Positions 1 to 64,000 of a stretch of 64,000 nt of DNA are shown here, piece after piece. Under the pieces are notes generated by a model. That model was not told where the DNA came from, made no database searches, and saw nothing but the letters and a program-made list of their open reading frames with translations. A program made the position numbers and the translations under genes. Source of the stretch: a virus. Numbering within the stretch: the stretch's first letter is position 1; the number at the start of each line of letters is the position of its first letter. The stretch covers positions 40,020 to 104,019 of IMG/VR virus record IMGVR_UViG_3300029267_004179, one strand, 5' to 3'.

Positions 1-3000
1 GCCTTGAGTCAAGAATGAAAAAGGGTCTTGGTGCTGGTAAAGCTGCAAAGGATATGGAGTCATTGGCAAGAGCTACCAAAATGACCCGCCTTGAAGTTGC
101 CCGTTTTCAAGCAAAGGTAGGAAATTATTCCGGTGCTTTGGCTACTCTTTCTGGCGGTGCCAAAAAAGCCTATAATTCTTTGTTCAGTTTGAAAACTATG
201 TTTGCATCTATGGGTGCTGCTATGGCTACCGGCGCAATCATCACTGCCGGTAAGAACTTCGAACAAACAATGGCGATAGTTCGAGGTGTCACTGGCGCTA
301 CCATAGAAGAGTTTGATGAGTTGTCTGCTGCTGCCCGCAGAATGGGTGAACAAACAGAATGGTCTGCAACACAAGCTGGTGATTCACTTCGATTTCTTGC
401 TATGGCCGGTTTTACCGTACAAGAAGCAATCACTGCCCTTCCATCTACCCTTAATCTTGCTACTGCTGGAAACCTTGAGCTTGGCCGTGCTGCCGATATT
501 GCATCTAATGCTATGACTGCATTAGGGCTTTCTGCGGAAGACCTTTCAAGAGTTAATGATGTCTTTGTCGCTACAGCTACCAGAAGTAATTCAACTGTTG
601 AAATGCTTGCTGAATCCTTTAAATATGTTGCGCCTACCGCAAAAGCACTGGGTTATGAAGTTGAAGAGCTTAATGCTTATCTTGGAAAGTTGCATGATGC
701 TGGCATTCAAGGTTCTATGGCAGGTACACAATTAAATCAAGCTATGCTAAGAACTCATAAAGTCTTTAAGAAGCTTGGTATAGATGGTGAAGGAAAGAGT
801 TTGCTTGATGCTCTTGAGGCAATGAAAGAGGCACAATGGGGTGTCAACGAAGTAATGGGGGTCTTCGCCGGTCGTGGTGGCAGGGCTATCCTTACATTGA
901 TGGATATGACCGATGGTATTAATAGTTTAACAGAAGCAAATAAAAACTCTGCCGGGGAAGCAAAACGACTTGCAGATATAATGCGGGATACTGTTCACGG
1001 TAGTTTTAAAAGGGTCGCTTCTGTTATTGAATCGGTAATGCTTGATATATTTGAAGAGTATAAAGGTAGCTTAAAAGAACTTTTACAAGATACTGCCGAA
1101 TGGATAGAACAAAACAAGACTGGCCTTGTTGGGTTTGTGACTGCTCTTGGAGAAGGGGCAAAAACAGCTACTGATTCTCTTGCAGCTATTGGTGGTTCTC
1201 TTGATGCTATCAGAAAGAGTTCTGGTTTTATTGGAGATTCATTTTCCGACCATCCTGAAATCTTGACCTTTGGCATGATGGGTCTTTTCCTTTTTGGAGT
1301 TCAAGGCGGTGCTGTTGTAGGCACACTTGCAATGGTTGTTAATTATTTGAATGATGCCTCCAAAATGGCTGGAATGATAGCCGGTGGTGCTGTTGATTTT
1401 TCTACTTTTATGGATAGTAATAATAAGGATATGAAGGAGTTAATTGTGGCATTTGAAAGGGGCGGCAATGCCGGTGTTGAATTTGTAGAAAAGCAGAGAA
1501 GAATCAAGGAACTTCAAATTTATTACGCTGACTTAAGAACAGAACTTAAGAAGACAACTGATATGCAAGATAGTTGGAGAGGAAGTTTTGTCAGTTCTTT
1601 TTATACAAAAGGTGACGACCCATATTCAAAGGAACTTGAAAAGACAAAAACAAAGATAATAGAAGTTAAGGCTGAGTTGGGTTTACTTCAAGCTCAGTCT
1701 GAAAATTATATAGATGTTTGGCAACATAAAGCTCAAGATATTTCAGCCCCATTAAGAAAACAAACAACTGAAACACTTCTTGCTTCTAAAGCAATGAAAG
1801 CATATAATGACAGTATTTATGCAATGAGGGGTAAACAAGAAGTAGTACCGGCAGACAACAGTAAATCTTTGGCTAAAATGGAAAAATATATCGAGGAAGT
1901 AAAAACCTTAAATATGTCCGCAAGGGAAGCGGATTTATATGATCAACAAAAGTGGTATGAAGAAAGACTCACTCATTTTGAAAAGTACGGTGGTGACATT
2001 GAAGCTCTTAACAAAGCAAACAACAAAACTATATCTGAAATAAATAAGAAGTACAGAAAAGACGCAATCAATGCTGATAAAAAAGCTTATGATAAACGCC
2101 TCAAGGCGATGGAAGATTATAAAAAGGGAATTCAGTCATATGCTGATGATTGGGCAGATATAAACAAAGAACTTGCGGTAGGTTTTGCTATTTCCCCCGA
2201 AGCAAACGAAGAAAGAACTGATTTTATGGAAGTGCAAAACGAATGGGACAGTATCACAGTTGATATTGAAAATGCAGCAAAAGAAGCAAGAGAAATCTGG
2301 AGGGATGCCTCTGAAGATATATCGGAAGACCTGTCTGATGCTTTCGGTAGTTTTATTGATGGGACTTATGATTCATGGGATGATCTTGTTGACCATATGA
2401 TGTCTACCTTTCAAGGTGCTGCTACTGAAATAGCAAATAAACAAATTAAAATGCTCTTTACTGATCCTGGCGGTGAAGAAATAAAAATGACTGAGATGGA
2501 AAAGTATGCTGCTGGTGGAGGTGCCATTGCTTCTGCATTTCAGGCTTATCAAAGTGCAAAACAAGGACAGGCAGGTGCAGCTATAGCTCAAGGCGTAGGT
2601 GCAGCATTGATGGCCTATGCTGCGGCGTCTGGGAGTGCCTATGTTATGATGGCGGCGGCAGTGGTGTCTGCTTTGGGTGGTCTTTTTGGTTCTCCTTCAG
2701 GTGGTGGTGGAATGAGACAATGGCAAGTAAGATATGATCCTTATAGGAGAATGACAGATGAAGAGCTTGCCATAGCGAAGAGGGAAGCATATGAACGTGG
2801 TGAGTATTATGAGCCCAGATATGCAAGGGGAAAGGAATCAGCCGAAGGTGGTCTTTGGATACTCCCGATAATTGACAGGGAGGGCAAGCCAGTAGAAGGA
2901 ACATATGACTGGAGAAGGCCGGTTGCTGAAGCTTTGCCAGCACCACAGACAGGATTTTGGGAAGCGTGGGGAGAAGGGTTTGAGCCTGTTGGTGATTCAA

Positions 3001-6000
3001 AGCAAAGGGCTATGATTGATGAAATCAACGAAACAATAGGCAAGGTTCAATCTGAAATATGGGATACTGTTAATGAATGGTTGAAAAACTTTTCCGATGC
3101 TGTTCAAGAGTCATTCCGTGCAAGAATGGAGACGATAGTTGTTAAGCTGTTTGATGTAACAAGAGGCGAAACGCTTTTTGTTACCACTGAAGATTACACC
3201 TATTGGATGAAAGAAGTGAGTCAACATGCTCAAGAAAAGTTTTTTCTTGCTATCCTTAACCCATTACGATTCACAATAATAGATGTTTTTGAAGAACTGG
3301 AAGAAAAATTTGGCAAACAAATAATAGGTGGATTCAATGTTGAAACTATACTTCAGGATGGAGAAATAGTTGATACGATAAGGAACTTTACAACTCAAGC
3401 GTTCGGGGTAAGTGCCAATTCTGTAATGGGGCGGTATTTAAGGTTTCTTGAAGAGTCAATGCAAAAGGAAGAAATGACACCTGAAGAAGTGGATAAATTA
3501 ATGCAGGTTCTTGCACAATTTAATGCAGCTTATACTAAAATGATGGAAGTTTATCAAGGGGTCATTGATCATACACAAAGTATTATATCTGATAGAACAG
3601 AATATGAACAGGCTTTATATGATATTCAAGAGTACTACCAAGATGCCTATGACACCTTAAAGGAGCTTGGTGCAAGTGAAGAACTACTTCTTGGCATTCG
3701 TGAGCAGGAAAGACAGGCAAATGAAAAGATAGTAAATGAGTTTGCAAAGGGTAGAAAAGAAATTGAATCAGAAATGAATCAGTATATTGAAGCTATCACA
3801 AATCCACTTGAAGGACTTGCGCTCGAATTGGATACGGTAAACACTCAATTTGATGCTTGGATAAGTAGCCTAAAGGAGCTTGGTGCAAGTCAAGCGGAAT
3901 TGGAACATGCCGAGGTGGAAAGGCATAGAGCCATTACTGCTGCAATAGAGAGTTATTATGGTAGTCTTTTAACGAGCTTGGTCAGTCCATTTCAAGAATT
4001 GGCAAAAAGTATTGAAGAACTTCAAGCTGAAATATCCGGCGCTTCTGAAGTAGATGTCCTTTCGAAAAAGTTAAATGAAATGAGAAAGGAAATGGGGATT
4101 GCCGGTGCAGAAGATTTGTTTGATTTTGGATGGCTTGGTGAAAACTTGGTAAAGAAAATTGAAACAGGTATAAGTGAACCGGCAAAGGAAGCTGTTGCCG
4201 CCTTATTTGGTGAAGGAAATGATCCGGGTGGTAATATAATAAGACCTTGGGATAGACATCCAGAACTTGGACCTACACCGGGAGTTATCAGTCCTTCTGC
4301 TGAACCGGAAGTTGCCGAGAATCAAGGAAAACAAGCTGCTGAAGTACTCAAAGAATACATTACTTCATGGACGCTTGGACTCCTTGAAAAAGGATCGATG
4401 GTTACAGAAGAAGCAATGAATGAAGCAATAGCAATGTGGTACCGGAATAATAGAGAGTTGGCAGGAATAGAAGCAATAAATGAAGAGATGATCACCGATC
4501 TTATTTCATCCTTAATGGGTAGTCTTGTCGAACCTTATGTTGAGGCTGCAAGGCAAGAAAAGTTTGGGCAGGTTTATAGTGAGGCTGTTGATTTTATAAA
4601 AAGGGAAATTCAAAGAGTATTTATAAGTGAAACCGGGGCTGGTGAAAAGACTTTCGCAGAGGCAGATGTAGAGCAAATAAAGAAACAGATATGGACAAAA
4701 ATGACTCAGGCAATTCCTGATGTTGATGTTATCAGAAATATCTTCTCTTCCATTTGGGATAGGTTATGGGAAGAATATACAGGGGGATATGCCGGTGTTG
4801 CTGGCGGCGTCGGGATTGATAAGGGGTTTGAAGGTCAAATTGATAGTTCTGTTAAGGCGCTTGTTGAAGAAGGTGTATCTCAGGAAGATATAGTTGAATA
4901 CTTAACTGTCCTGCGGGATTACTACAAGTCATTCTTTAAACAATTAAAGGATGATTGGGGAAAATGGGATAGTGTTAAAACAAACGCAGAAGAGGCAATT
5001 AATTTGATATCTACTGCATTAGAGCCTCAACGGTCGGTTTTGCAGAAGATACCCCAACTTATGGGTGAAAGCATAGAAGATATTGATGACTATATAAACA
5101 ATCTTAATGAATGGGTAACTGAAGCAAAGGCAGTTAAGACAAGTTTTGAAACATTTGCAAAAGGAGTACAGGAAGCAAAATTTAATATTAAAAAGACAAC
5201 CTACCTTGCCGGTAAGACAATTGAAGAGCAGGTAGGCGCTTATGATGACTATTTAAGTCTTGCATATAGTGAACTCCAAGGTGCTTATTATGGTGACCGT
5301 CCTGAAGAAGCCTTGGAGCTGATGAGCAGAATGCAAACACTTTTGATGGAAAGGTATAATCTTGAAAATCAATTAATTGAGGAGACCTACGGTAATATGA
5401 AAAACATAGAAGCCATAGTGACTTCAATAACAGACAAAATTCGGCAATTACGATATTCAGAATATAATTTACAGCTGCCGGTACAAAAGGCAGAGATTGC
5501 GACGGAAGATTATGCTACACTCCTTCAAGCTGCTCGAAGTGGAGATGCTGCGGATATTAATAAATATATTGGATTTATTGATACCTATTTGCGACAATCC
5601 ATGGATGCTTATAAATCGAACGAACAGTACCAAGAAATTTGGGAACAAGTAAACGATGATCTTGAAAGCCTTAATCTTACAATGCAAGCCTATACTTCCG
5701 AAGATACCATTTATTTGCAGAAGCTTAATGAGGCTGCCGACTATACCAACAATTGGCTTGAAAAAATCCAAGAGCATGCTGAGGAAGAAGGAGAAGAGAT
5801 GGGTCAAATTATAGGCGACCAGTCTGATACCCTTAAAAAACTACTCGGTAGATCGGGAGTTATAAACAGAAGTCTTGAAACGATAAACAATTCGATAAGT
5901 AATGTAGCATTGGCAATCAATAATCTTGAAGACCATTTGGCTTCAGCTATAGAAGGGATGGAAGGCGGCGGCGGTCTTGGCGGGTATACAGGTGGTTTAT

Positions 6001-6527
6001 CCGAGTCTGACAGATCGATTTTGAACGAACTTGCTACTCGATACTTTGATCCTGGTACGGGAGCCGAAGCGTTTACTGAAAGCATAAGTGAATTGGCGGT
6101 TCTTTATCAGCAATTGATGGCGGGTGGTGCAGATGCTTGGAGTGCTGCTGCATCTACATTTGGTTTGACAACCGAAAGATACCGGGCTGATTTTGAACTA
6201 CTCAAAAGTATTCTTCATTTTCAGGGCGGCGGTATGGCTAAAGGCCCGGATGAAGGGTATCCAGCTATATTGCATGGCATTGAGGCAGTTATCCCTATGA
6301 ATGGTGCAAATATTCCTGTCCAAATAGTTGGTGGTGGAAAGGATGCCACTTTGTTGGATGAGGTCAAAAAATCAAATCTTCTTCTTTCGGCATTGCTTAA
6401 CAAGGATAGCAAGGTTGATGTTCATATAGGAAATGAGAAATTTAAAGGAACTATCCGGAAAGAAGCGAATCAGCTTATGGTTGAGGTCCATGACCGTGGC
6501 GCTTATGGCAAAATGGTTGTGCCTTAA
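1..6527 (+). CDS. Phage tail tape-measure protein (5' end outside window)
   Basis: Scaffold that sets tail length and is expelled during DNA delivery. The N-terminal ~340 residues have the conserved tape-measure core (FEQTMAIVRGVTGAT, GDSLRFLAMAGF, ASNAMTALGL, FAGRGGRAILTL). Two hydrophobic stretches lie near residues 415-445 and 835-895, as expected for a protein that inserts in a membrane; the rest is mostly charged coiled coil. The first ATG is at 15 (2170 residues from there), but the frame is open to base 1 and no ribosome site precedes that ATG, so the gene probably begins upstream. The length implies a long non-contractile tail. Confidence 0.95.
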   Translation, partial: LESRMKKGLGAGKAAKDMESLARATKMTRLEVARFQAKVGNYSGALATLSGGAKKAYNSLFSLKTMFASMGAAMATGAIITAGKNFEQTMAIVRGVTGATIEEFDELSAAARRMGEQTEWSATQAGDSLRFLAMAGFTVQEAITALPSTLNLATAGNLELGRAADIASNAMTALGLSAEDLSRVNDVFVATATRSNSTVEMLAESFKYVAPTAKALGYEVEELNAYLGKLHDAGIQGSMAGTQLNQAMLRTHKVFKKLGIDGEGKSLLDALEAMKEAQWGVNEVMGVFAGRGGRAILTLMDMTDGINSLTEANKNSAGEAKRLADIMRDTVHGSFKRVASVIESVMLDIFEEYKGSLKELLQDTAEWIEQNKTGLVGFVTALGEGAKTATDSLAAIGGSLDAIRKSSGFIGDSFSDHPEILTFGMMGLFLFGVQGGAVVGTLAMVVNYLNDASKMAGMIAGGAVDFSTFMDSNNKDMKELIVAFERGGNAGVEFVEKQRRIKELQIYYADLRTELKKTTDMQDSWRGSFVSSFYTKGDDPYSKELEKTKTKIIEVKAELGLLQAQSENYIDVWQHKAQDISAPLRKQTTETLLASKAMKAYNDSIYAMRGKQEVVPADNSKSLAKMEKYIEEVKTLNMSAREADLYDQQKWYEERLTHFEKYGGDIEALNKANNKTISEINKKYRKDAINADKKAYDKRLKAMEDYKKGIQSYADDWADINKELAVGFAISPEANEERTDFMEVQNEWDSITVDIENAAKEAREIWRDASEDISEDLSDAFGSFIDGTYDSWDDLVDHMMSTFQGAATEIANKQIKMLFTDPGGEEIKMTEMEKYAAGGGAIASAFQAYQSAKQGQAGAAIAQGVGAALMAYAAASGSAYVMMAAAVVSALGGLFGSPSGGGGMRQWQVRYDPYRRMTDEELAIAKREAYERGEYYEPRYARGKESAEGGLWILPIIDREGKPVEGTYDWRRPVAEALPAPQTGFWEAWGEGFEPVGDSKQRAMIDEINETIGKVQSEIWDTVNEWLKNFSDAVQESFRARMETIVVKLFDVTRGETLFVTTEDYTYWMKEVSQHAQEKFFLAILNPLRFTIIDVFEELEEKFGKQIIGGFNVETILQDGEIVDTIRNFTTQAFGVSANSVMGRYLRFLEESMQKEEMTPEEVDKLMQVLAQFNAAYTKMMEVYQGVIDHTQSIISDRTEYEQALYDIQEYYQDAYDTLKELGASEELLLGIREQERQANEKIVNEFAKGRKEIESEMNQYIEAITNPLEGLALELDTVNTQFDAWISSLKELGASQAELEHAEVERHRAITAAIESYYGSLLTSLVSPFQELAKSIEELQAEISGASEVDVLSKKLNEMRKEMGIAGAEDLFDFGWLGENLVKKIETGISEPAKEAVAALFGEGNDPGGNIIRPWDRHPELGPTPGVISPSAEPEVAENQGKQAAEVLKEYITSWTLGLLEKGSMVTEEAMNEAIAMWYRNNRELAGIEAINEEMITDLISSLMGSLVEPYVEAARQEKFGQVYSEAVDFIKREIQRVFISETGAGEKTFAEADVEQIKKQIWTKMTQAIPDVDVIRNIFSSIWDRLWEEYTGGYAGVAGGVGIDKGFEGQIDSSVKALVEEGVSQEDIVEYLTVLRDYYKSFFKQLKDDWGKWDSVKTNAEEAINLISTALEPQRSVLQKIPQLMGESIEDIDDYINNLNEWVTEAKAVKTSFETFAKGVQEAKFNIKKTTYLAGKTIEEQVGAYDDYLSLAYSELQGAYYGDRPEEALELMSRMQTLLMERYNLENQLIEETYGNMKNIEAIVTSITDKIRQLRYSEYNLQLPVQKAEIATEDYATLLQAARSGDAADINKYIGFIDTYLRQSMDAYKSNEQYQEIWEQVNDDLESLNLTMQAYTSEDTIYLQKLNEAADYTNNWLEKIQEHAEEEGEEMGQIIGDQSDTLKKLLGRSGVINRSLETINNSISNVALAINNLEDHLASAIEGMEGGGGLGGYTGGLSESDRSILNELATRYFDPGTGAEAFTESISELAVLYQQLMAGGADAWSAAASTFGLTTERYRADFELLKSILHFQGGGMAKGPDEGYPAILHGIEAVIPMNGANIPVQIVGGGKDATLLDEVKKSNLLLSALLNKDSKVDVHIGNEKFKGTIRKEANQLMVEVHDRGAYGKMVVP

Positions 6528-6552
6528 TCTTAAAATTAACCGTGTTAATTTA

Positions 6553-6625
6553 GCTTATATTAAACGATCTGATAAAAACTAATATAAGGGTATAGGGTAA
6601 AAATTTTATAGGGGTTAAAAAGGAA
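6553..6625 (+). promoter_or_regulatory. Conserved intergenic element, copy A (+)
   Basis: Contains GGGTAAAAATTTTATAGG preceded by ACTAATATAAGGGTATA and by a TATTAAACGATCTGATAA flank, followed by GGTTAAAAAGGAA just before the ATG at 6626. The same block recurs at six other intergenic sites. Its position right before a ribosome site suggests a promoter plus short leader; this role is inferred. Confidence 0.7.
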
Positions 6626-7897
6626 ATGCTTTTAATTGAAGTCACCATAAACGGAACAGTAAATTATCTTTCGATGGAAGGTATTGAATTGACGAGATGG
6701 TGGGATAACAAAGTGATTTCATTTACTGCTCCTAATTACACCATTAAGGATACTTATGGTGGTTATGTAGATGTTGAATTCGGAAACATAGAATTTTCAC
6801 CCGATCTTTTTCTTTCTCCTAATTGGCCTCCTCCTGCTGAATGCCCTATAGTTGTGAAATATACAGATACCGACGAAGCAAGTGCAGAGGTTCTTTTTGA
6901 TGGTACCTGCTATATCAGGAAAATAAACAGGGAATCAATAGTATATGACATCTTCGATGAAGCGTTTGATATAAATCTTTTGGATACTGCTGTTGATTAC
7001 AATGGGGATACCGTACCGTTACCAAGAGCTTTTGGGACTGTTACTTTTGTCAATCCGGTAAGACTACCGGATGCCGGTGGTTTCCCGATATGGCATAAAG
7101 GGAATATTCAAGGAGTACTTGGAACTAATTATTTCTGTTATGATGACGGAATAGATGTTTCAGTTAATTTCACCGATCTTGGCACTACCCTACAACAAAA
7201 CGTAGGGCTTGCCGGGGAACTTACATTATCAGGAGTTGGCCTTGAAACGACTCTTGACCAAGTTATGAGTTGGGGAGCTATAACTAAACTTGGTCTTGCC
7301 TATGATAATTCCGTTGGCAGGGTAGTGAGTCCACCAATTAATTATTGGGCGGCAGGGCAGGATAAAATAATATCTTTTTTATCAGATATATGCTTGTTTT
7401 TCACTCATCTTAATTATATCAGGAATAACACTCTTTATCTTGTAGATATGTTTCAAGATAATGGAACAAGAACTATTACTGAGTTTGAGTTCTTTCCTGC
7501 CGAGTATGATTATGAAGTCCCGATAAGGATAATAAAATCCGCATGGGAGAATCGCTTTTCTGTTTCTGAAACGATAGGGCAATATGTTAAGCATGTTCCT
7601 GATAAAACAGAAAGGACAACTGCTTTTCCGTATGGCAATTTAATGGAAGTAACACCATTCGATGATATCAAGTCAAATATAGAAGCTGCACTTGACAATA
7701 TATTACTTGTTCATCCAAAACCACGAGCAAGAGTTTCATTGCCTCTTTTGGGTAGTTTGCCTGTTCCCGGTGAAGCGATAACTCTTGAAGATACTTCACT
7801 TGCTGAAGATACAGATGTAGTTATAAGGTGCAGAAAAATTACTTACGATTTTAATAATGATGAAGTTGTAGTAGAAGGTGAAGGGACACTGACATAA
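6626..7897 (+). CDS. Putative tail/baseplate protein
   Basis: 423 residues, beta-rich and acidic, no signal peptide. It follows the tape measure and starts right after element copy A, with AAAGGAA spaced five bases before ATG. Distal-tail and hub genes usually sit here in siphoviruses, so a tail-tip role is likely, but I see no diagnostic motif. The stop overlaps the next start (TAATG), indicating translational coupling with the next structural gene. Confidence 0.6.
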   Translation: MLLIEVTINGTVNYLSMEGIELTRWWDNKVISFTAPNYTIKDTYGGYVDVEFGNIEFSPDLFLSPNWPPPAECPIVVKYTDTDEASAEVLFDGTCYIRKINRESIVYDIFDEAFDINLLDTAVDYNGDTVPLPRAFGTVTFVNPVRLPDAGGFPIWHKGNIQGVLGTNYFCYDDGIDVSVNFTDLGTTLQQNVGLAGELTLSGVGLETTLDQVMSWGAITKLGLAYDNSVGRVVSPPINYWAAGQDKIISFLSDICLFFTHLNYIRNNTLYLVDMFQDNGTRTITEFEFFPAEYDYEVPIRIIKSAWENRFSVSETIGQYVKHVPDKTERTTAFPYGNLMEVTPFDDIKSNIEAALDNILLVHPKPRARVSLPLLGSLPVPGEAITLEDTSLAEDTDVVIRCRKITYDFNNDEVVVEGEGTLT

Positions 7898-8868
7898 TGA
7901 AAGTAATTTATCCTGATAAAGTAACCGGCTTGACTCCATCATCTACCCCACTAACAGGGACAATAACCTTGACAAATGGTGGTAATGCGCTTCTTGGTGT
8001 CGGCACTTCTTTTACTACCGAGTTAACAAGTCAACAAGGGGATCAAATATATTTAGATGCTGATGGAGTGATAGTTGAGGTTGATGTGGTTGCAACTGAT
8101 CTTTTAGCTTCATTAACTGCTAATTACACTGGCGCTGGCGGTTCTGGGCCGGGAAGTATATATGAAGAAAAAGCGCTTTTCCCAAAGGAAAATGTTTCTG
8201 ATGATCATCCAAAGAAACCGTGGAAATCCGTATCAGATGATGCGACAATGCATGTGGCTGTTTCTGGCGGTAGTAATGCAATAGCAATCTTTGCAACAAA
8301 TGCTGAAACAATAACAGTTACAGTTATGAATGATATTGAAACGATTACTTTATGGGGGCCAGAAATATATGACTTACAGGGGATAGATACTTATTATGAA
8401 CTAATCACAGATACCGGTGAAAGATGGTATGTGCTTTGGGTAGATTATCCTTATCAAGCAAATCCTGTTAGTATAGTAGTTGATTTTGAATCACCGTCTG
8501 CAACAAGGGTAGGAATAATCAGAGCCGGTGCTACATATACTTTCCCAGACCCCAGATGGGGTTTGAGTGAAGGACTTGTTGACTACTCGATAATTAAGGA
8601 ATTAAGCAATGGTGCTACCTATATTCGCAAAAGAGATATAGTGAGAAAGTTTGATGGCGATATTACTATGGTAAGGGACCGTGATTTTTATAAGTTTATG
8701 CACAAGGTAATTAAGACAAAAGGACCGGGACCGCTTGCCTGGAAGGTATCAACTAATTTATCAAATTTCGATTGGGCTGTATTTGCAAGACCGCAAAACA
8801 TGCCGAGGGGAAGTCACACTTTCCCCGCTTGGAGTCGTGTCAATTTTCAATTACTTGAAGTTGTGTAG
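7897..8868 (+). CDS. Putative tail structural protein with N-terminal Thr/Gly-rich beta domain
   Basis: 323 residues. The N-terminus has a GTITLTNGGNALLGVGTSF strand pattern seen at the attachment ends of many tail fibre and collar-type proteins; the middle and C-terminus are beta-rich with aromatic residues (WGPEIYDLQG, RWYVLWVDYPY). Translationally coupled to the preceding tail gene. Function inferred from position and composition only. Confidence 0.55.
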   Translation: MKVIYPDKVTGLTPSSTPLTGTITLTNGGNALLGVGTSFTTELTSQQGDQIYLDADGVIVEVDVVATDLLASLTANYTGAGGSGPGSIYEEKALFPKENVSDDHPKKPWKSVSDDATMHVAVSGGSNAIAIFATNAETITVTVMNDIETITLWGPEIYDLQGIDTYYELITDTGERWYVLWVDYPYQANPVSIVVDFESPSATRVGIIRAGATYTFPDPRWGLSEGLVDYSIIKELSNGATYIRKRDIVRKFDGDITMVRDRDFYKFMHKVIKTKGPGPLAWKVSTNLSNFDWAVFARPQNMPRGSHTFPAWSRVNFQLLEVV

Positions 8869-8877
8869 GAGAATAAA

Positions 8878-9258
8878 ATGGGATCATATACTTGGAATGT
8901 CTTTCCGTTATCAGGGACTGCTAATTTTGAAGGAACTGCAAGGACTGCACTTGAGCAATGGAGAACCAATGCCAGTCTTATGGATAATGAGATAACTACA
9001 GCAAGGAGTACTTATCCGTCATTAAACGCAAGACTTGATGATATCCTTGGTAGTATCCCTCCTGGTACTATTACCTATGGGCAGTTGGACATCTTGAATG
9101 CTCCTACCGATACCTATCAACTTACCTATAATTTAGCAAGTGATAAGATGGAATGGGTAGTTCCTGGAGCTGCCGCTGATCCTGGCGATGTGCGTTTTGA
9201 AGCTGCTGATCCGAAACAATATCTTAATGAAAAATTAAGACAAAGATTTTTATTATAG
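8878..9258 (+). CDS. Small virion/tail-associated protein, unknown
   Basis: 126 residues, preceded by AGGAGAATAAA. Contains a YNLASDKMEWV segment reminiscent of the YDPATGKWVW-type strands of phage tail appendage proteins. Lies in the tail-appendage operon. No family recognised. Confidence 0.5.
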   Translation: MGSYTWNVFPLSGTANFEGTARTALEQWRTNASLMDNEITTARSTYPSLNARLDDILGSIPPGTITYGQLDILNAPTDTYQLTYNLASDKMEWVVPGAAADPGDVRFEAADPKQYLNEKLRQRFLL

Positions 9259-9267
9259 GAGGATAGT

Positions 9268-10002
9268 ATGCCTTTTGCTTATAATCGACTTGTTGAATGC
9301 AAAGCTATCGCAAATAGTGTTCAGACACAGTTTGCGAATCCGGCAGGAAAAACAACCTATATCAGAAGCATATCTATCCACAATGCTGCTGCTGTTACTA
9401 TTCCATTCGGATTGTATAATGTTCCTGATGTGGCCGGTGCAGTAGGTGTTGCTGGTGCTACAAATTGTTTCTATCTCAACACAATAGGACTACAACCGGG
9501 TGAGATATTAACTTTTGAATTTACTCCTCCAGGCATTATATTGGAGGATTTGAATGATACTATTCAAACCTACGCTTCTGACTTGACGGGTGCTTTGTCC
9601 TTTCAGATGTTCGGTGCTATTGAAACTACTATAGCACCGACTTTTAACTATAAGCGAATTATAGAGATGCAAGCCTTACCACTTGTAACAACTACGATCT
9701 TTGCCAATCCCGCAGCAACAACCACTTATATAAAACTTCTGATTCTTTGCAACCTTGACCCATCATCGAATTATGTGAGGGTTTGGAATGTTCCTGATGC
9801 TGCTGGTGCTGTTGGGGTAGTAAGTGATGGAACGCAGATTTTTGGTGATTCTGTTTTGGGGATGGCGGCAGAAGAAACAGTGATAATGGAGTTCCTTGAT
9901 GGCGGCTTGATGTTAGAGGATTTAAATGATACAATACAGGCAATTTCAGTTGCACCTACTACATGGAGTCCCACCATACAAGCATTTGGAGCGCAAGAAT
10001 AA
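9268..10002 (+). CDS. Virion protein with internal two-fold domain duplication
   Basis: 244 residues made of two homologous halves. Each half carries a TTYI strand, a VPD(V/A)AGAVGV loop and a (I/M)LEDLNDTIQ end (about residues 20-105 and 145-230). This suggests a tandem beta-sandwich decoration or appendage protein. AGGAGGATAGT precedes the start. Function unproven; the repeat is directly visible. Confidence 0.6.
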   Translation: MPFAYNRLVECKAIANSVQTQFANPAGKTTYIRSISIHNAAAVTIPFGLYNVPDVAGAVGVAGATNCFYLNTIGLQPGEILTFEFTPPGIILEDLNDTIQTYASDLTGALSFQMFGAIETTIAPTFNYKRIIEMQALPLVTTTIFANPAATTTYIKLLILCNLDPSSNYVRVWNVPDAAGAVGVVSDGTQIFGDSVLGMAAEETVIMEFLDGGLMLEDLNDTIQAISVAPTTWSPTIQAFGAQE

Positions 10003-10011
10003 GGAGAAGTC

Positions 10012-10665
10012 ATGAAACGGATTTACTTCAATGATAGTGATTTGGTTATCTATGCCCCAAATTGGGTGTCCGATCTTCGTAAAAAACCAAATAGTACAAA
10101 GAATACTCAGTTGGCAAGGATTCTTGATGGTAGTTTATCGGAAACGGCTGATACTGTTAAAGATCAAAATGATGAAGATGTTGAAATCATCGAAGTTGAA
10201 CCGATAGAAGTTCTTAATCAAGGGGTAGACAATGCCGGGGTGCCGTGGCTTGAGACTGAGGATGATATCGAAGATAAGTTGGATGATTTTGACATATTTG
10301 TTTGTGTTCCTGCATATCTTCATATCACTTTTAATACTGATTTTGTAGTAAAAAACGATGGTACCGATACTGTTGAGTTTGATATAGCTTTCAGGGAAGG
10401 AAGTGATCCTGCTTCAACCTTGATAGATACTGATGATGATTTTCAGGTGGTGATGACAGAGCTTGATTACGAGTCGGTTTATGATATTTTCACATTAACC
10501 GGGATATCCGGTGGTGAGAAAAAGGGCATCGAATATACAACTACCGGAAATCCAAAAAGGATACATATATCAGAAACCGACTTGAAAGAAATAGTTGTTG
10601 ATGGAACAGAAATGAAAGTAATTTTGGTTGGAAATGAATCAATAACCGTTTACAGGGAGTTATAA
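10012..10665 (+). CDS. Acidic protein of unknown function in tail operon
   Basis: 217 residues, strongly acidic with Asp/Glu-rich strands (NDEDVEIIEVEPIEV, ETEDDIEDKLDDFD). No motif recognised. AAGGAGAAGTC precedes ATG. Placed between two appendage-like genes, so probably virion-associated or an assembly partner. Confidence 0.5.
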   Translation: MKRIYFNDSDLVIYAPNWVSDLRKKPNSTKNTQLARILDGSLSETADTVKDQNDEDVEIIEVEPIEVLNQGVDNAGVPWLETEDDIEDKLDDFDIFVCVPAYLHITFNTDFVVKNDGTDTVEFDIAFREGSDPASTLIDTDDDFQVVMTELDYESVYDIFTLTGISGGEKKGIEYTTTGNPKRIHISETDLKEIVVDGTEMKVILVGNESITVYREL

Positions 10666-10666
10666 A

Positions 10667-12289
10667 ATGGGAATTACAACGTCATATAAGCCCGAGCAAA
10701 CAATGCTGAAAGAAATTCAGGATGGCAATCCTGCGGTCAGAACATGGGAAGCATTGAGGGATAATCTTCATGAAATAAGAAATGACACAGGCACTTTGAA
10801 TAGCACTGTAGTAGGCGATATCTATATTACTGGTGATACAGTCTTGTCTGAACCCTTGTTGTGTAATGACCTATATGTTTTAAATGAAGCAGAGCTTGAC
10901 TGTGGCGGGTTTGAAGTTCTTGTTCTGGGAAACCTTGTTATAAGGTCGGCAGAACTCATCAACTGTTTGAAGCTTGAGGTTTATGGAACGATTGATATCA
11001 ATCGGGCTGTTGGAGATACTTCTTTCACAAATCTACTTTACTGTGATGAAACGAACTGTCATGGTCAAGCGTGGTTTTACTATACGGAATGGGATAGAGC
11101 GGCAGGTGTAATTATTGAGCCCGCACCTACCGACTATATAAAACCACAATTGTTTGAAAGTGCTTTTTCATGGATAACTGCTTCAAACAATTATGCTGCT
11201 GCTTTTAGGTTCGCAGAAATTCATGTTGCCGGTACTTTCGGTTTTGCTTCAATTGGTGCAAATGCCTTTGCTCAATATTGTTGTCATCCGACAAAACTTT
11301 TTGTTAAGGGCGATATGAATATGTTCACTTGTACCCAACTCTTCCTTGCTGGAAGAGATATAACTACCCCTACTTCATGGAATGTTGTCGGATCATTCAC
11401 CCATAATCTTGCTGCTTTTACTTTAAACTTGACAGGCGGCGCTGGCGGCGCTGGCGTAATCGCCACTCATGCCGGTGCTGGTGGGGAGTTTAATGGTCCA
11501 CCAAACCAAACTGTAGGTGGTGCTACTGCTGGAACTTATAATGGTGGTGGTACGGGATATCGTGGAACCGGTGCTGGTGCTGCCGGTAGTCAAAAAGGTG
11601 GTGCAGGTGGTGCAGGTATTAATGGTCCCGGCGCTGGTGGGGGCGGTGGAGGCGGTGCTACTGACTTCAACTTTTATTATGGTAGTGGTGATCTTGGTTT
11701 AACATTCAACATGACATCACGTGGTGGTAATGGTGGAGCTGGTGGAGGTATAGGTGGTAATTCCGATGGTGGTGATGGCGGTGATGGTGGTGATGTAGCT
11801 GTTAGGTATACTGCCAATCAAATGACAATGCCTTTTACTGTTACTGGCGGGACCGGTGGTGCTGCTGGTGGCATTGGAGCTGCCGGTGCTAATGGTGCTG
11901 CCGGTAGCTCAAGTCATATTGTCGGAGCAGTTTTTGCCGGATATCGACCTGATATTCCAGTTCCTACTACTGCTGATGGTGCAACTACTGCTACTCTTTC
12001 ATGGAATGTTCCTGCTGATGATGATGGTGACAATCTTGATTTCCAAGTAGAAGTAGAAGAAAAATATACTCCATTTGTTTTTGTGACAATTTATCAAGAT
12101 GATAGTGATGCGAGTCCAGGTAAATTTTCTGGCGCTCCCCCTTATGCTCAAGGCGTAGGGAGTGTTACTTACACACCCGGTGGGTTAACTTCAGGGCAAT
12201 TGTACCGTTGGAGAGTAAGGGCTTTCAAAGATACTTCCACTTCTACATATAGTATTTTTACACAATGGCGTGAATTTTATGCTACTTAG
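10667..12289 (+). CDS. Tail-fibre/adhesin-like protein: beta N-terminus, polyglycine domain, fibronectin III-like C-terminus
   Basis: 540 residues. Residues ~1-250 are beta-rich. Residues ~256-420 are extremely Gly-rich (GGAGGAG, GAGGGGGGG, GGDGGDGGD runs), like the polyglycine-II sandwich of phage S16 gp38-type receptor-binding adhesins. Residues ~425-540 read as a fibronectin III-like fold (TLSWNVPADDDGDNLDFQVEV, YRWRVRAFKD). Preceded by a GGGAG site. A receptor-binding role is inferred from this architecture and from its place at the end of the tail genes. Confidence 0.7.
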   Translation: MGITTSYKPEQTMLKEIQDGNPAVRTWEALRDNLHEIRNDTGTLNSTVVGDIYITGDTVLSEPLLCNDLYVLNEAELDCGGFEVLVLGNLVIRSAELINCLKLEVYGTIDINRAVGDTSFTNLLYCDETNCHGQAWFYYTEWDRAAGVIIEPAPTDYIKPQLFESAFSWITASNNYAAAFRFAEIHVAGTFGFASIGANAFAQYCCHPTKLFVKGDMNMFTCTQLFLAGRDITTPTSWNVVGSFTHNLAAFTLNLTGGAGGAGVIATHAGAGGEFNGPPNQTVGGATAGTYNGGGTGYRGTGAGAAGSQKGGAGGAGINGPGAGGGGGGGATDFNFYYGSGDLGLTFNMTSRGGNGGAGGGIGGNSDGGDGGDGGDVAVRYTANQMTMPFTVTGGTGGAAGGIGAAGANGAAGSSSHIVGAVFAGYRPDIPVPTTADGATTATLSWNVPADDDGDNLDFQVEVEEKYTPFVFVTIYQDDSDASPGKFSGAPPYAQGVGSVTYTPGGLTSGQLYRWRVRAFKDTSTSTYSIFTQWREFYAT

Positions 12290-12297
12290 GAACTGAT

Positions 12298-12606
12298 ATG
12301 TTATTACCAAAAAAAACAGAAAAGAAGCCGAAAAAAGAAGGTAAAATAATAGATGAAATAAAAGGCATCCATGATCTTGAATTTCAAGCTAAAATTGATG
12401 CAGAAATTCTTTTACAAGTAAAAGAAATACAAAAGGATGTCTTGAGATACAATAGAGCTATGGAAGTATATAATGGAATAATAGCAGAGAAGGAGCGAAT
12501 TGCAAAAATTACCTCAAAAAGAATTAAAGAAAGTATCAGCTCAAACCGAAAAGTATTTTCGAAAAGAAAGAAAACAAATAAACAAAATATAAAGAATAGG
12601 AGGTAA
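12298..12606 (+). CDS. Lys/Glu-rich coiled-coil protein, unknown
   Basis: 102 residues, highly charged, with a predicted long helix in the middle and a basic C-terminus (SKRKKTNKQNIKNRR). Start follows AGGAACTGAT. Possibly a chaperone or assembly factor for the preceding fibre; no homology recognised. Confidence 0.5.
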   Translation: MLLPKKTEKKPKKEGKIIDEIKGIHDLEFQAKIDAEILLQVKEIQKDVLRYNRAMEVYNGIIAEKERIAKITSKRIKESISSNRKVFSKRKKTNKQNIKNRR

Positions 12607-12608
12607 TC

Positions 12609-12881
12609 ATGGAACAACCAATGACAGATGCAGAATATGATGCTCAGTATGATGCAAACACTTTGGCGAGAGCAAAGAATATCTTAAAGGATCAGAGTAG
12701 AAAAAGTGCCGCTGAAAAAGCAGCAAAAAGGATGGTAGAAAAAGAACAAAAAGAAGCTGATTCCTTAAGGGAGATTGCTGCCGGGAACGGCATTACACCT
12801 TCACAAAAAACTTCTTCGCCATTGACTGATGGTCTTCAAGGAGCAATGGATTCGGCTTATGGCGGGAAACGCTATCGGTAG
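12609..12881 (+). CDS. Small charged protein, unknown
   Basis: 90 residues, helical, rich in Ala, Lys and Glu (AAEKAAKRMVEKEQKEAD). Strong AGGAGG site seven bases before ATG. Two bases separate it from the upstream stop, so it is in the same operon. Confidence 0.5.
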   Translation: MEQPMTDAEYDAQYDANTLARAKNILKDQSRKSAAEKAAKRMVEKEQKEADSLREIAAGNGITPSQKTSSPLTDGLQGAMDSAYGGKRYR

Positions 12882-12892
12882 GTGGGGTAGTT

Positions 12893-13018
12893 ATGCCATT
12901 CGAAAGTAAAAAACAAGAAAAATGGATGAGAATAAACACGCCCAAATTGTATAAAGCTTGGGTTCGGAAATATGGTCATTATAAACCGAAGAAGAAGAAA
13001 TCATCCAAAAAGAAATGA
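12893..13018 (+). CDS. 41-residue basic protein of the MPF-S-K-Q-WM phage type
   Basis: Very short ORF beginning MPFESKKQEKWMRINTPKLY and ending in a Lys-rich tail (KPKKKKSSKKK). The pattern MPFxSKxQxxWM with a later Pro and Trp recurs as a small protein in many phage late operons, supporting reality despite its size. Function unknown. Confidence 0.55.
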   Translation: MPFESKKQEKWMRINTPKLYKAWVRKYGHYKPKKKKSSKKK

Positions 13019-13033
13019 CTGAGGGGGGAGGTC

Positions 13034-13909
13034 ATGACAATAGATAATATTTTTCAGCCTATCGTAATTGCAGGTCATGAAGTTAACTATGATTTTTTGC
13101 AATTAACACCTATTACTCACAATGTAAAAGACTCCTTCACGTTCTCCTACGGCGGGTTTACTTGGGTTATATGCACTAATGTAGATCAAGGACCGAACGG
13201 TGGTGGTTTGACGGTTTTTAAAGAAGTAAATGGTATTTTGACTTTCCATGCAAATCTTTTTACCGGCAGATACAAAATGTGGGCTCCGAGAGTGGTCATT
13301 GAAGACGATGTGCTATACGTTTTGGTTACTGACACACAAGGGACCGGGAATGAGCCTGACTGGTACAACCACATGAGGGCTTTTAAGTTTCAGTATGCTA
13401 TCTTCAGTCCTACCAATTGGTGTAGCAATCCGGGGAAAATTGTTGTAGGTGATGACTCCTTCGGGATTATAGATGTTGAACTGTTCAAAATCGGGGAGTT
13501 CTACTACCTTTGCTATGTCATTATGGACTGGCACCAAGGGGAATGGTGGGACTTATGGTGTTCTTGTGCTAATAACTGGTCCGGCCCATTTACTTCTCCA
13601 AATAAGGTTAACTTTTCGGGAGCGACAGAACACGGAATAGAAGAAGCGCCTTGTTATAATAAAGATGATGGAATGTTTTATTTTTCAGTCAACGACAGTG
13701 CTACCATTTCATCTTTAAGGAGAGGTTATTTAATAAGCAGCGGTATAAATGCAGACGGTTCACAAATCCTGAATTTGAGCGAGGATGATATGTTTAGGAT
13801 GCAAGATGTCAGTGGTGGACTATGTACCCATCCTGATTTTTGGAAAGGAAAAATAAGAGCAACTGGAAAAGGTGTTCATGGATATCACATAATGGAGCAA
13901 ATCATCTGA
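13034..13909 (+). CDS. Five-bladed beta-propeller protein resembling GH43 glycosidases
   Basis: 291 residues without a signal peptide. Repeated propeller-type motifs are visible: MWAPRVV followed by a DDVLYVLVT strand, IIDVELF followed by EFYYLCYVI, a WSGPFTSP turn, and GIEEAPCYNKDDGMFYF. In GH43-type arabinanases/xylosidases these positions hold the substrate-cleft residues, including the Asp of D-x-(E/S)-LF and the Glu of EAP. In a phage tail cluster this suggests a surface-glycan depolymerase or binding module. The N-terminal general-base Asp cannot be placed with confidence, so activity is uncertain. Confidence 0.55.
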   Translation: MTIDNIFQPIVIAGHEVNYDFLQLTPITHNVKDSFTFSYGGFTWVICTNVDQGPNGGGLTVFKEVNGILTFHANLFTGRYKMWAPRVVIEDDVLYVLVTDTQGTGNEPDWYNHMRAFKFQYAIFSPTNWCSNPGKIVVGDDSFGIIDVELFKIGEFYYLCYVIMDWHQGEWWDLWCSCANNWSGPFTSPNKVNFSGATEHGIEEAPCYNKDDGMFYFSVNDSATISSLRRGYLISSGINADGSQILNLSEDDMFRMQDVSGGLCTHPDFWKGKIRATGKGVHGYHIMEQII

Positions 13910-13922
13910 TCGGAGCTGTAAA

Positions 13923-14279
13923 ATGCCTACCAAAAAAGACGATCCTTTCTTAAAGTTGGCTACCGCTGTTGAAAAATTAACAGGTAATCATCTTTGTGCT
14001 GGCGATAACTGCCCCAACTTCATAGGAGTAAAAGCATCTCAAAAAACATTTCAAGTGATTGTAATTTCTTTGATGGGAGTATTATGTATAATGGCAGGGG
14101 CAGTTATGCTTCAGCTTGCCGCATTTAAGGATGATTACAAAAATGATTATGCTAAGGTACAAGATGTTATAACAAGGGTAGGTGTGGTAGAAAAAGACAT
14201 AGAAACGCTTGAGATAAAAACAGACAATATCAATGCTCGTGTCTATAACCTTCAAATAAAAAATGCAAGGACTCCATAA
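13923..14279 (+). CDS. Membrane protein with one helix and C-terminal coiled coil
   Basis: 118 residues. A transmembrane helix (VIVISLMGVLCIMAGAVML) lies near residues 47-66, followed by a heptad-like tail. Two Cys (CAGDNC) lie before the helix. Position just upstream of the lysis genes suggests a holin/anti-holin or tail-associated membrane factor; unproven. Confidence 0.5.
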   Translation: MPTKKDDPFLKLATAVEKLTGNHLCAGDNCPNFIGVKASQKTFQVIVISLMGVLCIMAGAVMLQLAAFKDDYKNDYAKVQDVITRVGVVEKDIETLEIKTDNINARVYNLQIKNARTP

Positions 14280-14280
14280 A

Positions 14281-15315
14281 ATGTCATTCTTATCGAATCT
14301 TATTTCAGGTATCACCGGCAAGAAGCTTGAAGAATCGGAACGACTTGTGGATGAAGCAAAATTAAGGATTCAATCGGCTTCTCAGGAATTACTTGAAGCA
14401 GCTTCAGAAGCAAAAGAACAAAGAGACCAGCTTGCTTTAAGTGAAAAAAAGTATAGGAATTTATTTCACAATTCACCGGTAGGTATGTTCAGGTTAAGTA
14501 ACGATGGAACAAAATTCCTTGAAGTCAACAATAGGTCTGTTGAAATTCTTGGCTATGATAGTGTTGAAGACTTGATGAATGTTCATCCGATTACTATTTG
14601 TGCGTCCGCTGACGTTTTTCATCGCATCCAATCAATACTTGATAACAAAGGAAGGGTTATCAAATATATCTTTTGTGGTCGGAAAAAGAATGGAGAAATT
14701 GTCACATTGGAATCATCCATGAAGGTCTACCCACACGAAGATTACACTGAAGGGACTGTGATTGATGTCACTGAAAGGGTGAGAATAGCAAAGCTGAAGC
14801 AATATGCCTATGAACTTGCCAATCAAATGGTTGATCTTGCGTGGTATAAGGATAGTAATTTGAAGTTTTTGTTTATTAATGCTTCCGGTTTAAAAGTCCT
14901 TTTCGGCCCGGATATGAAGCTTTCTGATGTAGAAGGATTAAGCGATATAGATGTTGTCAGAAAACATTACAAGGGAAATTATGATTCAAATCTTGTCGGA
15001 GAAGTCTGTCAAGCTACCGATAAGAAAACTATCGAAGCACGGAAACCATCCCGATTTATTGAAATTGCTAAAAATTTGGCAGGAGTAGAAGTCTGGCTTG
15101 ATGTTTTTAAGGTGCCTTGTTTTGCTACTGATGGAAAATTTGTATCAATAGTTGGAAATGCAAGGCTTATACATGAGAATATGCGGAGTGAATGTTCTTC
15201 TTTTTTAAAAGAGAAGATGGAAGAAGGCAAGGTTGATTTGGTTGCTGGGAAATTTTATCACCTAAAAGAATTTGAATATGCCGAACTAAGGGAAAGCATA
15301 ATCGATAAATCTTGA
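14281..15315 (+). CDS. Tandem PAS-domain protein without output domain
   Basis: About 344 residues; ATG 14281 chosen because it follows the upstream stop by one base. An N-terminal helix (residues ~10-50) leads into a PAS domain (~57-170: YRNLFHNSPVGMFRL, FLEVNNRSVEILGY, then a PAC-like GTVIDVTERV end) and a second PAS-like domain (~176-290: VDLAWYKDSNLKFLFINASG). PAS domains sense ligands or redox state. No histidine kinase, GGDEF or DNA-binding output domain follows. Such a sensor inside a phage late operon, beside lysis genes, is unusual; it might time lysis or manipulate host signalling (inference). Confidence 0.75.
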   Translation: MSFLSNLISGITGKKLEESERLVDEAKLRIQSASQELLEAASEAKEQRDQLALSEKKYRNLFHNSPVGMFRLSNDGTKFLEVNNRSVEILGYDSVEDLMNVHPITICASADVFHRIQSILDNKGRVIKYIFCGRKKNGEIVTLESSMKVYPHEDYTEGTVIDVTERVRIAKLKQYAYELANQMVDLAWYKDSNLKFLFINASGLKVLFGPDMKLSDVEGLSDIDVVRKHYKGNYDSNLVGEVCQATDKKTIEARKPSRFIEIAKNLAGVEVWLDVFKVPCFATDGKFVSIVGNARLIHENMRSECSSFLKEKMEEGKVDLVAGKFYHLKEFEYAELRESIIDKS

Positions 15316-15330
15316 AAAGAATCATCATCA

Positions 15331-15414
15331 TTTAAGATTCTATCAGCATAAAATAAAAAACTAATATAAGGGTATAGGGTAAAAATTTTATAGGCCTTAA
15401 AAAGGAAATAAGGA
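15331..15414 (+). promoter_or_regulatory. Conserved intergenic element, copy B (+)
   Basis: Same core as copy A (GGGTAAAAATTTTATAGG) with a different upstream flank (AGATTCTATCAGCATAAAAT) shared with copy G at 63.9 kb. Followed by CCTTAAAAAGGAAATAAGG and the endolysin ATG at 15420. Probably drives the lysis cassette (inferred). Confidence 0.7.
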
Positions 15415-15419
15415 AGCCG

Positions 15420-15848
15420 ATGGGAATCTTATTTAAACATTTTTCAGAAGTTCCTGAACGATTATGGAAATGGGATAATTTCAAACCGAATGAGTATTAT
15501 CTTTTTTGCCCGTGTTGCGGGGAGTTCTACCTTGATTTTGAAAGTATGGATCGACTTCAAGCTGCAAGGGATAATATCGGTAGTCCTATTCGAATTAACA
15601 GTGGGCATCGATGTCCTATTCATAATGCAAGGGTAGGTGGCGCTCCATTATCTCAGCACAAAAAAATTGCTTTTGATATTTCTGTTTTTAATAGCGACAA
15701 AAAGAAAGTCCTTGAAGGATTAAAAAAAGCAGGTTTTACCACATACGGGTTCTATAAAACTTTTGTTCATACTGATATTCGTAAGGGTAGAATGTGGTAT
15801 GGAAAAGGAGGTAAAGAGGCATGGATGGGATTAATTGGGCAGACGTGA
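15420..15848 (+). CDS. Endolysin, M15-type zinc peptidase
   Basis: 142 residues. Cleaves peptidoglycan cross-bridges or stems. Visible M15/VanY-like features: SGHRCPIHNARVGG, then H80 and D86 in SQHKKIAFDI and H117 in VHTDIR, matching the H...D...H zinc site. A CPCC motif at residues 30-33 is unusual for the family and may bind metal. No signal peptide, so release depends on the downstream holin. The stop lies inside the holin gene. Start supported by GGAAATAAGGAAG. Confidence 0.85.
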   Translation: MGILFKHFSEVPERLWKWDNFKPNEYYLFCPCCGEFYLDFESMDRLQAARDNIGSPIRINSGHRCPIHNARVGGAPLSQHKKIAFDISVFNSDKKKVLEGLKKAGFTTYGFYKTFVHTDIRKGRMWYGKGGKEAWMGLIGQT

Positions 15849-16351
15849 TAGGGGTAGGGGCATCTGCTGCCACCGGCGGCATTTTTGGACTCGTTGGTAG
15901 TCTTGTCGGCGCTGTTGGCAAATATTTCCAAAAGAAACAGGAACAGTCGTTTCTTCGGGAAAAATGGGATTATGAAACAAAGCTTCTTGAATTGAACATG
16001 AAAAAAGGAATACAAGAGTTTGATCATGAAATGGCATTAACCGCTCAACAAGGATCATGGTCGGGGCTTGAAGCATCGTATAAGCATGATGCATCTATAG
16101 GGCCAGTTCACAAGTGGGTAAATGATATAGTAAAGTTGTTTAGGCCGGTCTTAACTATCGCACTTTGGATTTTATGCGGAATAATCTTTTGGTGGTTTGG
16201 GCAGAAGGAGTTTTCTGAAACCCTTTCATCAGAAGATATTTTTATTTTAAAAAGATATATGATCCATACCACCTTCTTTGCTGCTGGTTCTGCTGCAATG
16301 TGGTGGTTCGGAGAACGGTCTTTAACTCCACCTGATATGAAACACAAATAG
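15821..16351 (+). CDS. Holin, three-transmembrane type
   Basis: 176 residues. An N-terminal hydrophobic Gly-rich segment (GASAATGGIFGLVGSLVGAVG), an amphipathic middle, then two C-terminal helices (RPVLTIALWILCGIIFWWFG and TTFFAAGSAAMWWFGERS). The arrangement and the terminal WFGxR motif match the 3-TM holin family seen beside M15 lysins. Start ATG 15821 has AAAGGAGG upstream and overlaps the endolysin by 28 bases, coupling their expression. Confidence 0.75.
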   Translation: MDGINWADVIGVGASAATGGIFGLVGSLVGAVGKYFQKKQEQSFLREKWDYETKLLELNMKKGIQEFDHEMALTAQQGSWSGLEASYKHDASIGPVHKWVNDIVKLFRPVLTIALWILCGIIFWWFGQKEFSETLSSEDIFILKRYMIHTTFFAAGSAAMWWFGERSLTPPDMKHK

Positions 16352-16359
16352 GTGATGCT

Positions 16360-16686
16360 ATGTTTAAAAAATACAAAGAATGGTCGATAGTAAAGAAGAT
16401 TACCGCTATCTGTGGGTTGATAACTGCCTTGGCAGGGGTCGTGACTCTTCTTTTTACTATCGATCATCGATTTGCTAAGAGTAGTGAGCTGAAGAAAGTC
16501 AAAACAAGGCTTGAGCATAAGATTGAAAGTGATCATTATCAGTGGTTGGAGCAAAGATCATATACTTTAAAGGATAGATATATTAATAAGCCTATGCCGC
16601 AGTCTGTGAAAGAAGAAATACGGAAAATTGAAGATGATTTGAAGTGGTTAAGGGAGAAGATTAAAAGCCTGATGAAAGATGATTAA
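16360..16686 (+). CDS. Single-span membrane protein with coiled-coil tail (spanin- or holin-accessory-like)
   Basis: 108 residues: basic N-terminus, one helix (ITAICGLITALAGVVTLLFTI, about residues 14-34), then a long charged helical tail. Follows the holin by eight bases. The topology fits an inner-membrane spanin or antiholin; no lipobox partner is seen. Its stop overlaps the end of the convergent minus-strand block. Confidence 0.5.
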   Translation: MFKKYKEWSIVKKITAICGLITALAGVVTLLFTIDHRFAKSSELKKVKTRLEHKIESDHYQWLEQRSYTLKDRYINKPMPQSVKEEIRKIEDDLKWLREKIKSLMKDD

Positions 16687-16907
16687 TCATTGTGAACAAA
16701 ACACAGATCACCTATATGATCTTCCCATAATTGAACGTGTGCTTGTACTTCAGGATCATCTTCCAGCCCTTTTTCTTTGATGATATCTTTTAATTCTTGA
16801 ACTATTTCTTCTGTGACAAGTAGTCCTTTTATTATCTTGGATGTTTTCTCTGAATAACTTTTTCTATTTTTGAGCGGGTTTGGGAAAAAAGCAATAGTAG
16901 CACCCAT
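16683..16907 (-). CDS. Small acidic protein, unknown
   Basis: 74 residues, helical (EEIVQELKDIIKEKGLEDDPE), last gene of the minus-strand block. The stop overlaps the convergent lysis-cassette stop by four bases, leaving no room for a terminator between them. No family recognised. Confidence 0.45.
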   Translation of the reverse strand: MGATIAFFPNPLKNRKSYSEKTSKIIKGLLVTEEIVQELKDIIKEKGLEDDPEVQAHVQLWEDHIGDLCFVHND

Positions 16908-16908
16908 T

Positions 16909-17154
16909 TCACTTTCCTTTCTTCTTTTTTGGCGTCTTGGCCTGAAAGATTCTTGATCTTGCTTCTACAAGTTTTTCTATAACAACATCAACTTCTTCTT
17001 TTTTAAAAATCATCGAGTCCCAAATTGTAGTGCCTGGGTGTTTAATTTTTAGCAGAATCCTTTTGACATCATCTCCTCCTCTTGGGATATATTTAGACGC
17101 TTCTACTATGAGTTTGTCTCTTTTTAACTTTTTTTTCTTTCTTATTCTTTCCAT
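16909..17154 (-). CDS. Small basic protein, unknown
   Basis: 81 residues with basic ends (MERIRRKKKLKR, TPKKKKGK) and a middle region GDDVKRILLKIKHPGTTIWDSM. May bind nucleic acid. One base separates it from the next gene downstream. Confidence 0.45.
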   Translation of the reverse strand: MERIRKKKKLKRDKLIVEASKYIPRGGDDVKRILLKIKHPGTTIWDSMIFKKEEVDVVIEKLVEARSRIFQAKTPKKKKGK

Positions 17155-17170
17155 AAAGTTTCCTTTTTTG

Positions 17171-17581
17171 TCAAATTACCCATTCACTTGGCCTTCTGAT
17201 TTTAAAGTCGCCATAGAAGTCTCTGCTTGAAGGATTATCTTCAGAAGAAAAACCTTCTTCACCTTCTATACCTACCTCATATTTTTCATCCAATTCTTTG
17301 TTGGTAAATTGCTTAAAGAATGAATTAAGGATACGGAAGAGCTTTTCATAGACAATAATCTTGTTTGCTACTTCTTTCATAATTTCATCGAAATGGGTGC
17401 AATACTCAGGAGAGATTACTGGGGTGTCATTAGATTTAAATCTAATGGCTTCATTTGTCCCATCTGTTAAATATTCTATGCGAAATAAACCATCATCTAT
17501 ATAGTCAAAAGTAAAGTCTTCATATTTATCATGTATGAAGTCGAATAGATCACATTGAAGCATTACAAGTTTTGTTTCCAT
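17171..17581 (-). CDS. Acidic protein, unknown
   Basis: 136 residues. METKLVMLQ start (17581) chosen because AGGAGG lies just upstream on the minus strand; a longer frame to 17632 lacks such a site. Asp/Glu/Phe-rich (LFDFIHDKYEDFTFDYIDDGLFRIEYL). No motif recognised. Confidence 0.5.
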   Translation of the reverse strand: METKLVMLQCDLFDFIHDKYEDFTFDYIDDGLFRIEYLTDGTNEAIRFKSNDTPVISPEYCTHFDEIMKEVANKIIVYEKLFRILNSFFKQFTNKELDEKYEVGIEGEEGFSSEDNPSSRDFYGDFKIRRPSEWVI

Positions 17582-17591
17582 TATATTCCTC

Positions 17592-17810
17592 CTATTGTAT
17601 TGTGACTTCTTCAACTGAAAAGAAATCACCAAGATGGGTTTTTACATTTTCAATTAGAAGCCTTGAGTCTTCTTTGTCTTTTCCTTCCGGCATATTATCT
17701 GTTACTTCTATCATTTGGTTGATGAAAGTTTCATCAATTATCTCTTCTCCAGGTTCCCCGAATTTAAACCCAAGAGGATTTGGTCGGAATTTAAAAAGTA
17801 GTTTTTTCAT
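17592..17810 (-). CDS. Small protein, unknown
   Basis: 72 residues starting MKKLLFKFRPNPLGFKFGEPGEE; a GTG nine bases upstream is an alternative start. Acidic helical C-terminus. Ribosome site is weak. In line with the minus-strand mini-gene operon. Confidence 0.4.
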   Translation of the reverse strand: MKKLLFKFRPNPLGFKFGEPGEEIIDETFINQMIEVTDNMPEGKDKEDSRLLIENVKTHLGDFFSVEEVTIQ

Positions 17811-17847
17811 AATTATCACTTGTGCTATAGTGTGTGTATAGTTCTTT

Positions 17848-18210
17848 TTATATCTTCAAGTTTTTGTTTTTGTCCTGAATTCTTTTCCGTCTTGCTCGTT
17901 CTTTTTCAGCATCCTCTTTTAGACTTTTTAACTCAAGACAAATAGCCTTAACATTCCCGGCAGTTTCTAAGATAATTGTGTTATCATATACTACTTTAAG
18001 TTCGAATATGTTGGGCTTTATACTATAAACCCCTATATAGCTGTTAGTATCAGATATGATTTGGTTTCCTCTTGTTTCGGGGTTCATTCTAAGTCTAATT
18101 ATTTCTTTTTTATACCTATTTATCTGACGGTTGATTGTTTGTTTGTTTTCTTCCAAACTTATCCGTAGTCTTGCATCTTCTTTTGAAAGGTCAAACTTTT
18201 CATTTGGCAT
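17848..18210 (-). CDS. Charged coiled-coil protein, unknown
   Basis: 120 residues; helical N-terminus (ISLEENKQTINRQINRYKKEI), central beta section, basic C-terminal helix (EKERARRKRIQDKNKN). AAAGGAG precedes ATG on the minus strand. No family recognised. Confidence 0.5.
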   Translation of the reverse strand: MPNEKFDLSKEDARLRISLEENKQTINRQINRYKKEIIRLRMNPETRGNQIISDTNSYIGVYSIKPNIFELKVVYDNTIILETAGNVKAICLELKSLKEDAEKERARRKRIQDKNKNLKI

Positions 18211-18258
18211 TTTAGAACTCCTTTTGTTGAAGCCATTAATCGAACAACTATATCTAAT

Positions 18259-18450
18259 TTATTCATAAACCTTGCGGCAATGTCTGTCTTTCCAAGGTTG
18301 TTGGGTTTTTGCGTATCTATAGCATTTATCTCCATAAACACCCTTTGCTCCATAGTGGGCGAAACCACATAGTGGACAGCTACTATAATCACCTATATTA
18401 AAAATCCATTCACAGGAAGCACAAACCCTTAATTTTGCGTGTTGACCCAT
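18259..18450 (-). CDS. Zinc-ribbon mini-protein
   Basis: 63 residues with CASC and CPLC pairs spaced 14 apart plus a third Cys cluster (GDKCYRY, RHC), typical of a structural zinc ribbon. Begins immediately after the upstream gene's stop. Role unknown. Confidence 0.55.
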   Translation of the reverse strand: MGQHAKLRVCASCEWIFNIGDYSSCPLCGFAHYGAKGVYGDKCYRYAKTQQPWKDRHCRKVYE

Positions 18451-18453
18451 AGT

Positions 18454-18852
18454 CTAATCCATTGGCGTCATATACCCTTCGGTAATTTGATATAATTCAC
18501 ATCTGAACACAGTACAGCTACTTGTATTTCTTTTTTCGCAATTGGAACAGAAGATATAGCAGTGTTCAAGTTTTTCTTTCAGCTCATCACATTCATTTTC
18601 ACAGGTATCATATTTTTCTTTTAGTTCATTGACTTCTTTTTCATATTCGAGTTTTTCACTTCCAATGATCTCAATAATCCCTATTAGATCATCAGTTATT
18701 GATCTAATAGCATAGGTGTTAATCACAATCTCCTGCAACCGGTTAAAGTTTTCTTTTCTGATTACAGGAACACATTTTAATTCTGTAGCCATTTTGATTA
18801 TTTTTTCTTCTGCTTCTTTTATGGTTTTTAATATTTCAGATGTTTTTATCAT
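18454..18852 (-). CDS. Coiled-coil protein with C-terminal Cys cluster
   Basis: 132 residues: long helical region followed by C-x3-C, then CYIFCSNCEKRNTSSC and a further Cys, giving a likely metal-binding knuckle. Overlaps the next gene's stop by four bases (ATGA). Function unknown. Confidence 0.5.
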   Translation of the reverse strand: MIKTSEILKTIKEAEEKIIKMATELKCVPVIRKENFNRLQEIVINTYAIRSITDDLIGIIEIIGSEKLEYEKEVNELKEKYDTCENECDELKEKLEHCYIFCSNCEKRNTSSCTVFRCELYQITEGYMTPMD

Positions 18853-19148
18853 TTAATCCTCCAGCATCTTATTCCCAAATGCCCATTTTCAACCACCTTT
18901 CGGCAGGTGAAATCCATATGCTTTTCAATTCTGCATTTCTTTGCTTTCTTCCGGCGAATAACACTCTGTTTAATGTTCATAATGGTGAAACATTGATCAC
19001 GATATGTTTTTGTCTTGATAAAGAAAGATTCACCGATGCTCATTTTATGGAAAGGGTATTTATTGAATGGCCTTGGTTTATTCTTTGGTCCTCTTTTGAT
19101 TTTTGGTAATGGTATTCCAGATTCAACAGTAGGCATATGGATAGTCAT
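18849..19148 (-). CDS. Basic small protein, unknown
   Basis: 99 residues, Lys/Arg-rich, with the patch KIKRGPKNKPRPFNKYPFHKM and a run GESFFIKTKTYRDQCFTI. The latter resembles short phage DNA-interacting or protein-inhibitor proteins only superficially. Overlaps neighbours at both ends by four bases. Confidence 0.45.
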   Translation of the reverse strand: MTIHMPTVESGIPLPKIKRGPKNKPRPFNKYPFHKMSIGESFFIKTKTYRDQCFTIMNIKQSVIRRKKAKKCRIEKHMDFTCRKVVENGHLGIRCWRIK

Positions 19149-19477
19149 ATATCCCCCATCTTTCCTTTTGCTTCTTCGTCAAGAAAAATCTTTTCACCCT
19201 TTGAAATGATGGTGAAAGACAGATCAGGATTCCCGTAAAGAATATAGTGTGCAAGGGTTTTATACTTGTCTTCCCGGTCAGCAAAGAAGGATTCAACCTT
19301 ATGATCATCCCATGATGCAGGGATAACTATCGGGATATTTAAGCTAATTTCCATTTTGGCATATCTTTTAATTAAAATACATTGATCGCTATGTACTTCG
19401 CCTACCCTTGACAAACATCCACGGCATATACAATCAACATCCCCTACGGCTTTTTCAGTTACGATATAATCCGACAT
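19145..19477 (-). CDS. Cys-containing small protein, unknown
   Basis: 110 residues. CICRGC near residues 16-21 and a later Cys may bind metal; the C-terminal half is mixed (DLSFTIISKGEKIFLDEE). Four-base overlap with the next gene. Confidence 0.45.
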   Translation of the reverse strand: MSDYIVTEKAVGDVDCICRGCLSRVGEVHSDQCILIKRYAKMEISLNIPIVIPASWDDHKVESFFADREDKYKTLAHYILYGNPDLSFTIISKGEKIFLDEEAKGKMGDI

Positions 19478-19505
19478 CTTAACTACTCCTTACAAAGTCT
19501 GATTT

Positions 19506-19813
19506 TTACCAATTCTTCGGCATGACCATAGATGTGGAGCCCTTTACTTGCTGTGATGATGGGCCGGAAGCAACTACAATTTCATCAACCCTTTTTTCAA
19601 GATTCCCTAAACTGAAGATATATGGAACATATTCAACACACAGTTCACACCGGTAAAAGGTTTCTTCATCATTGTTGACAAGTAGTCCTTTATCGAATAA
19701 TTTGCAAATATTGTTACTACGATCAATAGGGCAATCACCACATTCTTTTTCTTTTTGTTTGTAGGTATCTGCCGGTTGAACTTTATGTATTTTTTAGAGT
19801 CATCGGTTATCAT
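19506..19813 (-). CDS. Cys-rich protein requiring a -1 frameshift
   Basis: ATG at 19813 has AGGAG nine bases upstream and encodes MITDDSKKYIKFNRQIPTN and Lys codons. After the run read as AAC AAA AAG AAA AAG (19745-19760), the clearly protein-like sequence continues in the -1 frame: ECGDCPIDRSNNICKLFD, RCELCVEYVPYIF, ending MVMPKNW at TAA 19506-19508. That frame has no start codon of its own after its last upstream stop. Either a base is missing in the A-run (mutation or sequencing), or ribosomes slip on the Lys codons. The unshifted frame gives an 67-residue product with a membrane-like stretch. Confidence 0.5.
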
Positions 19814-19991
19814 TACTTTTCTCCTGAGAAACATGTGATCCACATAATGGGCATTTTGGAAGTCCTTTATTTTCACAATCTTCTATGTCACAATCTTCTA
19901 TATATCCTTGCCAAGAGCAGCTTTCATTACAGCATATACACCGAATACCAGGTAGGTGGTTATTAACAAAAGTTTTACTTTCTATTTTCAT
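19800..19991 (-). CDS. Zinc-ribbon mini-protein
   Basis: 63 residues with CICC, then two IEDC-type Cys and CPLCG: paired knuckles typical of a zinc ribbon. The stop overlaps the start of the frameshifted Cys-rich gene. Starts MKIESK after an AAGGAAC site. Confidence 0.55.
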   Translation of the reverse strand: MKIESKTFVNNHLPGIRCICCNESCSWQGYIEDCDIEDCENKGLPKCPLCGSHVSQEKSNDNR

Positions 19992-20023
19992 CAATCAAGT
20001 TCCTTAGTTTTTTCAACTCCATT

Positions 20024-20128
20024 TTAATCAGTACCCAGTCTTTCATTGGAGATTCGTTGGTTCAGAATGCTTCTGAAAATAGCTTGTCGAGTCTCTGTTC
20101 ATATTTTGGCAAGGGCTTAATTTTCATT
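20024..20128 (-). CDS. 34-residue basic mini-protein
   Basis: Short ORF (MKIKPLPKYGTETRQAIFRS...) with GGAG upstream, overlapping the previous stop by five bases. Too small to classify; translation is plausible from spacing. Confidence 0.35.
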
Positions 20129-20711
20129 TTATTTTACTCCACAATTCCTTTCTGAAAATATAGATATTGGCTTTTGTTCTACCTACTTTCAATGCTTCTT
20201 TTTTTGTCCACATAAAAATATCAACAGATCGTGTTATCTTCTTGCCTGTCCTTTTTGACTTGAATCCCATTCGATCATCGAACATAAAGATACCATACCC
20301 TTCAATCCAGATATAATCACCACGATTAAGTAACATCACCTTTTCAATATCTCTTGAGATAGCACAAATGCCTTGAGCCACGTTGGTTTGAAAGGCAGTT
20401 GTAAAAGGTGTATCATCTGTTTCATCAATGGAAGGACTATATGCAGTCACTTCTACCTGTGGGATGCAAAGAGCAAGGAGTTTTTGGGAGAATATTGTGT
20501 CTTTGATTATGGATAGTTGTCGGTTGGTCTCGGTCACTTCTGAATTGACTTTTTTAAGGATGTCAAAGTTGTTTTGGTTAAAATCAGACGGAGCAGTAAG
20601 AAATTTGGTATCGTAAAGTATATTCATAATGGCGATTGTCAGTATAGTAATTAATATAGCCAAAACTACAATTATATAATTTTGGGCTTTATCCCCAATG
20701 CTTGCTTTCAT
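20124..20711 (-). CDS. Membrane-anchored 3D-domain (double-psi barrel) protein
   Basis: 195 residues. N-terminal membrane helix (IIVVLAILITILTIAIM, ~13-30), short coiled coil, then a 3D domain: VTAYSPSIDETDDTP, AISRDIEKVMLLNRGD, FDDRMG and SVDIFM, the spaced Asp residues that name the family. 3D domains occur in MltA/Rpf/YabE-type wall enzymes, so this may be an accessory peptidoglycan-acting protein facing the periplasm. It is not near the main lysis cassette but in the minus-strand block, so timing may differ. Confidence 0.7.
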   Translation of the reverse strand: MKASIGDKAQNYIIVVLAILITILTIAIMNILYDTKFLTAPSDFNQNNFDILKKVNSEVTETNRQLSIIKDTIFSQKLLALCIPQVEVTAYSPSIDETDDTPFTTAFQTNVAQGICAISRDIEKVMLLNRGDYIWIEGYGIFMFDDRMGFKSKRTGKKITRSVDIFMWTKKEALKVGRTKANIYIFRKELWSKIK

Positions 20712-20729
20712 CCAAACTCCTTTATATTT

Positions 20730-20960
20730 TTATTTTTCTTCTACTACTGAACAATCACTTGGACCGCCTACCCATGAGTCAAGATAAGATTGTGCTTCTT
20801 GTTGTGATTCAAATTCAACCGGTGTTTCGCCTTGTCCTTCAGGACTTTTTTCAAAAAAGCCAAGTCCTAATATTTCACCTACAAATAGCCCACTTGTTTT
20901 TTTGATCTTATGCAAAACGGCATGGTTGTTGTTCCTTTCATTGCCATATTTTGTTTTCAT
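20730..20960 (-). CDS. Small protein, unknown
   Basis: 76 residues with a DSWVGGPSDCSVVEE C-terminus and basic N-terminus. Start overlaps the previous gene's stop by four bases. No motif recognised. Confidence 0.45.
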   Translation of the reverse strand: MKTKYGNERNNNHAVLHKIKKTSGLFVGEILGLGFFEKSPEGQGETPVEFESQQEAQSYLDSWVGGPSDCSVVEEK

Positions 20961-21223
20961 TCAAAATCATTCATATTTTTATTTTTATTTTTAAGCTCAA
21001 GAAGTATGTCGGCTAATACTTCTTGGATCGCTTTGACATCTGCTTGTAGCTCATCAACCTTCTGTTGATTTTCTATCGCTATAGTTTTGGTCGTGATGTA
21101 TTTAGGCTTGTTGGTGGTCTTGTTGAGCATGATGTTTTCAAACCAAAGAATAAAGGGAAAGACAATAGTGGCAGTAATAAAAACAATAAGAACACTCTTC
21201 CATATATCCTTTTTAAGTTTCAT
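20957..21223 (-). CDS. Single-span membrane protein with coiled-coil tail
   Basis: 88 residues: membrane helix (VLIVFITATIVFPFILWF, ~11-28) then a helical heptad tail (VDELQADVKAIQEVLADILLELKN). Resembles small phage inner-membrane proteins; role unknown. Confidence 0.5.
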   Translation of the reverse strand: MKLKKDIWKSVLIVFITATIVFPFILWFENIMLNKTTNKPKYITTKTIAIENQQKVDELQADVKAIQEVLADILLELKNKNKNMNDFE

Positions 21224-21236
21224 ATCTATCCCCTGT

Positions 21237-21464
21237 TTATAAATACTTTACAACATATCCGATTAGGTCAGAGACTCCATGCCCCATTTCACATCCTGCG
21301 TGACAACTTATCAGAGCCAGTGGTTGACCTATAAGGATTTCCGGCATAGTATACCCATGAACAACAGCTACCAATATCTGTTGGGCATGGTTCTCGTTGG
21401 TGCAGCTATCGTCATACACCTTTCCACATAACCGGCATCTATACTGGAATATTGCTGTTTTCAT
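21237..21464 (-). CDS. Zinc-ribbon-like small protein
   Basis: 75 residues from MKTAIFQYRCRLCGKVYDD (AGGGGTAG upstream; a longer frame to 21494 has no such site). CRLC, a later C-T-N and CHAGC supply a four-Cys metal site. Possibly a nucleic-acid-binding regulator; unproven. Confidence 0.5.
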   Translation of the reverse strand: MKTAIFQYRCRLCGKVYDDSCTNENHAQQILVAVVHGYTMPEILIGQPLALISCHAGCEMGHGVSDLIGYVVKYL

Positions 21465-21486
21465 ATCTACCCCTTGAACTATGGCC

Positions 21487-21573
21487 TCAATCACTTATGA
21501 AGTAATAATGTAAAAAAAGATTAGTCAAGACTGCTGCAAGAAAACAGGAAATTACAAAGGTAGCAATATACAT
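21487..21573 (-). CDS. 28-residue membrane mini-protein (possible)
   Basis: ORF MYIATFVISCFLAAVLTNLF... is almost entirely one hydrophobic helix and is preceded by AAGGGGAA. It overlaps the next start. Small membrane peptides are common in phages, but evidence is limited to composition and the ribosome site. Confidence 0.35.
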   Translation of the reverse strand: MYIATFVISCFLAAVLTNLFLHYYFISD

Positions 21574-21630
21574 TTCCCCTTACAGCTTCTTCACTAATTT
21601 TTTTATTTAAGAAGTCATTAATCTTTTTCA

Positions 21631-21923
21631 TTATTTATCATATTCTTTCCTTATTCCTATGGCGTTAATTCTCATAGTAAGCCCTTTAATATCACGACTT
21701 ATTTCTTGTAATGAATGGTTCATCTCTTCCATTGTTTGGCTTATTTGATAAAGACCGACTTCTTTTTGAGTTTGAAGCCCTACCGATGTTTCTACTAATT
21801 CAGTTTTGGGCGAGGCTTCCTGTACTCCTTTTGACATTATTAGTGGAATTAACACAGAAAAACAACACCAAGAATAGCAAACACAATCATCAATTCCATA
21901 AAAGTTGCACCTTTACTACCCAT
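21631..21923 (-). CDS. Type IV pilin-like N-terminus joined by -1 frameshift to a coiled-coil protein
   Basis: From ATG 21923 the ORF reads MGSKG-ATFMELMIVFAILGVVF and stops at 21849. This matches the class III/IV prepilin signature: short basic leader ending in Gly, Glu at mature position 5, then a hydrophobic helix. In the -1 frame, entered at the GTT TTT CTG run near 21860, the helix continues SVLIPLIMSKGVQ and is followed by a helical tail to TAA 21631. The joined product is a single-span protein of ~97 residues. The start overlaps the upstream stop by eight bases; its ribosome site is weak. Frameshift, sequencing deletion or decay are all possible. Confidence 0.5.
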
Positions 21924-22344
21924 ATTTATTTTCACAGCCTGTATCCTCCCCGATCATATTTTTAAAACCATATTTGACTGCTACGGCTTTAAAGAGTGGT
22001 AAACCATATTGTGCATAATAACTATCAGCGGAATCTTTTAATTTGTCATCAAGAACCCAAAGCCACATCTTAACAACGGCAAACATAAAACTTGCAGAAA
22101 TACCTCTTTTGTTCAATGCCTTTTCAAACCCAAAAGCTATATCGCTTTCCAGTTGCTTTAATACATTTTCTTCTGTGAACTCTTTCGGCGTCCAACTTTT
22201 ACCTTCTACCAACTCCATGCCAAGTAGGTCAAGTTTGTCTTCAGGGAAATAATCTGCAAGACGCCGGAAGTCACGTCCATCAAAGCAACGCCTTTCAAGC
22301 TCTTTAGTCTTAAGGGCAGTATAGATGTCTTTGAGTGTTTTCAT
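21916..22344 (-). CDS. Helical protein, unknown
   Basis: 142 residues, mixed-charge helices, with Trp/Leu-rich segment MFAVVKMWLWVLDDKL. No transmembrane segment or catalytic motif recognised. Four-base overlap with the gene before it. Confidence 0.5.
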   Translation of the reverse strand: MKTLKDIYTALKTKELERRCFDGRDFRRLADYFPEDKLDLLGMELVEGKSWTPKEFTEENVLKQLESDIAFGFEKALNKRGISASFMFAVVKMWLWVLDDKLKDSADSYYAQYGLPLFKAVAVKYGFKNMIGEDTGCENKYG

Positions 22345-22565
22345 TTTTCAAGCTTCCTTAATGTAATTACGTTTTCCATGGTTGTCCTGACATGACCCTT
22401 AATATCCGGGGTTATTCTGGTTTCAATTCTAAGGACGAAATATAGCTCTTCACTATCCATAAATCTTACACGCCTCCCGTGAGGTGGATTAAAGATAACA
22501 TTCGTTACCCTTTGAAGTTGAGTTCCCTTTTCATTGACAAAGACCGTTTCTTTCTTGTATCTCAT
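22341..22565 (-). CDS. Small beta-rich protein, unknown
   Basis: 74 residues with PPHGRRVRFMDSEELYFVLR in the centre. Likely a small barrel; may bind nucleic acid. No family recognised. Confidence 0.45.
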   Translation of the reverse strand: MRYKKETVFVNEKGTQLQRVTNVIFNPPHGRRVRFMDSEELYFVLRIETRITPDIKGHVRTTMENVITLRKLEK

Positions 22566-22567
22566 GA

Positions 22568-22753
22568 TTACACCTTCTTATAAAAAAACTTCCGTGGGAT
22601 GGAGGGAGACCTATTTTTTTTGACAAGAACACCTTTTTGAACCATGCCTTCAAGCAAATCGTGTTGGTAGCATTTAAGCTCTGATGGAGTATACCAAACT
22701 TCACATTCCATTCTTTTGAGAATTTTGTTCTGTACTTTGCTTAATCTTTTCAT
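22568..22753 (-). CDS. Small winged-helix-like protein
   Basis: 61 residues: KVQNKILKRMECEVWYTPSELKC followed by LLEGMVQKGVLVKK and a basic C-terminus, the helix-turn-helix then wing order of small winged-helix regulators. A possible repressor or early regulator; based on pattern only. Confidence 0.45.
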   Translation of the reverse strand: MKRLSKVQNKILKRMECEVWYTPSELKCYQHDLLEGMVQKGVLVKKNRSPSIPRKFFYKKV

Positions 22754-22763
22754 ATGTGTAATA

Positions 22764-22790
22764 ACCGGGGCAATAGATGCCCCGGTTCCT
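22764..22790 (-). other. Intercistronic hairpin
   Basis: AACCGGGGCA and TGCCCCGGTT form a 10-bp stem with a 5-base loop between two minus-strand genes. No U-tract follows in either direction, so it is more likely an mRNA-stabilising or processing hairpin than a terminator. Confidence 0.5.
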
Positions 22791-22814
22791 TTACCTGTTA
22801 AGATACAGTGGGTA

Positions 22815-23057
22815 TTACCTTCTCACCCTTCCATCATCTTCACTTTCCCTGCTTTTTCTTATGGTGATTATATCTTTCCTGATTTTTGTCGCAGCTTTGA
22901 TCAGCACCATCATTTCTTTCCTTACTCTGGTCGCTGCAGCCTTGACGCCGGCATCAAACTTTAATGCATCGTTTTTGATTCCATGGATTTTCTCTTCATT
23001 GAAATAATCAGTGAATAGTTCGTCGATGCCTTCTTTTATTTTGACTTTTTGCCCCAT
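22815..23057 (-). CDS. Histone H1/Hc1-like nucleoid protein
   Basis: 80 residues. The C-terminal half (DAGVKAAATRVRKEMMVLIK, then AATKIRKDIITIRKS) aligns by eye with the NKAAxxRVRxxxxxLEKxxKxxRKExxxxE pattern of chlamydial Hc1 and related bacterial H1-like proteins. Strongly basic helix expected to bind and compact DNA. The N-terminus (VKIKEGIDELFTDYFNEEK) is not basic. In a phage it may organise the replicating genome or reshape the host nucleoid (inference). Confidence 0.6.
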   Translation of the reverse strand: MGQKVKIKEGIDELFTDYFNEEKIHGIKNDALKFDAGVKAAATRVRKEMMVLIKAATKIRKDIITIRKSRESEDDGRVRR

Positions 23058-23117
23058 AATGCTTCCTTTCTTTGTATCTGTTATAGTTAATTGGCTAATA
23101 AAACAACAAATCAGTCA

Positions 23118-23351
23118 TCACCTCCTTTTACGCCTTATTCTTTTCAAACTACTTGTCCTTTTCTTTTTACTGCTTGGTGGCATACTCCTTATTTCTCCAC
23201 AGTCATAAGCATAATTTGCCCATAGCCTACACTTTGTGCATTTTTTAAGCTTTGGGTGATTCACATCTCCCGGCTTTCTTTTCGACATCTCTATACAAAC
23301 TTTTAAGTTAACATGAATTTGCCTTCTTTTGCAATAAAAGTAATTATCCAT
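23118..23351 (-). CDS. Cys-containing basic protein, first gene of minus-strand operon
   Basis: 77 residues with Cys spaced through CKRRQ, KVCIEM, KKCTKCRLW and DCGE, then a very basic C-terminus (SKKKRTSSLKRIRRKRR). Probably a zinc-binding nucleic-acid-binding protein. It lies directly downstream of repeat copy C, whose leader supplies the AAAAGGGAAATAAG site. Confidence 0.5.
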   Translation of the reverse strand: MDNYFYCKRRQIHVNLKVCIEMSKRKPGDVNHPKLKKCTKCRLWANYAYDCGEIRSMPPSSKKKRTSSLKRIRRKRR

Positions 23352-23370
23352 AATCTGTTAAGACTTTCTT

Positions 23371-23423
23371 ATTTCCCTTTTAAGGCCTATAAAATTTTTA
23401 CCCTATACCCTACTATTAGTTTC
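23371..23423 (-). promoter_or_regulatory. Conserved intergenic element, copy C (-)
   Basis: Minus-strand copy of the GGGTAAAAATTTTATAGG element followed by CCTTAAAAGGGAAATAAG, positioned to drive the whole minus-strand block. The upstream part (ACTAATAGTAGGGTATA) differs by a few bases from the other copies. Confidence 0.7.
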
Positions 23424-24034
23424 AAAAGATCACATACCCTGTGTTAAATTGCAAATAGCTATGTTTGTATTTATTATAAGCCTTAAAGGGGCTTTATTTG
23501 TTAATTAAAATTATTAGCTAAAATCTTGTCTGTTGATTAGTATAGTTAATAGGGTTTAAGTTTAAAGATATTTTAAGTTAACCAAAACATCCTTATGAAT
23601 GCTTGTTTTCATAAAAGAAAAAAAAGAAGAAAAAAAAGAAGAAAAAAAAGAAGAAAAAAGAAAGAAAGAAAGGTTTATAAAGAAAGAAAGAATAAAAGAA
23701 GAAAATAAAAGAAGAAAACAAAAGAAGAAAATAAAAGAAAAAATGACTGTCAACTACCATGAAAAAATGGATACGTTTGAACAGAAGTAGTAAACAAACT
23801 TGTTGTTAGCAGAAGTAGTTGTTCAGCCTTCGGCTGTCTTCGCATGACATAGTCATGCTACGATTTTTAATTGCTATAAATTTTGCTCAAAATATTCTTT
23901 TAAAATCCATATAGACTTTTAAGTTTTTTAAGACTATAAAGAATCTTTCTACTAAAAAGTTTTTGCGATATCAGCATCGTTGGCCTATAATAAGTAATAT
24001 GCTTGAATTACATTTTGGCAAGATAGGACTATAC
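23424..24034. other. Divergent intergenic region with polypurine tract and hairpins
   Basis: About 600 bases between the minus-strand operon and the replication operon. Positions 23614-23745 are a nearly pure A/G tract on the plus strand with GAAGAAAAAA repeats. Two tight hairpins follow: CAGCC-TTCG-GGCTG-type at 23823-23835 and GCATGAC-ATA-GTCATGC at 23842-23858. The site between divergent operons with unusual DNA structure suits a replication origin or regulatory hub, but no iterons are evident. A Lys/Glu-only reading frame at 23599-23790 is likely a product of the purine bias. Confidence 0.5.
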
Positions 24035-24595
24035 ATGAATGATGAGACAGAAGAACAAATCTGCAGAATAAAGATGCCGGATGAAGTAAAAAGAAGAGTA
24101 GAGCTAAAAAAGATATGCATTGCTTTGCACGAAGTTGAGAGTAGGTTTGCATCAATGCAGCATAGGAGGCCAAGATATTTTTTTGCTTTATTCAAAGAGT
24201 CTGGCAAGAAATATCACCGCACTCTTTTTAGGATTCTAAACTTCTTGAAGGATAAAAGAGGTGACTACAAAAATGATATCCTGTTTTTATCAAGAGATTA
24301 TTTTGAAGTTATTTTTAATTTTTATAACAAGATTAACAAGATGCCATTCATAGGGAATCTTGGCCCTTCATTGACTAACAAGATGAGGTTTGATGATTTC
24401 TTAATATCTTCCGAGATGGAAGATGAGTGTTATTGGAGGGTAAAGTCAAGTAACTATTGGGTAGTGAAGAGTAGAGCAAAGCTTGCGGCATTCAGATGTA
24501 GACAGGCTGATATAGATTTGAAAATAGTAATAGACAGGAATAAGGGTGTTGAAAATCAACATGACTTGAAAGTAATATATCCAGGAGAATATTGA
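24035..24595 (+). CDS. Protein preceding DnaB-like helicase, unknown (possible loader or primosome partner)
   Basis: 186 residues from ATG 24035, chosen because AGGA lies seven bases before it; longer frames begin at TTG 23963 or ATG 23999 without a site. Basic and helical (DEVKRRVELKKICIALHEVE). Its stop overlaps the helicase start. Operon position suggests a helicase loader or accessory, but no ATPase motif is present. Confidence 0.45.
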   Translation: MNDETEEQICRIKMPDEVKRRVELKKICIALHEVESRFASMQHRRPRYFFALFKESGKKYHRTLFRILNFLKDKRGDYKNDILFLSRDYFEVIFNFYNKINKMPFIGNLGPSLTNKMRFDDFLISSEMEDECYWRVKSSNYWVVKSRAKLAAFRCRQADIDLKIVIDRNKGVENQHDLKVIYPGEY

Positions 24596-25953
24596 TGGCA
24601 GAATTTGATGAGTTTGACATTGGAGGGGATGACCAAGACAAAGTCATGATGCTTCTTGTTTACAACGATACTTTTTTATCAAGGTGCATCCGCAAAGGAG
24701 TTGAACCTGATCTTTTTTCTTCTAAACCAAGACGGAAGTTTTTCAAGATAGTTAAGAGTTTTTATGAGCAGTACAAAAAGGCTCCTGGTGATGATATAGC
24801 ATCAGTTTTGGCAGACGCTTTGTCTGGCCAATCGATGATTATGAGGGATGATGATATACCATTAATTGAAGAGTATGTAGACAGGCTATTCAGTGTTGAT
24901 TTAGATTCGATAAAATCTAAATATTTCATAGACAGAATAGAACTATTCATGAAGAAAAGAATAATGATGACTGCTACAAACTCTTTGATGAAGCTTAAAG
25001 ATAGATTTAATGTTGATACAGATAGGCCTTTAAGCATAATGGAGGATGCTGTAAGCAAGATAAAGTTAACTACAAGCAAAATGTCTGTAGAAAGCTTGCT
25101 TGGTGACAATGTTTATGAATATGACAGAGATATTCAAACAAAGTGGAATGTCCCTACAATTGACTTCCCGATAGGTGGTGGATTCTTTTCCGGCTCTTTT
25201 ACTGTGATTCAAGGGTATACAAGCAGGGGCAAGTCATGGGCAGCTACCCATCTTGCAAAGATGGCAACAAGGTTTGGAAATTCAGTTCTACTTGCCCAAA
25301 TAGAGATGGCAAACAAGACATCAAAGAGACGGATTAAGATGAGCTTTACAGGCCTTGCAGAAGGTGATGTGATAAAAAATGCAGCAGAAACAAGAAGGAT
25401 AATTAAATGCTCTATGTTGAAGCATTCTGATATCTTTCTGCTTAGTGATGATGAGAAGTCAACTTCTGTAGATTCTCTGCCAGATATTCTTGATGAGATT
25501 GAGGATACTCACAACAAAAGGGTAAAGCTTATCATTTTGGACTCAGCAGATGATATGTTACCTCCATCCGGAAGATATAGGAATAAAATTGAAAAAAGCA
25601 CAGCTACATATACTTGGCTTAAAAACTTTGCGAAGGATAATGATATATGCATCATAAATACTACACAAACACAGAGGATAGGTGAGAAGAAATATTGGTT
25701 GTCTACTGGTAATGTTGGTGATGACATAAACAAGATGAGAAAGGCAACTATTAGTTACTCAATCAACGCAACAGATTTTGAGGCAGCAATAGGGTTTTGT
25801 AGGATTTGGCTTAATAAGAATACTGATGGCCCAACAGGAGCAAAAGTTTGGCTGAGGCAGGACTATGGGAAAGGGCAGTTTGTAGTAGAACATGGACTTT
25901 ATGATAGAGAAGAGTACAGTGAGATGGTAAAGGAGTTCAGAAGCAATGAATAG
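24595..25953 (+). CDS. DnaB/RecA-fold replicative helicase
   Basis: About 452 residues. N-terminal helical part (~1-160), then a RecA-type motor: Walker A GYTSRGKS near residue 206, an EMANKTSKRR motif like DnaB motif 1a/2, KLIILDSADDM as Walker B, and NTTQTQR near the C-terminal third, matching the sensor Gln of DnaB motif 3. Expected to unwind the replication fork with the DnaG-type primase encoded two genes later. The last eight bases overlap the SNF2 helicase gene. Confidence 0.8.
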   Translation: MAEFDEFDIGGDDQDKVMMLLVYNDTFLSRCIRKGVEPDLFSSKPRRKFFKIVKSFYEQYKKAPGDDIASVLADALSGQSMIMRDDDIPLIEEYVDRLFSVDLDSIKSKYFIDRIELFMKKRIMMTATNSLMKLKDRFNVDTDRPLSIMEDAVSKIKLTTSKMSVESLLGDNVYEYDRDIQTKWNVPTIDFPIGGGFFSGSFTVIQGYTSRGKSWAATHLAKMATRFGNSVLLAQIEMANKTSKRRIKMSFTGLAEGDVIKNAAETRRIIKCSMLKHSDIFLLSDDEKSTSVDSLPDILDEIEDTHNKRVKLIILDSADDMLPPSGRYRNKIEKSTATYTWLKNFAKDNDICIINTTQTQRIGEKKYWLSTGNVGDDINKMRKATISYSINATDFEAAIGFCRIWLNKNTDGPTGAKVWLRQDYGKGQFVVEHGLYDREEYSEMVKEFRSNE

Positions 25954-27496
25954 GGTAAGAAGAAAAAGAGTTGAAAAGCCTACTGATTGGAACTGGCTGA
26001 AGTTGTTGAGTAGAAAAGAGCTTGAGTCTATAGCCAGCTCCAATATGTATGTTTTTAAAACTACTCCTTGGGCTCACCAGCTGTCTTCATTTCTTGCTTG
26101 TATGGCAAACCCAGGGTTTTTGTGTTCTCTTGATTTAGGGACCGGCAAAACAAAAGTTGCTGTAGATGTATGCATGAATCTATATGGTAGCAAACTTAAA
26201 GTTTTTGTTGTTGCTTTGAATAGTGCATTAGGAAACTGGAAAGATGAAATACACAAACACTCAGATGCTCAAGCAACGATCTTAGCTGGCAGAATTGATG
26301 AGCGCATTGATTTGATTAAGGGTGATGGTTTTTTCATAATTAACTATGAAGGGCTCATGCGTTTGTGTTCAAAAACAGTTACTACTGTCAAAACGGTTGC
26401 TTGTGAGACGCCGGATGGCCCAAGGATAATTTCAAAAAAAAGAAATAGATGGGCAGTTGACAAAGCTATGATCCAGAAGCTTATGATGGCTAAATTTGAT
26501 GCTATTATATTTGATGAGTCTCATATGCTTAAAAATCACTTGAGTTTGACATTTAGAATAGCAAAAATTCTTTGCCGCAGAATAGACACAAGGATTCAGC
26601 TCACCGGTACTCCTATTGATAAAAATTTACTTGACCTTTGGTCGCAATATTATATAGCCGATTTTGGTAGTACTTTTGGGACCGGAATTGGCCAGTTCAG
26701 GAATGCATATTTTAAGGATAAAGGCTATTTTGGGCCTGACTGGAAAGTAACAAAGTCAGGTGAAAAAGTTATCAAAAGCAAGATGTACACAAAGTCTATT
26801 AGGTATACAGAAGATGAAGTTGATGAGCTGCCACCTAAGACATTTAGAACTATTTGTTTTGATCTTACAAAACAGCAAAGAAAGGTTTATGACAGGCTTT
26901 CTAAAATTTCTGGGGAAGAGAATGTTCAAGGCATAAAAGTTCAAGGCAAAACTCATGCGTTTAGGCAGATATGCAGCGGGTTTATACTTAAAACAAAGAA
27001 GGAGTTTTCTTCAAACCCTAAAATGGATGCCTTTATTGATCTTGTCGACACAATCATTGGTAGTCACAAGATTCTTGTTTTCTATGAATACATAACAGAA
27101 GCCAAGCTGATATCTAAAGTTTTGAAGAGGAAGAAGGTAAAGTTTTGTACTTTAAATGGTCAAACGAAAAATAAGCATAAAGAATATCGGAAGTTTCAGG
27201 AGAATGATAAGTATAGGCTTATGCTGGCACATCCAAAAACAGGTGGTGCAAGCCTTACTATCACAGCTGCAACCTATTGTGTTTTTTTCAGCAACGGCTC
27301 AAGCGTGATTCAGAGGAAACAGTGTATCAAAAGGATACATAGGGCTGGCCAAACAAAACGATGTTTTTTTTATGATCTTGTTGCTAATAGGAGTATAGAA
27401 GCATACATGAAGAAAAACCTTCGTAAAGGCATCGATGCTTTTGATCGCATAGTTGATGGCAACTCTTTTAAAAATGCTCTTATTGGGAGACAATAA
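25946..27496 (+). CDS. SNF2-family superfamily 2 helicase/ATPase
   Basis: 516 residues. Motif I LGTGKTKVA near residue 63, motif II DESH near 190 (FDAIIFDESHMLKN), motif III LTGTP, then helicase C: motif V-like KTGGASLTITAA and motif VI QCIKRIHRAGQTKR. This is the pattern of SNF2/Rad54-like translocases common in phage replication operons. Probably remodels forks or recombination intermediates; substrate unknown. Confidence 0.85.
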   Translation: MNRVRRKRVEKPTDWNWLKLLSRKELESIASSNMYVFKTTPWAHQLSSFLACMANPGFLCSLDLGTGKTKVAVDVCMNLYGSKLKVFVVALNSALGNWKDEIHKHSDAQATILAGRIDERIDLIKGDGFFIINYEGLMRLCSKTVTTVKTVACETPDGPRIISKKRNRWAVDKAMIQKLMMAKFDAIIFDESHMLKNHLSLTFRIAKILCRRIDTRIQLTGTPIDKNLLDLWSQYYIADFGSTFGTGIGQFRNAYFKDKGYFGPDWKVTKSGEKVIKSKMYTKSIRYTEDEVDELPPKTFRTICFDLTKQQRKVYDRLSKISGEENVQGIKVQGKTHAFRQICSGFILKTKKEFSSNPKMDAFIDLVDTIIGSHKILVFYEYITEAKLISKVLKRKKVKFCTLNGQTKNKHKEYRKFQENDKYRLMLAHPKTGGASLTITAATYCVFFSNGSSVIQRKQCIKRIHRAGQTKRCFFYDLVANRSIEAYMKKNLRKGIDAFDRIVDGNSFKNALIGRQ

Positions 27497-27497
27497 G

Positions 27498-28445
27498 ATG
27501 CTTGTTGATTCTGTTGGGCTTATTGAGCATTTAGGAATTGACTATCATCCATCTGGTAAGAATGTGGCTTCAAATGATATAAATATTTGTTGTCCGTTTT
27601 GTGGTGAAGATGGCTATCATTTAGGGGTAAACAAGGATAATGGGCAAATTAACTGCTGGGTGTGTGGATTTGACTACCAGGACAGATATCCAAGCTTAAT
27701 AACTCTTGTTATGACTTTAAATGACTGCTCTTTTTTGGATGCTAAGAGCATAGTTGATGAATTTAAGCTTGATGACTTCGGTGACTTAGATGATAATAAA
27801 AATAGGCTTGTTGAGAGGAAAAATATCTTAATGCCTAAAGAGTGTGAGGACTTTTTCAAGACTAAGCACAAGAGATGGGCAAGTAAGGCTCTTGACTATT
27901 TGCATAGTAGAGGGTTTGATGAAAGTACTGTCAGGAAGTATAAGCTTAAATTTTGTATTCATGGTAAGTACAAATACCGGATAATGATCCCTATTACTTT
28001 TCTTGGCAAAGTAGTGAATTTTACAGGTAGGGATTTTACAAACAGGGGTGTTAACAGATATAAGCATTGTAAGAATGATTTTTCAGCTATGAGGCAAAAG
28101 AGCTTGCTTTACGGGCTGGATAATTTTATCGATTGTGGCAAATCTCACATCAGAATATTTGAGGGCCCAACAGATGTTTGGAGAATTGGAGATACAGCAG
28201 TTGGCTTGATGAGAAATAGGATATCAGATAGACAATTGTCTATCCTTTCTGTTTTGGGTCTTGAATCAGCATCTGTAATACTTGATTTTGGATCATATAG
28301 CAAGGCAGTTGCCATAGCTGAAGAGTTGAGTGTTTTTGTCAGGAGGGTTAAGGCTGTTGAGCTTGTTGGCAAGAAGGATGTAGCCGACATGTCAGCAGAT
28401 GAAGTTTTTAATTTAGAATCTACTTTTGATTGGATGGTGTTCTAA
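27498..28445 (+). CDS. DnaG-type primase with CHC2 zinc finger
   Basis: 315 residues from ATG 27498 (GGGAGA upstream). CHC2-type finger at residues 32-56 (CPFCG... CWVCG), then a TOPRIM-like core (RIFEGPTDVWRIGD, VILDFG). Makes RNA primers for lagging-strand synthesis. It is shorter than cellular DnaG (~600) and lacks an obvious helicase-binding C-terminal domain. Overlaps the next gene by one base. Confidence 0.8.
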   Translation: MLVDSVGLIEHLGIDYHPSGKNVASNDINICCPFCGEDGYHLGVNKDNGQINCWVCGFDYQDRYPSLITLVMTLNDCSFLDAKSIVDEFKLDDFGDLDDNKNRLVERKNILMPKECEDFFKTKHKRWASKALDYLHSRGFDESTVRKYKLKFCIHGKYKYRIMIPITFLGKVVNFTGRDFTNRGVNRYKHCKNDFSAMRQKSLLYGLDNFIDCGKSHIRIFEGPTDVWRIGDTAVGLMRNRISDRQLSILSVLGLESASVILDFGSYSKAVAIAEELSVFVRRVKAVELVGKKDVADMSADEVFNLESTFDWMVF

Positions 28446-28705
28446 TGGGTTTTAATTATAAATATTATAGAAGCAGATACAAGCCAAAAGTTGTCAGTGA
28501 ACTTCCGAAAGACATGAGGTATATTACTGTGAAAGAGGCAGCTGACTATTACGGTGTTACAAGTCAAACTATTCGTCATTGGTATTTGTCCGGCAAATTA
28601 ATATCGGTGATGTATAACCGGAAGATTTTTGTCAGGGTATCAGGATCAATTAATGATATGTTAGGATTTGTGTCTAAAAAGGATATCAGACCTGGCGTTA
28701 TATAA
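28445..28705 (+). CDS. MerR/excisionase-like helix-turn-helix protein
   Basis: 86 residues from ATG 28445 (TAATG with primase stop). YITVKEAADYYGVTSQTIRHWYLSGKL is a classic MerR/Xis-type helix-turn-helix with the following wing (RKIFVRVS). Likely a DNA-binding regulator of the replication operon or of the adjacent element copy D; not shown. Confidence 0.7.
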   Translation: MGFNYKYYRSRYKPKVVSELPKDMRYITVKEAADYYGVTSQTIRHWYLSGKLISVMYNRKIFVRVSGSINDMLGFVSKKDIRPGVI

Positions 28706-28722
28706 GAATTTTGCCGCTTTAT

Positions 28723-28803
28723 TTAGCTTGTATTAAACGATCTAATAAAAACTAATACCTATATATAGGGTAAAAATTTTATAGGCCTTAAAACGGAAAT
28801 AAG
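28723..28803 (+). promoter_or_regulatory. Conserved intergenic element, copy D (+)
   Basis: TATTAAACGATCTAATAA flank, then ACTAATACCTATATATA and the GGGTAAAAATTTTATAGG core. The ACCTATATATA variant is shared only with copy E (36.2 kb), which faces it. No protein gene follows within 850 bases, so its transcript would be non-coding at first. Confidence 0.7.
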
Positions 28804-28951
28804 ACAGCTTTGCTGTTCAAACCGGACTTAAAGATGATAAATTGCTTAAAATAGGCTAAATTATGTTTTTTTTGATTATTTGTTAAAATTTATGTAAAAA
28901 TATAAAAATTTTTTATTCAATGATTAGGCGCTGTTATTCAGCGCCTTTTTT
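28804..28951 (+). ncRNA. Short transcription unit ended by a strong terminator (possible small RNA)
   Basis: Between element D and the terminator at 28927-28951 lie about 120 bases with an ACAGC-TTT-GCTGT hairpin at the start and no credible ORF. This would give an RNA of roughly 150 nucleotides if element D is a promoter. Speculative. Confidence 0.35.
28927..28951 (+). terminator. Intrinsic terminator
   Basis: GGCGCTG-TTATT-CAGCGCC stem-loop followed directly by TTTTTT. Strong rho-independent form. Confidence 0.85.
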
Positions 28952-29097
28952 ATTTTCAAAGATAATGAGAGAAAATATATAAAAAAAGTTTTCATAAAAG
29001 CATTATATCATTGTTATCACTTGATAAAAATTTTTACAGTTTTCCGATAATCAATCATAAGCTTGGATTTTAGATGATTATCCGGTTTTACTTTTCC

Positions 29098-29610
29098 GCT
29101 GTATATTATAAAAAGGAACCTAAGTTTTATGATCTTTTACATCGTCGAGTACGTTGAGGGGCTGGCAAGAGGATTGGCCGGATAAAATACCTTATAAAAA
29201 ACACCCCAAGAATTCAAACTCACTTGATGCCATCCGGGAAAAGTAACCAAGCGGGCCATAACTTAACCTTAAATTTTAAGGTTAAGCCTTTCAGGGCTGC
29301 GGAGACGAAATATGGAAGTCTCTTCCTGATAAGCCAAAAATCAGCCAAGAAAACGGGGAAACCCGATAAGGGCTGGGCGCCAAGGTGAAAAATTCATGTT
29401 GACCTATATATCTGCAAACCAAAGATTGGATTTCATCTCCATTATAACCAGCACGAATCAAGTAATGCTGCAGGAATTATCCTTTGGGCGGCATACCGCA
29501 TTGAATCAAGTAGATGTGCAGGAGCATATAGGTCAACAGCAATAAGGGATGATTTATCATCCCAACTAAGCTTTTGTCTTTATATAAAGGACAGAAGTTT
29601 AGTTGGGTTT
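29098..29610 (+). ncRNA. Large structured non-coding RNA candidate
   Basis: About 500 bases with no supported ORF but dense complementary pairs. Seen: 11-bp hairpin CTTAACCTTAA/TTAAGGTTAAG (29262-29286); GAGAC/GTCTC; CAGCC/GGCTG enclosing CGGG-GAAA-CCCG with a GNRA loop; a 12-bp long-range helix GTTGACCTATAT (29398-29409) with ATATAGGTCAAC (29526-29537) closing a multibranch domain that holds two copies of GAATCAAGTA-n-ATG-n-TGCAGGA; a GGGATGA/TCATCCC hairpin (29546-29563); and a ~20-bp terminal hairpin (29563-29605). A TATATTATAAAA promoter-like box lies at ~29103. Size and ornate structure recall the phage ROOL/GOLLD class, but I cannot confirm membership. Confidence 0.6.
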
Positions 29611-29654
29611 ATAAGGCATTTTTATAAAACTTTAACTTTAATTAGGAGGGAATT

Positions 29655-30008
29655 ATGTCTGATAATAAAAATGATATTAGTATAATAGATGCTATAGGTT
29701 CTTTAAGGCCTTTCACAGAAGGTGATTGGCAAGGGTACAGTGGAGCTGAAGGCGACAATCCATTAATTGCTGAAATTGGCAGTTTCATCTTTATTATCGA
29801 TGAAGCTGGCATCCAGGTAGATTATGTCCATGATTTTGATGAAACTGATGAAGATGGAGAACCCATTCTTGGAAGTCCTTGGGATGAGAGGTTTTTGTCC
29901 TTGGGCACTCAGTGTGTTAGCATCGCTGTTTTCTTTGAGATTTTCCGACTTATAAATAGCGAAGGCATCACTATGAGTGATGCCTTGGATAAGCTGAACT
30001 TTAAATAA
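29655..30008 (+). CDS. Acidic protein, unknown
   Basis: 117 residues, acidic (VDYVHDFDETDEDGEPILG), with TTAGGAGGGAATT before ATG. First protein gene after the structured RNA. No motif recognised; no membrane segment. Confidence 0.5.
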   Translation: MSDNKNDISIIDAIGSLRPFTEGDWQGYSGAEGDNPLIAEIGSFIFIIDEAGIQVDYVHDFDETDEDGEPILGSPWDERFLSLGTQCVSIAVFFEIFRLINSEGITMSDALDKLNFK

Positions 30009-30040
30009 TATGAATGATATAAGCAGAAAATGGAGGAGAT

Positions 30041-30259
30041 ATGAGGGAATTTGAGAGGCTGAGCCATATGATGACAGAGGAGTTTCATTTAATAGACTGC
30101 GGAACATTTTATGAGACAACTGATAACAGATTTGTTGGTTACCCGCAAGGGCCAAATCAAAATGATGGGTTGCTTGTGCTTGATCGTAAAATGGATAAGT
30201 ATGTTGGTTTTTTCCAGGACGTGAAAGAAGCCAACTTTGCTGTAAATTTAATTGAATAG
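30041..30259 (+). CDS. Small protein, unknown
   Basis: 72 residues with TGGAGGAGAT before ATG; alpha/beta composition (GFFQDVKEANFAVNLIE). No family recognised. Confidence 0.5.
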   Translation: MREFERLSHMMTEEFHLIDCGTFYETTDNRFVGYPQGPNQNDGLLVLDRKMDKYVGFFQDVKEANFAVNLIE

Positions 30260-30267
30260 GAGGCAAG

Positions 30268-30663
30268 ATGAAATTAAAAAAGAAGACAAGCCCTAAAATC
30301 AGCAAGAAGGAATGGGCAAGGATGCTTGCCCTTGTTGACTCAGCAGCATCTTTAAAAGTTGAGGTTGACAGCCTGAAAAATACTTTGGAGGATATGAAAG
30401 GCACTCTGAAGGAATTTGCAGCTCGTGCCAAAGTAAAGAAAATTAAAAGCAAAAATTATACCGCTGCTTTTAAGGACGGAAAAAAGACAGAGATTGACCC
30501 TGAGCTGTTTTATGATGAGGTAGATGATATTGATGATTTTATTTCGTCAATATCGGTGAAGGTGACTGAGGCAAGGGAAGTATTGTCAGCAAAAGCGATT
30601 GATAAAATTGCATTTGTGGAAGTTAAGCCATATAATTCTGTTTCTTTTAAATTTATCGATTGA
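30268..30663 (+). CDS. Lys-rich helical protein, unknown
   Basis: 131 residues; basic N-terminus, coiled-coil middle (LKVEVDSLKNTLEDMKGTLKEF), then a beta/acidic part. GGAGGCAAG before ATG. The first hammerhead ribozyme follows 27 bases after its stop. Architecture resembles small recombination-accessory proteins of phages but no name can be given. Confidence 0.5.
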   Translation: MKLKKKTSPKISKKEWARMLALVDSAASLKVEVDSLKNTLEDMKGTLKEFAARAKVKKIKSKNYTAAFKDGKKTEIDPELFYDEVDDIDDFISSISVKVTEAREVLSAKAIDKIAFVEVKPYNSVSFKFID

Positions 30664-30689
30664 TGTCTATTTTGAAAGTATTCTGGTTA

Positions 30690-30756
30690 GATAGCACCGA
30701 AACAGCCGCAAGGCTGTCTATCATGGGTGGTTCCATGGTACTGATGAGGTAGCCAA
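30690..30756 (+). ncRNA. Type II hammerhead ribozyme, copy 1
   Basis: Circularly permuted hammerhead core. CGAAA (30698-30702) opens stem III ACAGCC-GCAA-GGCTGT, then the cleavage nucleotide C30718. Stem I is TATCATGG-GTGGTT-CCATGGTA (8 bp with G-U), followed by the invariant CTGATGA at 30741-30747. Open stem II is short (ACC/GGT, possibly extended by GC/GC across a bulged A). Predicted self-cleavage between C30718 and T30719 would split the mRNA between two cistrons. Confidence 0.85.
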
Positions 30757-30845
30757 ATAAAATATAAAGTTTGACAAACTGAAAATAATGTTTAAAACAG
30801 CTTTCGATGGTATTGAACCGCACTATTAATAAAAAGGAGGATAAA

Positions 30846-31055
30846 ATGGTCTTCGCAACTTTTAATACGATCAATGGGAAAAGGTCTGGAAGGGTCATTC
30901 AAGCCCATTCCAAGTCCATTATTGTCCAACTGTGTTCTTTTAAAAGGAACAAGATTACCAGGATGCATCAGATCATCCCGGAAAAAGTAATCACTCGGCA
31001 TCTGGAAAAACACAGAGTAAAAATATATGATGAGAAGGTGATCCCCATCAACTAA
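30846..31055 (+). CDS. Small basic protein between ribozymes
   Basis: 69 residues starting MVFATFNTINGKRSGRV, with AAAGGAGGATAAA before ATG; a longer frame from 30807 lacks a site. Basic, beta-rich (KSIIVQLCSFKRNKITRMH), perhaps nucleic-acid binding. Flanked on both sides by hammerhead ribozymes, so its mRNA would be released as a separate piece. Confidence 0.55.
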   Translation: MVFATFNTINGKRSGRVIQAHSKSIIVQLCSFKRNKITRMHQIIPEKVITRHLEKHRVKIYDEKVIPIN

Positions 31056-31119
31056 AACACCGAAACCGGGCTTGTCCCGGTCGTGGTAGGGTTGTGCCTA
31101 CCGCCTGATGATGTAGCTG
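31052..31119 (+). ncRNA. Type II hammerhead ribozyme, copy 2
   Basis: Starts at the stop codon of the upstream cistron. CGAAA (31061-31065), stem III ACCGGG-CTTGT-CCCGGT, cleavage C31082, stem I GTGGTAGG-GTTGTG-CCTACCGC, core CTGATGA 31105-31111. Stem III differs from copy 1 at several positions while staying paired. Position 10.1 is T rather than G and stem II is weak, so this copy may cleave less well. Confidence 0.8.
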
Positions 31120-31143
31120 AATGAATATAAAAGGGAGGATATT

Positions 31144-31316
31144 ATGAAAAAACGAAGGCTATATGTGGTTAGAGGGTCCGAAGACGGCATCGTAGGTGTT
31201 TACACCAACATCAAGCTTGCTTGGGAAAAGCCATTAAGGGCTTGAATGGTCATACCGGAAGTTATGCGGAAGCCGTGGTAATGCTTAAAAAATCACATTA
31301 TTTCACAGTTGAGTAA
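31144..31316 (+). CDS. Small protein requiring a -1 frameshift
   Basis: ATG 31144 follows AAGGGAGGATATT. Frame 0 reads MKKRRLYVVRGSEDGIVGVY... IKLAWE and then stops at 31243. In the -1 frame from the GGGAAAAG run (~31230) the sequence continues KAIKGLNGHTGSYAEAVVML to TAA 31314-31316, clearly the natural continuation (about 57 residues). One A seems to be missing, or ribosomes slip. Lies between ribozyme copies 2 and 3. Confidence 0.45.
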
Positions 31317-31406
31317 AAAGTCCCTGAAATGGGAGTCAAAGCAATATACTATATCAGTCTTCATTATTTAAATGAATAAGTTTAAAAAACTATAAAGGAG
31401 GTAAAA

Positions 31407-31637
31407 ATGGCATTCAGAATCCTAATTCATGATGATAAAATTGGTGGAGTCGAAGACGTTCTGGAGATGGATTTGGACGTGGCACTAACTCCCAAAGGAC
31501 AACTCACCGCATGGCTTCATCGACGCATTGTCAATGAAATCAAAAAAGTGGCAGAAGTGGCCGAAATGAGTTCAAACCAAAAATGGTTTAAAAAGGCAAG
31601 AAGGACAATATTGATTGAACCGGCAAGCGGAAAATAA
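31407..31637 (+). CDS. Small protein, unknown
   Basis: 76 residues, AAAGGAGGTAAAA before ATG. Contains WLHRRIVNEIKKVAEVAEM helix. The stop codon abuts ribozyme copy 3. No family recognised. Confidence 0.5.
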   Translation: MAFRILIHDDKIGGVEDVLEMDLDVALTPKGQLTAWLHRRIVNEIKKVAEVAEMSSNQKWFKKARRTILIEPASGK

Positions 31638-31700
31638 ACACCGAAACGGCCGCAAGGCCGTCGTGGTAGGGTTGTGCCTACCGCCTGATGAGGTAGCCAA
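31634..31700 (+). ncRNA. Type II hammerhead ribozyme, copy 3
   Basis: CGAAA (31642-31646), stem III ACGGCC-GCAA-GGCCGT, cleavage C31662, stem I identical to copy 2 (GTGGTAGG/CCTACCGC), core CTGATGA 31685-31691 and GGTAGCC as in copy 1. Stem III shows compensatory change against copies 1 and 2. Cleavage would separate the upstream mini-gene from the AAA ATPase mRNA, which starts 71 bases later. Confidence 0.87.
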
Positions 31701-31732
31701 ATAAAATACAAACAATATAAAAGGAGGATATT

Positions 31733-33148
31733 ATGAAGAAGGCTGATGACATCACAAGTTATTTGAGAGCTGGATTCAGTGCTTTCTGGGTAACTACTCA
31801 AGAGCCAAGAAGGGCTGTTGAGGTGCTGACTGAGAAGATTGAGCAATTTGTCCGGAAGGATGGTGGCAAATACAGGATTGGCAATTGGAACTGTCTTGGT
31901 GGTGATCCTGTAAAGGCCTTGTCTATCAATGGTGATTTTAATGTAAAATTCTTGATGAACTATCATTGGTTCATCAAGAAACCACCTGTTGTGCAGACAA
32001 TTCAGGATAACATAGAAGTCTGGAAAAATCATGGCAATGCTATCATAGTTGTTTCTCCTGTGATGGATATCCCCATTGAGCTTGAAAAGGATTTTGTACC
32101 TTTGTCATTGGAGCTGCCTGATGAAAAGGCCATTAAAAAGTCTTTCCAATACATTTCTGAGAGTACAAACGGGGCTGTTAAAGTGCCAGATGGGACTGAT
32201 TTTGATAAGCTTGTGTCTGCCTCAAAAGGGCTTACACAGCTGGAATTAGAAAACACATTGGCCTTGTCTGTTGTGAAGAAAAGAAATTTTGATAGTGAGG
32301 TCATTTCTGATCATAAAGCCAGCATCGTTGAAAAAAGTGGACTTTTGGAGATAGTTAAGCCAACTATTACATTTGATGATGTGTGTGGTTATGACCAGAT
32401 TAAACAGTTTGTCCTTTCTACTATCCGCAAGCCTGAAGCAAAGGGCATCTTAATTCTTGGTCCACCTGGATGTGGTAAAACGATGTTCATGAATGCTCTT
32501 GTCGGCACTACCGGGAAAATAGGACTTAACCTGAATTTTGGGAAGATGTTCTCAAAATATCAGGGTGAGACTGACCAGAACATCGAAGCAGCTATAAAGG
32601 TGATTGAGGCCATCGGTGACTGTATTGTGATGGTAGATGAGTTTGAGAAGCAATTTGCCGGTGCTGCTTCTACCGGTGAAACAGATAGTGGTGTGACCAG
32701 AAGGGCAACTGGCCGATGGTTGAGGTTTATGCAAGAAAGGCCAAAAGGTGTTTATATCATCGGCACATGCAACTCATTTAGAGGCATGCCGCCTGAGTAT
32801 CTGAGGCCTGGAAGATGGGACAGCAGCCCTTTCTTCATTGATCTTCCGAGTCAAGGCGAAAAAATGGAGATCATGGCATATTATTTGGGGAAATACAGGC
32901 TGGCTGTCGATGGGAGAACACCAAGACTGCCGGCCATGGATAAATGGACTGGAGCTGAAATTGAAGCGTGCTGCCGTAATGCTTCAATGATGGAGTGCTC
33001 TGTGGCTGATGCATCAAAGTTCGTTTTGCCTCAGGCAAAAACTATGGAAGATGAAATTTCCGAGCTGAGGACATGGTCGAAAGGCAGGACAATTCCAGCA
33101 ACCATTGTGATAAAGAAAAAGAAAAAGAAAAGGGTAATTGACACATAG
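31733..33148 (+). CDS. Ycf46-like AAA+ ATPase
   Basis: 471 residues. N-terminal domain (~1-200) begins with RAGFSAFWVTTQEPRRAVEVL, the pattern of Ycf46-type proteins. AAA+ core: Walker A GPPGCGKT (~243-250), Walker B IVMVDEFEK (~298), and a second region of homology with PEYLRPGRWDS. C-terminus ends in Lys repeats. Ycf46 is encoded in red-algal plastids and cyanobacteria and its role is poorly known. Here it heads a set with DUF2997, Ycf35-like and DUF3150 genes, suggesting they act together. Strong AAAGGAGG site. Confidence 0.8.
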   Translation: MKKADDITSYLRAGFSAFWVTTQEPRRAVEVLTEKIEQFVRKDGGKYRIGNWNCLGGDPVKALSINGDFNVKFLMNYHWFIKKPPVVQTIQDNIEVWKNHGNAIIVVSPVMDIPIELEKDFVPLSLELPDEKAIKKSFQYISESTNGAVKVPDGTDFDKLVSASKGLTQLELENTLALSVVKKRNFDSEVISDHKASIVEKSGLLEIVKPTITFDDVCGYDQIKQFVLSTIRKPEAKGILILGPPGCGKTMFMNALVGTTGKIGLNLNFGKMFSKYQGETDQNIEAAIKVIEAIGDCIVMVDEFEKQFAGAASTGETDSGVTRRATGRWLRFMQERPKGVYIIGTCNSFRGMPPEYLRPGRWDSSPFFIDLPSQGEKMEIMAYYLGKYRLAVDGRTPRLPAMDKWTGAEIEACCRNASMMECSVADASKFVLPQAKTMEDEISELRTWSKGRTIPATIVIKKKKKKRVIDT

Positions 33149-33157
33149 TTACAGTTA

Positions 33158-33230
33158 GGTGACCAGGTTTTCCTGGTCACCTGTTAAGGTAGCAAGCTGA
33201 AATCTTTGTTCTTGCTACCTTAACAGGTGA
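33158..33230 (+). promoter_or_regulatory. Mutually exclusive hairpins
   Basis: Hairpin 1: GGTGACCAGG-TTTT-CCTGGTCACC (33158-33181). Hairpin 2: a perfect 20-bp stem, 33177-33196 with 33211-33230, 14-base loop. They share TCACC, so the full forms cannot coexist in one RNA. No U-tract follows. May control expression or stability between the ATPase and downstream genes. Confidence 0.6.
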
Positions 33231-33274
33231 TAGCTGTTTACTATCAACACTTATTCATATAAAATGGAGGGATT

Positions 33275-33475
33275 ATGGCTAAAAAAGTGGAGATTATTCT
33301 TGGCAAAGACGGCTCTGTAAAGATTGAGGCCTTTGGGTTTAAAGGCTCATCTTGCGAAGAAGCTGTGGAATTTTTGAAAAAGACATTGGGTGATCCTGAA
33401 ACGCACGATTTGAAATCCTCCTATTATGAGGATGATTGTTTAGTTAATGGGCTGCCCAGCGGTTATTGCGGTTAA
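33275..33475 (+). CDS. DUF2997 family protein
   Basis: 66 residues. GKDGSVKIEAFGFKGSSCEEAVEFLKKTLG matches the DUF2997 pattern (dG-V-x-I-E-A-x-G-F-x-G-x-x-C). This family co-occurs with DUF1257/Ycf35 in cyanobacteria. ATGGAGGGATT precedes the start. Function unknown. Confidence 0.7.
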   Translation: MAKKVEIILGKDGSVKIEAFGFKGSSCEEAVEFLKKTLGDPETHDLKSSYYEDDCLVNGLPSGYCG

Positions 33476-33502
33476 TGCTTGACTATTAATTGGAGGGACA
33501 AT

Positions 33503-33895
33503 ATGAGCCATATTAGCACATACAAAGCAAAAATTAAGGACATCGATGCTTTTATTCAAACACTTTCTGATGCCGGATATGCATGGCGTCAAGGGGATTT
33601 GACAGTCAAGCAGTTTGGCCGTAACTGGATAAAGTGTCATACTGCTTTCAAACTGCCAGGCTGGCAGTATGAGATTGCAATAAACAATGAAGGTGAGCTG
33701 CTCTATGATCACTTTGGCAGCAAGCCTTCAGTGGTTGTCAATGGCAAATCCGTTAGAACAATGGACATTTTAGGGAAGACAATCCAAGATTATAATGAGC
33801 AATCTATTGTGTCGCATGCATGGATGGAATGTGATAATGTTACCACTGAAGATTTGGAAGGTGGTGACAAAAGGGTTGTTCTTGAATGGCTGTAA
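33503..33895 (+). CDS. Ycf35/DUF1257 family protein
   Basis: 130 residues from ATG 33503 (TTGGAGGGACAAT upstream), beginning MSHISTYKAKIKDIDAFIQTL, the hallmark N-terminus of DUF1257/Ycf35 proteins. Directly follows DUF2997, as in cyanobacteria. Biochemical role unknown. Confidence 0.75.
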   Translation: MSHISTYKAKIKDIDAFIQTLSDAGYAWRQGDLTVKQFGRNWIKCHTAFKLPGWQYEIAINNEGELLYDHFGSKPSVVVNGKSVRTMDILGKTIQDYNEQSIVSHAWMECDNVTTEDLEGGDKRVVLEWL

Positions 33896-33942
33896 TGGAT
33901 GTCTTATAGCTGTGAATGTTTCAGATCGGAATGGAGGGTAAA

Positions 33943-34860
33943 ATGAAGAGAATCAGAAGAACTCAGGTGATGGAGAAGTTTGATCTTTTTGAAAGAGGGG
34001 TGCTTATTACCTTGGACACGAGATGTTGGGGAGCATCAGCCAAGGTGGATGACCTGACGATGAAAGGCCTTTTGAAGGAAGATAAGGCTATGTTAGCTGA
34101 TGAGATAGTTGCAGTTCAATCTCTTGTGCCTGACAAGTCAAAGCTTGCTTACATATGGCATGTCCGTGACGAGGCAAGGCGATTTGCCCAAACCAATTCG
34201 ATGCCTTCAACTATTCGTGGTCACATGTTTATTCCGAAGGATATGATTGAGTATGTTGACCATGGGCTGGCTGACCGGGAAAGAAGATTCTGGATGGGTG
34301 TGGATGAATTTCTGTTGGAATATGAAGGGCTGAGACTGAAGAAGCAAATTGAAAGCCCAGACTTGTATGATCAGTCAAAATATCCTGATGCAAATAGGAT
34401 GCGACAGCGGTTCAAGTTCAGATGGACATTCCGGATGTTTGATGTGCCAAGTTCTGAAACAGGGTTATTATCGCCGGAAATGTACAAGGCTGAAGTCAAA
34501 AAATTCAAGCAGGATATGGTTGATGCCAGAGACAGTATCATTTCCATAATCTCAAAAGAGTTTTTGGAAAGGATTGATTCTTTGAGGAAGCAGTGCAGCG
34601 GTGATAAGATTAGCACAGCAACTGTTGACGGGCTGAATAATTTTCTTGAAAAGTTTGATAATGTTTGGGGCGGATTCTTTGCTCATAAGCAGCTCAAGAG
34701 CATGATCAAGGATGTTAAAGCATACATGGCCGGAACAGAAGCAGATATGCTCCGGTATGATGAATCATTCAGGTCAATGGTTGGGAAGAAAATGGCTGAA
34801 GTTGGGAAGGACTTCAAAGCTGCCGGTGGTGCCCGTATCGGCAGAAAGCTGGACATATGA
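33943..34860 (+). CDS. DUF3150 family protein
   Basis: 305 residues from ATG 33943 (TGGAGGGTAAA). Features of DUF3150: GVLITLDTRCWGASAKV near the start, a LVPDKSKL motif, STIRGHMFIPKDMIEYVD, and a long helical remainder. Found in phages and some bacteria with AAA ATPases; exact role unknown. The last four bases overlap the sigma-like gene. Confidence 0.65.
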   Translation: MKRIRRTQVMEKFDLFERGVLITLDTRCWGASAKVDDLTMKGLLKEDKAMLADEIVAVQSLVPDKSKLAYIWHVRDEARRFAQTNSMPSTIRGHMFIPKDMIEYVDHGLADRERRFWMGVDEFLLEYEGLRLKKQIESPDLYDQSKYPDANRMRQRFKFRWTFRMFDVPSSETGLLSPEMYKAEVKKFKQDMVDARDSIISIISKEFLERIDSLRKQCSGDKISTATVDGLNNFLEKFDNVWGGFFAHKQLKSMIKDVKAYMAGTEADMLRYDESFRSMVGKKMAEVGKDFKAAGGARIGRKLDI

Positions 34861-36128
34861 GTGCGATGAAACCAGTTGTTCCTGGATTGGATAGGATGAT
34901 CTATAAGATAGCCCAATTCTGGATCAAATTCATTCCGAACCGGTCCTGTTTAGAGTTTGAGGATTTGGTTCAGGAGTGCTATCTGGAGCATGTTAAGGCA
35001 CAGAAAAGGTTTGACGAGTCAAAAGGGGTTAAATATACCACCTATCTTTATAAGGCTTTGTGGTGGCGGTGTTCAGCTATAGCCAAAACAGAGCTGAAAT
35101 ATAAAAATAGGGAGTTTGACAACCCATTGCCTCAGAAACCTTCTGTGCCTGAGGATGATTATCTTGTTTATGAGGGCATTTGGGCATTATCACTTCTTAG
35201 CAAGTCCTTTGCCGACATGATAATTAACGGTATTCCTGACACGCTTTTTAAACATCTTCGTCAGCATGCTGAGGATATCAAGGAAAGGAATGGCTGGAAG
35301 AATGGGTTTAGGACTTTTAGACTAAATAAGACTATTGTTGAAAGATTTTTTGGAATATCTATCAGCAAACTGAGGCACTGTTACTATAATTATAATAGAG
35401 ATGATTATGAAGTTAACTTTTTAACAATGGAGGGGTTGAAAATGGAAGAAAAAAGATTAAAGGGTTTTGCCAGCGCAGTTGGAATTTCATGGGATGATTC
35501 TGTGGACATGCAAGAACAGATTTTAGATGCCATAGATGATATGGGTGAGAAGGAGTGGAAGGAACTTCCTGAAAACATCCGTGCCTGGTCGAATAAGAAA
35601 AACAAAGAGGCTGCCGCCGCCGCAAAGGCAAGCAAGCCGACAAAAGCCAAGGACAAAGATGAGCTGAAAAAGGCCAAAGACGGCGCCAAGGAAAAGGCTG
35701 AAAAGAAAAAGGCTGTTAAAAAGCAGTCAAAGGAATATCCTACCAGATTTAAAGAGGGCACAAATGGCCATCAAATCACTGCGTTTGTTGAGGAAGCTGG
35801 CAGTGATGGGATCAGCATCACTTCTCTTATCAAGAAATGTGAAAAGGCAAAGGTGAACAGCCCTAATGTTTCAGGAAGGGTGCGGCATGTGATGCGTATG
35901 TGCACAACGATTGAAGTTGATCCACATTGCGGTCTTCTGCGTAAAGATAATGATTTATTCTTTTGGGTTGGCCCGAAGTCTGAAACTGATGCCGAGAAGC
36001 CGGCAAAACCGGCAAAGAAAGAAAAGAAAGAAGAGAAAAAACCGGCAAAGAAAGAAAAGAAAGAAAAGAAAGAAGAGAAAAAACCGGCAAAGAAAGAAAA
36101 GAAAACGAAAAAATTCAAAAAGAAGTAA
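34857..36128 (+). CDS. Sigma-70 region 2-like protein with Lys-rich C-terminal extension
   Basis: 423 residues. Residues ~34-72 (FEDLVQECYLEHVKAQKRFD, then SKGVKYTTYLYKALWWR) match sigma-70 region 2, the core-binding and -10-recognition helices. A region 4-like helix-turn-helix may lie near FFGISISKLRH (~165-175). The rest (residues ~196-423) is a separate-looking module, with a winged-helix-like TNGHQITAFVEEAGSDGISITSLIKK and an H1-like PAKKEKK tail. An internal GGAGGGG site and in-frame ATG at 35442 could give a separate C-terminal product. Candidate phage transcription specificity factor. Confidence 0.6.
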   Translation: MSAMKPVVPGLDRMIYKIAQFWIKFIPNRSCLEFEDLVQECYLEHVKAQKRFDESKGVKYTTYLYKALWWRCSAIAKTELKYKNREFDNPLPQKPSVPEDDYLVYEGIWALSLLSKSFADMIINGIPDTLFKHLRQHAEDIKERNGWKNGFRTFRLNKTIVERFFGISISKLRHCYYNYNRDDYEVNFLTMEGLKMEEKRLKGFASAVGISWDDSVDMQEQILDAIDDMGEKEWKELPENIRAWSNKKNKEAAAAAKASKPTKAKDKDELKKAKDGAKEKAEKKKAVKKQSKEYPTRFKEGTNGHQITAFVEEAGSDGISITSLIKKCEKAKVNSPNVSGRVRHVMRMCTTIEVDPHCGLLRKDNDLFFWVGPKSETDAEKPAKPAKKEKKEEKKPAKKEKKEKKEEKKPAKKEKKTKKFKKK

Positions 36129-36138
36129 CAACTATGTT

Positions 36139-36188
36139 AAGGCCCACCAAGGGGATGAGTTGAGACTCCCTTTGGTGGGCCTTTTTTT
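36139..36188 (+). terminator. Intrinsic terminator
   Basis: AAGGCCCACCAAGGGGA with TCCCTTTGGTGGGCCTT, followed by a T7 run. Closes the 29.6-36.1 kb operon. A-rich bases upstream would give a weaker terminator for minus-strand transcription. Confidence 0.85.
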
Positions 36189-36209
36189 GTGCCATAATTT
36201 CATGTGCTG

Positions 36210-36272
36210 CTTTTAAGGCCTATAAAATTTTTACCCTATATATAGGTATTAGTTTTTTATTTTAGCATCATT
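36210..36272 (-). repeat. Conserved intergenic element, copy E (-)
   Basis: Minus-strand copy with the ACCTATATATA variant identical to copy D. It points back toward the terminator and the end of the sigma-like gene, not to a minus-strand gene, which is odd for a plain mRNA promoter. No AAAGGAAAT ribosome leader follows it. Confidence 0.7.
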
Positions 36273-36354
36273 ATAGGCTTGATCCTGCTTGTTATTTTTA
36301 TAATATAGTTAAGTACAGAATATACACTATACTCATCACACTATGGAGGATGAT

Positions 36355-37386
36355 ATGGATGATAAATATAGCATGAAGAAAATAATTATACTTGGAGCAG
36401 GACTTGCAGGATCAGTTGCATATAATGCTTTGTCTTCGATGGCTCCTGTTGTTTACGAAGCAAAGTCAGAGGATAGGTCTGGGCTAAATGAACATCATGC
36501 TGTGATGAGGTTCAGGAACACAGATATTGGGAAGTATCTTGGGTGTGAGATGGTCCCGGTTTGTGCTACTAAGTCTGTGTTCAGGGATGGACAGCTATTT
36601 GATGTGGCAACTATAGCTGATAACAATGAGTATTCCCTGAAATGTTATGGGTCTTTAGCAGACAGGAGTTTGCATTCGCTTGGAAGGGTTGAAAGGTATA
36701 TAGCTTGTGTAAGGCCTATGTCTGGGCAAATTGTTGTATATGATGCAAAAGTTGAAGAGGTTTTTAAAATAGAAGGAGTGTGCGGCATGATGTTTAGTAG
36801 CCAAGGAGATGTCAACTTGGCAGCATCAGAGAATAGGCTGAGGTATGACATTTGCATTAGCACTTTGCCTTTGCCTGTTATTCTTAGGATATGCGGCATA
36901 AATCATCACATGAAGTTTAAATCGAAACCTATCACTGTCAGAACTTGTTACTTGGATTTTGAATCTTCAGTCCATCAAACTGTATACTTTCCATCTCATG
37001 AATTTCATGCGTATCGTGCTACACTTCAAAACAGCAGATTAATTGTAGAATTTGATGGCAAGCTTGATTCTCCGATAGATTCTTGTGTTGTGGATAAAGA
37101 AACATTGGAGGTAATGAAGATATTTGGCCTTGGTAGTATACAGAGTTGGGGATCAGATACAAAAGTACAGCCGATGGGCAAAATTGTTCCTGTTGATGAT
37201 GATTCCAGAAGGGCAGCAATAATGGAGTTAACAGATATGTACAATATTTATTCTCTTGGTAGGTATGCCACATGGCGTCCATTGAGGGCAGATCACCTTG
37301 TTAATGATATTGCAAAAATCCAAAGGATGATAAATGTATCTGAGAAGAAAAAGAAGTATTATGAAAAGTTATCCGGTAGTCTATAA
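36355..37386 (+). CDS. FAD/NAD-binding oxidoreductase-like protein
   Basis: 343 residues from ATG 36355 (GGAGGATGAT upstream). N-terminal dinucleotide fold IIILGAGLAGSVAYNAL followed by an acidic second-strand end VYEAKSE. The C-terminal YSLGRYATWRPLRADHLV resembles the FAD-contacting end of UDP-galactopyranose mutase/amine-oxidase-like enzymes. Substrate unknown. First gene of a nucleotide-metabolism-like cluster with ThyX and radical SAM enzymes. Confidence 0.6.
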   Translation: MDDKYSMKKIIILGAGLAGSVAYNALSSMAPVVYEAKSEDRSGLNEHHAVMRFRNTDIGKYLGCEMVPVCATKSVFRDGQLFDVATIADNNEYSLKCYGSLADRSLHSLGRVERYIACVRPMSGQIVVYDAKVEEVFKIEGVCGMMFSSQGDVNLAASENRLRYDICISTLPLPVILRICGINHHMKFKSKPITVRTCYLDFESSVHQTVYFPSHEFHAYRATLQNSRLIVEFDGKLDSPIDSCVVDKETLEVMKIFGLGSIQSWGSDTKVQPMGKIVPVDDDSRRAAIMELTDMYNIYSLGRYATWRPLRADHLVNDIAKIQRMINVSEKKKKYYEKLSGSL

Positions 37387-37421
37387 TTAATTAGACAGAT
37401 TAAACTATTAGAGGAGGGAAG

Positions 37422-38198
37422 ATGAAGGTACATCTACTCAATTACACAAATGAGGCAAAGGACTTGCTTATTTTTAGCAAACGCACAAGGCATATGGCAA
37501 ATGCAGACGCACTTGAGAAAGTGAAGAGCATGACAGAAGCTGAGAAGGACAAAGAACTTGATTATGTTTTCAACACAATTGGCAGCAGTTGGGAATTTGT
37601 CTCCTATACTTTTTTGATTGAGGACGTCACCAGGGCGTTTACTCATCAGCTGGTAAGGCATAGGGTTGGGACGGCGTTTGCACAACAGGCAATGAGGGTG
37701 GCAAGGATGGAAGACTTTGGCTATCTTGTGCCTCCTAAGTTTAGTTTAGCTGCTGTTGAGTCTTATTCTAACATTATGAGCAATATTCAGGAAGGATACG
37801 ATGCCCTTCTTGTGGAGTTTGATGCTGATCAGCAAGATGCCAGAGGAGTACTCCCAACAAATATTCATACAAACATTTTGTTCAAGGTCAATTTAAGAGC
37901 TATTGCTGATATTTCTCATATTCGGCTTTGTATTAGAGCACAAGGGGAGTTTCAGAATGTCGCTTTTAGGATGAAAAAGTTGATTGAATCAGTTCATCCT
38001 TGGGCAGGAAGAGTACTTGGCCCTGAGTGTATAGTGAATTGGAGATGTGCTTTCCCGAAGTATAAACAGTGTCCTATTAAGGAGATGCATCTGTGGCTGA
38101 ATGGTCCTGCGGATGAAGAGATTGCTGAAATGAATTTTCAGTGGGAGTCAATTACAGGGTACGACCCTCAGCCAGATATAGTTAAATCATGGGAATAG
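37422..38198 (+). CDS. thyX: Flavin-dependent thymidylate synthase (ThyX)
   Basis: 258 residues. Makes dTMP from dUMP using FADH2, NADPH and methylene-tetrahydrofolate. The ThyX motif appears as RHRVGTAFAQQAMR near residue 79 (family RHRxxSxxxxSxR; the second Ser positions are Thr and Ala-like here). GAGGAGGGAAG precedes ATG. Variation at the motif, together with neighbouring radical SAM and FAD genes, leaves open activity on a modified pyrimidine. Confidence 0.85.
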   Translation: MKVHLLNYTNEAKDLLIFSKRTRHMANADALEKVKSMTEAEKDKELDYVFNTIGSSWEFVSYTFLIEDVTRAFTHQLVRHRVGTAFAQQAMRVARMEDFGYLVPPKFSLAAVESYSNIMSNIQEGYDALLVEFDADQQDARGVLPTNIHTNILFKVNLRAIADISHIRLCIRAQGEFQNVAFRMKKLIESVHPWAGRVLGPECIVNWRCAFPKYKQCPIKEMHLWLNGPADEEIAEMNFQWESITGYDPQPDIVKSWE

Positions 38199-38208
38199 TA
38201 GGTATGAT

Positions 38209-38907
38209 GTGGCAAATCAAAAGTTAAGGCATGAAGAATTGCTCGCAGCACGGCACTCAAGATTTTCAGGGAAGAGTGTTAAAGAGTATATTAATGATCA
38301 GCTGGGTGTTCCTGGCAAATCAAGTTTAATCACTGATGAGTCTTTCGAAGAAGCAAGGGAGCAATGTGCTGGAATTAGGAATGGCACTCTTGTTATGCTT
38401 GATGGGGTTGTTTATACAAGGGAAGAGTATTCTGAAAAAGTAAAGGCAGAAAGAAGGGAAAGAAGGAGAGCAAAAAGAAGAAGGAGAACAGAAAGAAGGA
38501 TGATGACAGATTCCCCTTCTTACAGTGATTCTGGAAGGACGATGGCTGATAAAAGTAATGCACAAGGAAATAGATTGCCTATAGGACATTCTCAATCCAG
38601 GTCTTATATTGAATTTGAAATAGTGTCTATTTTGAGTCAAACAGATAAATCTTATTATGTTATGTTCAATAGGAACACTTCTGCTTATATAGCAAAAAGC
38701 CAATCAATATATGATATGAATAAGCCAAATAGGATCAAGATCAAACCATGGCTTGTTCACAAGGCAGAACTTGTTGTAAGAGCAAGCAAGCAAATAATCA
38801 ACCCTGTGACTGATTCACCTACAGTTGTTGAAAAACATAAGCTTAAACAGGAGCCAAAGGAAAGATGGGAAAAACAGAGAAGATCGAAAAGGAAAATAGA
38901 CATATGA
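38209..38907 (+). CDS. Basic protein, unknown
   Basis: 232 residues from GTG 38209. A strongly Arg-rich middle (AERRERRRAKRRRRTERR) flanked by less ordered parts; C-terminus beta-rich then basic. Probable nucleic-acid binding. The final ATGA overlaps the next gene. Confidence 0.5.
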   Translation: MANQKLRHEELLAARHSRFSGKSVKEYINDQLGVPGKSSLITDESFEEAREQCAGIRNGTLVMLDGVVYTREEYSEKVKAERRERRRAKRRRRTERRMMTDSPSYSDSGRTMADKSNAQGNRLPIGHSQSRSYIEFEIVSILSQTDKSYYVMFNRNTSAYIAKSQSIYDMNKPNRIKIKPWLVHKAELVVRASKQIINPVTDSPTVVEKHKLKQEPKERWEKQRRSKRKIDI

Positions 38908-39254
38908 ACAACCATTTCTTTCAAGGGGATGTAGAAGAGACGGATGCAATGATAAAGAAGATATTTGATGACTCCTTGAGAATGATGCTTGAAAAGAATA
39001 GAAGCCGTGGTGACTGTTGGAGAGGAGTTGGCCTCAAAGGTGCTTTTTTAGAGATTAGAGCTTCATTTATGAGATTGAAGAATCTTGCTTGGTATGGGTC
39101 AGCTCCTGTGTTGCATGGTGATGAAGCTGTGCTTGAGTATAAAAAGGAACTGTTGAATGTTTTGGTTGATTTGCGCTGCTTTGCTGTTCTTGGTGAGATG
39201 TCTGTTCTTACAGACAATTGGGAAGGTGATGATGATATTGATTCTGAACTATGA
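38904..39254 (+). CDS. Small helical protein, possibly nucleotide-modification-associated domain type
   Basis: 116 residues from ATG 38904 (overlap TGA/ATGA). RGDCWRGVGLKGAFLEIRASFMRLKNLAWYG with a later DLRCFAVLGEM resembles the helical DUF1599/Nmad1-type pattern seen in phage nucleotide-modification clusters. Weak, eye-level similarity. Confidence 0.4.
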   Translation: MNNHFFQGDVEETDAMIKKIFDDSLRMMLEKNRSRGDCWRGVGLKGAFLEIRASFMRLKNLAWYGSAPVLHGDEAVLEYKKELLNVLVDLRCFAVLGEMSVLTDNWEGDDDIDSEL

Positions 39255-39272
39255 TTTGAAGGAGTATTCAAT

Positions 39273-40325
39273 ATGGATGACTATCGATCTTATAAAAATG
39301 ACAAGGTTGTCAGGTTTGTTGATTCACTTAAACACAGCTGGAGGATATTTCCACCATCACTTCAGATAGGCATAACTGATTCCTGTTTTAATAAATGCCC
39401 TATGTGTGGGCATTGGAGGAGAAAGAAGAAATACAGCCTTAACACGGAGAGGCTTATTAGGTTTCTTGAAATGGGGAAGAAGTTGGGGCTTGAATCTGTG
39501 GGTTATAGTGGAGGTGATCCACTTGCATATGCCAAAATAAATGATGTTATGAAATGGCATATTGGCAACAATGTGTCTTTCGGCATAGTCACTGCAGGGT
39601 ATGTACCTTACTGTGTTGAATATAGCCTTTTGAGGTGTGCAAGTTGGGTCAGAGTCAGCCTTGATGCTGTTGGTGAAGAAAGGTATAGGAAATTTAGAGG
39701 GTCTGTTGCATTTTCGGATGTTGACAGGTCTATTAATGACATGCTGGATGCCAGGGTAAGGCTTGGTGTTGGAATAACCTTGCATTCAGGCAACTCTGAT
39801 TATGTTGGTGAAGTGCTTGACTATTGCAAATCAAAAGGGATAGAAGAAGTAAGAGTCTGGGTTGTAAGAAGGCATTCAAAGATGGACATGTCTTTTAAAC
39901 AGAGGATGAAGCTTGCTTCAACACTTGCTAAGTATTTGGAAGATGATTACTATTCAATCACAGACACCAACTTTTCTACTACCATCGACACATTGACATC
40001 AGATAATATTGATGTGATAGGCTTTGACCGGTGCTATGCATGTTTGTATCAGCTGTTCATAGATTCTGATGGCAGTATCTATGCTTGCTGTACTGCTGCA
40101 GGAGACACTGAATCTAAAAGCAGAATGGAGCCGTTTTCTAACATATATTTTGATATGCCGATTGTTAGTAGTCTTGGTTGGGAGAGGATTGCAAAGAAGG
40201 TCCGGGCATTTCACTCAAAGGAGTATAGTGATCTTCCTGATGTTTGCAAAGATGAATGTATAGTCAGACATCGCATAGCTAATAACATAGCCATGAAGAG
40301 CTGGCACAGACAGGATTTTCAATAA
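39273..40325 (+). CDS. Radical SAM enzyme with SPASM-like C-terminal cysteines
   Basis: 350 residues. C38-x3-C42-x2-C45 (DSCFNKCPMCGHW) binds the SAM [4Fe-4S] cluster; YSGGDPL is the GGE-like SAM motif. C-terminal Cys set (CYACLYQLFIDSDGSIYACC, VCKDEC) suggests an auxiliary cluster as in SPASM/twitch proteins. GAAGGAG site upstream. Radical SAM enzymes are rare in phages; with ThyX and FAD neighbours it may act on a nucleotide or DNA base (inference). Stop overlaps the next start. Confidence 0.8.
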   Translation: MDDYRSYKNDKVVRFVDSLKHSWRIFPPSLQIGITDSCFNKCPMCGHWRRKKKYSLNTERLIRFLEMGKKLGLESVGYSGGDPLAYAKINDVMKWHIGNNVSFGIVTAGYVPYCVEYSLLRCASWVRVSLDAVGEERYRKFRGSVAFSDVDRSINDMLDARVRLGVGITLHSGNSDYVGEVLDYCKSKGIEEVRVWVVRRHSKMDMSFKQRMKLASTLAKYLEDDYYSITDTNFSTTIDTLTSDNIDVIGFDRCYACLYQLFIDSDGSIYACCTAAGDTESKSRMEPFSNIYFDMPIVSSLGWERIAKKVRAFHSKEYSDLPDVCKDECIVRHRIANNIAMKSWHRQDFQ

Positions 40326-41122
40326 TGAATGAAATCTATGATAGCCCTGAAACAGGATTTGTGTCTGCTACAAGATCATTGCTATTATGCAGGAAACAAT
40401 ATGGCTCTATGTATCATTGTAGGCTGACTCCAAACCACAACTATGCGTTTGAAGATGAAATATTTGATAGGAGCTGGGGTGAATATAAGGAGAAGTATAA
40501 AGGTGGTAGGCTCATCAGTTGGGGTAGGTTTTTAATTGAAGCTGTTTTTCCTGATCATTTGTATATTGAAAATGGCAGGTCATTGATCAACTTGATAAAT
40601 GATAAGAGGTTCAATGATGAGCCATCAGCTACAAAGAAGGGTACATTTCATAGTCATATTGGCCGGATGTGCAGGCCAAGGGAAGTGTTTGATGACACTG
40701 AATATGTTGGGTATCTTGATTACACATTGGATAGATGGTCAAGAGGGAATCATAGATCATATCCTCACTTCTTCTTTGACTGTGAGTCGCCTGAATGGAT
40801 GTTTAGGGAGCTTTTTGTGAATCCAAACCAAATAAGGTCTGGAAGAGTTGCAAATAGTTGTACTTCAAATATTGCTTTTAGATGGGATAGTAAATCTGAG
40901 AAAGCATATATATATCAGATTTTGAAGCACACTCAATGGAGTCATCTGTATGGAGATTTTTGCGGAACTGCTTCATTTGCAAGAGCATTTTGTAGTGAGC
41001 TTTCTATACCTATGCCCAGCTGCAATATAGTTATATTTGCAGTGTCTGCAACTATGGACCGCCCAAAACAAGCCAAGATGATTGTACATGATTTTGATGA
41101 AAGGTATTTACAAAATGACTAA
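40325..41122 (+). CDS. Protein of unknown function in radical SAM cluster
   Basis: 265 residues, overlapping the radical SAM stop (TAATG). Conserved-looking patches: RLISWGRFLIEAVFP, IGRMCRPREVF, SHLYGDFCGTASFA, IPMPSCNIVIFAVSATMD. The last two faintly recall the C-terminal half of thymidylate synthase-fold proteins, but catalytic assignments cannot be made. Tight coupling suggests it works with the radical SAM enzyme. Confidence 0.5.
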   Translation: MNEIYDSPETGFVSATRSLLLCRKQYGSMYHCRLTPNHNYAFEDEIFDRSWGEYKEKYKGGRLISWGRFLIEAVFPDHLYIENGRSLINLINDKRFNDEPSATKKGTFHSHIGRMCRPREVFDDTEYVGYLDYTLDRWSRGNHRSYPHFFFDCESPEWMFRELFVNPNQIRSGRVANSCTSNIAFRWDSKSEKAYIYQILKHTQWSHLYGDFCGTASFARAFCSELSIPMPSCNIVIFAVSATMDRPKQAKMIVHDFDERYLQND

Positions 41123-41501
41123 TAATCAGTTTACAGTAGCTGTAGATTTTGATGGCGTTATAAATAATTATAGCCGATATAAAGGCAAAGGTGTATTTGA
41201 AGAGCCTGTGCCTGGAGTTGTTGAAGCATTTAGAACTATGAAGGCTGCAGGTTGGACTATAATAATTAATACAACAAGGTCGGAAACCTGGCTTATTGAG
41301 GAATATTGCAAGAAACATGGAATTTTGTTTGACTACATAAACCATAACCCTGCTAACAATGTGCTACATTTGTCTCCTACAAAAGTCATAGCAGATGTGT
41401 ATGTAGATGACAGGAATGTAAGGTTTGATGGCAATTGGTGTAAGGCTATAGATGAAATAAGGAATTTTAAGCCTTGGTATAGGAGGAAAGATGAGGAATA
41501 A
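41115..41501 (+). CDS. HAD-superfamily phosphatase-like protein
   Basis: 128 residues from ATG 41115 (GAAAGG upstream), overlapping both neighbours. VAVDFDGVINNY carries the DxD nucleophile pair (D11, D13), INTTRS the motif II Thr, and VYVDDRNVRF the C-terminal acidic motif. Small HAD enzymes of this form dephosphorylate nucleotides or nucleic-acid ends. Substrate unknown. Confidence 0.7.
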   Translation: MTNNQFTVAVDFDGVINNYSRYKGKGVFEEPVPGVVEAFRTMKAAGWTIIINTTRSETWLIEEYCKKHGILFDYINHNPANNVLHLSPTKVIADVYVDDRNVRFDGNWCKAIDEIRNFKPWYRRKDEE

Positions 41502-44500
41502 TCAGTGGTGCCATTTGCATTTACATACTCAATATTCTGTTCTTGATGGATACGGATCAGCGGAACAATATGCTGAGAGGGCAAAAGAGATAGGCTTTAC
41601 CCATATGGCTATTACTGATCATGGCAATGTGGATGGAGCAATACAGTTTCAAAAGGCTTGTGAGGCTAATGATATAACTCCTATTATTGGTTGTGAGGCA
41701 TATATTGTTCCTGATATGTCCAACCGTAGTAAAGAGAAAAGATATCACATTTCATTGTTCGCCATGAATAGTAATGGTTGGCAAAATATTCTCAAGATGC
41801 TTACTGTTGCGAACATGCAAGGCTTTTATTATAGGCCAAGGATTGATCCTGAGCTATTGCTTGAGCACTGCGACGGAGTACTTGTCTCAACTGCTTGTTG
41901 CTATGGTTATTTAAGAATGCCTAATGGGGCTGATCTTATTAAGGCGCTTAATGAAGTGACGGAAGTTGTGCTTGAAGTTATGCCTGTTGATATGAAGGAG
42001 CAAAGAGAAGTTAACAGATGGTGTCTTGACTTGTCCGAATCCACTGGTATCCCAATCATAGCCACTAATGATTGCCATTATATTCTTAAAGACCAAAGCA
42101 AACTTCAGGAAACACTTCTTGCTGTGCAAAGGAAAGTCAAATGGAATGACCCGAACAGATGGAAATTCGATATAGATGACTTATACTTAAAGACTGCTGA
42201 TGAGATGGTTCCAGGCTTGGTTAAACAAGGAGTAGAAAGGGGCTTGGCAGAGCAAGTATTGAGGAATACAATGCTCATAGCTGAGAAATGCAGTTTCAGA
42301 ATAGAACAAGTGCCTGTTACTTTGCCTGATATCCACATCCCAGGCTATGAAGAACTACCTGAAGATGACCAGCTGACACATGTTACTTTAGATGGCCTCA
42401 ATAGACTATCAGAAGTTCATAGCTATATTGATGATGATATTGATTCCTACTATGATAGGGTTGAAGATGAGCTTTATCATATCATCAATCTTGGTTTTTC
42501 CAGATATTTTTTGATAGTTTGGGAGCTGATTGACTGGTGCAAGAAAAACAACATACTTACTGGGCCGGGAAGAGGTAGTGTAGGTGGCAGTCTTGTTGCT
42601 TATTGTCTTGGCATTACTGCTGTTGATCCTATTAAGTATGGACTTGTATTCACAAGGTTCATTTCACCTGCAAGAATAGATTTGCCGGATATAGATATGG
42701 ATTTCGAAGATAGGCATAGAGGGAAGATCAGGAAGCATCTTGAGTATAAGTATGGCAAATACAATGTTATAGGTTTGTCTACCTTTGCGAAAATGAATGG
42801 TAGGTCGTGTTTAAGGGATGTGGCAAGAGTATTTGATGTTCCATTAGTCGATGTAGGGGCTGCTGCAAAATCTATAGTTGTTAGATCAGTTGGTGATTTT
42901 AGATCATCTTTTACTATCACAGATGCGTTTGATACTTTTGAAGATGGTAAGAAATTTAAAAAGAAGTATCCAGAAGTGACAAGGATATCTATAGCTATGG
43001 AGGGTCAAATCCGTGGGACAGGCAAACATGCTGCTGCTATGTGTGTTTCAGCTAATGATGTAAGATCAGGTGTGCATAATAGTCTTTCCTATAGATCAAA
43101 AGAACTTCTTGCAAATTGGGGCAAGGAAGATGCCGAGTATATGGGGCTGATGAAGCTTGATGTGCTTGGGCTAAATGCTCTTACAGTGTTGGCTGAGTCA
43201 ATAAGCCTTGTTAAGGATAGACATGGCATAGAAGTTGATCTTGAGACTATACCTTTGGATGATGAGAAGGTTTATTCAGAGTTTTCAAGAGGCAATACAG
43301 TTGGTGTGTTCCAGTTTGCTGGCCAGGGAGCAATTAAACTGTGCCGAGAAATTGGAGTGGAGAATTTTGACGAACTTGTAGCTGTAAATGCTTTGAATAG
43401 GCCTGGTCCTTTGAGGTCAGGAATGACTACTGATTATACAAATATCAAACATGGGAAGAAGAAAAAGCCAAATCTTCATCCCATAATGAATAGGATAACA
43501 GAAAACACTCAAGGCATGGTGATATATCAAGAGCAGATTATGTTTATTATTTCAGAACTTGCTGGGTTGCCTTGGAGAACTGCGGATGTTGTTCGGAAAG
43601 TAATATCCAAAGGAAAAGGTGAAGAGCAGTTCATGAAATTTAAGGATATGTTTGTTGAGGGATGTGTGAATAAAGGTACTATATCAAGGAAGGAAGCAGA
43701 AAAGGCTTTCAAATCTTATAAACATGCCGGATCATACATGTTCAACAAATCTCATGCAGTTGAATACAGCCTTATTGCTTACTGGGAAGCATGGTTCAAA
43801 ACTCATTATCCGGTAGAATATATGGTTGGAATATTATCTTATGGCCCAACTCATAAAGATAAAAAGCATATTCATGTTAATGAAGCCAAAAGGCTTGGAG
43901 TTAAGCTTGCACTACCTAACATAAACAAATCTATGGCAAAGTTATGGACAGCGGATGAAGAGGGCAATTTGAGGATACCACTTTGTGAAATTAAAGGCAT
44001 CGGTCCTGCTGCTGCAAATGTTATTGTGTCTGAAAGAAAAAAGAATGGTGATTATACATCAAAAAATAATTTTGAGTCAAGGGTTGAAAAGAGGAGATGT
44101 AATAAAAGGGTAAAAGAGCTGCTTGATAAGGTCGGTGTTTGGGAAGAAGATAGTGATGCACTCCTTGATGATAAAAGGCTTGAGGAATTATCTCTTTATT
44201 TTGATTTTGACCTTTCTAATGATCCTATGTTCAGATATAGGAAAGCAGTCAAAAAGATTTCAGAGCATGTAGACTTGGTCAAGCTTAAAGGTGTCAGCAC
44301 CAAACAGGTCAAGGAGAAGAGTTTTTATTTTGGATATATAGCAAGTATCAAGTATGGGTATAAGGAAAAAGTAGGGCAAAACAAGAAAGATGATGCTGGC
44401 CTTGGTGGCGTGTATGCCTATTTTGAGGATAGCACTAATTCAACTATGTTGACTTTTAATCCAGAGCTATACAAGAATAGAAAGGATGAGATAGAACATT

Positions 44501-45216
44501 GTGCTGAGAGGTGGGCTCTTGTCAGGGCAAATTCGCCTTTCGGAACAGACAGCCTTTACTGCAATGAAATCTGGTTTGCTGATGATATTTTATCTGGAAA
44601 ATTGGATGATTCAGGGATAGCTTTGGCAGATGAATATGATTACAGCAAATCAGATTTGGTAGTAGATGGGGTTGCTTTATCCGACTGTCAAGCTTGTCAG
44701 TTTAGGCAGGAGTGTAAAGCTCCTGTTTATCCTACCTATGGAGATGTCAATGCAATGATAATTGGTGAGGCTCCAGGCAAAGATGAGGACAGAGTTGGCA
44801 AAGGGTTTGTTGGCGGCAGCGGTAACTTATTGTTTGATAAGAATCTGCACAAGATTGGTGTTAGAAGGGAGCACTGCCATATAACAAATGTGAATAAGTG
44901 TTGGCCGAGTAAATCAAGGACTCCGAAGAAAACTCAGGTGAATAAATGCAGGAAATGGCTTGACAGAGAAATTGAGATAGTAAAGCCATTTGTTATACTT
45001 GCACTTGGTAATACATGCATGAAGTATTTCCTTGGAGAAGATTCTGGCATTATGGCCAAGAATGCATCTACTGAATGGAATGATAGGTATAATTGCTGGA
45101 TATGTTGGGGCATTCATCCTGCTTCTGTTCTCAGGTCACCAGAAAATAGAACAATGTTCAAACAGGCATTGGACAATTTTGCTCATGTGTTTAGCACCAT
45201 AGGGTTTGGTTTATAA
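41491..45216 (+). CDS. dnaE: DNA polymerase III alpha subunit (DnaE-type) fused to uracil-DNA glycosylase
   Basis: 1241 residues. PHP domain at the N-terminus (HLHTQYSVLDGYG, ITDHGN). Polymerase core with PDIDMDFED near residue 399 carrying two catalytic Asp. Helix-hairpin-helix IKGIGPAAANVIV (~835) and an OB-like section follow. The C-terminal ~170 residues are a family 4-like UDG: CQACQFRQEC cluster ligands, motif A GEAPGKDEDRVGKGFVGGSG (~1091) and motif B HPAS (~1208). The fusion would couple synthesis to uracil removal. Likely the main replicase of the phage. Confidence 0.9.
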   Translation: MRNNQWCHLHLHTQYSVLDGYGSAEQYAERAKEIGFTHMAITDHGNVDGAIQFQKACEANDITPIIGCEAYIVPDMSNRSKEKRYHISLFAMNSNGWQNILKMLTVANMQGFYYRPRIDPELLLEHCDGVLVSTACCYGYLRMPNGADLIKALNEVTEVVLEVMPVDMKEQREVNRWCLDLSESTGIPIIATNDCHYILKDQSKLQETLLAVQRKVKWNDPNRWKFDIDDLYLKTADEMVPGLVKQGVERGLAEQVLRNTMLIAEKCSFRIEQVPVTLPDIHIPGYEELPEDDQLTHVTLDGLNRLSEVHSYIDDDIDSYYDRVEDELYHIINLGFSRYFLIVWELIDWCKKNNILTGPGRGSVGGSLVAYCLGITAVDPIKYGLVFTRFISPARIDLPDIDMDFEDRHRGKIRKHLEYKYGKYNVIGLSTFAKMNGRSCLRDVARVFDVPLVDVGAAAKSIVVRSVGDFRSSFTITDAFDTFEDGKKFKKKYPEVTRISIAMEGQIRGTGKHAAAMCVSANDVRSGVHNSLSYRSKELLANWGKEDAEYMGLMKLDVLGLNALTVLAESISLVKDRHGIEVDLETIPLDDEKVYSEFSRGNTVGVFQFAGQGAIKLCREIGVENFDELVAVNALNRPGPLRSGMTTDYTNIKHGKKKKPNLHPIMNRITENTQGMVIYQEQIMFIISELAGLPWRTADVVRKVISKGKGEEQFMKFKDMFVEGCVNKGTISRKEAEKAFKSYKHAGSYMFNKSHAVEYSLIAYWEAWFKTHYPVEYMVGILSYGPTHKDKKHIHVNEAKRLGVKLALPNINKSMAKLWTADEEGNLRIPLCEIKGIGPAAANVIVSERKKNGDYTSKNNFESRVEKRRCNKRVKELLDKVGVWEEDSDALLDDKRLEELSLYFDFDLSNDPMFRYRKAVKKISEHVDLVKLKGVSTKQVKEKSFYFGYIASIKYGYKEKVGQNKKDDAGLGGVYAYFEDSTNSTMLTFNPELYKNRKDEIEHCAERWALVRANSPFGTDSLYCNEIWFADDILSGKLDDSGIALADEYDYSKSDLVVDGVALSDCQACQFRQECKAPVYPTYGDVNAMIIGEAPGKDEDRVGKGFVGGSGNLLFDKNLHKIGVRREHCHITNVNKCWPSKSRTPKKTQVNKCRKWLDREIEIVKPFVILALGNTCMKYFLGEDSGIMAKNASTEWNDRYNCWICWGIHPASVLRSPENRTMFKQALDNFAHVFSTIGFGL

Positions 45217-45256
45217 GGAAGGTATAACTTTTTACTATAATATAGCAGAGGTAGTT

Positions 45257-45811
45257 ATGACAAAATATGACGATCTAACTTATATTGATAAAAATAATCT
45301 TGATGATGAGTGCTGCATTCTTCCTGCTCTTTTTGATTATTGGTCAGAAAGAGAATGTGAATTTAGAGAAGAAGTTGATATTGCTAAAGATAAGCTTGAA
45401 GTTGTTAAGGCACAAGTTGATCTTTATTATAGATCGATGTCTTTAAAAGATATCGAAGAAAAAAGGGGTCAGAGCATAACTTCAAAAACAGAAAGTGCTA
45501 TCAAGTCTTTGATTGTGGATGACGATAGGGTAAAGGCTGCTCATGACCACTATCATGAAGTGAGGAAAAAGCATAGGGTGTTTACAAGACTTCTGAAGAG
45601 GATTGAAGTTAAGAAATGGGGGCTTGATAACCTTGTTAAGCTTCATGGTCAAGGGTATTTTTCAGAAATTAAAGGTGGAGTCAAAGAGAGATCAATTATA
45701 GCTATGAAGAAAAGGCTTGCAGATGAAATAAAAAGGGATTCAGAGAAAAACGAATCTAAATGGTCAAAAAAGGTTAAAAGAATCAGAAAAAGAAAGGAGA
45801 AAAGATCATGA
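45257..45811 (+). CDS. Charged helical protein, unknown
   Basis: 184 residues from ATG 45257 (AGAGGTAGTT; a longer frame from 45206 overlaps DnaE without a site). Coiled coil with many Lys/Glu and a basic C-terminus (KVKRIRKRKEKRS). It precedes the SSB and overlaps it by four bases, so a helicase-loader-like or SSB-partner role is possible. Confidence 0.5.
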   Translation: MTKYDDLTYIDKNNLDDECCILPALFDYWSERECEFREEVDIAKDKLEVVKAQVDLYYRSMSLKDIEEKRGQSITSKTESAIKSLIVDDDRVKAAHDHYHEVRKKHRVFTRLLKRIEVKKWGLDNLVKLHGQGYFSEIKGGVKERSIIAMKKRLADEIKRDSEKNESKWSKKVKRIRKRKEKRS

Positions 45812-46926
45812 GTAAAAGGAAATGGAGCAAGAAAGGTGTGACTCAGAGTAATCTGAAAAAGGTGCATGAATCTGCCGGCGATAAGTGGACTCCTGTAATT
45901 GTTGGGTATCTGAACAGCGATATAAAAATGTTTGTGCCGAAAGAGGGTGAGAATAAGATCAGAATTATTCAGCCTCTTGAAGTGGATGATCTTGGGTACT
46001 ATGGCAGGGAAGTTCATTTTCATCGTGGCGTCGGGCCGATGGACCATTACTATATCTGTTTGAGAAGGATGAGGTCGCAGAGATGTTTTATCTGTGAACT
46101 TCAAACAAGCGAACTGTGGGATGAAGACCCAGAACTTGCAAAAACCTTCTATCCTGACACCCGTGTTTTGATGTGGGTTCTGAATCTGAACAGTGATGAT
46201 CCTGATGAGCCACTTCTTTGGAGCTGTGCCAAGTCGCTGGCAGAAAGCATTCTTGGCCAGAGTCATAAGAAAGAAACGGAAGTGTACACTGATGTTTCTC
46301 ATCCTACTGAAGGTGTGCCTGTATTCTTTGACCGTAAAGGGAAGGGGCTGAAAACTAAGTATCAGAATGTTCAATTGGGGGAAGAGCAGACAGAACTGGA
46401 GGAATCACTTCTGGATGAGATCGATTATTTTGACAATCTGATCATTTGGCCTGAATATGATCAGGTAAAGGCTGCTTATTACGGAGATGAAGTTGAAGAA
46501 GATGAAACTTCTGAGCATGATGATATCCCAGAAAGTGTTGAAAGCTCTGAAGAAGATCAACCGGATGAGGATTGTTTCCAAAAGAAGTTTGATGAGTATG
46601 AAGAATGTGATGACTGTAAATGGCGTGATGACTGCAAGCCTAAAGAAGAAGATCAACCGGATGAGGATTGTTTCCAAAAGAAGTTTGATGAGTATGAAGA
46701 ATGTGATGACTGTAAATGGCGTGATGACTGCAAGCCTAAAAAGCAGAAGAAAGAGCCTAAAAAGCAGAAGAAAGAGGCGAAGAAGGAAAAGAAAGAGGCG
46801 AATAAGGAAAAGAAGGAAAAGAAAGAGGCGAAGAAGGGAAAGAAGTCGGACGGCGCTGACAAGAAAAAGAAAAGCATAAAGGAGAAGCTGAAGAAGCAGA
46901 TTGCCGACAGAAAGAAGAAAAAATAA
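45808..46926 (+). CDS. gp32-like single-stranded DNA-binding protein with tandem repeat and basic tail
   Basis: 372 residues. N-terminal OB-like region (KIRIIQPLEV) with a zinc knuckle formed by H70/H72/H80, C84, C93 and C96, as in phage gp32-type SSBs. Residues ~248-311 are two near-identical 32-residue repeats (DEDCFQKKFDEYEECDDCKW...). The C-terminus is a long Lys-rich tail (KKEAKKEKKEANKEKKEKK). Typical SSBs end in an acidic tip, so the basic end is unusual. Protects ssDNA during replication and recombination. Confidence 0.7.
   Translation: MSKRKWSKKGVTQSNLKKVHESAGDKWTPVIVGYLNSDIKMFVPKEGENKIRIIQPLEVDDLGYYGREVHFHRGVGPMDHYYICLRRMRSQRCFICELQTSELWDEDPELAKTFYPDTRVLMWVLNLNSDDPDEPLLWSCAKSLAESILGQSHKKETEVYTDVSHPTEGVPVFFDRKGKGLKTKYQNVQLGEEQTELEESLLDEIDYFDNLIIWPEYDQVKAAYYGDEVEEDETSEHDDIPESVESSEEDQPDEDCFQKKFDEYEECDDCKWRDDCKPKEEDQPDEDCFQKKFDEYEECDDCKWRDDCKPKKQKKEPKKQKKEAKKEKKEANKEKKEKKEAKKGKKSDGADKKKKSIKEKLKKQIADRKKKK
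46549..46740 (+). repeat. Two tandem 96-bp direct repeats inside the SSB gene
   Basis: Copies 46549-46644 and 46645-46740 look identical at DNA level. Encodes Cys/Asp-rich 32-residue units with CDDCKWRDDC. The lack of divergence points to a recent duplication. Confidence 0.9.
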
Positions 46927-46943
46927 CCATCATTGTGTCTAAT

Positions 46944-46980
46944 AAGGCCATTTGCCTATAATCGGGCAGATGGCCTTTTA
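46944..46980 (+). terminator. Intrinsic terminator after SSB
   Basis: AAGGCCATTTGCC paired with GGCAGATGGCCTT, followed by TTTTA. Lies 18 bases past the SSB stop. Confidence 0.7.
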
Positions 46981-47000
46981 TTAACCAGAAAGAAGGAATC

Positions 47001-48101
47001 ATGACTGAAAGAGTTAAAAGAGCAAAAAAACAAGATGCCGAAGAAGAGAATATTGAAGAAGAGATCATGAACAAGGAGGTTAAGGACACAAGGCCTGTTG
47101 AGTTCATCCATTCAGGATCAACTATGCTTAATGAAGCATTATCTCAAAAGGCCAAAGGTGGTGGTTGGGCAAGAAACAGGATACTCAATATCGTTGGTGA
47201 CGGCTCAAGCGGTAAGACTATTCTTGCAATCCAGCTCTGCTATATTTGTTTCAAAACTCTGATGGTAACAAAGTCAAATATATTTCCTCCTGTTAAAAAA
47301 CTCATCATTATTTACAACAATCCAGAAGCTGTTATGGACTTTCCACTTCAATCAATGTATGGTGAAGATTTTATTGATGCTGTGGAATGGCGCCATGATT
47401 CTACAGTAGAAGCAACAGGAAGGGATTATTTGAGAAGAGTTAAGGCCTTGAAAAAGGGTGAGGCTCTTATTTATGTTGTTGATTCATGGGATGCTCTTGA
47501 TAGTGAAGAAGAGTCAAAAGCATTTGATGAAGCGATAATGAAAGATGAGCAAATGGAAGGTAGCTATAACTTGGGCAAGCAGATGTTTGCTTCAAAGCTG
47601 TTCTTTAAAAAGTGCTGTGATGAGATGCTTGGCAAGGATGCTACTTTGTGTATCATATCACAAGTCAGGGACAGAATAGGTGTTTCATTTGGCAAGAAGA
47701 AATACAGAGCTGGCGGTAAAGCTTTGGACTTCTATACTCATCAGGTTTGTTGGCTGCGAGTTGTCAAGAAGGTCCCAAGAGTAGTGAGAGGAAGGGAAAG
47801 AATCTGGCGTGTTGAGATAGAAGGGCATGTTGAGCGGAATAAGACTGCCATTCCATATAGAAAGGCTACTTTTGGGATTGTGTTTGGATATGGCATTGAT
47901 GATGTCTCATCGATGGTGGATTGGCTTTTTAAGAAAGGGCCATATATATTGCCAAGCATTGATAAGCCATATAAAGATCGGAAGTCTTTCATTCAACGTG
48001 TTTATGATGACAATCTTATAGCTGAACTTAGGGATGAAGTGGACAAAGAGGTAATGGAAGTTAACAAAGGTTTTGAGGTAGATTGGAAACAAGAGTTTTA
48101 A
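47001..48101 (+). CDS. RecA/UvsX-like recombinase
   Basis: 366 residues. Walker A GDGSSGKT near residue 66, a VVDSWDAL Walker B, and CIISQVRDRIG matching the RecA-family L1-adjacent QxR motif. N-terminus short and acidic. Promotes strand exchange for recombination-dependent replication and repair with the Mre11/Rad50 pair downstream. AAGAAGGAATC precedes ATG. Confidence 0.85.
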   Translation: MTERVKRAKKQDAEEENIEEEIMNKEVKDTRPVEFIHSGSTMLNEALSQKAKGGGWARNRILNIVGDGSSGKTILAIQLCYICFKTLMVTKSNIFPPVKKLIIIYNNPEAVMDFPLQSMYGEDFIDAVEWRHDSTVEATGRDYLRRVKALKKGEALIYVVDSWDALDSEEESKAFDEAIMKDEQMEGSYNLGKQMFASKLFFKKCCDEMLGKDATLCIISQVRDRIGVSFGKKKYRAGGKALDFYTHQVCWLRVVKKVPRVVRGRERIWRVEIEGHVERNKTAIPYRKATFGIVFGYGIDDVSSMVDWLFKKGPYILPSIDKPYKDRKSFIQRVYDDNLIAELRDEVDKEVMEVNKGFEVDWKQEF

Positions 48102-48138
48102 TTCTGCTTGTATTTTAAAAATACAGCCACCAGCATGC

Positions 48139-48213
48139 TCTATATTAAACGATCTAATAAAAACTAATATAAGGGTATAGGGTAAAAATTTTATAGGGGT
48201 TAAAAAGGAAATA
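48139..48213 (+). promoter_or_regulatory. Conserved intergenic element, copy F (+)
   Basis: TATTAAACGATCTAATAA flank, ACTAATATAAGGGTATA, GGGTAAAAATTTTATAGG, then GGTTAAAAAGGAAATAAGAGG and the GTG start at 48227. Nearly identical to copy A. Confidence 0.7.
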
Positions 48214-48226
48214 AGAGGAAATTGAT

Positions 48227-49096
48227 GTGAGGGTATTAATTGTTGACTGTTATGCTGTAGCACGTGCTGCTCAATATGTGAAATCTTCTATGCATATGAG
48301 GTATATTGACCAGCCTACAAATGTTATTTATGGATTCATAATTAAGATCATCTCAATTGCAGAGATTGCGCAGCCCGATGTTATAGCATTTGCTTGGGAC
48401 TCAAAGCATGGTATAGATGGCAGACTAAAAGCTTTCCCGGATTACAAAAAAGAAAGGATTAAAAAGAAGAAAACGAAGACTCCAGAGGAAATTGAATCTG
48501 ATAACTTTGCAAATCAGCAAATAGACTTGCTGAGGGATGAGATTTTGCGTTCTCTTGGTTTTTCAAATGTGTACTTTAAAGATGGATTTGAAGGGGATGA
48601 TATAGTAGCAAGCTTGGTATATTCAAATCCAGGTAATAAGTTTATTATTTTATCATCAGATAATGACTTTTATCAGCTTCTTGGAGATGATACACATATG
48701 ATACTTCCAGGCCAGGTTGTTTTTACCGAAAAATCATTGATGAAGAAATGGGGAGTTACGCCTGATGAGTGGGCTATTGTCAAATGTATAGCTGGATGTA
48801 AAGGCGATGAGGTGCCGGGAGTTGAAAGGGTAAAGGAAAAGACAGCTATCAAATTTTTACATGGCAAACTTAAAGAGACTACAAAAGCATATCAGAAGAT
48901 CATGGAAAGTGAAGAGTTGATAAAAAGGAACTTTGATCTTGTAGTTCTGCCGCTTGATGGTACTCCTGAGATAATAGTTAAGAAAGATAAAACTTTTAAG
49001 GCTAAAAATTATATGGATGTGATGAAAAGATTTGGCTTTATGAGTCTTATGACTGATGAAAGATTAAAGCGTTGGTTGAGGGTTATGAATGGCTAA
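48227..49096 (+). CDS. FEN/5'-3' exonuclease (RNase H-type)
   Basis: 289 residues from GTG 48227; the in-frame context excludes the ATG at 48225, which is followed by TGA. LIVDCYAVARA, FAWDSKH, FEGDDIVASL, LSSDNDFYQLL and a CIAGCKGDEVPGV helix-hairpin region give the acidic clusters of FEN nucleases (T4 RNase H/T5 exonuclease type). Removes primers and flaps on the lagging strand. Confidence 0.85.
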   Translation: MRVLIVDCYAVARAAQYVKSSMHMRYIDQPTNVIYGFIIKIISIAEIAQPDVIAFAWDSKHGIDGRLKAFPDYKKERIKKKKTKTPEEIESDNFANQQIDLLRDEILRSLGFSNVYFKDGFEGDDIVASLVYSNPGNKFIILSSDNDFYQLLGDDTHMILPGQVVFTEKSLMKKWGVTPDEWAIVKCIAGCKGDEVPGVERVKEKTAIKFLHGKLKETTKAYQKIMESEELIKRNFDLVVLPLDGTPEIIVKKDKTFKAKNYMDVMKRFGFMSLMTDERLKRWLRVMNG

Positions 49097-49613
49097 GAAA
49101 AATTTATCCAAAAAAAGTAAAACAGCTCTTCGGAATAAAAGAAGGGGCAAAGGTTTCCAGTCTACTTTGGCCAAACTTACAGGTGGCCGGAATATAGGAA
49201 CACTTGGTGGCGAAGATGTAGAGCATGATGAGTTTTCTTATGAAGCCAAGACTTTGAAAGGTGGCTTCATAGGAGATAGATGGCTTGCTGCTCTTGAATC
49301 TAAGATGGAAAACTGTAAAACTTGTGCAGTGATATGGTCAAATGGCTTGGGCCACCCAGCTCTTGCTATGTTAAGGTTTGATAATTGGGTTAATAGGAAT
49401 GACTGCACATATTTTTGTGCCAAAAAGATTACAAAGAGATTTAAAGGTGCAAAGATGTTTGATCAATGTGTAAAAAACTGCCCAGCCGGTAAGACTCCGG
49501 TTGTTGTGGTCCATTCAGTTGGGCAGTATCATAAAAATGACATAGTTGTGATCCAGTATGATGATTTAGCAAAGCTTGTTTGTCTAAGAGTATCGAAGAA
49601 AGTAAAAATATGA
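49089..49613 (+). CDS. PDDEXK-like nuclease (resolvase-type)
   Basis: 174 residues. RGKGFQSTLAKLTGGRNIGTLGGEDVEHDEFSYEAK gives the (R)GKxxQ helix, an acidic D, and the E-x-K of a PDDEXK fold, as in small phage Holliday-junction or VRR-type nucleases. A QCVKNC pair occurs later. Overlaps the FEN gene by eight bases and the Rad50-like gene by four. Confidence 0.6.
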   Translation: MAKKNLSKKSKTALRNKRRGKGFQSTLAKLTGGRNIGTLGGEDVEHDEFSYEAKTLKGGFIGDRWLAALESKMENCKTCAVIWSNGLGHPALAMLRFDNWVNRNDCTYFCAKKITKRFKGAKMFDQCVKNCPAGKTPVVVVHSVGQYHKNDIVVIQYDDLAKLVCLRVSKKVKI

Positions 49614-50701
49614 TCAAGCACATAAGGCTTAAATATTTTCAAGGGTATAAAGACTCTACATTTGAATTTACTCCTGGTATTAATACAATTATAGGGGTTA
49701 CCCAATCAGGCAAAACATCCCTACCAAGAGCTATTGATTTGGTGAATAGGAATAGGCCTTTTGGGTTTCAGTATAACCATAATTATTCAGATAACAATGC
49801 CACTGAGGTTGAGATCGGAACTGTTGAAGGAGATGTGGTTTCAATTGAAAAAAGTAAAACTAATAACAATTCAGTCTCAACTATATACAAGGCAAATGGA
49901 GAAAGGTTCAAAGGCAAGGTAGTGCCTGACATGGTCAGCTCTATCCTCAACCTTGGTGATTTGAACTATCAGAACCAACTTGAAGCAAGAAAACTATCAT
50001 TATCCACTCCTGGGGATATTGCCAAGATAATAAATAAGGCAGTCAAGGCAGAGCAGTCTCATATGATGATAAAAGCAGCCAATTCAAAGATTGACTCTAT
50101 GAAGGCTGAATGTAAAGTCCATAAGAAGGATATAGAACGTGATGAAGCAAGGCTTGTAGATTTTGAAGGGCTTGATCAAGTAAGTGTTATGATAGCTGAC
50201 GCAGAGGAATTATCAGATGAAAAAGTAAAACTTATCGATGAACTTCAGTCTATATCTGAACTCATAGAAGATTGGTATGATTCTGATGAGGATGAGCATC
50301 GATATTCAGATTTGCCAAAGATACAAAAGTCCATTGGGAGGCTTGAGTTTAAAATAGATAATTATAAAACTTTATCCGCTGATAAAAATAGCTTGGATGA
50401 GCTGGTCAATGAACATAACAAGGCAAGCTCAGCATCAGATATCAAAGTAGACACAATAAGCAAGCTGATATCCGATGCTGAAGAAATTATAGACAGTATA
50501 GACAATTTGGAGGAAATAGGTGATGAACTATGTAATTTGTTTGATGCCATAGACAGAGTTGATGAAACATCCGGAAAGTCAGCCAATGCGTCAGGTAAAT
50601 TAAAGGATGAACTGTTAAAGCTTGGTAAGTGCCCATTTTGTGATACTAAAATTACCAAGAAGAAAGCATTGGAGGTCATTAGAAAATATGAAGTTTGTTA
50701 G
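49610..50701 (+). CDS. Rad50/SbcC N-terminal half (ATPase A, coiled coil, zinc hook)
   Basis: 363 residues from ATG 49610. IKHIRLKYFQGYKDSTFEF then Walker A GVTQSGKTS (residues 29-37), a coiled coil from ~150, and a C-terminal zinc hook CPFCDTK near residue 341. The gene ends 20 residues after the hook, exactly where an intact Rad50 would turn back. The returning coil and ATPase B half are encoded by separate genes after SbcD. Confidence 0.8.
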   Translation: MIKHIRLKYFQGYKDSTFEFTPGINTIIGVTQSGKTSLPRAIDLVNRNRPFGFQYNHNYSDNNATEVEIGTVEGDVVSIEKSKTNNNSVSTIYKANGERFKGKVVPDMVSSILNLGDLNYQNQLEARKLSLSTPGDIAKIINKAVKAEQSHMMIKAANSKIDSMKAECKVHKKDIERDEARLVDFEGLDQVSVMIADAEELSDEKVKLIDELQSISELIEDWYDSDEDEHRYSDLPKIQKSIGRLEFKIDNYKTLSADKNSLDELVNEHNKASSASDIKVDTISKLISDAEEIIDSIDNLEEIGDELCNLFDAIDRVDETSGKSANASGKLKDELLKLGKCPFCDTKITKKKALEVIRKYEVC

Positions 50702-51641
50702 TTTAAGCGACATACATTTGGTCACTGCTAATCCTGTTGCGAGAAAAGATAATATTTTGGATACTCAAAATTTGAAGCTGGAATATGCTTTTGAGTTTGC
50801 CGCAGATACCGGCTCATCTATACTTCAAGCAGGTGATTTTCCTGATTCCCCAAGAAGCTGGCATTTGCTGCCAATGCTTATAAGGATGATTCAGAAGCAT
50901 GGAGTTCAGATATTTGGCGTGTACGGCCAACATGATACATACCTATATTCAGAGGAATTAAGGCATGCAACTACTCTTGGTGTGCTTAACCACATAGGCC
51001 TTATCAACATAGTTGATGATGAGCCGTATGAAGCGGAGCCGGGAACTTTTATTACAGGTGTCAGTTTTGGCGGTGAAGTGCCAAAGCCTGTTGAAGGTGC
51101 AGATTTGAATATTCTGGTTATTCACAAAGGGATATCAAACGCCCCACTATGGCCTGGTCATAAGTATACAAAGGCAAGTTCTTTCCTCAAAAAGCACAAA
51201 TATGACTTTATTCTGTGCGGCGATATTCACAAGAAGTTCATTAACAGGTCAAAAGGCAGGATTATCTGCAATACTGGACCTATGTTAAGGATTGAGGCTA
51301 CTGATGAGATGCTTACTCATAAACCAGGGTTTTATGTTTATGATACAGAAGATCGCAGCATCCAATGGGAAGAGATACCACATCTACCATCTTCAGAAGT
51401 GCTTTCCAGAGACCATATAGAGTCAAGGCTGAGAGCAGAGGAAGCAGCAGAGGAGTTTTCCTCTGGCATTAAGCAAATGCTCAAAGAGGACGGCTATGAC
51501 TTTGTTACTGATAAAGATAAGTATAGTTTTATAGATACACTTCATAATATTATACAGTCAGGAAGTCTTGAAGATGAAATAACTAAAATTTTGATTGAGA
51601 TAGCGGGTGAAATCGATGACACCAGAGCAAAAACTGATTAG
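50688..51641 (+). CDS. sbcD: Mre11/SbcD-type nuclease
   Basis: 317 residues from ATG 50688, overlapping the Rad50 N-half. Metallophosphoesterase motifs SDIHL, GDFPDS, GQHD (for GNHD), VIHKG and CGDIHKK are in order. Partner of Rad50 in DNA-end processing. It is inserted between the two halves of the Rad50-like gene. Confidence 0.85.
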   Translation: MKFVSLSDIHLVTANPVARKDNILDTQNLKLEYAFEFAADTGSSILQAGDFPDSPRSWHLLPMLIRMIQKHGVQIFGVYGQHDTYLYSEELRHATTLGVLNHIGLINIVDDEPYEAEPGTFITGVSFGGEVPKPVEGADLNILVIHKGISNAPLWPGHKYTKASSFLKKHKYDFILCGDIHKKFINRSKGRIICNTGPMLRIEATDEMLTHKPGFYVYDTEDRSIQWEEIPHLPSSEVLSRDHIESRLRAEEAAEEFSSGIKQMLKEDGYDFVTDKDKYSFIDTLHNIIQSGSLEDEITKILIEIAGEIDDTRAKTD

Positions 51642-51867
51642 TTTGAAGGATATCGCAGAGTCACTGATAACAAAGGTAGCAATAGCCAAGTCTGAAAAGG
51701 CAAAGATTATCAAGAATCTGCAGAAAAGGCACAATATTAAGACTATAGATGCAGCTATTGCCAGAGCAGATGAAATATCAGAACAACTTCCCGAACTTGA
51801 AAAGAGCCTAAGCACTCTTGTTGATGACATAGAGCTTAGGTTGAAGAGGATTGAGGATGAGCAATAA
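51616..51867 (+). CDS. Short coiled-coil protein in split-Rad50 operon
   Basis: 83 residues from ATG 51616, overlapping SbcD's end. Almost entirely helical heptads (ARADEISEQLPELEKSLSTLVDDIELRLKRIE). Probably part of the returning coiled coil of the split Rad50. Overlaps the C-half gene. Confidence 0.55.
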   Translation: MTPEQKLISLKDIAESLITKVAIAKSEKAKIIKNLQKRHNIKTIDAAIARADEISEQLPELEKSLSTLVDDIELRLKRIEDEQ

Positions 51868-52492
51868 TTTATCTGCTTTAAAGGAAAAATATATAAAGCT
51901 TGAGTCTTCCCGTCAGTCTATCCAAGATTCTATAGGTCATAAGACAGAAAGGATAGCTATACTGGATAAAAGAATAATGGACTATATCCAAGCAAGGTCC
52001 ATTGTTTCTGAAATTGCCCAAGCAACAGTAGGGAAGTTTTTGGCTAATATTGAGAAGATTATATCCAGTGCATTAACTTCTGTTTTTGAAAAACCACTAC
52101 AACTTAAACTTGACTTCAAAGAAAAGGCCAACAGACTACAATGCAAATCCATTATCATAGATAATGGTTATGAATATGATCCACGCTATGATAAAGGCGG
52201 AGGTATGCTTGATATACTTGATTTTGCATTTCGTATTGTCTTTTGGGCTATAGAAAGGCCAAGGAGAAGGAACTTAATCATATTAGATGAGCCCTTTACC
52301 GGCTTAGGTGTAAAAGCAGTAGAAGCAGCTATAATGCTTAAACACTTATCCAAAGCAGTATCAGAGGCGTTGAAAACAGAGCCATTACAGATAATCATAT
52401 TGACTCATATAATTGAATTGATGCAGGTATCTGATACCTGTTATAATGTGACTAATGACGGAACTACGAGTACAATCAAAAGACTAAAGTGA
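51857..52492 (+). CDS. Rad50/SbcC C-terminal half (signature and Walker B)
   Basis: 211 residues from ATG 51857. Coiled-coil start, then the ABC signature region KGGGMLDILDFAFR (~115) and Walker B NLIILDEPFTGLG (~140), with a D-loop and switch His (ILTHI). It has no Walker A of its own, so it needs the N-half (49.6 kb) to form ATPase sites. Confidence 0.8.
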   Translation: MSNNLSALKEKYIKLESSRQSIQDSIGHKTERIAILDKRIMDYIQARSIVSEIAQATVGKFLANIEKIISSALTSVFEKPLQLKLDFKEKANRLQCKSIIIDNGYEYDPRYDKGGGMLDILDFAFRIVFWAIERPRRRNLIILDEPFTGLGVKAVEAAIMLKHLSKAVSEALKTEPLQIIILTHIIELMQVSDTCYNVTNDGTTSTIKRLK

Positions 52493-52497
52493 TTCAA

Positions 52498-52764
52498 ATG
52501 GCTACATATGTTTACACTTTTAGTTGTAATTGCTTAGTACCAACATCAAAAAGGCTACCAAGAAACCAGAAAGGACGCAAGGCTTGCCCTATTCATGATA
52601 CAGCAGTTGTCAGTATTGAGAAGCTTTGCTCATGTTGTAAGTCGGCTACAGTACACCACACCAATTATTTCCTATGTATAGATTGCTTCAGAAAACCAAC
52701 CAACCCATTTGATGAGGAAGGTGAACTTCCATGGCCAAATCTCAGCAGCAGCAGCTCTTCTTAA
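52498..52764 (+). CDS. Cys-rich zinc-binding protein
   Basis: 88 residues from ATG 52498. Contains C-x-C, CPIH, CSCC and CIDC, enough for two zinc sites, and a Ser-rich C-terminus. Role unknown; end of the replication/recombination operon. Confidence 0.55.
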   Translation: MATYVYTFSCNCLVPTSKRLPRNQKGRKACPIHDTAVVSIEKLCSCCKSATVHHTNYFLCIDCFRKPTNPFDEEGELPWPNLSSSSSS

Positions 52765-52928
52765 TAGTGTTATTTTAACGGTCAGTTTATTAGTTAAAAT
52801 GGTGCTATAGTATTCTATTAAGTGCCTTTCAAAATACTTCTAATTTTTTCAAATAAAAAAAGTCTTTATTTAAATATAAATTTTTTATATATTACTCCTT
52901 ATGCTTTCATATTATAGGAGGGAACTGT
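52765..52928. other. Short AT-rich intergenic region
   Basis: 164 bases, very AT-rich, between the replication operon and packaging genes. No clear terminator; several TATAAT-like boxes but no convincing -35/-10 pair. An AGGAGGGAAC ribosome site is at its end. Confidence 0.4.
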
Positions 52929-53513
52929 ATGGAGAGGATTAGGAGACCAACAAGAGCTGATACGAGAGTGCCAAGGAAACCAGGTAGGAAGAAGGGGCAA
53001 ACTGCTGGTATAACATGGCGTAGGCAATTGTTCATTAATGCTTATTGTGAAATGGTAGTACCAAGTGTCTATGCTGCTTTCAAGAAGGCAGGGTATAGGG
53101 CAAGGGGTGCTCCAGGTAGGGTTGCAGCTTGGAAGGTGAGGTGGCAACCTGATGTAGCTGAGGCTATTAGGGAACGTCAGCTGAGGATGAGGGCTGAATC
53201 GGAGCTGACTGAGAGGGATATTCTTGAGGAGTTGAAGAAGATAGCCACTATAGATGTCAGGAACCTGTATAATGGTGACGGGTCACTAAAGGCTTTGCAT
53301 GAGATTGATGATTATACTGCCGCTGCTATAGCTGGTGTTGATATAGCTATTAACAAGGAAGGTGAGGCCTATATTAGGAAGGTTAAGACGTGCGACAGGC
53401 AAAAGGCCTTGTTAATGTATGGCAAGCATTTAGGCATGTTTACTCCTGATAGGACAAGTGATAATCAAGGTGCTCCGGTTGAGCTGATAATTGAGGAAGA
53501 CAAGGATGACTGA
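52929..53513 (+). CDS. terS: Terminase small subunit
   Basis: 194 residues. N-terminal basic region, then a helix-turn-helix-type block (RRQLFINAYCEM, AAFKKAGYRARGAPGRVAAW, RERQLRMRAESELTERDILEEL) in the order of Terminase_2 small subunits. Recognises the packaging site and loads the large subunit. Stop overlaps terL by eight bases. Confidence 0.8.
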   Translation: MERIRRPTRADTRVPRKPGRKKGQTAGITWRRQLFINAYCEMVVPSVYAAFKKAGYRARGAPGRVAAWKVRWQPDVAEAIRERQLRMRAESELTERDILEELKKIATIDVRNLYNGDGSLKALHEIDDYTAAAIAGVDIAINKEGEAYIRKVKTCDRQKALLMYGKHLGMFTPDRTSDNQGAPVELIIEEDKDD

Positions 53514-54837
53514 TAATGTGACACCTAATAGGACAAGATATCTTGCCCGGTCTCATCAGATGAAAGTAATCAGGTCAACTAAGCGCAATATATTTATGGG
53601 TGGTGGAGTAGGGTGTGGCAAAACAGATGCAGGATCACTTTGGGTGGTTAAACAAGTGAAGAAAACACCAAAAGGTGTAATAGGAATAGTAGCTGCAAAC
53701 TCATATAGTCAGCTAATAGATTCAACCCTAAGAAACCTGTACAAAAACTTCAGAAGCTGGAACATACCTATTTCCCCGTCAGAACCACCTACAAGGCATC
53801 ATCCTGTCAATTTAAGAGTATGGAATGGAGTAAACTGGATAGAGATTATTTGCCGATCTTTGGACAACTATGCATTGCTATCTGGTGTCGAAGTAGGATG
53901 GACTTGGACAGATGAATGCTGGATGACTAAAAGAGAAGCCATTGACATCCTATTTGCCAGATTAAGGGACAGGAGGATGGAGAACCAAATGCTATTTACA
54001 ACCACTCTTGATGACCCTTCCTCCTGGATGTATGAATTATTTGTGGACAACTTTGATGAAGATATCATGGAAGTCTTATATGCCACAACTTTTGATAATG
54101 AAAAGAACTTGGCAAAGGGTTATATATCCACTTTGCAAAGGTTGTATGATAGAAGACTTTATAAGAGAATGGTGCTGTCTAAATGGGTATCCCTTACAGG
54201 TGAGCAAATATATCACTCTTTTGACCGGACTAAGCACAGTAATGAAATAGCCGAATTTGACCCAAATTTACCTATACTTTGGAGTCATGATTTCAATATT
54301 GGGGTTGGAAAGCCAATGTCCTCTTGTCTATGCCAGATGAAGAATGGTGAGTCTCCAAGCGGTATATTTAGGCCGGAACTTCATGTATTTGATGAAATCA
54401 TATTAGATGGGACAAGAACACAAGGGGCAATAGAAGAGTTCCAGTCTTCAGACTATTACAGGAAGGGCTTATCAGGCGTTGTGATCTATGGAGATGCTAC
54501 TGGAAGGCATAGGGATACCCGAAGTAATAGGACTGATTATACACTGCTGGAAAACGAAGGATTCACAGATCAGAAAGTCCCAACAAAGAATCCTCCTATT
54601 AGAAGCAGGCATAATGCTGTTAACTCTTTGTTGCAGAATCAAGAGGGTGATGTTAGATTGATAGTGCACCCAAGATGCAAGACTATTTTGAAAGGGTTGG
54701 AAACAGTTCATATTAAGAAGGGTGCTCAATATATAGAGGAGGAAACCAGGGAGCAACACGTCACAACTGCATTAGGGTATTTAGTGAATCGTGAGTTCCC
54801 AATAGAAAGGCCTATGGCTGTAAGCCAAGAGGTATGA
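53506..54837 (+). CDS. terL: Terminase large subunit
   Basis: 443 residues from ATG 53506. Walker A GGGVGCGKT (32-40), Walker B WTWTDECW (~132), coupling motif TTTLDDPSSW. The nuclease domain has Asp residues in SHDFNIG (~261), VIYGDATG (~329) and near the C-terminus. Packages DNA into proheads. Followed in overlap by the portal gene. Confidence 0.92.
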   Translation: MTDNVTPNRTRYLARSHQMKVIRSTKRNIFMGGGVGCGKTDAGSLWVVKQVKKTPKGVIGIVAANSYSQLIDSTLRNLYKNFRSWNIPISPSEPPTRHHPVNLRVWNGVNWIEIICRSLDNYALLSGVEVGWTWTDECWMTKREAIDILFARLRDRRMENQMLFTTTLDDPSSWMYELFVDNFDEDIMEVLYATTFDNEKNLAKGYISTLQRLYDRRLYKRMVLSKWVSLTGEQIYHSFDRTKHSNEIAEFDPNLPILWSHDFNIGVGKPMSSCLCQMKNGESPSGIFRPELHVFDEIILDGTRTQGAIEEFQSSDYYRKGLSGVVIYGDATGRHRDTRSNRTDYTLLENEGFTDQKVPTKNPPIRSRHNAVNSLLQNQEGDVRLIVHPRCKTILKGLETVHIKKGAQYIEEETREQHVTTALGYLVNREFPIERPMAVSQEV

Positions 54838-54851
54838 TATTGGAGGTAATT

Positions 54852-56297
54852 ATGAAAGCTGAAAATTCTGTTAATGTGCCGACTGAAGACTATTTAACCT
54901 ATATGGCTCATTTAAGCCCTGTCTTGTCATTGCTTAGTGGGACAAGAGGCATGAGAGAAGCCGGTGAGATGCTGTTGCCAAGATCAGAGGGGGAATCAGA
55001 GAAGGGTTATGCAGCAAGGCTTAAAAGGTCATTTTTGAAAAACTATTTCAGAAGGACGTTGCAAAAGATGACAGGAGAAGTGTTGTCTAAAAAGATTGTT
55101 GTGAATCCTCAGAGTAGTTCTAAAGAAATTGACTTGATTGTAGCAGATGTTGATCAGCTTGGGAATGATATAACAAGGTTTTCAGGACCTGTATTGTTAA
55201 GTGGTATAGCAGATGGCTTCACAGCAGTTCAAGTTGACTATCCGGATGTCAAAAAAGTCGAGAAGGATGGTATCTTGTACTATAATGATGAAGATGGCCC
55301 TGATCCTGGGTGGAAGCAATTTACTGCTGAGGTTGAGCAAGCAAAAGGCTGGAGGCCATATTTTATTCATATCAAATCTAAGAACATCATAGGAGGTAGG
55401 GCTGAACTTGTTGATGGGAAAATAGTGATAAAACAACTTAGGATCAAAGAATATTCAGATGAACCTGCTGGCAGCTATGGGACAAAGAGGGCTGAGCATA
55501 TCCGTGTTCTTGAGCCAGGCAAGTGGGAGTTATATGAAGAAATCAAAGATGCTAAAGGGCAAAAAACATGGGAAGTAATAAAAAGCGGAACAACGGCGCT
55601 TAACTATATTCCTGTTCATTTTTACAAAACTGGCGAAGCACTATCATTACTTACCAACAAACCTCCATTAGAAGATTTGGCAGACATGAATATATGCCAC
55701 TGGCAGTCAAGTAGTGACCAACGCAATATTTTGCATTACTCAAGATTTGCTATGTGGTTCGGGAAGATGCTACCTATAGATGGGACCGGCAAAGTTAAGT
55801 TTGGGGGCAATAGGCTTTTACTTGGCAAAGACCCAGAAAGTGATTTAAAAGTTGTAGAGCATACAGGGAAAGCAATTGAGGCTGGACGGAATGATCTGAA
55901 GGATTTGGAAGAAGGTATGGCGATGTACGGCTTGACATTCATGATGCCAAAGACTGGTAATATAACAGCAACAAGTCATGCAATTGATAGTAGTGAAAAT
56001 GATAGCTCTTTAAAGCTTTGGGCACTGCAATATCAGGACTTTCTGAAGAGCTGCTTTGAAACGGCGTTGGATTTTATGGGGGCTGAAAGTGAAGTGATAG
56101 TTGAGGTGAACACAGATTTCAAGTCATTTCTGGAAGATGTATCAGTTCAAGCACTGCTTAAAGGATTTGAAAAGGGGCTGTTCCCAAGGGAGTTGGTATT
56201 TGATGAGTATAAAAGAAGAGGCATCATCCATAGTGAAACAGATTTTGTTGACGTTTTGGCTATGATAGAAGACGATTTGAGATCAAGTACTGTTTAA
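54852..56297 (+). CDS. Portal protein (DUF4055-type)
   Basis: 481 residues from ATG 54852 (TGGAGGTAATT). PVLSLLSGTRGMREAGEMLLP at the N-terminus, GLTFMMPKTGNITATSHAID near the C-terminal third, typical of DUF4055 portals. Forms the dodecameric head-tail channel. No scaffold or capsid gene follows in the window, so the head genes must lie beyond one of its ends. Confidence 0.85.
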   Translation: MKAENSVNVPTEDYLTYMAHLSPVLSLLSGTRGMREAGEMLLPRSEGESEKGYAARLKRSFLKNYFRRTLQKMTGEVLSKKIVVNPQSSSKEIDLIVADVDQLGNDITRFSGPVLLSGIADGFTAVQVDYPDVKKVEKDGILYYNDEDGPDPGWKQFTAEVEQAKGWRPYFIHIKSKNIIGGRAELVDGKIVIKQLRIKEYSDEPAGSYGTKRAEHIRVLEPGKWELYEEIKDAKGQKTWEVIKSGTTALNYIPVHFYKTGEALSLLTNKPPLEDLADMNICHWQSSSDQRNILHYSRFAMWFGKMLPIDGTGKVKFGGNRLLLGKDPESDLKVVEHTGKAIEAGRNDLKDLEEGMAMYGLTFMMPKTGNITATSHAIDSSENDSSLKLWALQYQDFLKSCFETALDFMGAESEVIVEVNTDFKSFLEDVSVQALLKGFEKGLFPRELVFDEYKRRGIIHSETDFVDVLAMIEDDLRSSTV

Positions 56298-56300
56298 TAT

Positions 56301-56329
56301 TTGATGAACCTTGTTGCTGTTTCTATAAT
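56301..56329 (+). promoter_or_regulatory. Sigma-70-type promoter
   Basis: TTGATG, 17-base spacer, TATAAT. Lies just after the portal gene and before the accessory genes at 56.4 kb. Likely used by host RNA polymerase. Confidence 0.65.
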
Positions 56330-56391
56330 AATATAGGATATAAAGTTTTATAATTTACATAGAATGGCCAGCCTATAATAGGGGGATCAAT

Positions 56392-56679
56392 ATGAAACAG
56401 GAAATTAAAAAATTTGCTGAGAGGGTAGAATCTCTTTTAATAAGGAAATATCATTCATCCTCACGAATCGGTATAAACTTCGGTAAGAAGTATGCCAAGT
56501 TAATTCATACTTCTTTCGAAACAACCCAAACAGTCTTTTGTTTTGTAGTTATTGAAACAGGAGATATCTTAAAACCTGCCAATTGGAAAACCCCGACAAA
56601 AGGTTTACGTGGCAATATTAATGATGAGCACAAAGGAATGTCATGGGTCACACCTACCGGTATTCGCTCAAAAAGATAA
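56392..56679 (+). CDS. Small protein, unknown
   Basis: 95 residues with AGGGGGATCAAT before ATG. Mixed composition with SSRIGINFGKKYAKLIH and a VIETGDILKPANWKTP segment, which resembles short phage proteins of unknown role. Confidence 0.5.
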   Translation: MKQEIKKFAERVESLLIRKYHSSSRIGINFGKKYAKLIHTSFETTQTVFCFVVIETGDILKPANWKTPTKGLRGNINDEHKGMSWVTPTGIRSKR

Positions 56680-56704
56680 TCAACTAAAGTAAAGGTAGGT
56701 TGTT

Positions 56705-57283
56705 ATGAAAGTTGCAAAGCTTTTCAGGAACTTGATCGAAAACCAACAATTCATCAATTGGAAGACTTATGATTTGGTTTGCCAATCAATAAAGAAATGG
56801 CACAATATATGTTATCATTTCGGTGAAGACCGTCGGGCTTTTAACTGCTCATTATGTCTTGAGTATCAGGAAGTGCAACAGGGCAATTGTTGGGAGCTTT
56901 GTCCTCTTTCAGTAGTTATGGAAGAACATTGTAATGATGACAGCTCTGTATGGAAGAAATGGTTTAGTCATAATATGGAGCATTATCAGTATGTTTATCC
57001 TGATATTGATATTGTAGGAGATGTAAATAGAGTCGTGCCTAATTGCAGTATTTGTCTTGAGCTGGCAGAAAAAATGCTTTTTACCCTCGTCATGCTGAAC
57101 ACCCTTATATTTGTGGGACTAAGCCATCATGGGAAAGCAACTGCAATCGAAAGGCGTACTCCTCCAGAAATGCAGAAACATCATCTTTGTGTTGCTATGG
57201 AACTAATGATGGCAAGAATGGAACTAATGATGGCAAGAAGTGAGATGGACAAGGTGTTTTGTGATACCAAAAAAGGTAGGTAA
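56705..57283 (+). CDS. Cys-rich accessory protein, paralogue of the 59.8 kb gene
   Basis: 192 residues. Pattern W..D.......SI.KW.NI..H followed by NCSLCLE, CPLSVV and C-x-D-D-S repeats in the gene at 59773. A single hydrophobic segment (LFTLVMLNTLIFVGL) occurs later. A short internal duplication (ELMMARM, ELMMARS) near the C-terminus. Probably metal-binding; function unknown. Confidence 0.5.
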   Translation: MKVAKLFRNLIENQQFINWKTYDLVCQSIKKWHNICYHFGEDRRAFNCSLCLEYQEVQQGNCWELCPLSVVMEEHCNDDSSVWKKWFSHNMEHYQYVYPDIDIVGDVNRVVPNCSICLELAEKMLFTLVMLNTLIFVGLSHHGKATAIERRTPPEMQKHHLCVAMELMMARMELMMARSEMDKVFCDTKKGR

Positions 57284-57285
57284 TA

Positions 57286-57528
57286 ATGGATAAATTATGT
57301 CTGTGGTGTGATAACTTCCATATGGACCCCGGATGCGATGATTATCCCGAATATACGCCGGGAGACCTTGCGGAAGTCTCTTGTTCTAAAGGTCGCTATT
57401 CATTAGTAGATTATATTACAAGGGAGGAGTATTCAAAGGCGATATTAACTGCTGTTGACTGTAATGACTTTTACCTTGATCCTGCCGTTAAAAATCTTCT
57501 AATGGAGAAGGGTATTTTGTGGGGGTGA
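57286..57528 (+). CDS. Small Cys-containing protein
   Basis: 80 residues with LCLWCDNF, GCDDYPEYTPGD and a further Cys; a CxxC knuckle near the start resembles small phage zinc proteins. Overlap-coupled to neighbours. Confidence 0.5.
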   Translation: MDKLCLWCDNFHMDPGCDDYPEYTPGDLAEVSCSKGRYSLVDYITREEYSKAILTAVDCNDFYLDPAVKNLLMEKGILWG

Positions 57529-57532
57529 TTGA

Positions 57533-57748
57533 ATGAGTGCCATTTGGGTACATGAAGTTTGTGGTAATGCTCCTGTACACCCTGAAACTCTTATATGTAT
57601 GAAGTGCCAAACACCTGTTTTTCTGGAGGAGTGCAATAAGTGGCAGGTGTCGGATGAGTGGGTTAGTAACCACCCAGCCGCATCTATATATCTGGTGGAT
57701 GTGTCAGGAATGAGGGATAAAGCAAATGAAGATAAAACAGATAGATGA
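57533..57748 (+). CDS. Small Cys-containing protein
   Basis: 71 residues. CGN and CMKCQTPVFLEEC could form a zinc ribbon. Overlaps the DUF550-like gene. No function recognised. Confidence 0.45.
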   Translation: MSAIWVHEVCGNAPVHPETLICMKCQTPVFLEECNKWQVSDEWVSNHPAASIYLVDVSGMRDKANEDKTDR

Positions 57749-58100
57749 AAAAAATAAGATGGATTTAATAAAACATTTAACCCGGCACAAAGAATTTTCT
57801 GAAAAAACCTTTGGGCCAGGGAACAGAACATTGGGTCTTTGTAATCACATTGCAAAGGAGTTGGAGGAAATAAAGTCCTCCCCTTTCGATCTTATGGAAT
57901 GGATTGATGTTGTGATTTTGGGTTTTGATGGTGCTTGGAGAGCCGGTTTCACACCTGAAGAGATTGCAAAGGCGTTAGAGGTTAAGCAGTCTATCAACAA
58001 GGAAAGAGAGTGGCCCGATTGGAGGACAGCAGAATCAGGGAAGCCCATAGAGCATATTCGCACAGTGAAAAGTGAAGGGAAAGTGAATAATGGGTTGTGA
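57726..58100 (+). CDS. dATP/dGTP diphosphohydrolase-like protein (DUF550)
   Basis: 124 residues. HKEFSEKTFGPGNRTLGLCNHI, KELEEIK, DLMEWIDVVILGFDGAWRAG and EWPDWRTAESG match the DUF550/MazZ-type all-alpha NTP pyrophosphohydrolases, with the ExxE and ExxD metal-binding helices. Would shape the dNTP pool. MazZ is known from phages with modified adenine; no PurZ gene is seen here. Confidence 0.7.
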   Translation: MKIKQIDEKNKMDLIKHLTRHKEFSEKTFGPGNRTLGLCNHIAKELEEIKSSPFDLMEWIDVVILGFDGAWRAGFTPEEIAKALEVKQSINKEREWPDWRTAESGKPIEHIRTVKSEGKVNNGL

Positions 58101-58308
58101 ATTTTCAGACAGAGTAAGAGCGTTTAAAATAAAGATGGTGCAAGAGTTGTTTGACCAACTTACCGAAAGTGACAAGCAAGCATTTGTCTGAACATATGGT
58201 GACATAAACAAGATTCCAGAGGATAAAACATACCGAATTTATTACCACTGCAAAAGAGCATTGAACCACCGGGCAGCCATTGCCACTAAGGCGAAAGGAA
58301 GGAAATAA
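58090..58308 (+). CDS. Small ORF with one in-frame UGA (codon 34)
   Basis: ATG 58090 (GAAGGGAAAG upstream) opens MGCEFSDRVRAFKIKMVQEL, then TGA at 58189-58191, and continues in the same frame TYGDINKIPEDKTYRIYYHC to TAA 58306-58308. Both halves look protein-like and belong together (73 codons). UGA readthrough, point mutation or sequencing error are possible. Confidence 0.5.
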
Positions 58309-58314
58309 TGAAAA

Positions 58315-58659
58315 ATGGAAATTCAAGCAGAAAAAAAAGTCTGGGTTGCCTGGACGAACACAGATCGTAATGAGGGGCGAGGGTCCGAAATCCCTCTTGC
58401 GGTCTGTGAAACCAGAACAACCGCCGAGCGTATCGGCAAGGCGGGCGGAGTCCAGGGTCATGACTGTAAGGTTACCGAGGAAACCGCAATAAAGGTAGAT
58501 AACCGCTGGCTTGTCCCGGTCATAGTCGGAATCCAGGAAGCAACTGACGAAGATATTCGAAAAGAGAAAGCGGAAAAGCGCCTTTCCGCCACTTTAAAAA
58601 AAGCCAAAGACGCAGGCTTGTCAAGGGAAGAGATAGAAATTTTAAAAGGAAGTGGATGA
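58315..58659 (+). CDS. Small protein, higher GC than neighbours
   Basis: 114 residues: KVWVAWTNTDRNEGRGSEIP, LAVCETRTTAERIGKAG, ending in a helix. GC content is visibly higher than in the replication genes, suggesting a different origin. Similar short proteins occur in accessory regions of other phages; function unknown. Confidence 0.55.
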   Translation: MEIQAEKKVWVAWTNTDRNEGRGSEIPLAVCETRTTAERIGKAGGVQGHDCKVTEETAIKVDNRWLVPVIVGIQEATDEDIRKEKAEKRLSATLKKAKDAGLSREEIEILKGSG

Positions 58660-58690
58660 ACCCCATTGCCGGAAAGGAGAGGATATAAAA

Positions 58691-58918
58691 ATGAAAGAGT
58701 TTGGATATTTTGAAGGTGATCCTGCAAAAATACACCTAATGAGTGTTAGGATTGGTGGGGGAGAATATACTGTTTGTGGGCTAGCTTACGATATTGGAGG
58801 ACCGGAAGAAGAGAAATCATGGTTAGGTGATTTCATTACCACCAATAAGCGAACGGTAACTTGCCCAGGTTGTATCGTTGAAATAAAAAATTGCAGAGGC
58901 GTTAAGTGCGCTTCATAA
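58691..58918 (+). CDS. Small CxxC protein
   Basis: 75 residues from ATG 58691 (AAAGGAGAGG). TVCGLAYD, TCPGCIVEI and NCRGVKC supply a zinc site. The form occurs in many phage accessory regions. Role unknown. Confidence 0.55.
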   Translation: MKEFGYFEGDPAKIHLMSVRIGGGEYTVCGLAYDIGGPEEEKSWLGDFITTNKRTVTCPGCIVEIKNCRGVKCAS

Positions 58919-58946
58919 CCGGTCCACGCCGGGCAGGAAGGGAATT

Positions 58947-59123
58947 ATGAAAATAAGAATTAAATTACCGCAGAACAACCCGTCATGATTACGCCGATCA
59001 GACACCCTCAACGATGCGTTAAAGCGTGCTGATTTTTTGGCCGATCCGCATGGACGGTGGTATTCCGGCATGATGTCCGATAGGAAAGATTTACGCCGAA
59101 TTGCATTATTAGCGAAGGAGTAG
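58947..59123 (+). CDS. Small ORF with one in-frame UGA (codon 14)
   Basis: ATG 58947 (AGGAAGGGAATT upstream). MKIRIKLPQNNPS, TGA at 58986-58988, then LRRSDTLNDALKRADFLADP... to TAG 59121-59123 (59 codons). The part after UGA has no suitable start close by. Second of three such ORFs beside the tRNA genes. Confidence 0.5.
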
Positions 59124-59128
59124 CTGAA

Positions 59129-59283
59129 ATGACTATCGATGGAGATACAATCATAACCAACTGAACAGGTCAATGCAGGTTGTTGAGGGCATAAAGCGCA
59201 ATCTTCTTCGGCTGGGCCGTAGGACCCCTTGCAATCATATTCCTGTCTCATGGCCGGATAAACTTGATAAAGACAAAAAATAA
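59129..59283 (+). pseudogene. Small ORF with disrupted 5' end
   Basis: ATG 59129 has AAGGAG upstream but meets TGA after 11 codons. A -1 frame over the same region (59128-59283) is open and protein-like: DYRWRYNHNQLNRSMQVVEG..., ending HIPVSWPDKLDKDKK at TAA 59281-59283. A shorter start is ATG 59173. Looks like a frameshifted or decayed gene. Confidence 0.35.
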
Positions 59284-59298
59284 TTTATATCTTTTTTC

Positions 59299-59304
59299 TA
59301 TAAT
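59299..59304 (+). promoter_or_regulatory. -10 box before tRNA pair
   Basis: TTTCTATAATAATATA matches the -10 region of the promoter at 56.3 kb. No convincing -35 at proper spacing, so it may be an unusual or activator-dependent tRNA promoter. Confidence 0.4.
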
Positions 59305-59323
59305 AATATATAATGGAATTAAT

Positions 59324-59400
59324 CGGGGTGTGGCCCAGCTTGGTAGGGCGCTTGCCTTGGGAGCAAGAAGTCGTTGGTTCAAATCCAACCATCCCGACCA
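59324..59400 (+). tRNA. tRNA-Pro (anticodon TGG)
   Basis: Full cloverleaf: acceptor CGGGGTG/CATCCCG, D stem GCCC/GGGC, anticodon stem CTTGC/GCAAG with loop CTTGGGA, T stem GTTGG/CCAAC with TTCAAAT loop, encoded CCA end. Reads CCA and probably other Pro codons. Confidence 0.95.
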
Positions 59401-59409
59401 TTAAAATAC

Positions 59410-59480
59410 GCACCGAAGACCATGGGGTCAAACTGGTTCCAGACCAGTAGAATAGGGTTCGATTCCTTATCGGTGAGCTA
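59410..59480 (+). tRNA. Aberrant tRNA-Trp-like gene (anticodon CCA)
   Basis: Anticodon stem ACTGG/CCAGT with loop TTCCAGA (CCA at 34-36), T stem TAGGG/CCTTA with TTCGATT loop, acceptor GCACCGA/TCGGTGA with a G1-A72 mismatch. The D arm is shrunken: GACC-ATGG-GGTC, a 4-base loop instead of 7-11. The 3' end is G-CTA, not CCA. Lies nine bases after tRNA-Pro. A D-arm change in tRNA-Trp(CCA) is known to allow UGA reading (Hirsh suppressor), and UGA-interrupted ORFs flank it. Could also be a decayed tRNA. Confidence 0.65.
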
Positions 59481-59510
59481 AGAGAAGTAGAGTGTAGAAA
59501 AGGAGATGAT

Positions 59511-59762
59511 ATGTTAAAGGTTTATATCTCAAAAGATTATAGGTGAAACCCTATTGGTGTAATATTGTCCAAGAATCAGGCTATGGCTGAAATAGCCTTT
59601 GTTGCTATGAAAATAGGACATCATATCATAGAAGAAATTGACCTTACAGATGAGGATGTCGGGGTTAATGGTACTGTATTCTTGTTGAGTTCGGTTGAAA
59701 AAAAGATTGTAGGTTCGTCCGGCAAAACAATAGAATACCGTCACTGGCATAGAGGCATATGA
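59511..59762 (+). CDS. Small ORF with one in-frame UGA (codon 12)
   Basis: ATG 59511 has AAAGGAGATGAT directly upstream. MLKVYISKDYR, TGA at 59544-59546, then NPIGVILSKNQAMAEIAFVA to TGA 59760-59762 (84 codons). The sole alternative start after UGA is TTG 59565 without a ribosome site, so the ATG start is strongly preferred. Follows the tRNA-Trp-like gene by 30 bases. Confidence 0.55.
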
Positions 59763-59772
59763 GGAGAACTGC

Positions 59773-60357
59773 ATGGCTGAAAATAAAGTTGAAGAAATAT
59801 TATCCGAGCTATCTTTAACAGGGGAAGCTGTTTTGGATAATTTAGATAAAAGTCCTGAATTTATTACCTGGAAATGGTTGGATATTACCTACCAGTCAAT
59901 AGTAAAGTGGCGTAACATTCGGTTTCATAATGGCAATGATCATAAGATGCAAAATTGTGCTTTGTGCCAGGAGGCTGATAATATATTTGCCCGTCCACTA
60001 TATAGCCTTGATAAAGATGCCGAGCACCATCTTTGTGATTATTGCCCACTTGGTGTTTGCATTGCTGAATGTGATGATGTTGGATCACCATACTGGGAAT
60101 GGAATGATTATTTATATTCTTTTGAGCATGGTTTACACTCTGCGAAGGAAGATAAGAGTTTGGGGTTGGCTGATAACATGATTTATATGTTGTTTTTTCT
60201 TCACTATTCGATAAAATTGAAATTATATATCAAATATAAAATATCATCTTATGCTTATTTTCAAGATAATGTAGAACCGGAGTTATATGATTATGCCTTG
60301 GTTTCTTGGTGGGCATTAATGGGATGTAGTTTAGGAATGGGAGTATATAACGGATAA
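59773..60357 (+). CDS. Cys-rich accessory protein, paralogue of the 56.7 kb gene
   Basis: 194 residues. WKWLDITYQSIVKWRNIRFH, NCALCQE, LCDYCPLGVCIAEC align with the gene at 56705. A hydrophobic stretch (MIYMLFFLHYSIKLKLYI) lies later. AGGAGAACTGC precedes ATG. Likely arose by duplication; function unknown. Confidence 0.5.
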   Translation: MAENKVEEILSELSLTGEAVLDNLDKSPEFITWKWLDITYQSIVKWRNIRFHNGNDHKMQNCALCQEADNIFARPLYSLDKDAEHHLCDYCPLGVCIAECDDVGSPYWEWNDYLYSFEHGLHSAKEDKSLGLADNMIYMLFFLHYSIKLKLYIKYKISSYAYFQDNVEPELYDYALVSWWALMGCSLGMGVYNG

Positions 60358-60409
60358 TTGGAAGAACTTTAGTGTGAATTCAATCATTTGTACTATTTAA
60401 GGAGGAGTA

Positions 60410-60661
60410 ATGGAAAAACTTGCAAAAGCGGTAAAACTTGCGGTGGAAATAAAGGAAGAGTCATTTGATAAGGAAATGGCCGAAGAAAATAAAGACAAAA
60501 AATTCTTTGATTTTAACAAATGCTACAAAATCTCTTTGAGGGAAGCTGCAGACAAGGCTGCTGAGAAAGTTGGGTTTGATGAGAGGGGAGCATTTCCGGT
60601 TTATCTTCTGTTAGAATATTGCTGGAATGATATTCTTGATTGGGCAAAAAAGTTCGATTAA
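60410..60661 (+). CDS. Small helical protein, unknown
   Basis: 83 residues, AAGGAGGAGTA before ATG. Charged helices (KAVKLAVEIKEESFDKEM) and a C-terminal hydrophobic helix ending WAKKFD. No family recognised. Confidence 0.5.
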   Translation: MEKLAKAVKLAVEIKEESFDKEMAEENKDKKFFDFNKCYKISLREAADKAAEKVGFDERGAFPVYLLLEYCWNDILDWAKKFD

Positions 60662-60678
60662 GAGTTGCATAAAGAGAC

Positions 60679-60790
60679 TATAATAGATAAAGAACTATAA
60701 AATATTTTAGGGAGAAAAAAGATGGCATGTATAAATAGAATTGGGACAAGCACAAGAAGATCAGACTTGTCTATACATGCCATCTTTTTT
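60679..60790 (+). ncRNA. Possible small RNA ending in a long-stem terminator
   Basis: TATAAT at 60679. A 13-bp stem GATGGCATGTATA (60721-60733) with TATACATGCCATC (60772-60784) encloses an inner 6-bp stem GACAAG/CTTGTC and is followed by TTTTTT. About 100 nucleotides from the -10 box to the T-run. An ATG inside the stem opens a 77-residue frame that I do not trust. Confidence 0.45.
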
Positions 60791-61209
60791 CGGCCCTTTT
60801 ACGTCGGAAAGCCTGTCATTATTATTCCCTTTGCCATAAGTGTATTATTCTTCGCAATGGGTAAATGCGTCCGGCGTTTGGGATATTCATTGACCCCGGT
60901 TTTTGCCAATTGGGCCAGGAGCCCAATTCTAAAATTTATTCTTACTGCCCGGTAGTTTTTACTGACCGGGCAGAACTGCTGTTCTGTTGGACACTTATTG
61001 GACCGACGAGAATAGTGGTGACTCTACTACGCCATAAAAAAAGTATATAATTAGTATGGAGGACAGAAGCCAAATGAATGGACTTCTTAAAATTGAAAGT
61101 TGGCGTATTGTGTGTGTGGCCGATACTTGCTAACATAATCATCGGCTTCATGTAGCACCTCAAGGGCATAGTCCCGAGTCTCTGTTGAAGAAGAGTAAGA
61201 TCATTGACT

Positions 61210-61428
61210 ATGCCCTTGAGTCGGATAATTGTGAAGTTTCCGGTTGCTGTGGGAATATTGCTGATGAACTACCTGTACCCGCCGCACCGGTCGGTATTAA
61301 ACCCTCGCTCGGCACCACTCGGCATTGGTCTCGATTATTTTCACCGACTGAAAGTAGTTACTGTAACGGTGATTGATTCGACTTATAGATTGTGCTGTAC
61401 CGGGCCAGGAGAGACATTGTCATTGTAG
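61210..61428 (+). CDS. Possible small protein whose start lies in a hairpin
   Basis: 72 residues from ATG 61210 (MPLSRIIVKFPVAVGILLMN... GLDYFHRLKV). The ATG sits inside the right arm of the 15-bp inverted repeat, which could mask translation. Another frame (61185-61376) also is open. Low certainty. Confidence 0.3.
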   Translation: MPLSRIIVKFPVAVGILLMNYLYPPHRSVLNPRSAPLGIGLDYFHRLKVVTVTVIDSTYRLCCTGPGETLSL

Positions 61429-61450
61429 ATTGGCATTAACCCTTTCCCCT

Positions 61451-61538
61451 CCCCGGCAGACTTACTTTTGGTGTTCCAGTTATGTATAGTGATGTCGGTG
61501 GTGCTGGTATTAACACCTTGGTTCTGCCGGGGGTTTTT
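61451..61538 (+). terminator. Long-loop inverted repeat followed by T-run
   Basis: CCCCGGCAGA paired with TCTGCCGGGG (10 bp), inner GGTGTT/AACACC, then GTTTTT. May terminate transcription just before tRNA-Glu or act as a structured RNA. Confidence 0.45.
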
Positions 61539-61556
61539 GAGGTTGAGTAGTTATCT

Positions 61557-61634
61557 GTTCCCGTAGTCCAAAAAGGCAAAGGACACGAGGCTTTCAATCT
61601 CGGTACGTGGGTTCAAGTCCCACCGGGAACACCA
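61557..61634 (+). tRNA. tRNA-Glu (anticodon TTC)
   Basis: Acceptor GTTCCCG/CGGGAAC, D stem GTCC/GGAC, anticodon stem CGAGG/TCTCG with loop CTTTCAA, T stem GTGGG/CCCAC with TTCAAGT loop, encoded ACCA end. Complete and regular. Supports AT-rich Glu codon use (GAA). Confidence 0.93.
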
Positions 61635-61655
61635 ACCTGCTTTATTGAAATTAAC

Positions 61656-61696
61656 AAAAGGGCAGTGGTCGTTTATGGCCCTGCCCTTTTCTTTTT
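61656..61696 (+). terminator. Intrinsic terminator after tRNA-Glu
   Basis: AAAAGGGCAG paired with CTGCCCTTTT, then CTTTTT. Ends the tRNA transcript. Confidence 0.8.
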
Positions 61697-61723
61697 GGTT
61701 CTTTTGGTAGAATAGGAGCAGAT

Positions 61724-62050
61724 ATGAAAGCTTTCATTTTTAGGGTTTTCTGTGATGATTACAATACTGCTCATGTGATAAGAAAGACCATAGAGCTTAT
61801 TGGAAATGGCGATTCTGTTTGTGTAACTACCTTTGATGGTAGAAAGTATGAAGTTGTGCAGCAGCAGAATTTACCTGTCAAAGTAAGATCGGAAGTGCCT
61901 TTTGTCAATATCATGGCTGGTGCTACATTTGATCTTGTGAAGAGTCGCACTTGTGGGGAAGGATACTTGCATAGGGGGAGTGAAACTCTGCTACCTATAG
62001 ATTTTGTAATGCAAAACTTGGAAACAGGAGGTTTTACCGGCTTTTTTTAA
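61724..62050 (+). CDS. Small protein, unknown
   Basis: 108 residues with AGGAGCAGAT before ATG. Alpha/beta composition (FRVFCDDYNTAHVIRKTIELIG). No motif recognised. Confidence 0.5.
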   Translation: MKAFIFRVFCDDYNTAHVIRKTIELIGNGDSVCVTTFDGRKYEVVQQQNLPVKVRSEVPFVNIMAGATFDLVKSRTCGEGYLHRGSETLLPIDFVMQNLETGGFTGFF

Positions 62051-62076
62051 GAAAACCATAATAAGGAGTTATAAGG

Positions 62077-62412
62077 ATGATTAAAAGAATTATCGAGATT
62101 AATATGAATGATGAAGATTTTTACAAAGTGGTGGCTTTTGTTTCTAAAATGGCAGGTATGGTTGCTGCCGAAGGTAAGGGTGAAATTGAAATATATGACG
62201 ATGCTGATTTTAAGGTAGTTAAAAGGCAGGAGAAGTATGTCTTAACCGAGGACTATCATGGAATAAAAAAGGGGACCATTGCATATTTGGAAAGAAGAGG
62301 TCCTGTTTCCAGTAATTCATATACATTGATTGGTCCTGATGGGGAGGCACCTTTGGTTGTTGGTCGCAGCTTTGTCGAAACCGAAAGACTTTTTGAACCC
62401 TATAAAGGGTAG
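62077..62412 (+). CDS. Small protein, unknown
   Basis: 111 residues, AAGGAGTTATAAGG before ATG. Central beta segment with DYHGIKKGTIAYLERRGPVS, resembling small SH3-like barrels. Unclassified. Confidence 0.5.
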   Translation: MIKRIIEINMNDEDFYKVVAFVSKMAGMVAAEGKGEIEIYDDADFKVVKRQEKYVLTEDYHGIKKGTIAYLERRGPVSSNSYTLIGPDGEAPLVVGRSFVETERLFEPYKG

Positions 62413-62437
62413 GGCAAGATGAGCAAAAGGGGAAGCA

Positions 62438-62950
62438 ATGGAATTTATATGGTTTTGGATTTGTAAGGGGGCGGCTGAATTTTTAATCGGCTTGTTTTTT
62501 GTCGGAGCTGTGTTCTCGGTTATATTTGCCGGTGATTTTGCCAAGATGATTAAACAATGGCGATGCAAACATAAAAAGTATTACAACTACGCAGGACAGG
62601 CAAAGTGTGTTAAGTGCCGTAAAGTTCTTGGTAGTTATCAGGAGTTCGAAAATGGAGGCAAAATGAAAACTATTGAAAGTAAAACTACCTGTCCGATGTG
62701 TGGGCATAATAAATGGGAAGTACAGAAGAAGACTTCCGGCATGGGTGTTTTCATTCTGGTTATCGGTTGGATAGTATCGTTGTCGGCTTGTTCGAAGGTT
62801 GCAACGTCCGCTTCTATTGGTGGTTTTGGTGGAATACTTTCGGGTATTCTTATTTTTATTCCATTGATCTTGATCTTCTTTTTTACCGCAAGGAAGTATG
62901 ATAATATTGATTATGTTTGTTTGAACTGCAAGCATATAACAAAATTATAG
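62438..62950 (+). CDS. Membrane protein with zinc ribbons; possible internal start
   Basis: 170 residues. Helix near the N-terminus (AAEFLIGLFFVGAVFSVIFAG), Cys cluster CKHKKYYNYAGQAKCVKC, then KTTCPMCGHNKWEV, two hydrophobic segments and CLNC at the end. A GGAGGCAAA site precedes an in-frame ATG at 62663, so the C-terminal 95 residues may also be made alone. Function unknown. Confidence 0.5.
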   Translation: MEFIWFWICKGAAEFLIGLFFVGAVFSVIFAGDFAKMIKQWRCKHKKYYNYAGQAKCVKCRKVLGSYQEFENGGKMKTIESKTTCPMCGHNKWEVQKKTSGMGVFILVIGWIVSLSACSKVATSASIGGFGGILSGILIFIPLILIFFFTARKYDNIDYVCLNCKHITKL

Positions 62951-62996
62951 GGGTAGAACTATATTAGCAGGTCAGTTGGTGATGGAAGGAGACTTT

Positions 62997-63254
62997 ATGC
63001 AAAAAATAATAGTGATTGAGTCTAACGATGAACTGTTCCTTTCCAGCTTCCTTGACGCCTTGGATGGAATCATGATTCCCCCTAAATTTGGTGAATTTAA
63101 AACCTATATAATGTATGATGGGGATGGTAGTACTCCAAACTACTGCTTTGATCCTGATAATCCCCATCCTAAATTCAAGGTTGTTCAATCTTTAGTGGAT
63201 AAAAACAAATATCGAAAGGGGTGTCAAAATGACTTTGCCAAACCCGAAGGATAG
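62997..63254 (+). CDS. Small protein, unknown
   Basis: 85 residues from ATG 62997 (GGAGACTTT). Ends in overlap with the next gene. Acidic, aromatic (FKTYIMYDGDGSTPNYCFDP). Unclassified. Confidence 0.5.
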   Translation: MQKIIVIESNDELFLSSFLDALDGIMIPPKFGEFKTYIMYDGDGSTPNYCFDPDNPHPKFKVVQSLVDKNKYRKGCQNDFAKPEG

Positions 63255-63756
63255 AGAAGAAATGGTTAAATTGTTGGGCAAGATGATTATAGCACTTGAG
63301 GATGATCCTGATGTTAAAAAAAATATTTTTACCCCGGCATTACTGGTTGTGATTCAAGGCTTAAACTTCGCCTTGAAAGCAGGACTGCAGGAAGAGCTAA
63401 TTGTGGCGCTTGACGATGTAGTTCAGGAGTCCATCGAGAAGACAAAGCCTAAGCCTGAAAGGAAAGTGATAGAAGTCTATTGGGTAAAACTAAATGATCT
63501 AATTACACTTCTGACTACCGAACCGGTGACTCCCGGCAAAGACCGTTCTTTTCCTGTTTTGGGATACATTGAACGTGTTTATAAAACCGGAATATGGTCT
63601 GTTTGCTTTCTGCCGGATGGGTCAAAAACACAAACAGATGCGGTTGTGATGGTTTATAAAACCAATAGTCAAGAATCAGCACAATCTAAACTTATTAGTT
63701 ATATTGAGGAGAAAACGAATTGCCCATTAAAAGAAGTAAAGACCCCAGCAAGATAG
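63229..63756 (+). CDS. Protein with helical N-terminus and beta C-terminus, unknown
   Basis: 175 residues, GAAAGGGG before ATG. Helical region (MVKLLGKMIIALEDDPDVKKN) then beta section (GIWSVCFLPDGSKTQTDAVVMVYK). No family recognised. Last protein gene of the window. Confidence 0.5.
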   Translation: MTLPNPKDREEMVKLLGKMIIALEDDPDVKKNIFTPALLVVIQGLNFALKAGLQEELIVALDDVVQESIEKTKPKPERKVIEVYWVKLNDLITLLTTEPVTPGKDRSFPVLGYIERVYKTGIWSVCFLPDGSKTQTDAVVMVYKTNSQESAQSKLISYIEEKTNCPLKEVKTPAR

Positions 63757-63901
63757 TTGAGCGGTGTAAATTAAGATTAAACCTGTGCGAAGATATAGCA
63801 GCACAGTGAATTTGAAAACACTTTAATGAAACCACACAACCTCTGCTAAATAGATTATAATAAGAGTAGATAGGCTGATCATTAACTGTTCGGCCAAACT
63901 C

Positions 63902-63972
63902 TTTAAGGCCTATAAAATTTTTACCCTATACCCTTATATTAGTTTTTTATTTTATGCTGATAGAATCTTAAA
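63902..63972 (-). repeat. Conserved intergenic element, copy G (-)
   Basis: Minus-strand copy whose long flank (AGATTCTATCAGCATAAAAT) is the same as copy B. Points back to the 63.2-63.8 kb gene with no minus-strand gene in view. No AAAGGAAAT leader follows. May mark a module end or drive an antisense RNA. Confidence 0.7.
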
Positions 63973-64000
63973 TAAACAGACAAGGATTAAAGATTATGGG

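What the first reader, a model, noticed from the sequence alone, without database searches (positions are those of the whole stretch)
30690..31700. Three intercistronic type II hammerhead ribozymes in one phage operon
Each copy has CGAAA, a stable stem III, the UC cleavage site, an 8-bp stem I and CUGAUGA in type II order. Stem III sequences differ among the copies yet stay paired (ACAGCC/GGCUGU, ACCGGG/CCCGGU, ACGGCC/GGCCGU), and stem I also covaries between copy 1 and copies 2-3. Two begin at a stop codon, so self-cleavage would cut the mRNA into single-gene pieces ahead of a Ycf46-like ATPase. Hammerheads are known in some phages; a tandem processing series like this would be a distinctive post-transcriptional system.
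Basis: partly seen in the sequence, partly recalled or inferred. Interest (0 to 1): 0.92.

Follow-up and report, generated by a model that had tools for sequence, protein, structure and literature searches.

The report
Self-cutting RNAs between phage genes
This phage has three small self-cutting RNAs (type II hammerhead ribozymes) in the gaps between its genes; related phages put the same or unrelated self-cutting RNAs, or strong RNA hairpins, at the matching gaps, which suggests that the phage message is cut into separate gene messages by its own RNA.

Summary
Three type II hammerheads lie at 30695-30758, 31058-31122 and 31639-31702. Copy 2 is the weakest: stem II opens with a U-C mismatch and its tertiary pairing is poor.

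The idea is not new. Perreault et al. 2011 described clustered hammerheads, type II among them, in prophage operons, proposed processing to single-gene mRNAs, and showed a triple set cleaving in E. coli.

Comparison takes it further. In seven other IMG/VR contigs (two nearly identical), homologues of the AAA ATPase behind copy 3 also have a type II hammerhead directly upstream. These contigs carry arrays of up to 15 copies. One interleaves pistol ribozymes with the hammerheads; another phage interleaves twisters. At ribozyme-free junctions of comparable length, 58 of 62 gaps fold into strong hairpins that mostly lack a terminator tail. In front of DUF2997, some relatives have a hammerhead where this phage has a perfect 15-18-bp hairpin.

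Best reading: intercistronic RNA cutting is the conserved trait and the cutter is interchangeable, a largely protein-free counterpart of T7's RNase III sites. Cleavage itself is untested.

The parts
30695..30758 (+). Hammerhead copy 1 (type II): stem II ACC/GGU, stem III ACAGCC-GCAA-GGCUGU, predicted cleavage after C30718, stem I 8-9 bp, CUGAUGA, loop I UGGU pairing with tail GCCA
   Evidence: RF02276 59.4 bits, E 6.5e-11; model R1 78.9 bits
31058..31122 (+). Hammerhead copy 2 (type II), 2 nt after a stop codon; U10.1-C11.1 mismatch in stem II and weak tertiary pairing; predicted cleavage after C31082
   Evidence: RF02276 43.4 bits, E 1e-06; R1 64.8 bits; descriptor reads stem II as 0 bp
31639..31702 (+). 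Hammerhead copy 3 (type II), 1 nt after a stop codon, 30 nt before the ATPase start; predicted cleavage after C31662
   Evidence: RF02276 49.4 bits, E 2.7e-08; R1 77 bits
30268..30663 (+). 131-aa ORF upstream of copy 1, no Pfam or PHROG match
30846..31055 (+). 69-aa ORF between copies 1 and 2
31144..31317 (+). Short gene after copy 2 whose frame breaks after 33 codons; another frame is open to about 31317
   Evidence: sequence
31407..31637 (+). 76-aa ORF upstream of copy 3
31733..33148 (+). AAA ATPase (471 aa); homologues in other array phages also preceded by a type II hammerhead
   Evidence: PF00004 E 3.3e-18, phrog_8638 E 6.9e-60
33156..33245 (+). Ribozyme-free junction with a strong hairpin region: a hairpin of up to about 10 bp followed by a perfect 15-18-bp hairpin (boundaries shift between MFE and centroid), no U tract; relatives have a hammerhead at the matching junction; candidate RNase III-type site
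   Evidence: fold z -6.22 for 33149-33274, sequence
33275..33475 (+). DUF2997 protein (66 aa), conserved in the array phages
   Evidence: PF11211 E 1.6e-12
33943..34860 (+). DUF3150 protein, conserved in the array phages, where it follows a hammerhead
   Evidence: PF11348 E 4.3e-10
36139..36188 (+). Terminator-like hairpin with a T run, likely end of the transcription unit
   Evidence: sequence and fold

Best explanation
The three elements are type II hammerhead ribozymes that cut the phage's polycistronic RNA in cis, probably during transcription, at the junctions before the genes at 30846, 31144 and 31733. The type II layout splits the ribozyme so that both new ends keep a closed hairpin: the upstream mRNA ends in the stem III hairpin with a 2',3'-cyclic phosphate, and the downstream mRNA begins with a 5'-hydroxyl and the stem I hairpin ahead of its own Shine-Dalgarno site. 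This should isolate and stabilise each mRNA and set its yield independently, as RNase III does for phage T7 RNAs. In this phage family the cut junction is the conserved trait and the cutter is interchangeable: hammerhead, pistol, or a long hairpin probably cut by host RNase III. Shown by sequence: the folds, covariation, placement, conservation and substitution at matching junctions. Inferred: cleavage, end protection, its effect on expression, and RNase III action on the hairpins.
For: Rfam and own-model scores. On 118 related copies the 17 stem pairs form in 97.0% of cells, covariation score 0.899 against 0.209 in shuffles and at most 0.151 in slid controls. Loop I/tail pairing exceeds re-dealt tails (mean 4.18 against 3.08, sd 0.08). 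Of 103 distinct viral copies, 90 lie between two ORFs; median gap from stop codon to stem II is 1 nt; 96 of 97 downstream starts have a Shine-Dalgarno-like motif. Among 11 loci found by ATPase similarity, without reference to hammerheads, 7 have a hammerhead directly upstream, as does the window. One of these operons mixes in pistol and another phage twister-P5. Ribozyme-free gaps of 60-160 nt in the arrays: 58 of 62 fold with z below -2, only 2 have a T-rich tail, against 3 of 10 such gaps elsewhere in this phage. Published: a triple hammerhead set of A. tumefaciens cleaves in E. coli (PMC3088659); [quoted passage not shown]
Against: No RNA data: cleavage is not shown for any copy here. Copy 2 has a mismatch at one of the most conserved base pairs, and copies 2-3 have imperfect tertiary contacts, so they may be slow. 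Of 18 consensus-matching hammerheads tested in PMC3088659, 4 showed no cleavage. The window has only three ribozyme junctions, and copy 1 is 31 nt from its stop codon. Most copies were found by a pattern that contains the core, so their core conservation is not independent. The stop-codon closeness could partly reflect compact genomes. The gene caller used for junctions is a simple script.
Confidence: 0.77

Rival explanations
1. The hammerheads are translation-gated switches. They sit so close to the stop codon that a terminating ribosome covers stem II and the GAA core, so a junction is cut only when the upstream gene is poorly translated.
For: Median stop-to-stem II gap of 1 nt, most frequent value 0, in 103 copies; copies 2 and 3 here are 2 and 1 nt after the stop.
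Against: The other elements are also placed just after stops, as expected for any element in a compact genome; copy 1 is 31 nt away; hammerheads can cleave before the first ribosome arrives.
Confidence: 0.1
2. The copies are selfish or drifting repeats that spread between genes by duplication and are tolerated because they do little.
For: Copies 2 and 3 share an identical stem I; L086 carries several nearly identical copies; hammerheads elsewhere ride on repeats (PMC3088659).
Against: Strong compensatory change in all stems; sense orientation before Shine-Dalgarno sites; the ATPase junction keeps a hammerhead although the ATPases are only about 43-67% identical; unrelated ribozymes and hairpins occupy equivalent junctions.
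Confidence: 0.07
3. The sequences act mainly as uncut mRNA structures, for example hairpins that block exonucleases or tune translation, and cleavage is incidental.
For: Stem III and stem I hairpins are stable (about -9 to -13 kcal/mol here); other junctions carry hairpins without a known ribozyme.
Against: The unpaired catalytic core and the loop I/tail contact, needed for cleavage and not for hairpins, are conserved; pistol and twister, which share only self-cleavage, appear in the same kind of place.
Confidence: 0.06

Closest known systems
Clustered hammerheads, type II included, in prophages (Perreault et al. 2011, PMC3088659)
   Different: There the flanked genes were not constant; here the ATPase junction is conserved across phages, arrays reach about 15 copies, and other element types replace hammerheads
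RNase III processing sites of phage T7 early mRNA (PMC4858673)
   Same: Cuts a polycistronic phage RNA between genes into mono- and dicistronic mRNAs
   Different: T7 uses a host protein on RNA hairpins; here the RNA should cut itself, with hairpins at some junctions
Association of twister, pistol and other self-cleaving ribozymes with phage genes and with each other (Weinberg et al. 2015, as summarised in PMC10085705 and PMC4604425)
   Same: Different ribozyme classes found near phage genes and near other ribozymes
   Different: Here they are resolved to successive junctions of single operons, interleaved with hammerheads

Membership tests
Hammerhead ribozyme, type II (RF02276) | Covariance model match above the curated cut-off | tested here: met
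   59.4, 43.4 and 49.4 bits against 37
Hammerhead ribozyme, type II (RF02276) | Invariant core CUGANGA, GAA, A15.1-U16.1 and H17 | tested here: met
   All three copies, read from the sequence
Hammerhead ribozyme, type II (RF02276) | Stem II closed by a 10.1-11.1 pair | tested here: inconclusive
   Met in copies 1 and 3 (G-C); U-C mismatch in copy 2. A U-U start is known in active hammerheads (PMC3088659)
Hammerhead ribozyme, type II (RF02276) | Loop I to 3' tail pseudoknot (common, not universal) | tested here: inconclusive
   Copy 1 UGGU/GCCA; copy 3 lower quality and copy 2 weak
Hammerhead ribozyme, type II (RF02276) | Self-cleavage with Mg2+ | not testable with these tools
   Needs in vitro transcription
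RNase III processing site (for the 33156-33245 hairpins) | Long double-stranded stem between genes, not a terminator | tested here: met
   15-18-bp perfect stem, z -6.22, no U tract
RNase III processing site (for the 33156-33245 hairpins) | Cleavage by RNase III | not testable with these tools
   Needs RNA or enzyme assay

The most novel reading that the evidence does not exclude
A phage family cuts nearly every junction of an operon by interchangeable intercistronic RNA elements: type II hammerhead, pistol, and RNase III-like hairpins, with twister in another phage. Some elements that Rfam does not recognise (about 15-17 copies in L149 and about 13 in L147, each of two hairpins with a possible pseudoknot to the 5' strand) may be a new self-cleaving ribozyme class.
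Probability: 0.2. Interest if true: 0.88.

Novelty: new member of a known kind. Interest (0 to 1): 0.6.

Why it matters
Why phages carry small ribozymes, and why different classes sit near each other, was still stated as unknown in 2023 (PMC10085705). Junction-by-junction substitution of hammerhead, pistol and hairpin elements in related operons points to one answer, cutting the mRNA between genes, and gives defined loci on which to test it. The unclassified elements in L147 and L149 are concrete candidates for a ribozyme search.

Tried and rejected
Distant DNA matches in annotated phages: none for 30041-33148, the leader region or the L137 array, so no cultured relative was found that way. 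The ATPase alone as a single sequence found one distant relative without hammerheads (L003). DNA polymerase search: no relative. The 17-mer search gave mostly chance hits: 7 of the 10 contigs it reached carry no RF02276 match. The genome contigs pattern scan added one structurally valid distinct copy (L108). Hatchet and twister-sister do not match the unclassified elements. My first hand-written structure for the L149 alignment was in the wrong register and was dropped for the RNAalifold result.

Full report
OBSERVATION. The window lies in a 104-kb virus record. Three type II hammerheads are present at 30695-30758, 31058-31122 and 31639-31702, at 59.4, 43.4 and 49.4 bits against a gathering score of 37. 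The fast whole-window scan reported only two. A descriptor scan with loose stems gives three in the window and two in twenty shuffles. The predicted cleavage sites follow C30718, C31082 and C31662 (sequence). Copy 2 has U10.1 against C11.1 and a weak loop-tail contact; a U-U start at that pair is known in active hammerheads (PMC3088659), so copy 2 may still be active but slow. No further copy was found in the rest of the record.

SURROUNDINGS. Genes from about 29655 to 36128 run in one direction, bounded by terminator-like hairpins at 28926-28946 and 36139-36188 (sequence). Copies 2 and 3 start 2 and 1 nt after stop codons, copy 1 31 nt after; each is followed by a gene with a Shine-Dalgarno motif. 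The gene behind copy 3 is an AAA ATPase (PF00004, phrog_8638), followed by DUF2997 and, further on, DUF3150.

IS IT A REAL STRUCTURE. A model built from 16 copies found 118 matches in the 39 sources searched; stem pairs form in 97.0% of cells with far more two-sided change than shuffles or slid controls. The alignment is fitted to the structure, so this leans towards it, but the slid controls fall to 36-44% paired. The loop I/tail contact is specific to its own tail: mean score 4.18 against 3.08 (sd 0.08) with tails re-dealt.

PLACEMENT ELSEWHERE. Among 103 distinct copies in viral contigs, 90 lie between two ORFs, the median gap from stop codon to stem II is 1 nt, and 96 of 97 downstream starts have a Shine-Dalgarno-like motif. 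Arrays reach 15 copies in L042, 14 in L140, 9 in L137, 8 in L139 and 7 in L138, at least. In L072, six hammerheads and four twister-P5 ribozymes share one operon.

CONSERVED JUNCTION. Proteins next to hammerheads cluster around the ATPase: the window's ATPase is 45-51% identical over the aligned part to those of L042, L058, L071 and L081. A search by ATPase similarity alone returned 11 loci. In seven (L141, L142, L143, L145, L146, L150, L151; L142 and L143 look nearly identical) a type II hammerhead lies directly upstream. L151 also carries five pistol ribozymes. The other four (L144, L147, L148, L149) have no Rfam ribozyme match, yet their junctions hold regular gaps of roughly 70-135 nt with strong stems.

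SUBSTITUTION. DUF2997 follows a hammerhead in L058, L071/L086 and L081, but a strong hairpin in the window and in L042. The window hairpin region folds at z -6.22 with no U tract; the exact stem boundaries differ between the minimum-energy and centroid structures. Over the array loci, 58 of 62 ribozyme-free gaps of 60-160 nt have z below -2 and 49 have stems of 15 or more pairs, while only 2 have a T-rich tail. Elsewhere in this phage 3 of 10 such gaps reach z below -2. The gene calls come from a simple script and array sizes are lower bounds, since several contigs are fragments.

MECHANISM. The geometry of the type II permutation leaves a hairpin at both new ends; in type I the downstream product, and in type III the upstream product, lacks one (this follows from the known hammerhead layout). 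I infer that cutting isolates each mRNA and protects its ends. The nearest functional parallel is T7, whose early RNA is cut by host RNase III at five sites into mono- and dicistronic mRNAs (PMC4858673). That hairpin junctions here are RNase III sites is inference.

PRIOR KNOWLEDGE. Perreault et al. 2011 described clusters of hammerheads in prophages, proposed the same role, and showed a triple set cleaving in E. coli (PMC3088659). Hammerhead and twister ribozymes are known to be enriched near phage genes and near other ribozymes, with the reason called unknown (PMC10085705). I found no paper in the held library that describes dense mixed arrays or hairpin substitution, but most subscription papers and all bioRxiv preprints are missing from it.

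OPEN LEAD. The L149 elements share conserved sequence around a variable hairpin plus a second hairpin; in L147, 16 of 18 consensus pairs show two-sided change. The loop of the second hairpin and the 5' strand look complementary (my reading). They match neither hatchet nor twister-sister. They could be RNase III sites or an undescribed ribozyme.

Noticed in passing
28947-29654: A leader region of about 700 nt with no clear gene between a terminator-like hairpin and the operon; 29040-29545 folds somewhat better than shuffles (z -2.66) and has long-range pairing; no Rfam match above cut-off. Possible large structured RNA.
   Followed up: partly
41491-45216: DNA polymerase III alpha subunit (PHP, NTPase and finger domains) with a uracil-DNA glycosylase domain at its C-terminal end in one ORF.
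   Followed up: partly
31144-31317: Short gene after copy 2 with a broken frame: 33 codons, then another frame open to about 31317; may be an assembly error in an A run or a real frameshift.
   Followed up: no
L149:339-9640 and L147:305-7944: About 15-17 and 13 copies of unclassified structured elements between genes, with a possible pseudoknot to the 5' strand that includes the stop codon.
   Followed up: partly
L072:5295-10821: Operon whose junctions hold type II hammerhead and twister-P5 ribozymes in turn.
   Followed up: partly
L068, L075, L082: Copies with an extra base between CUGANGA and stem II (CUGAUGA-U-GG or CUGAUGA-A-GG), a possible core variant.
   Followed up: no
L079:13474-13575: tmRNA match reported over the whole 374-position model in only 102 bases; odd, not examined.
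   Followed up: no
34857-36128: Sigma-70 region 2 match followed by a long lysine-rich tail with repeats.
   Followed up: no
37422-38198 and 39273-40325: ThyX-type thymidylate synthase and a radical SAM protein.
   Followed up: no
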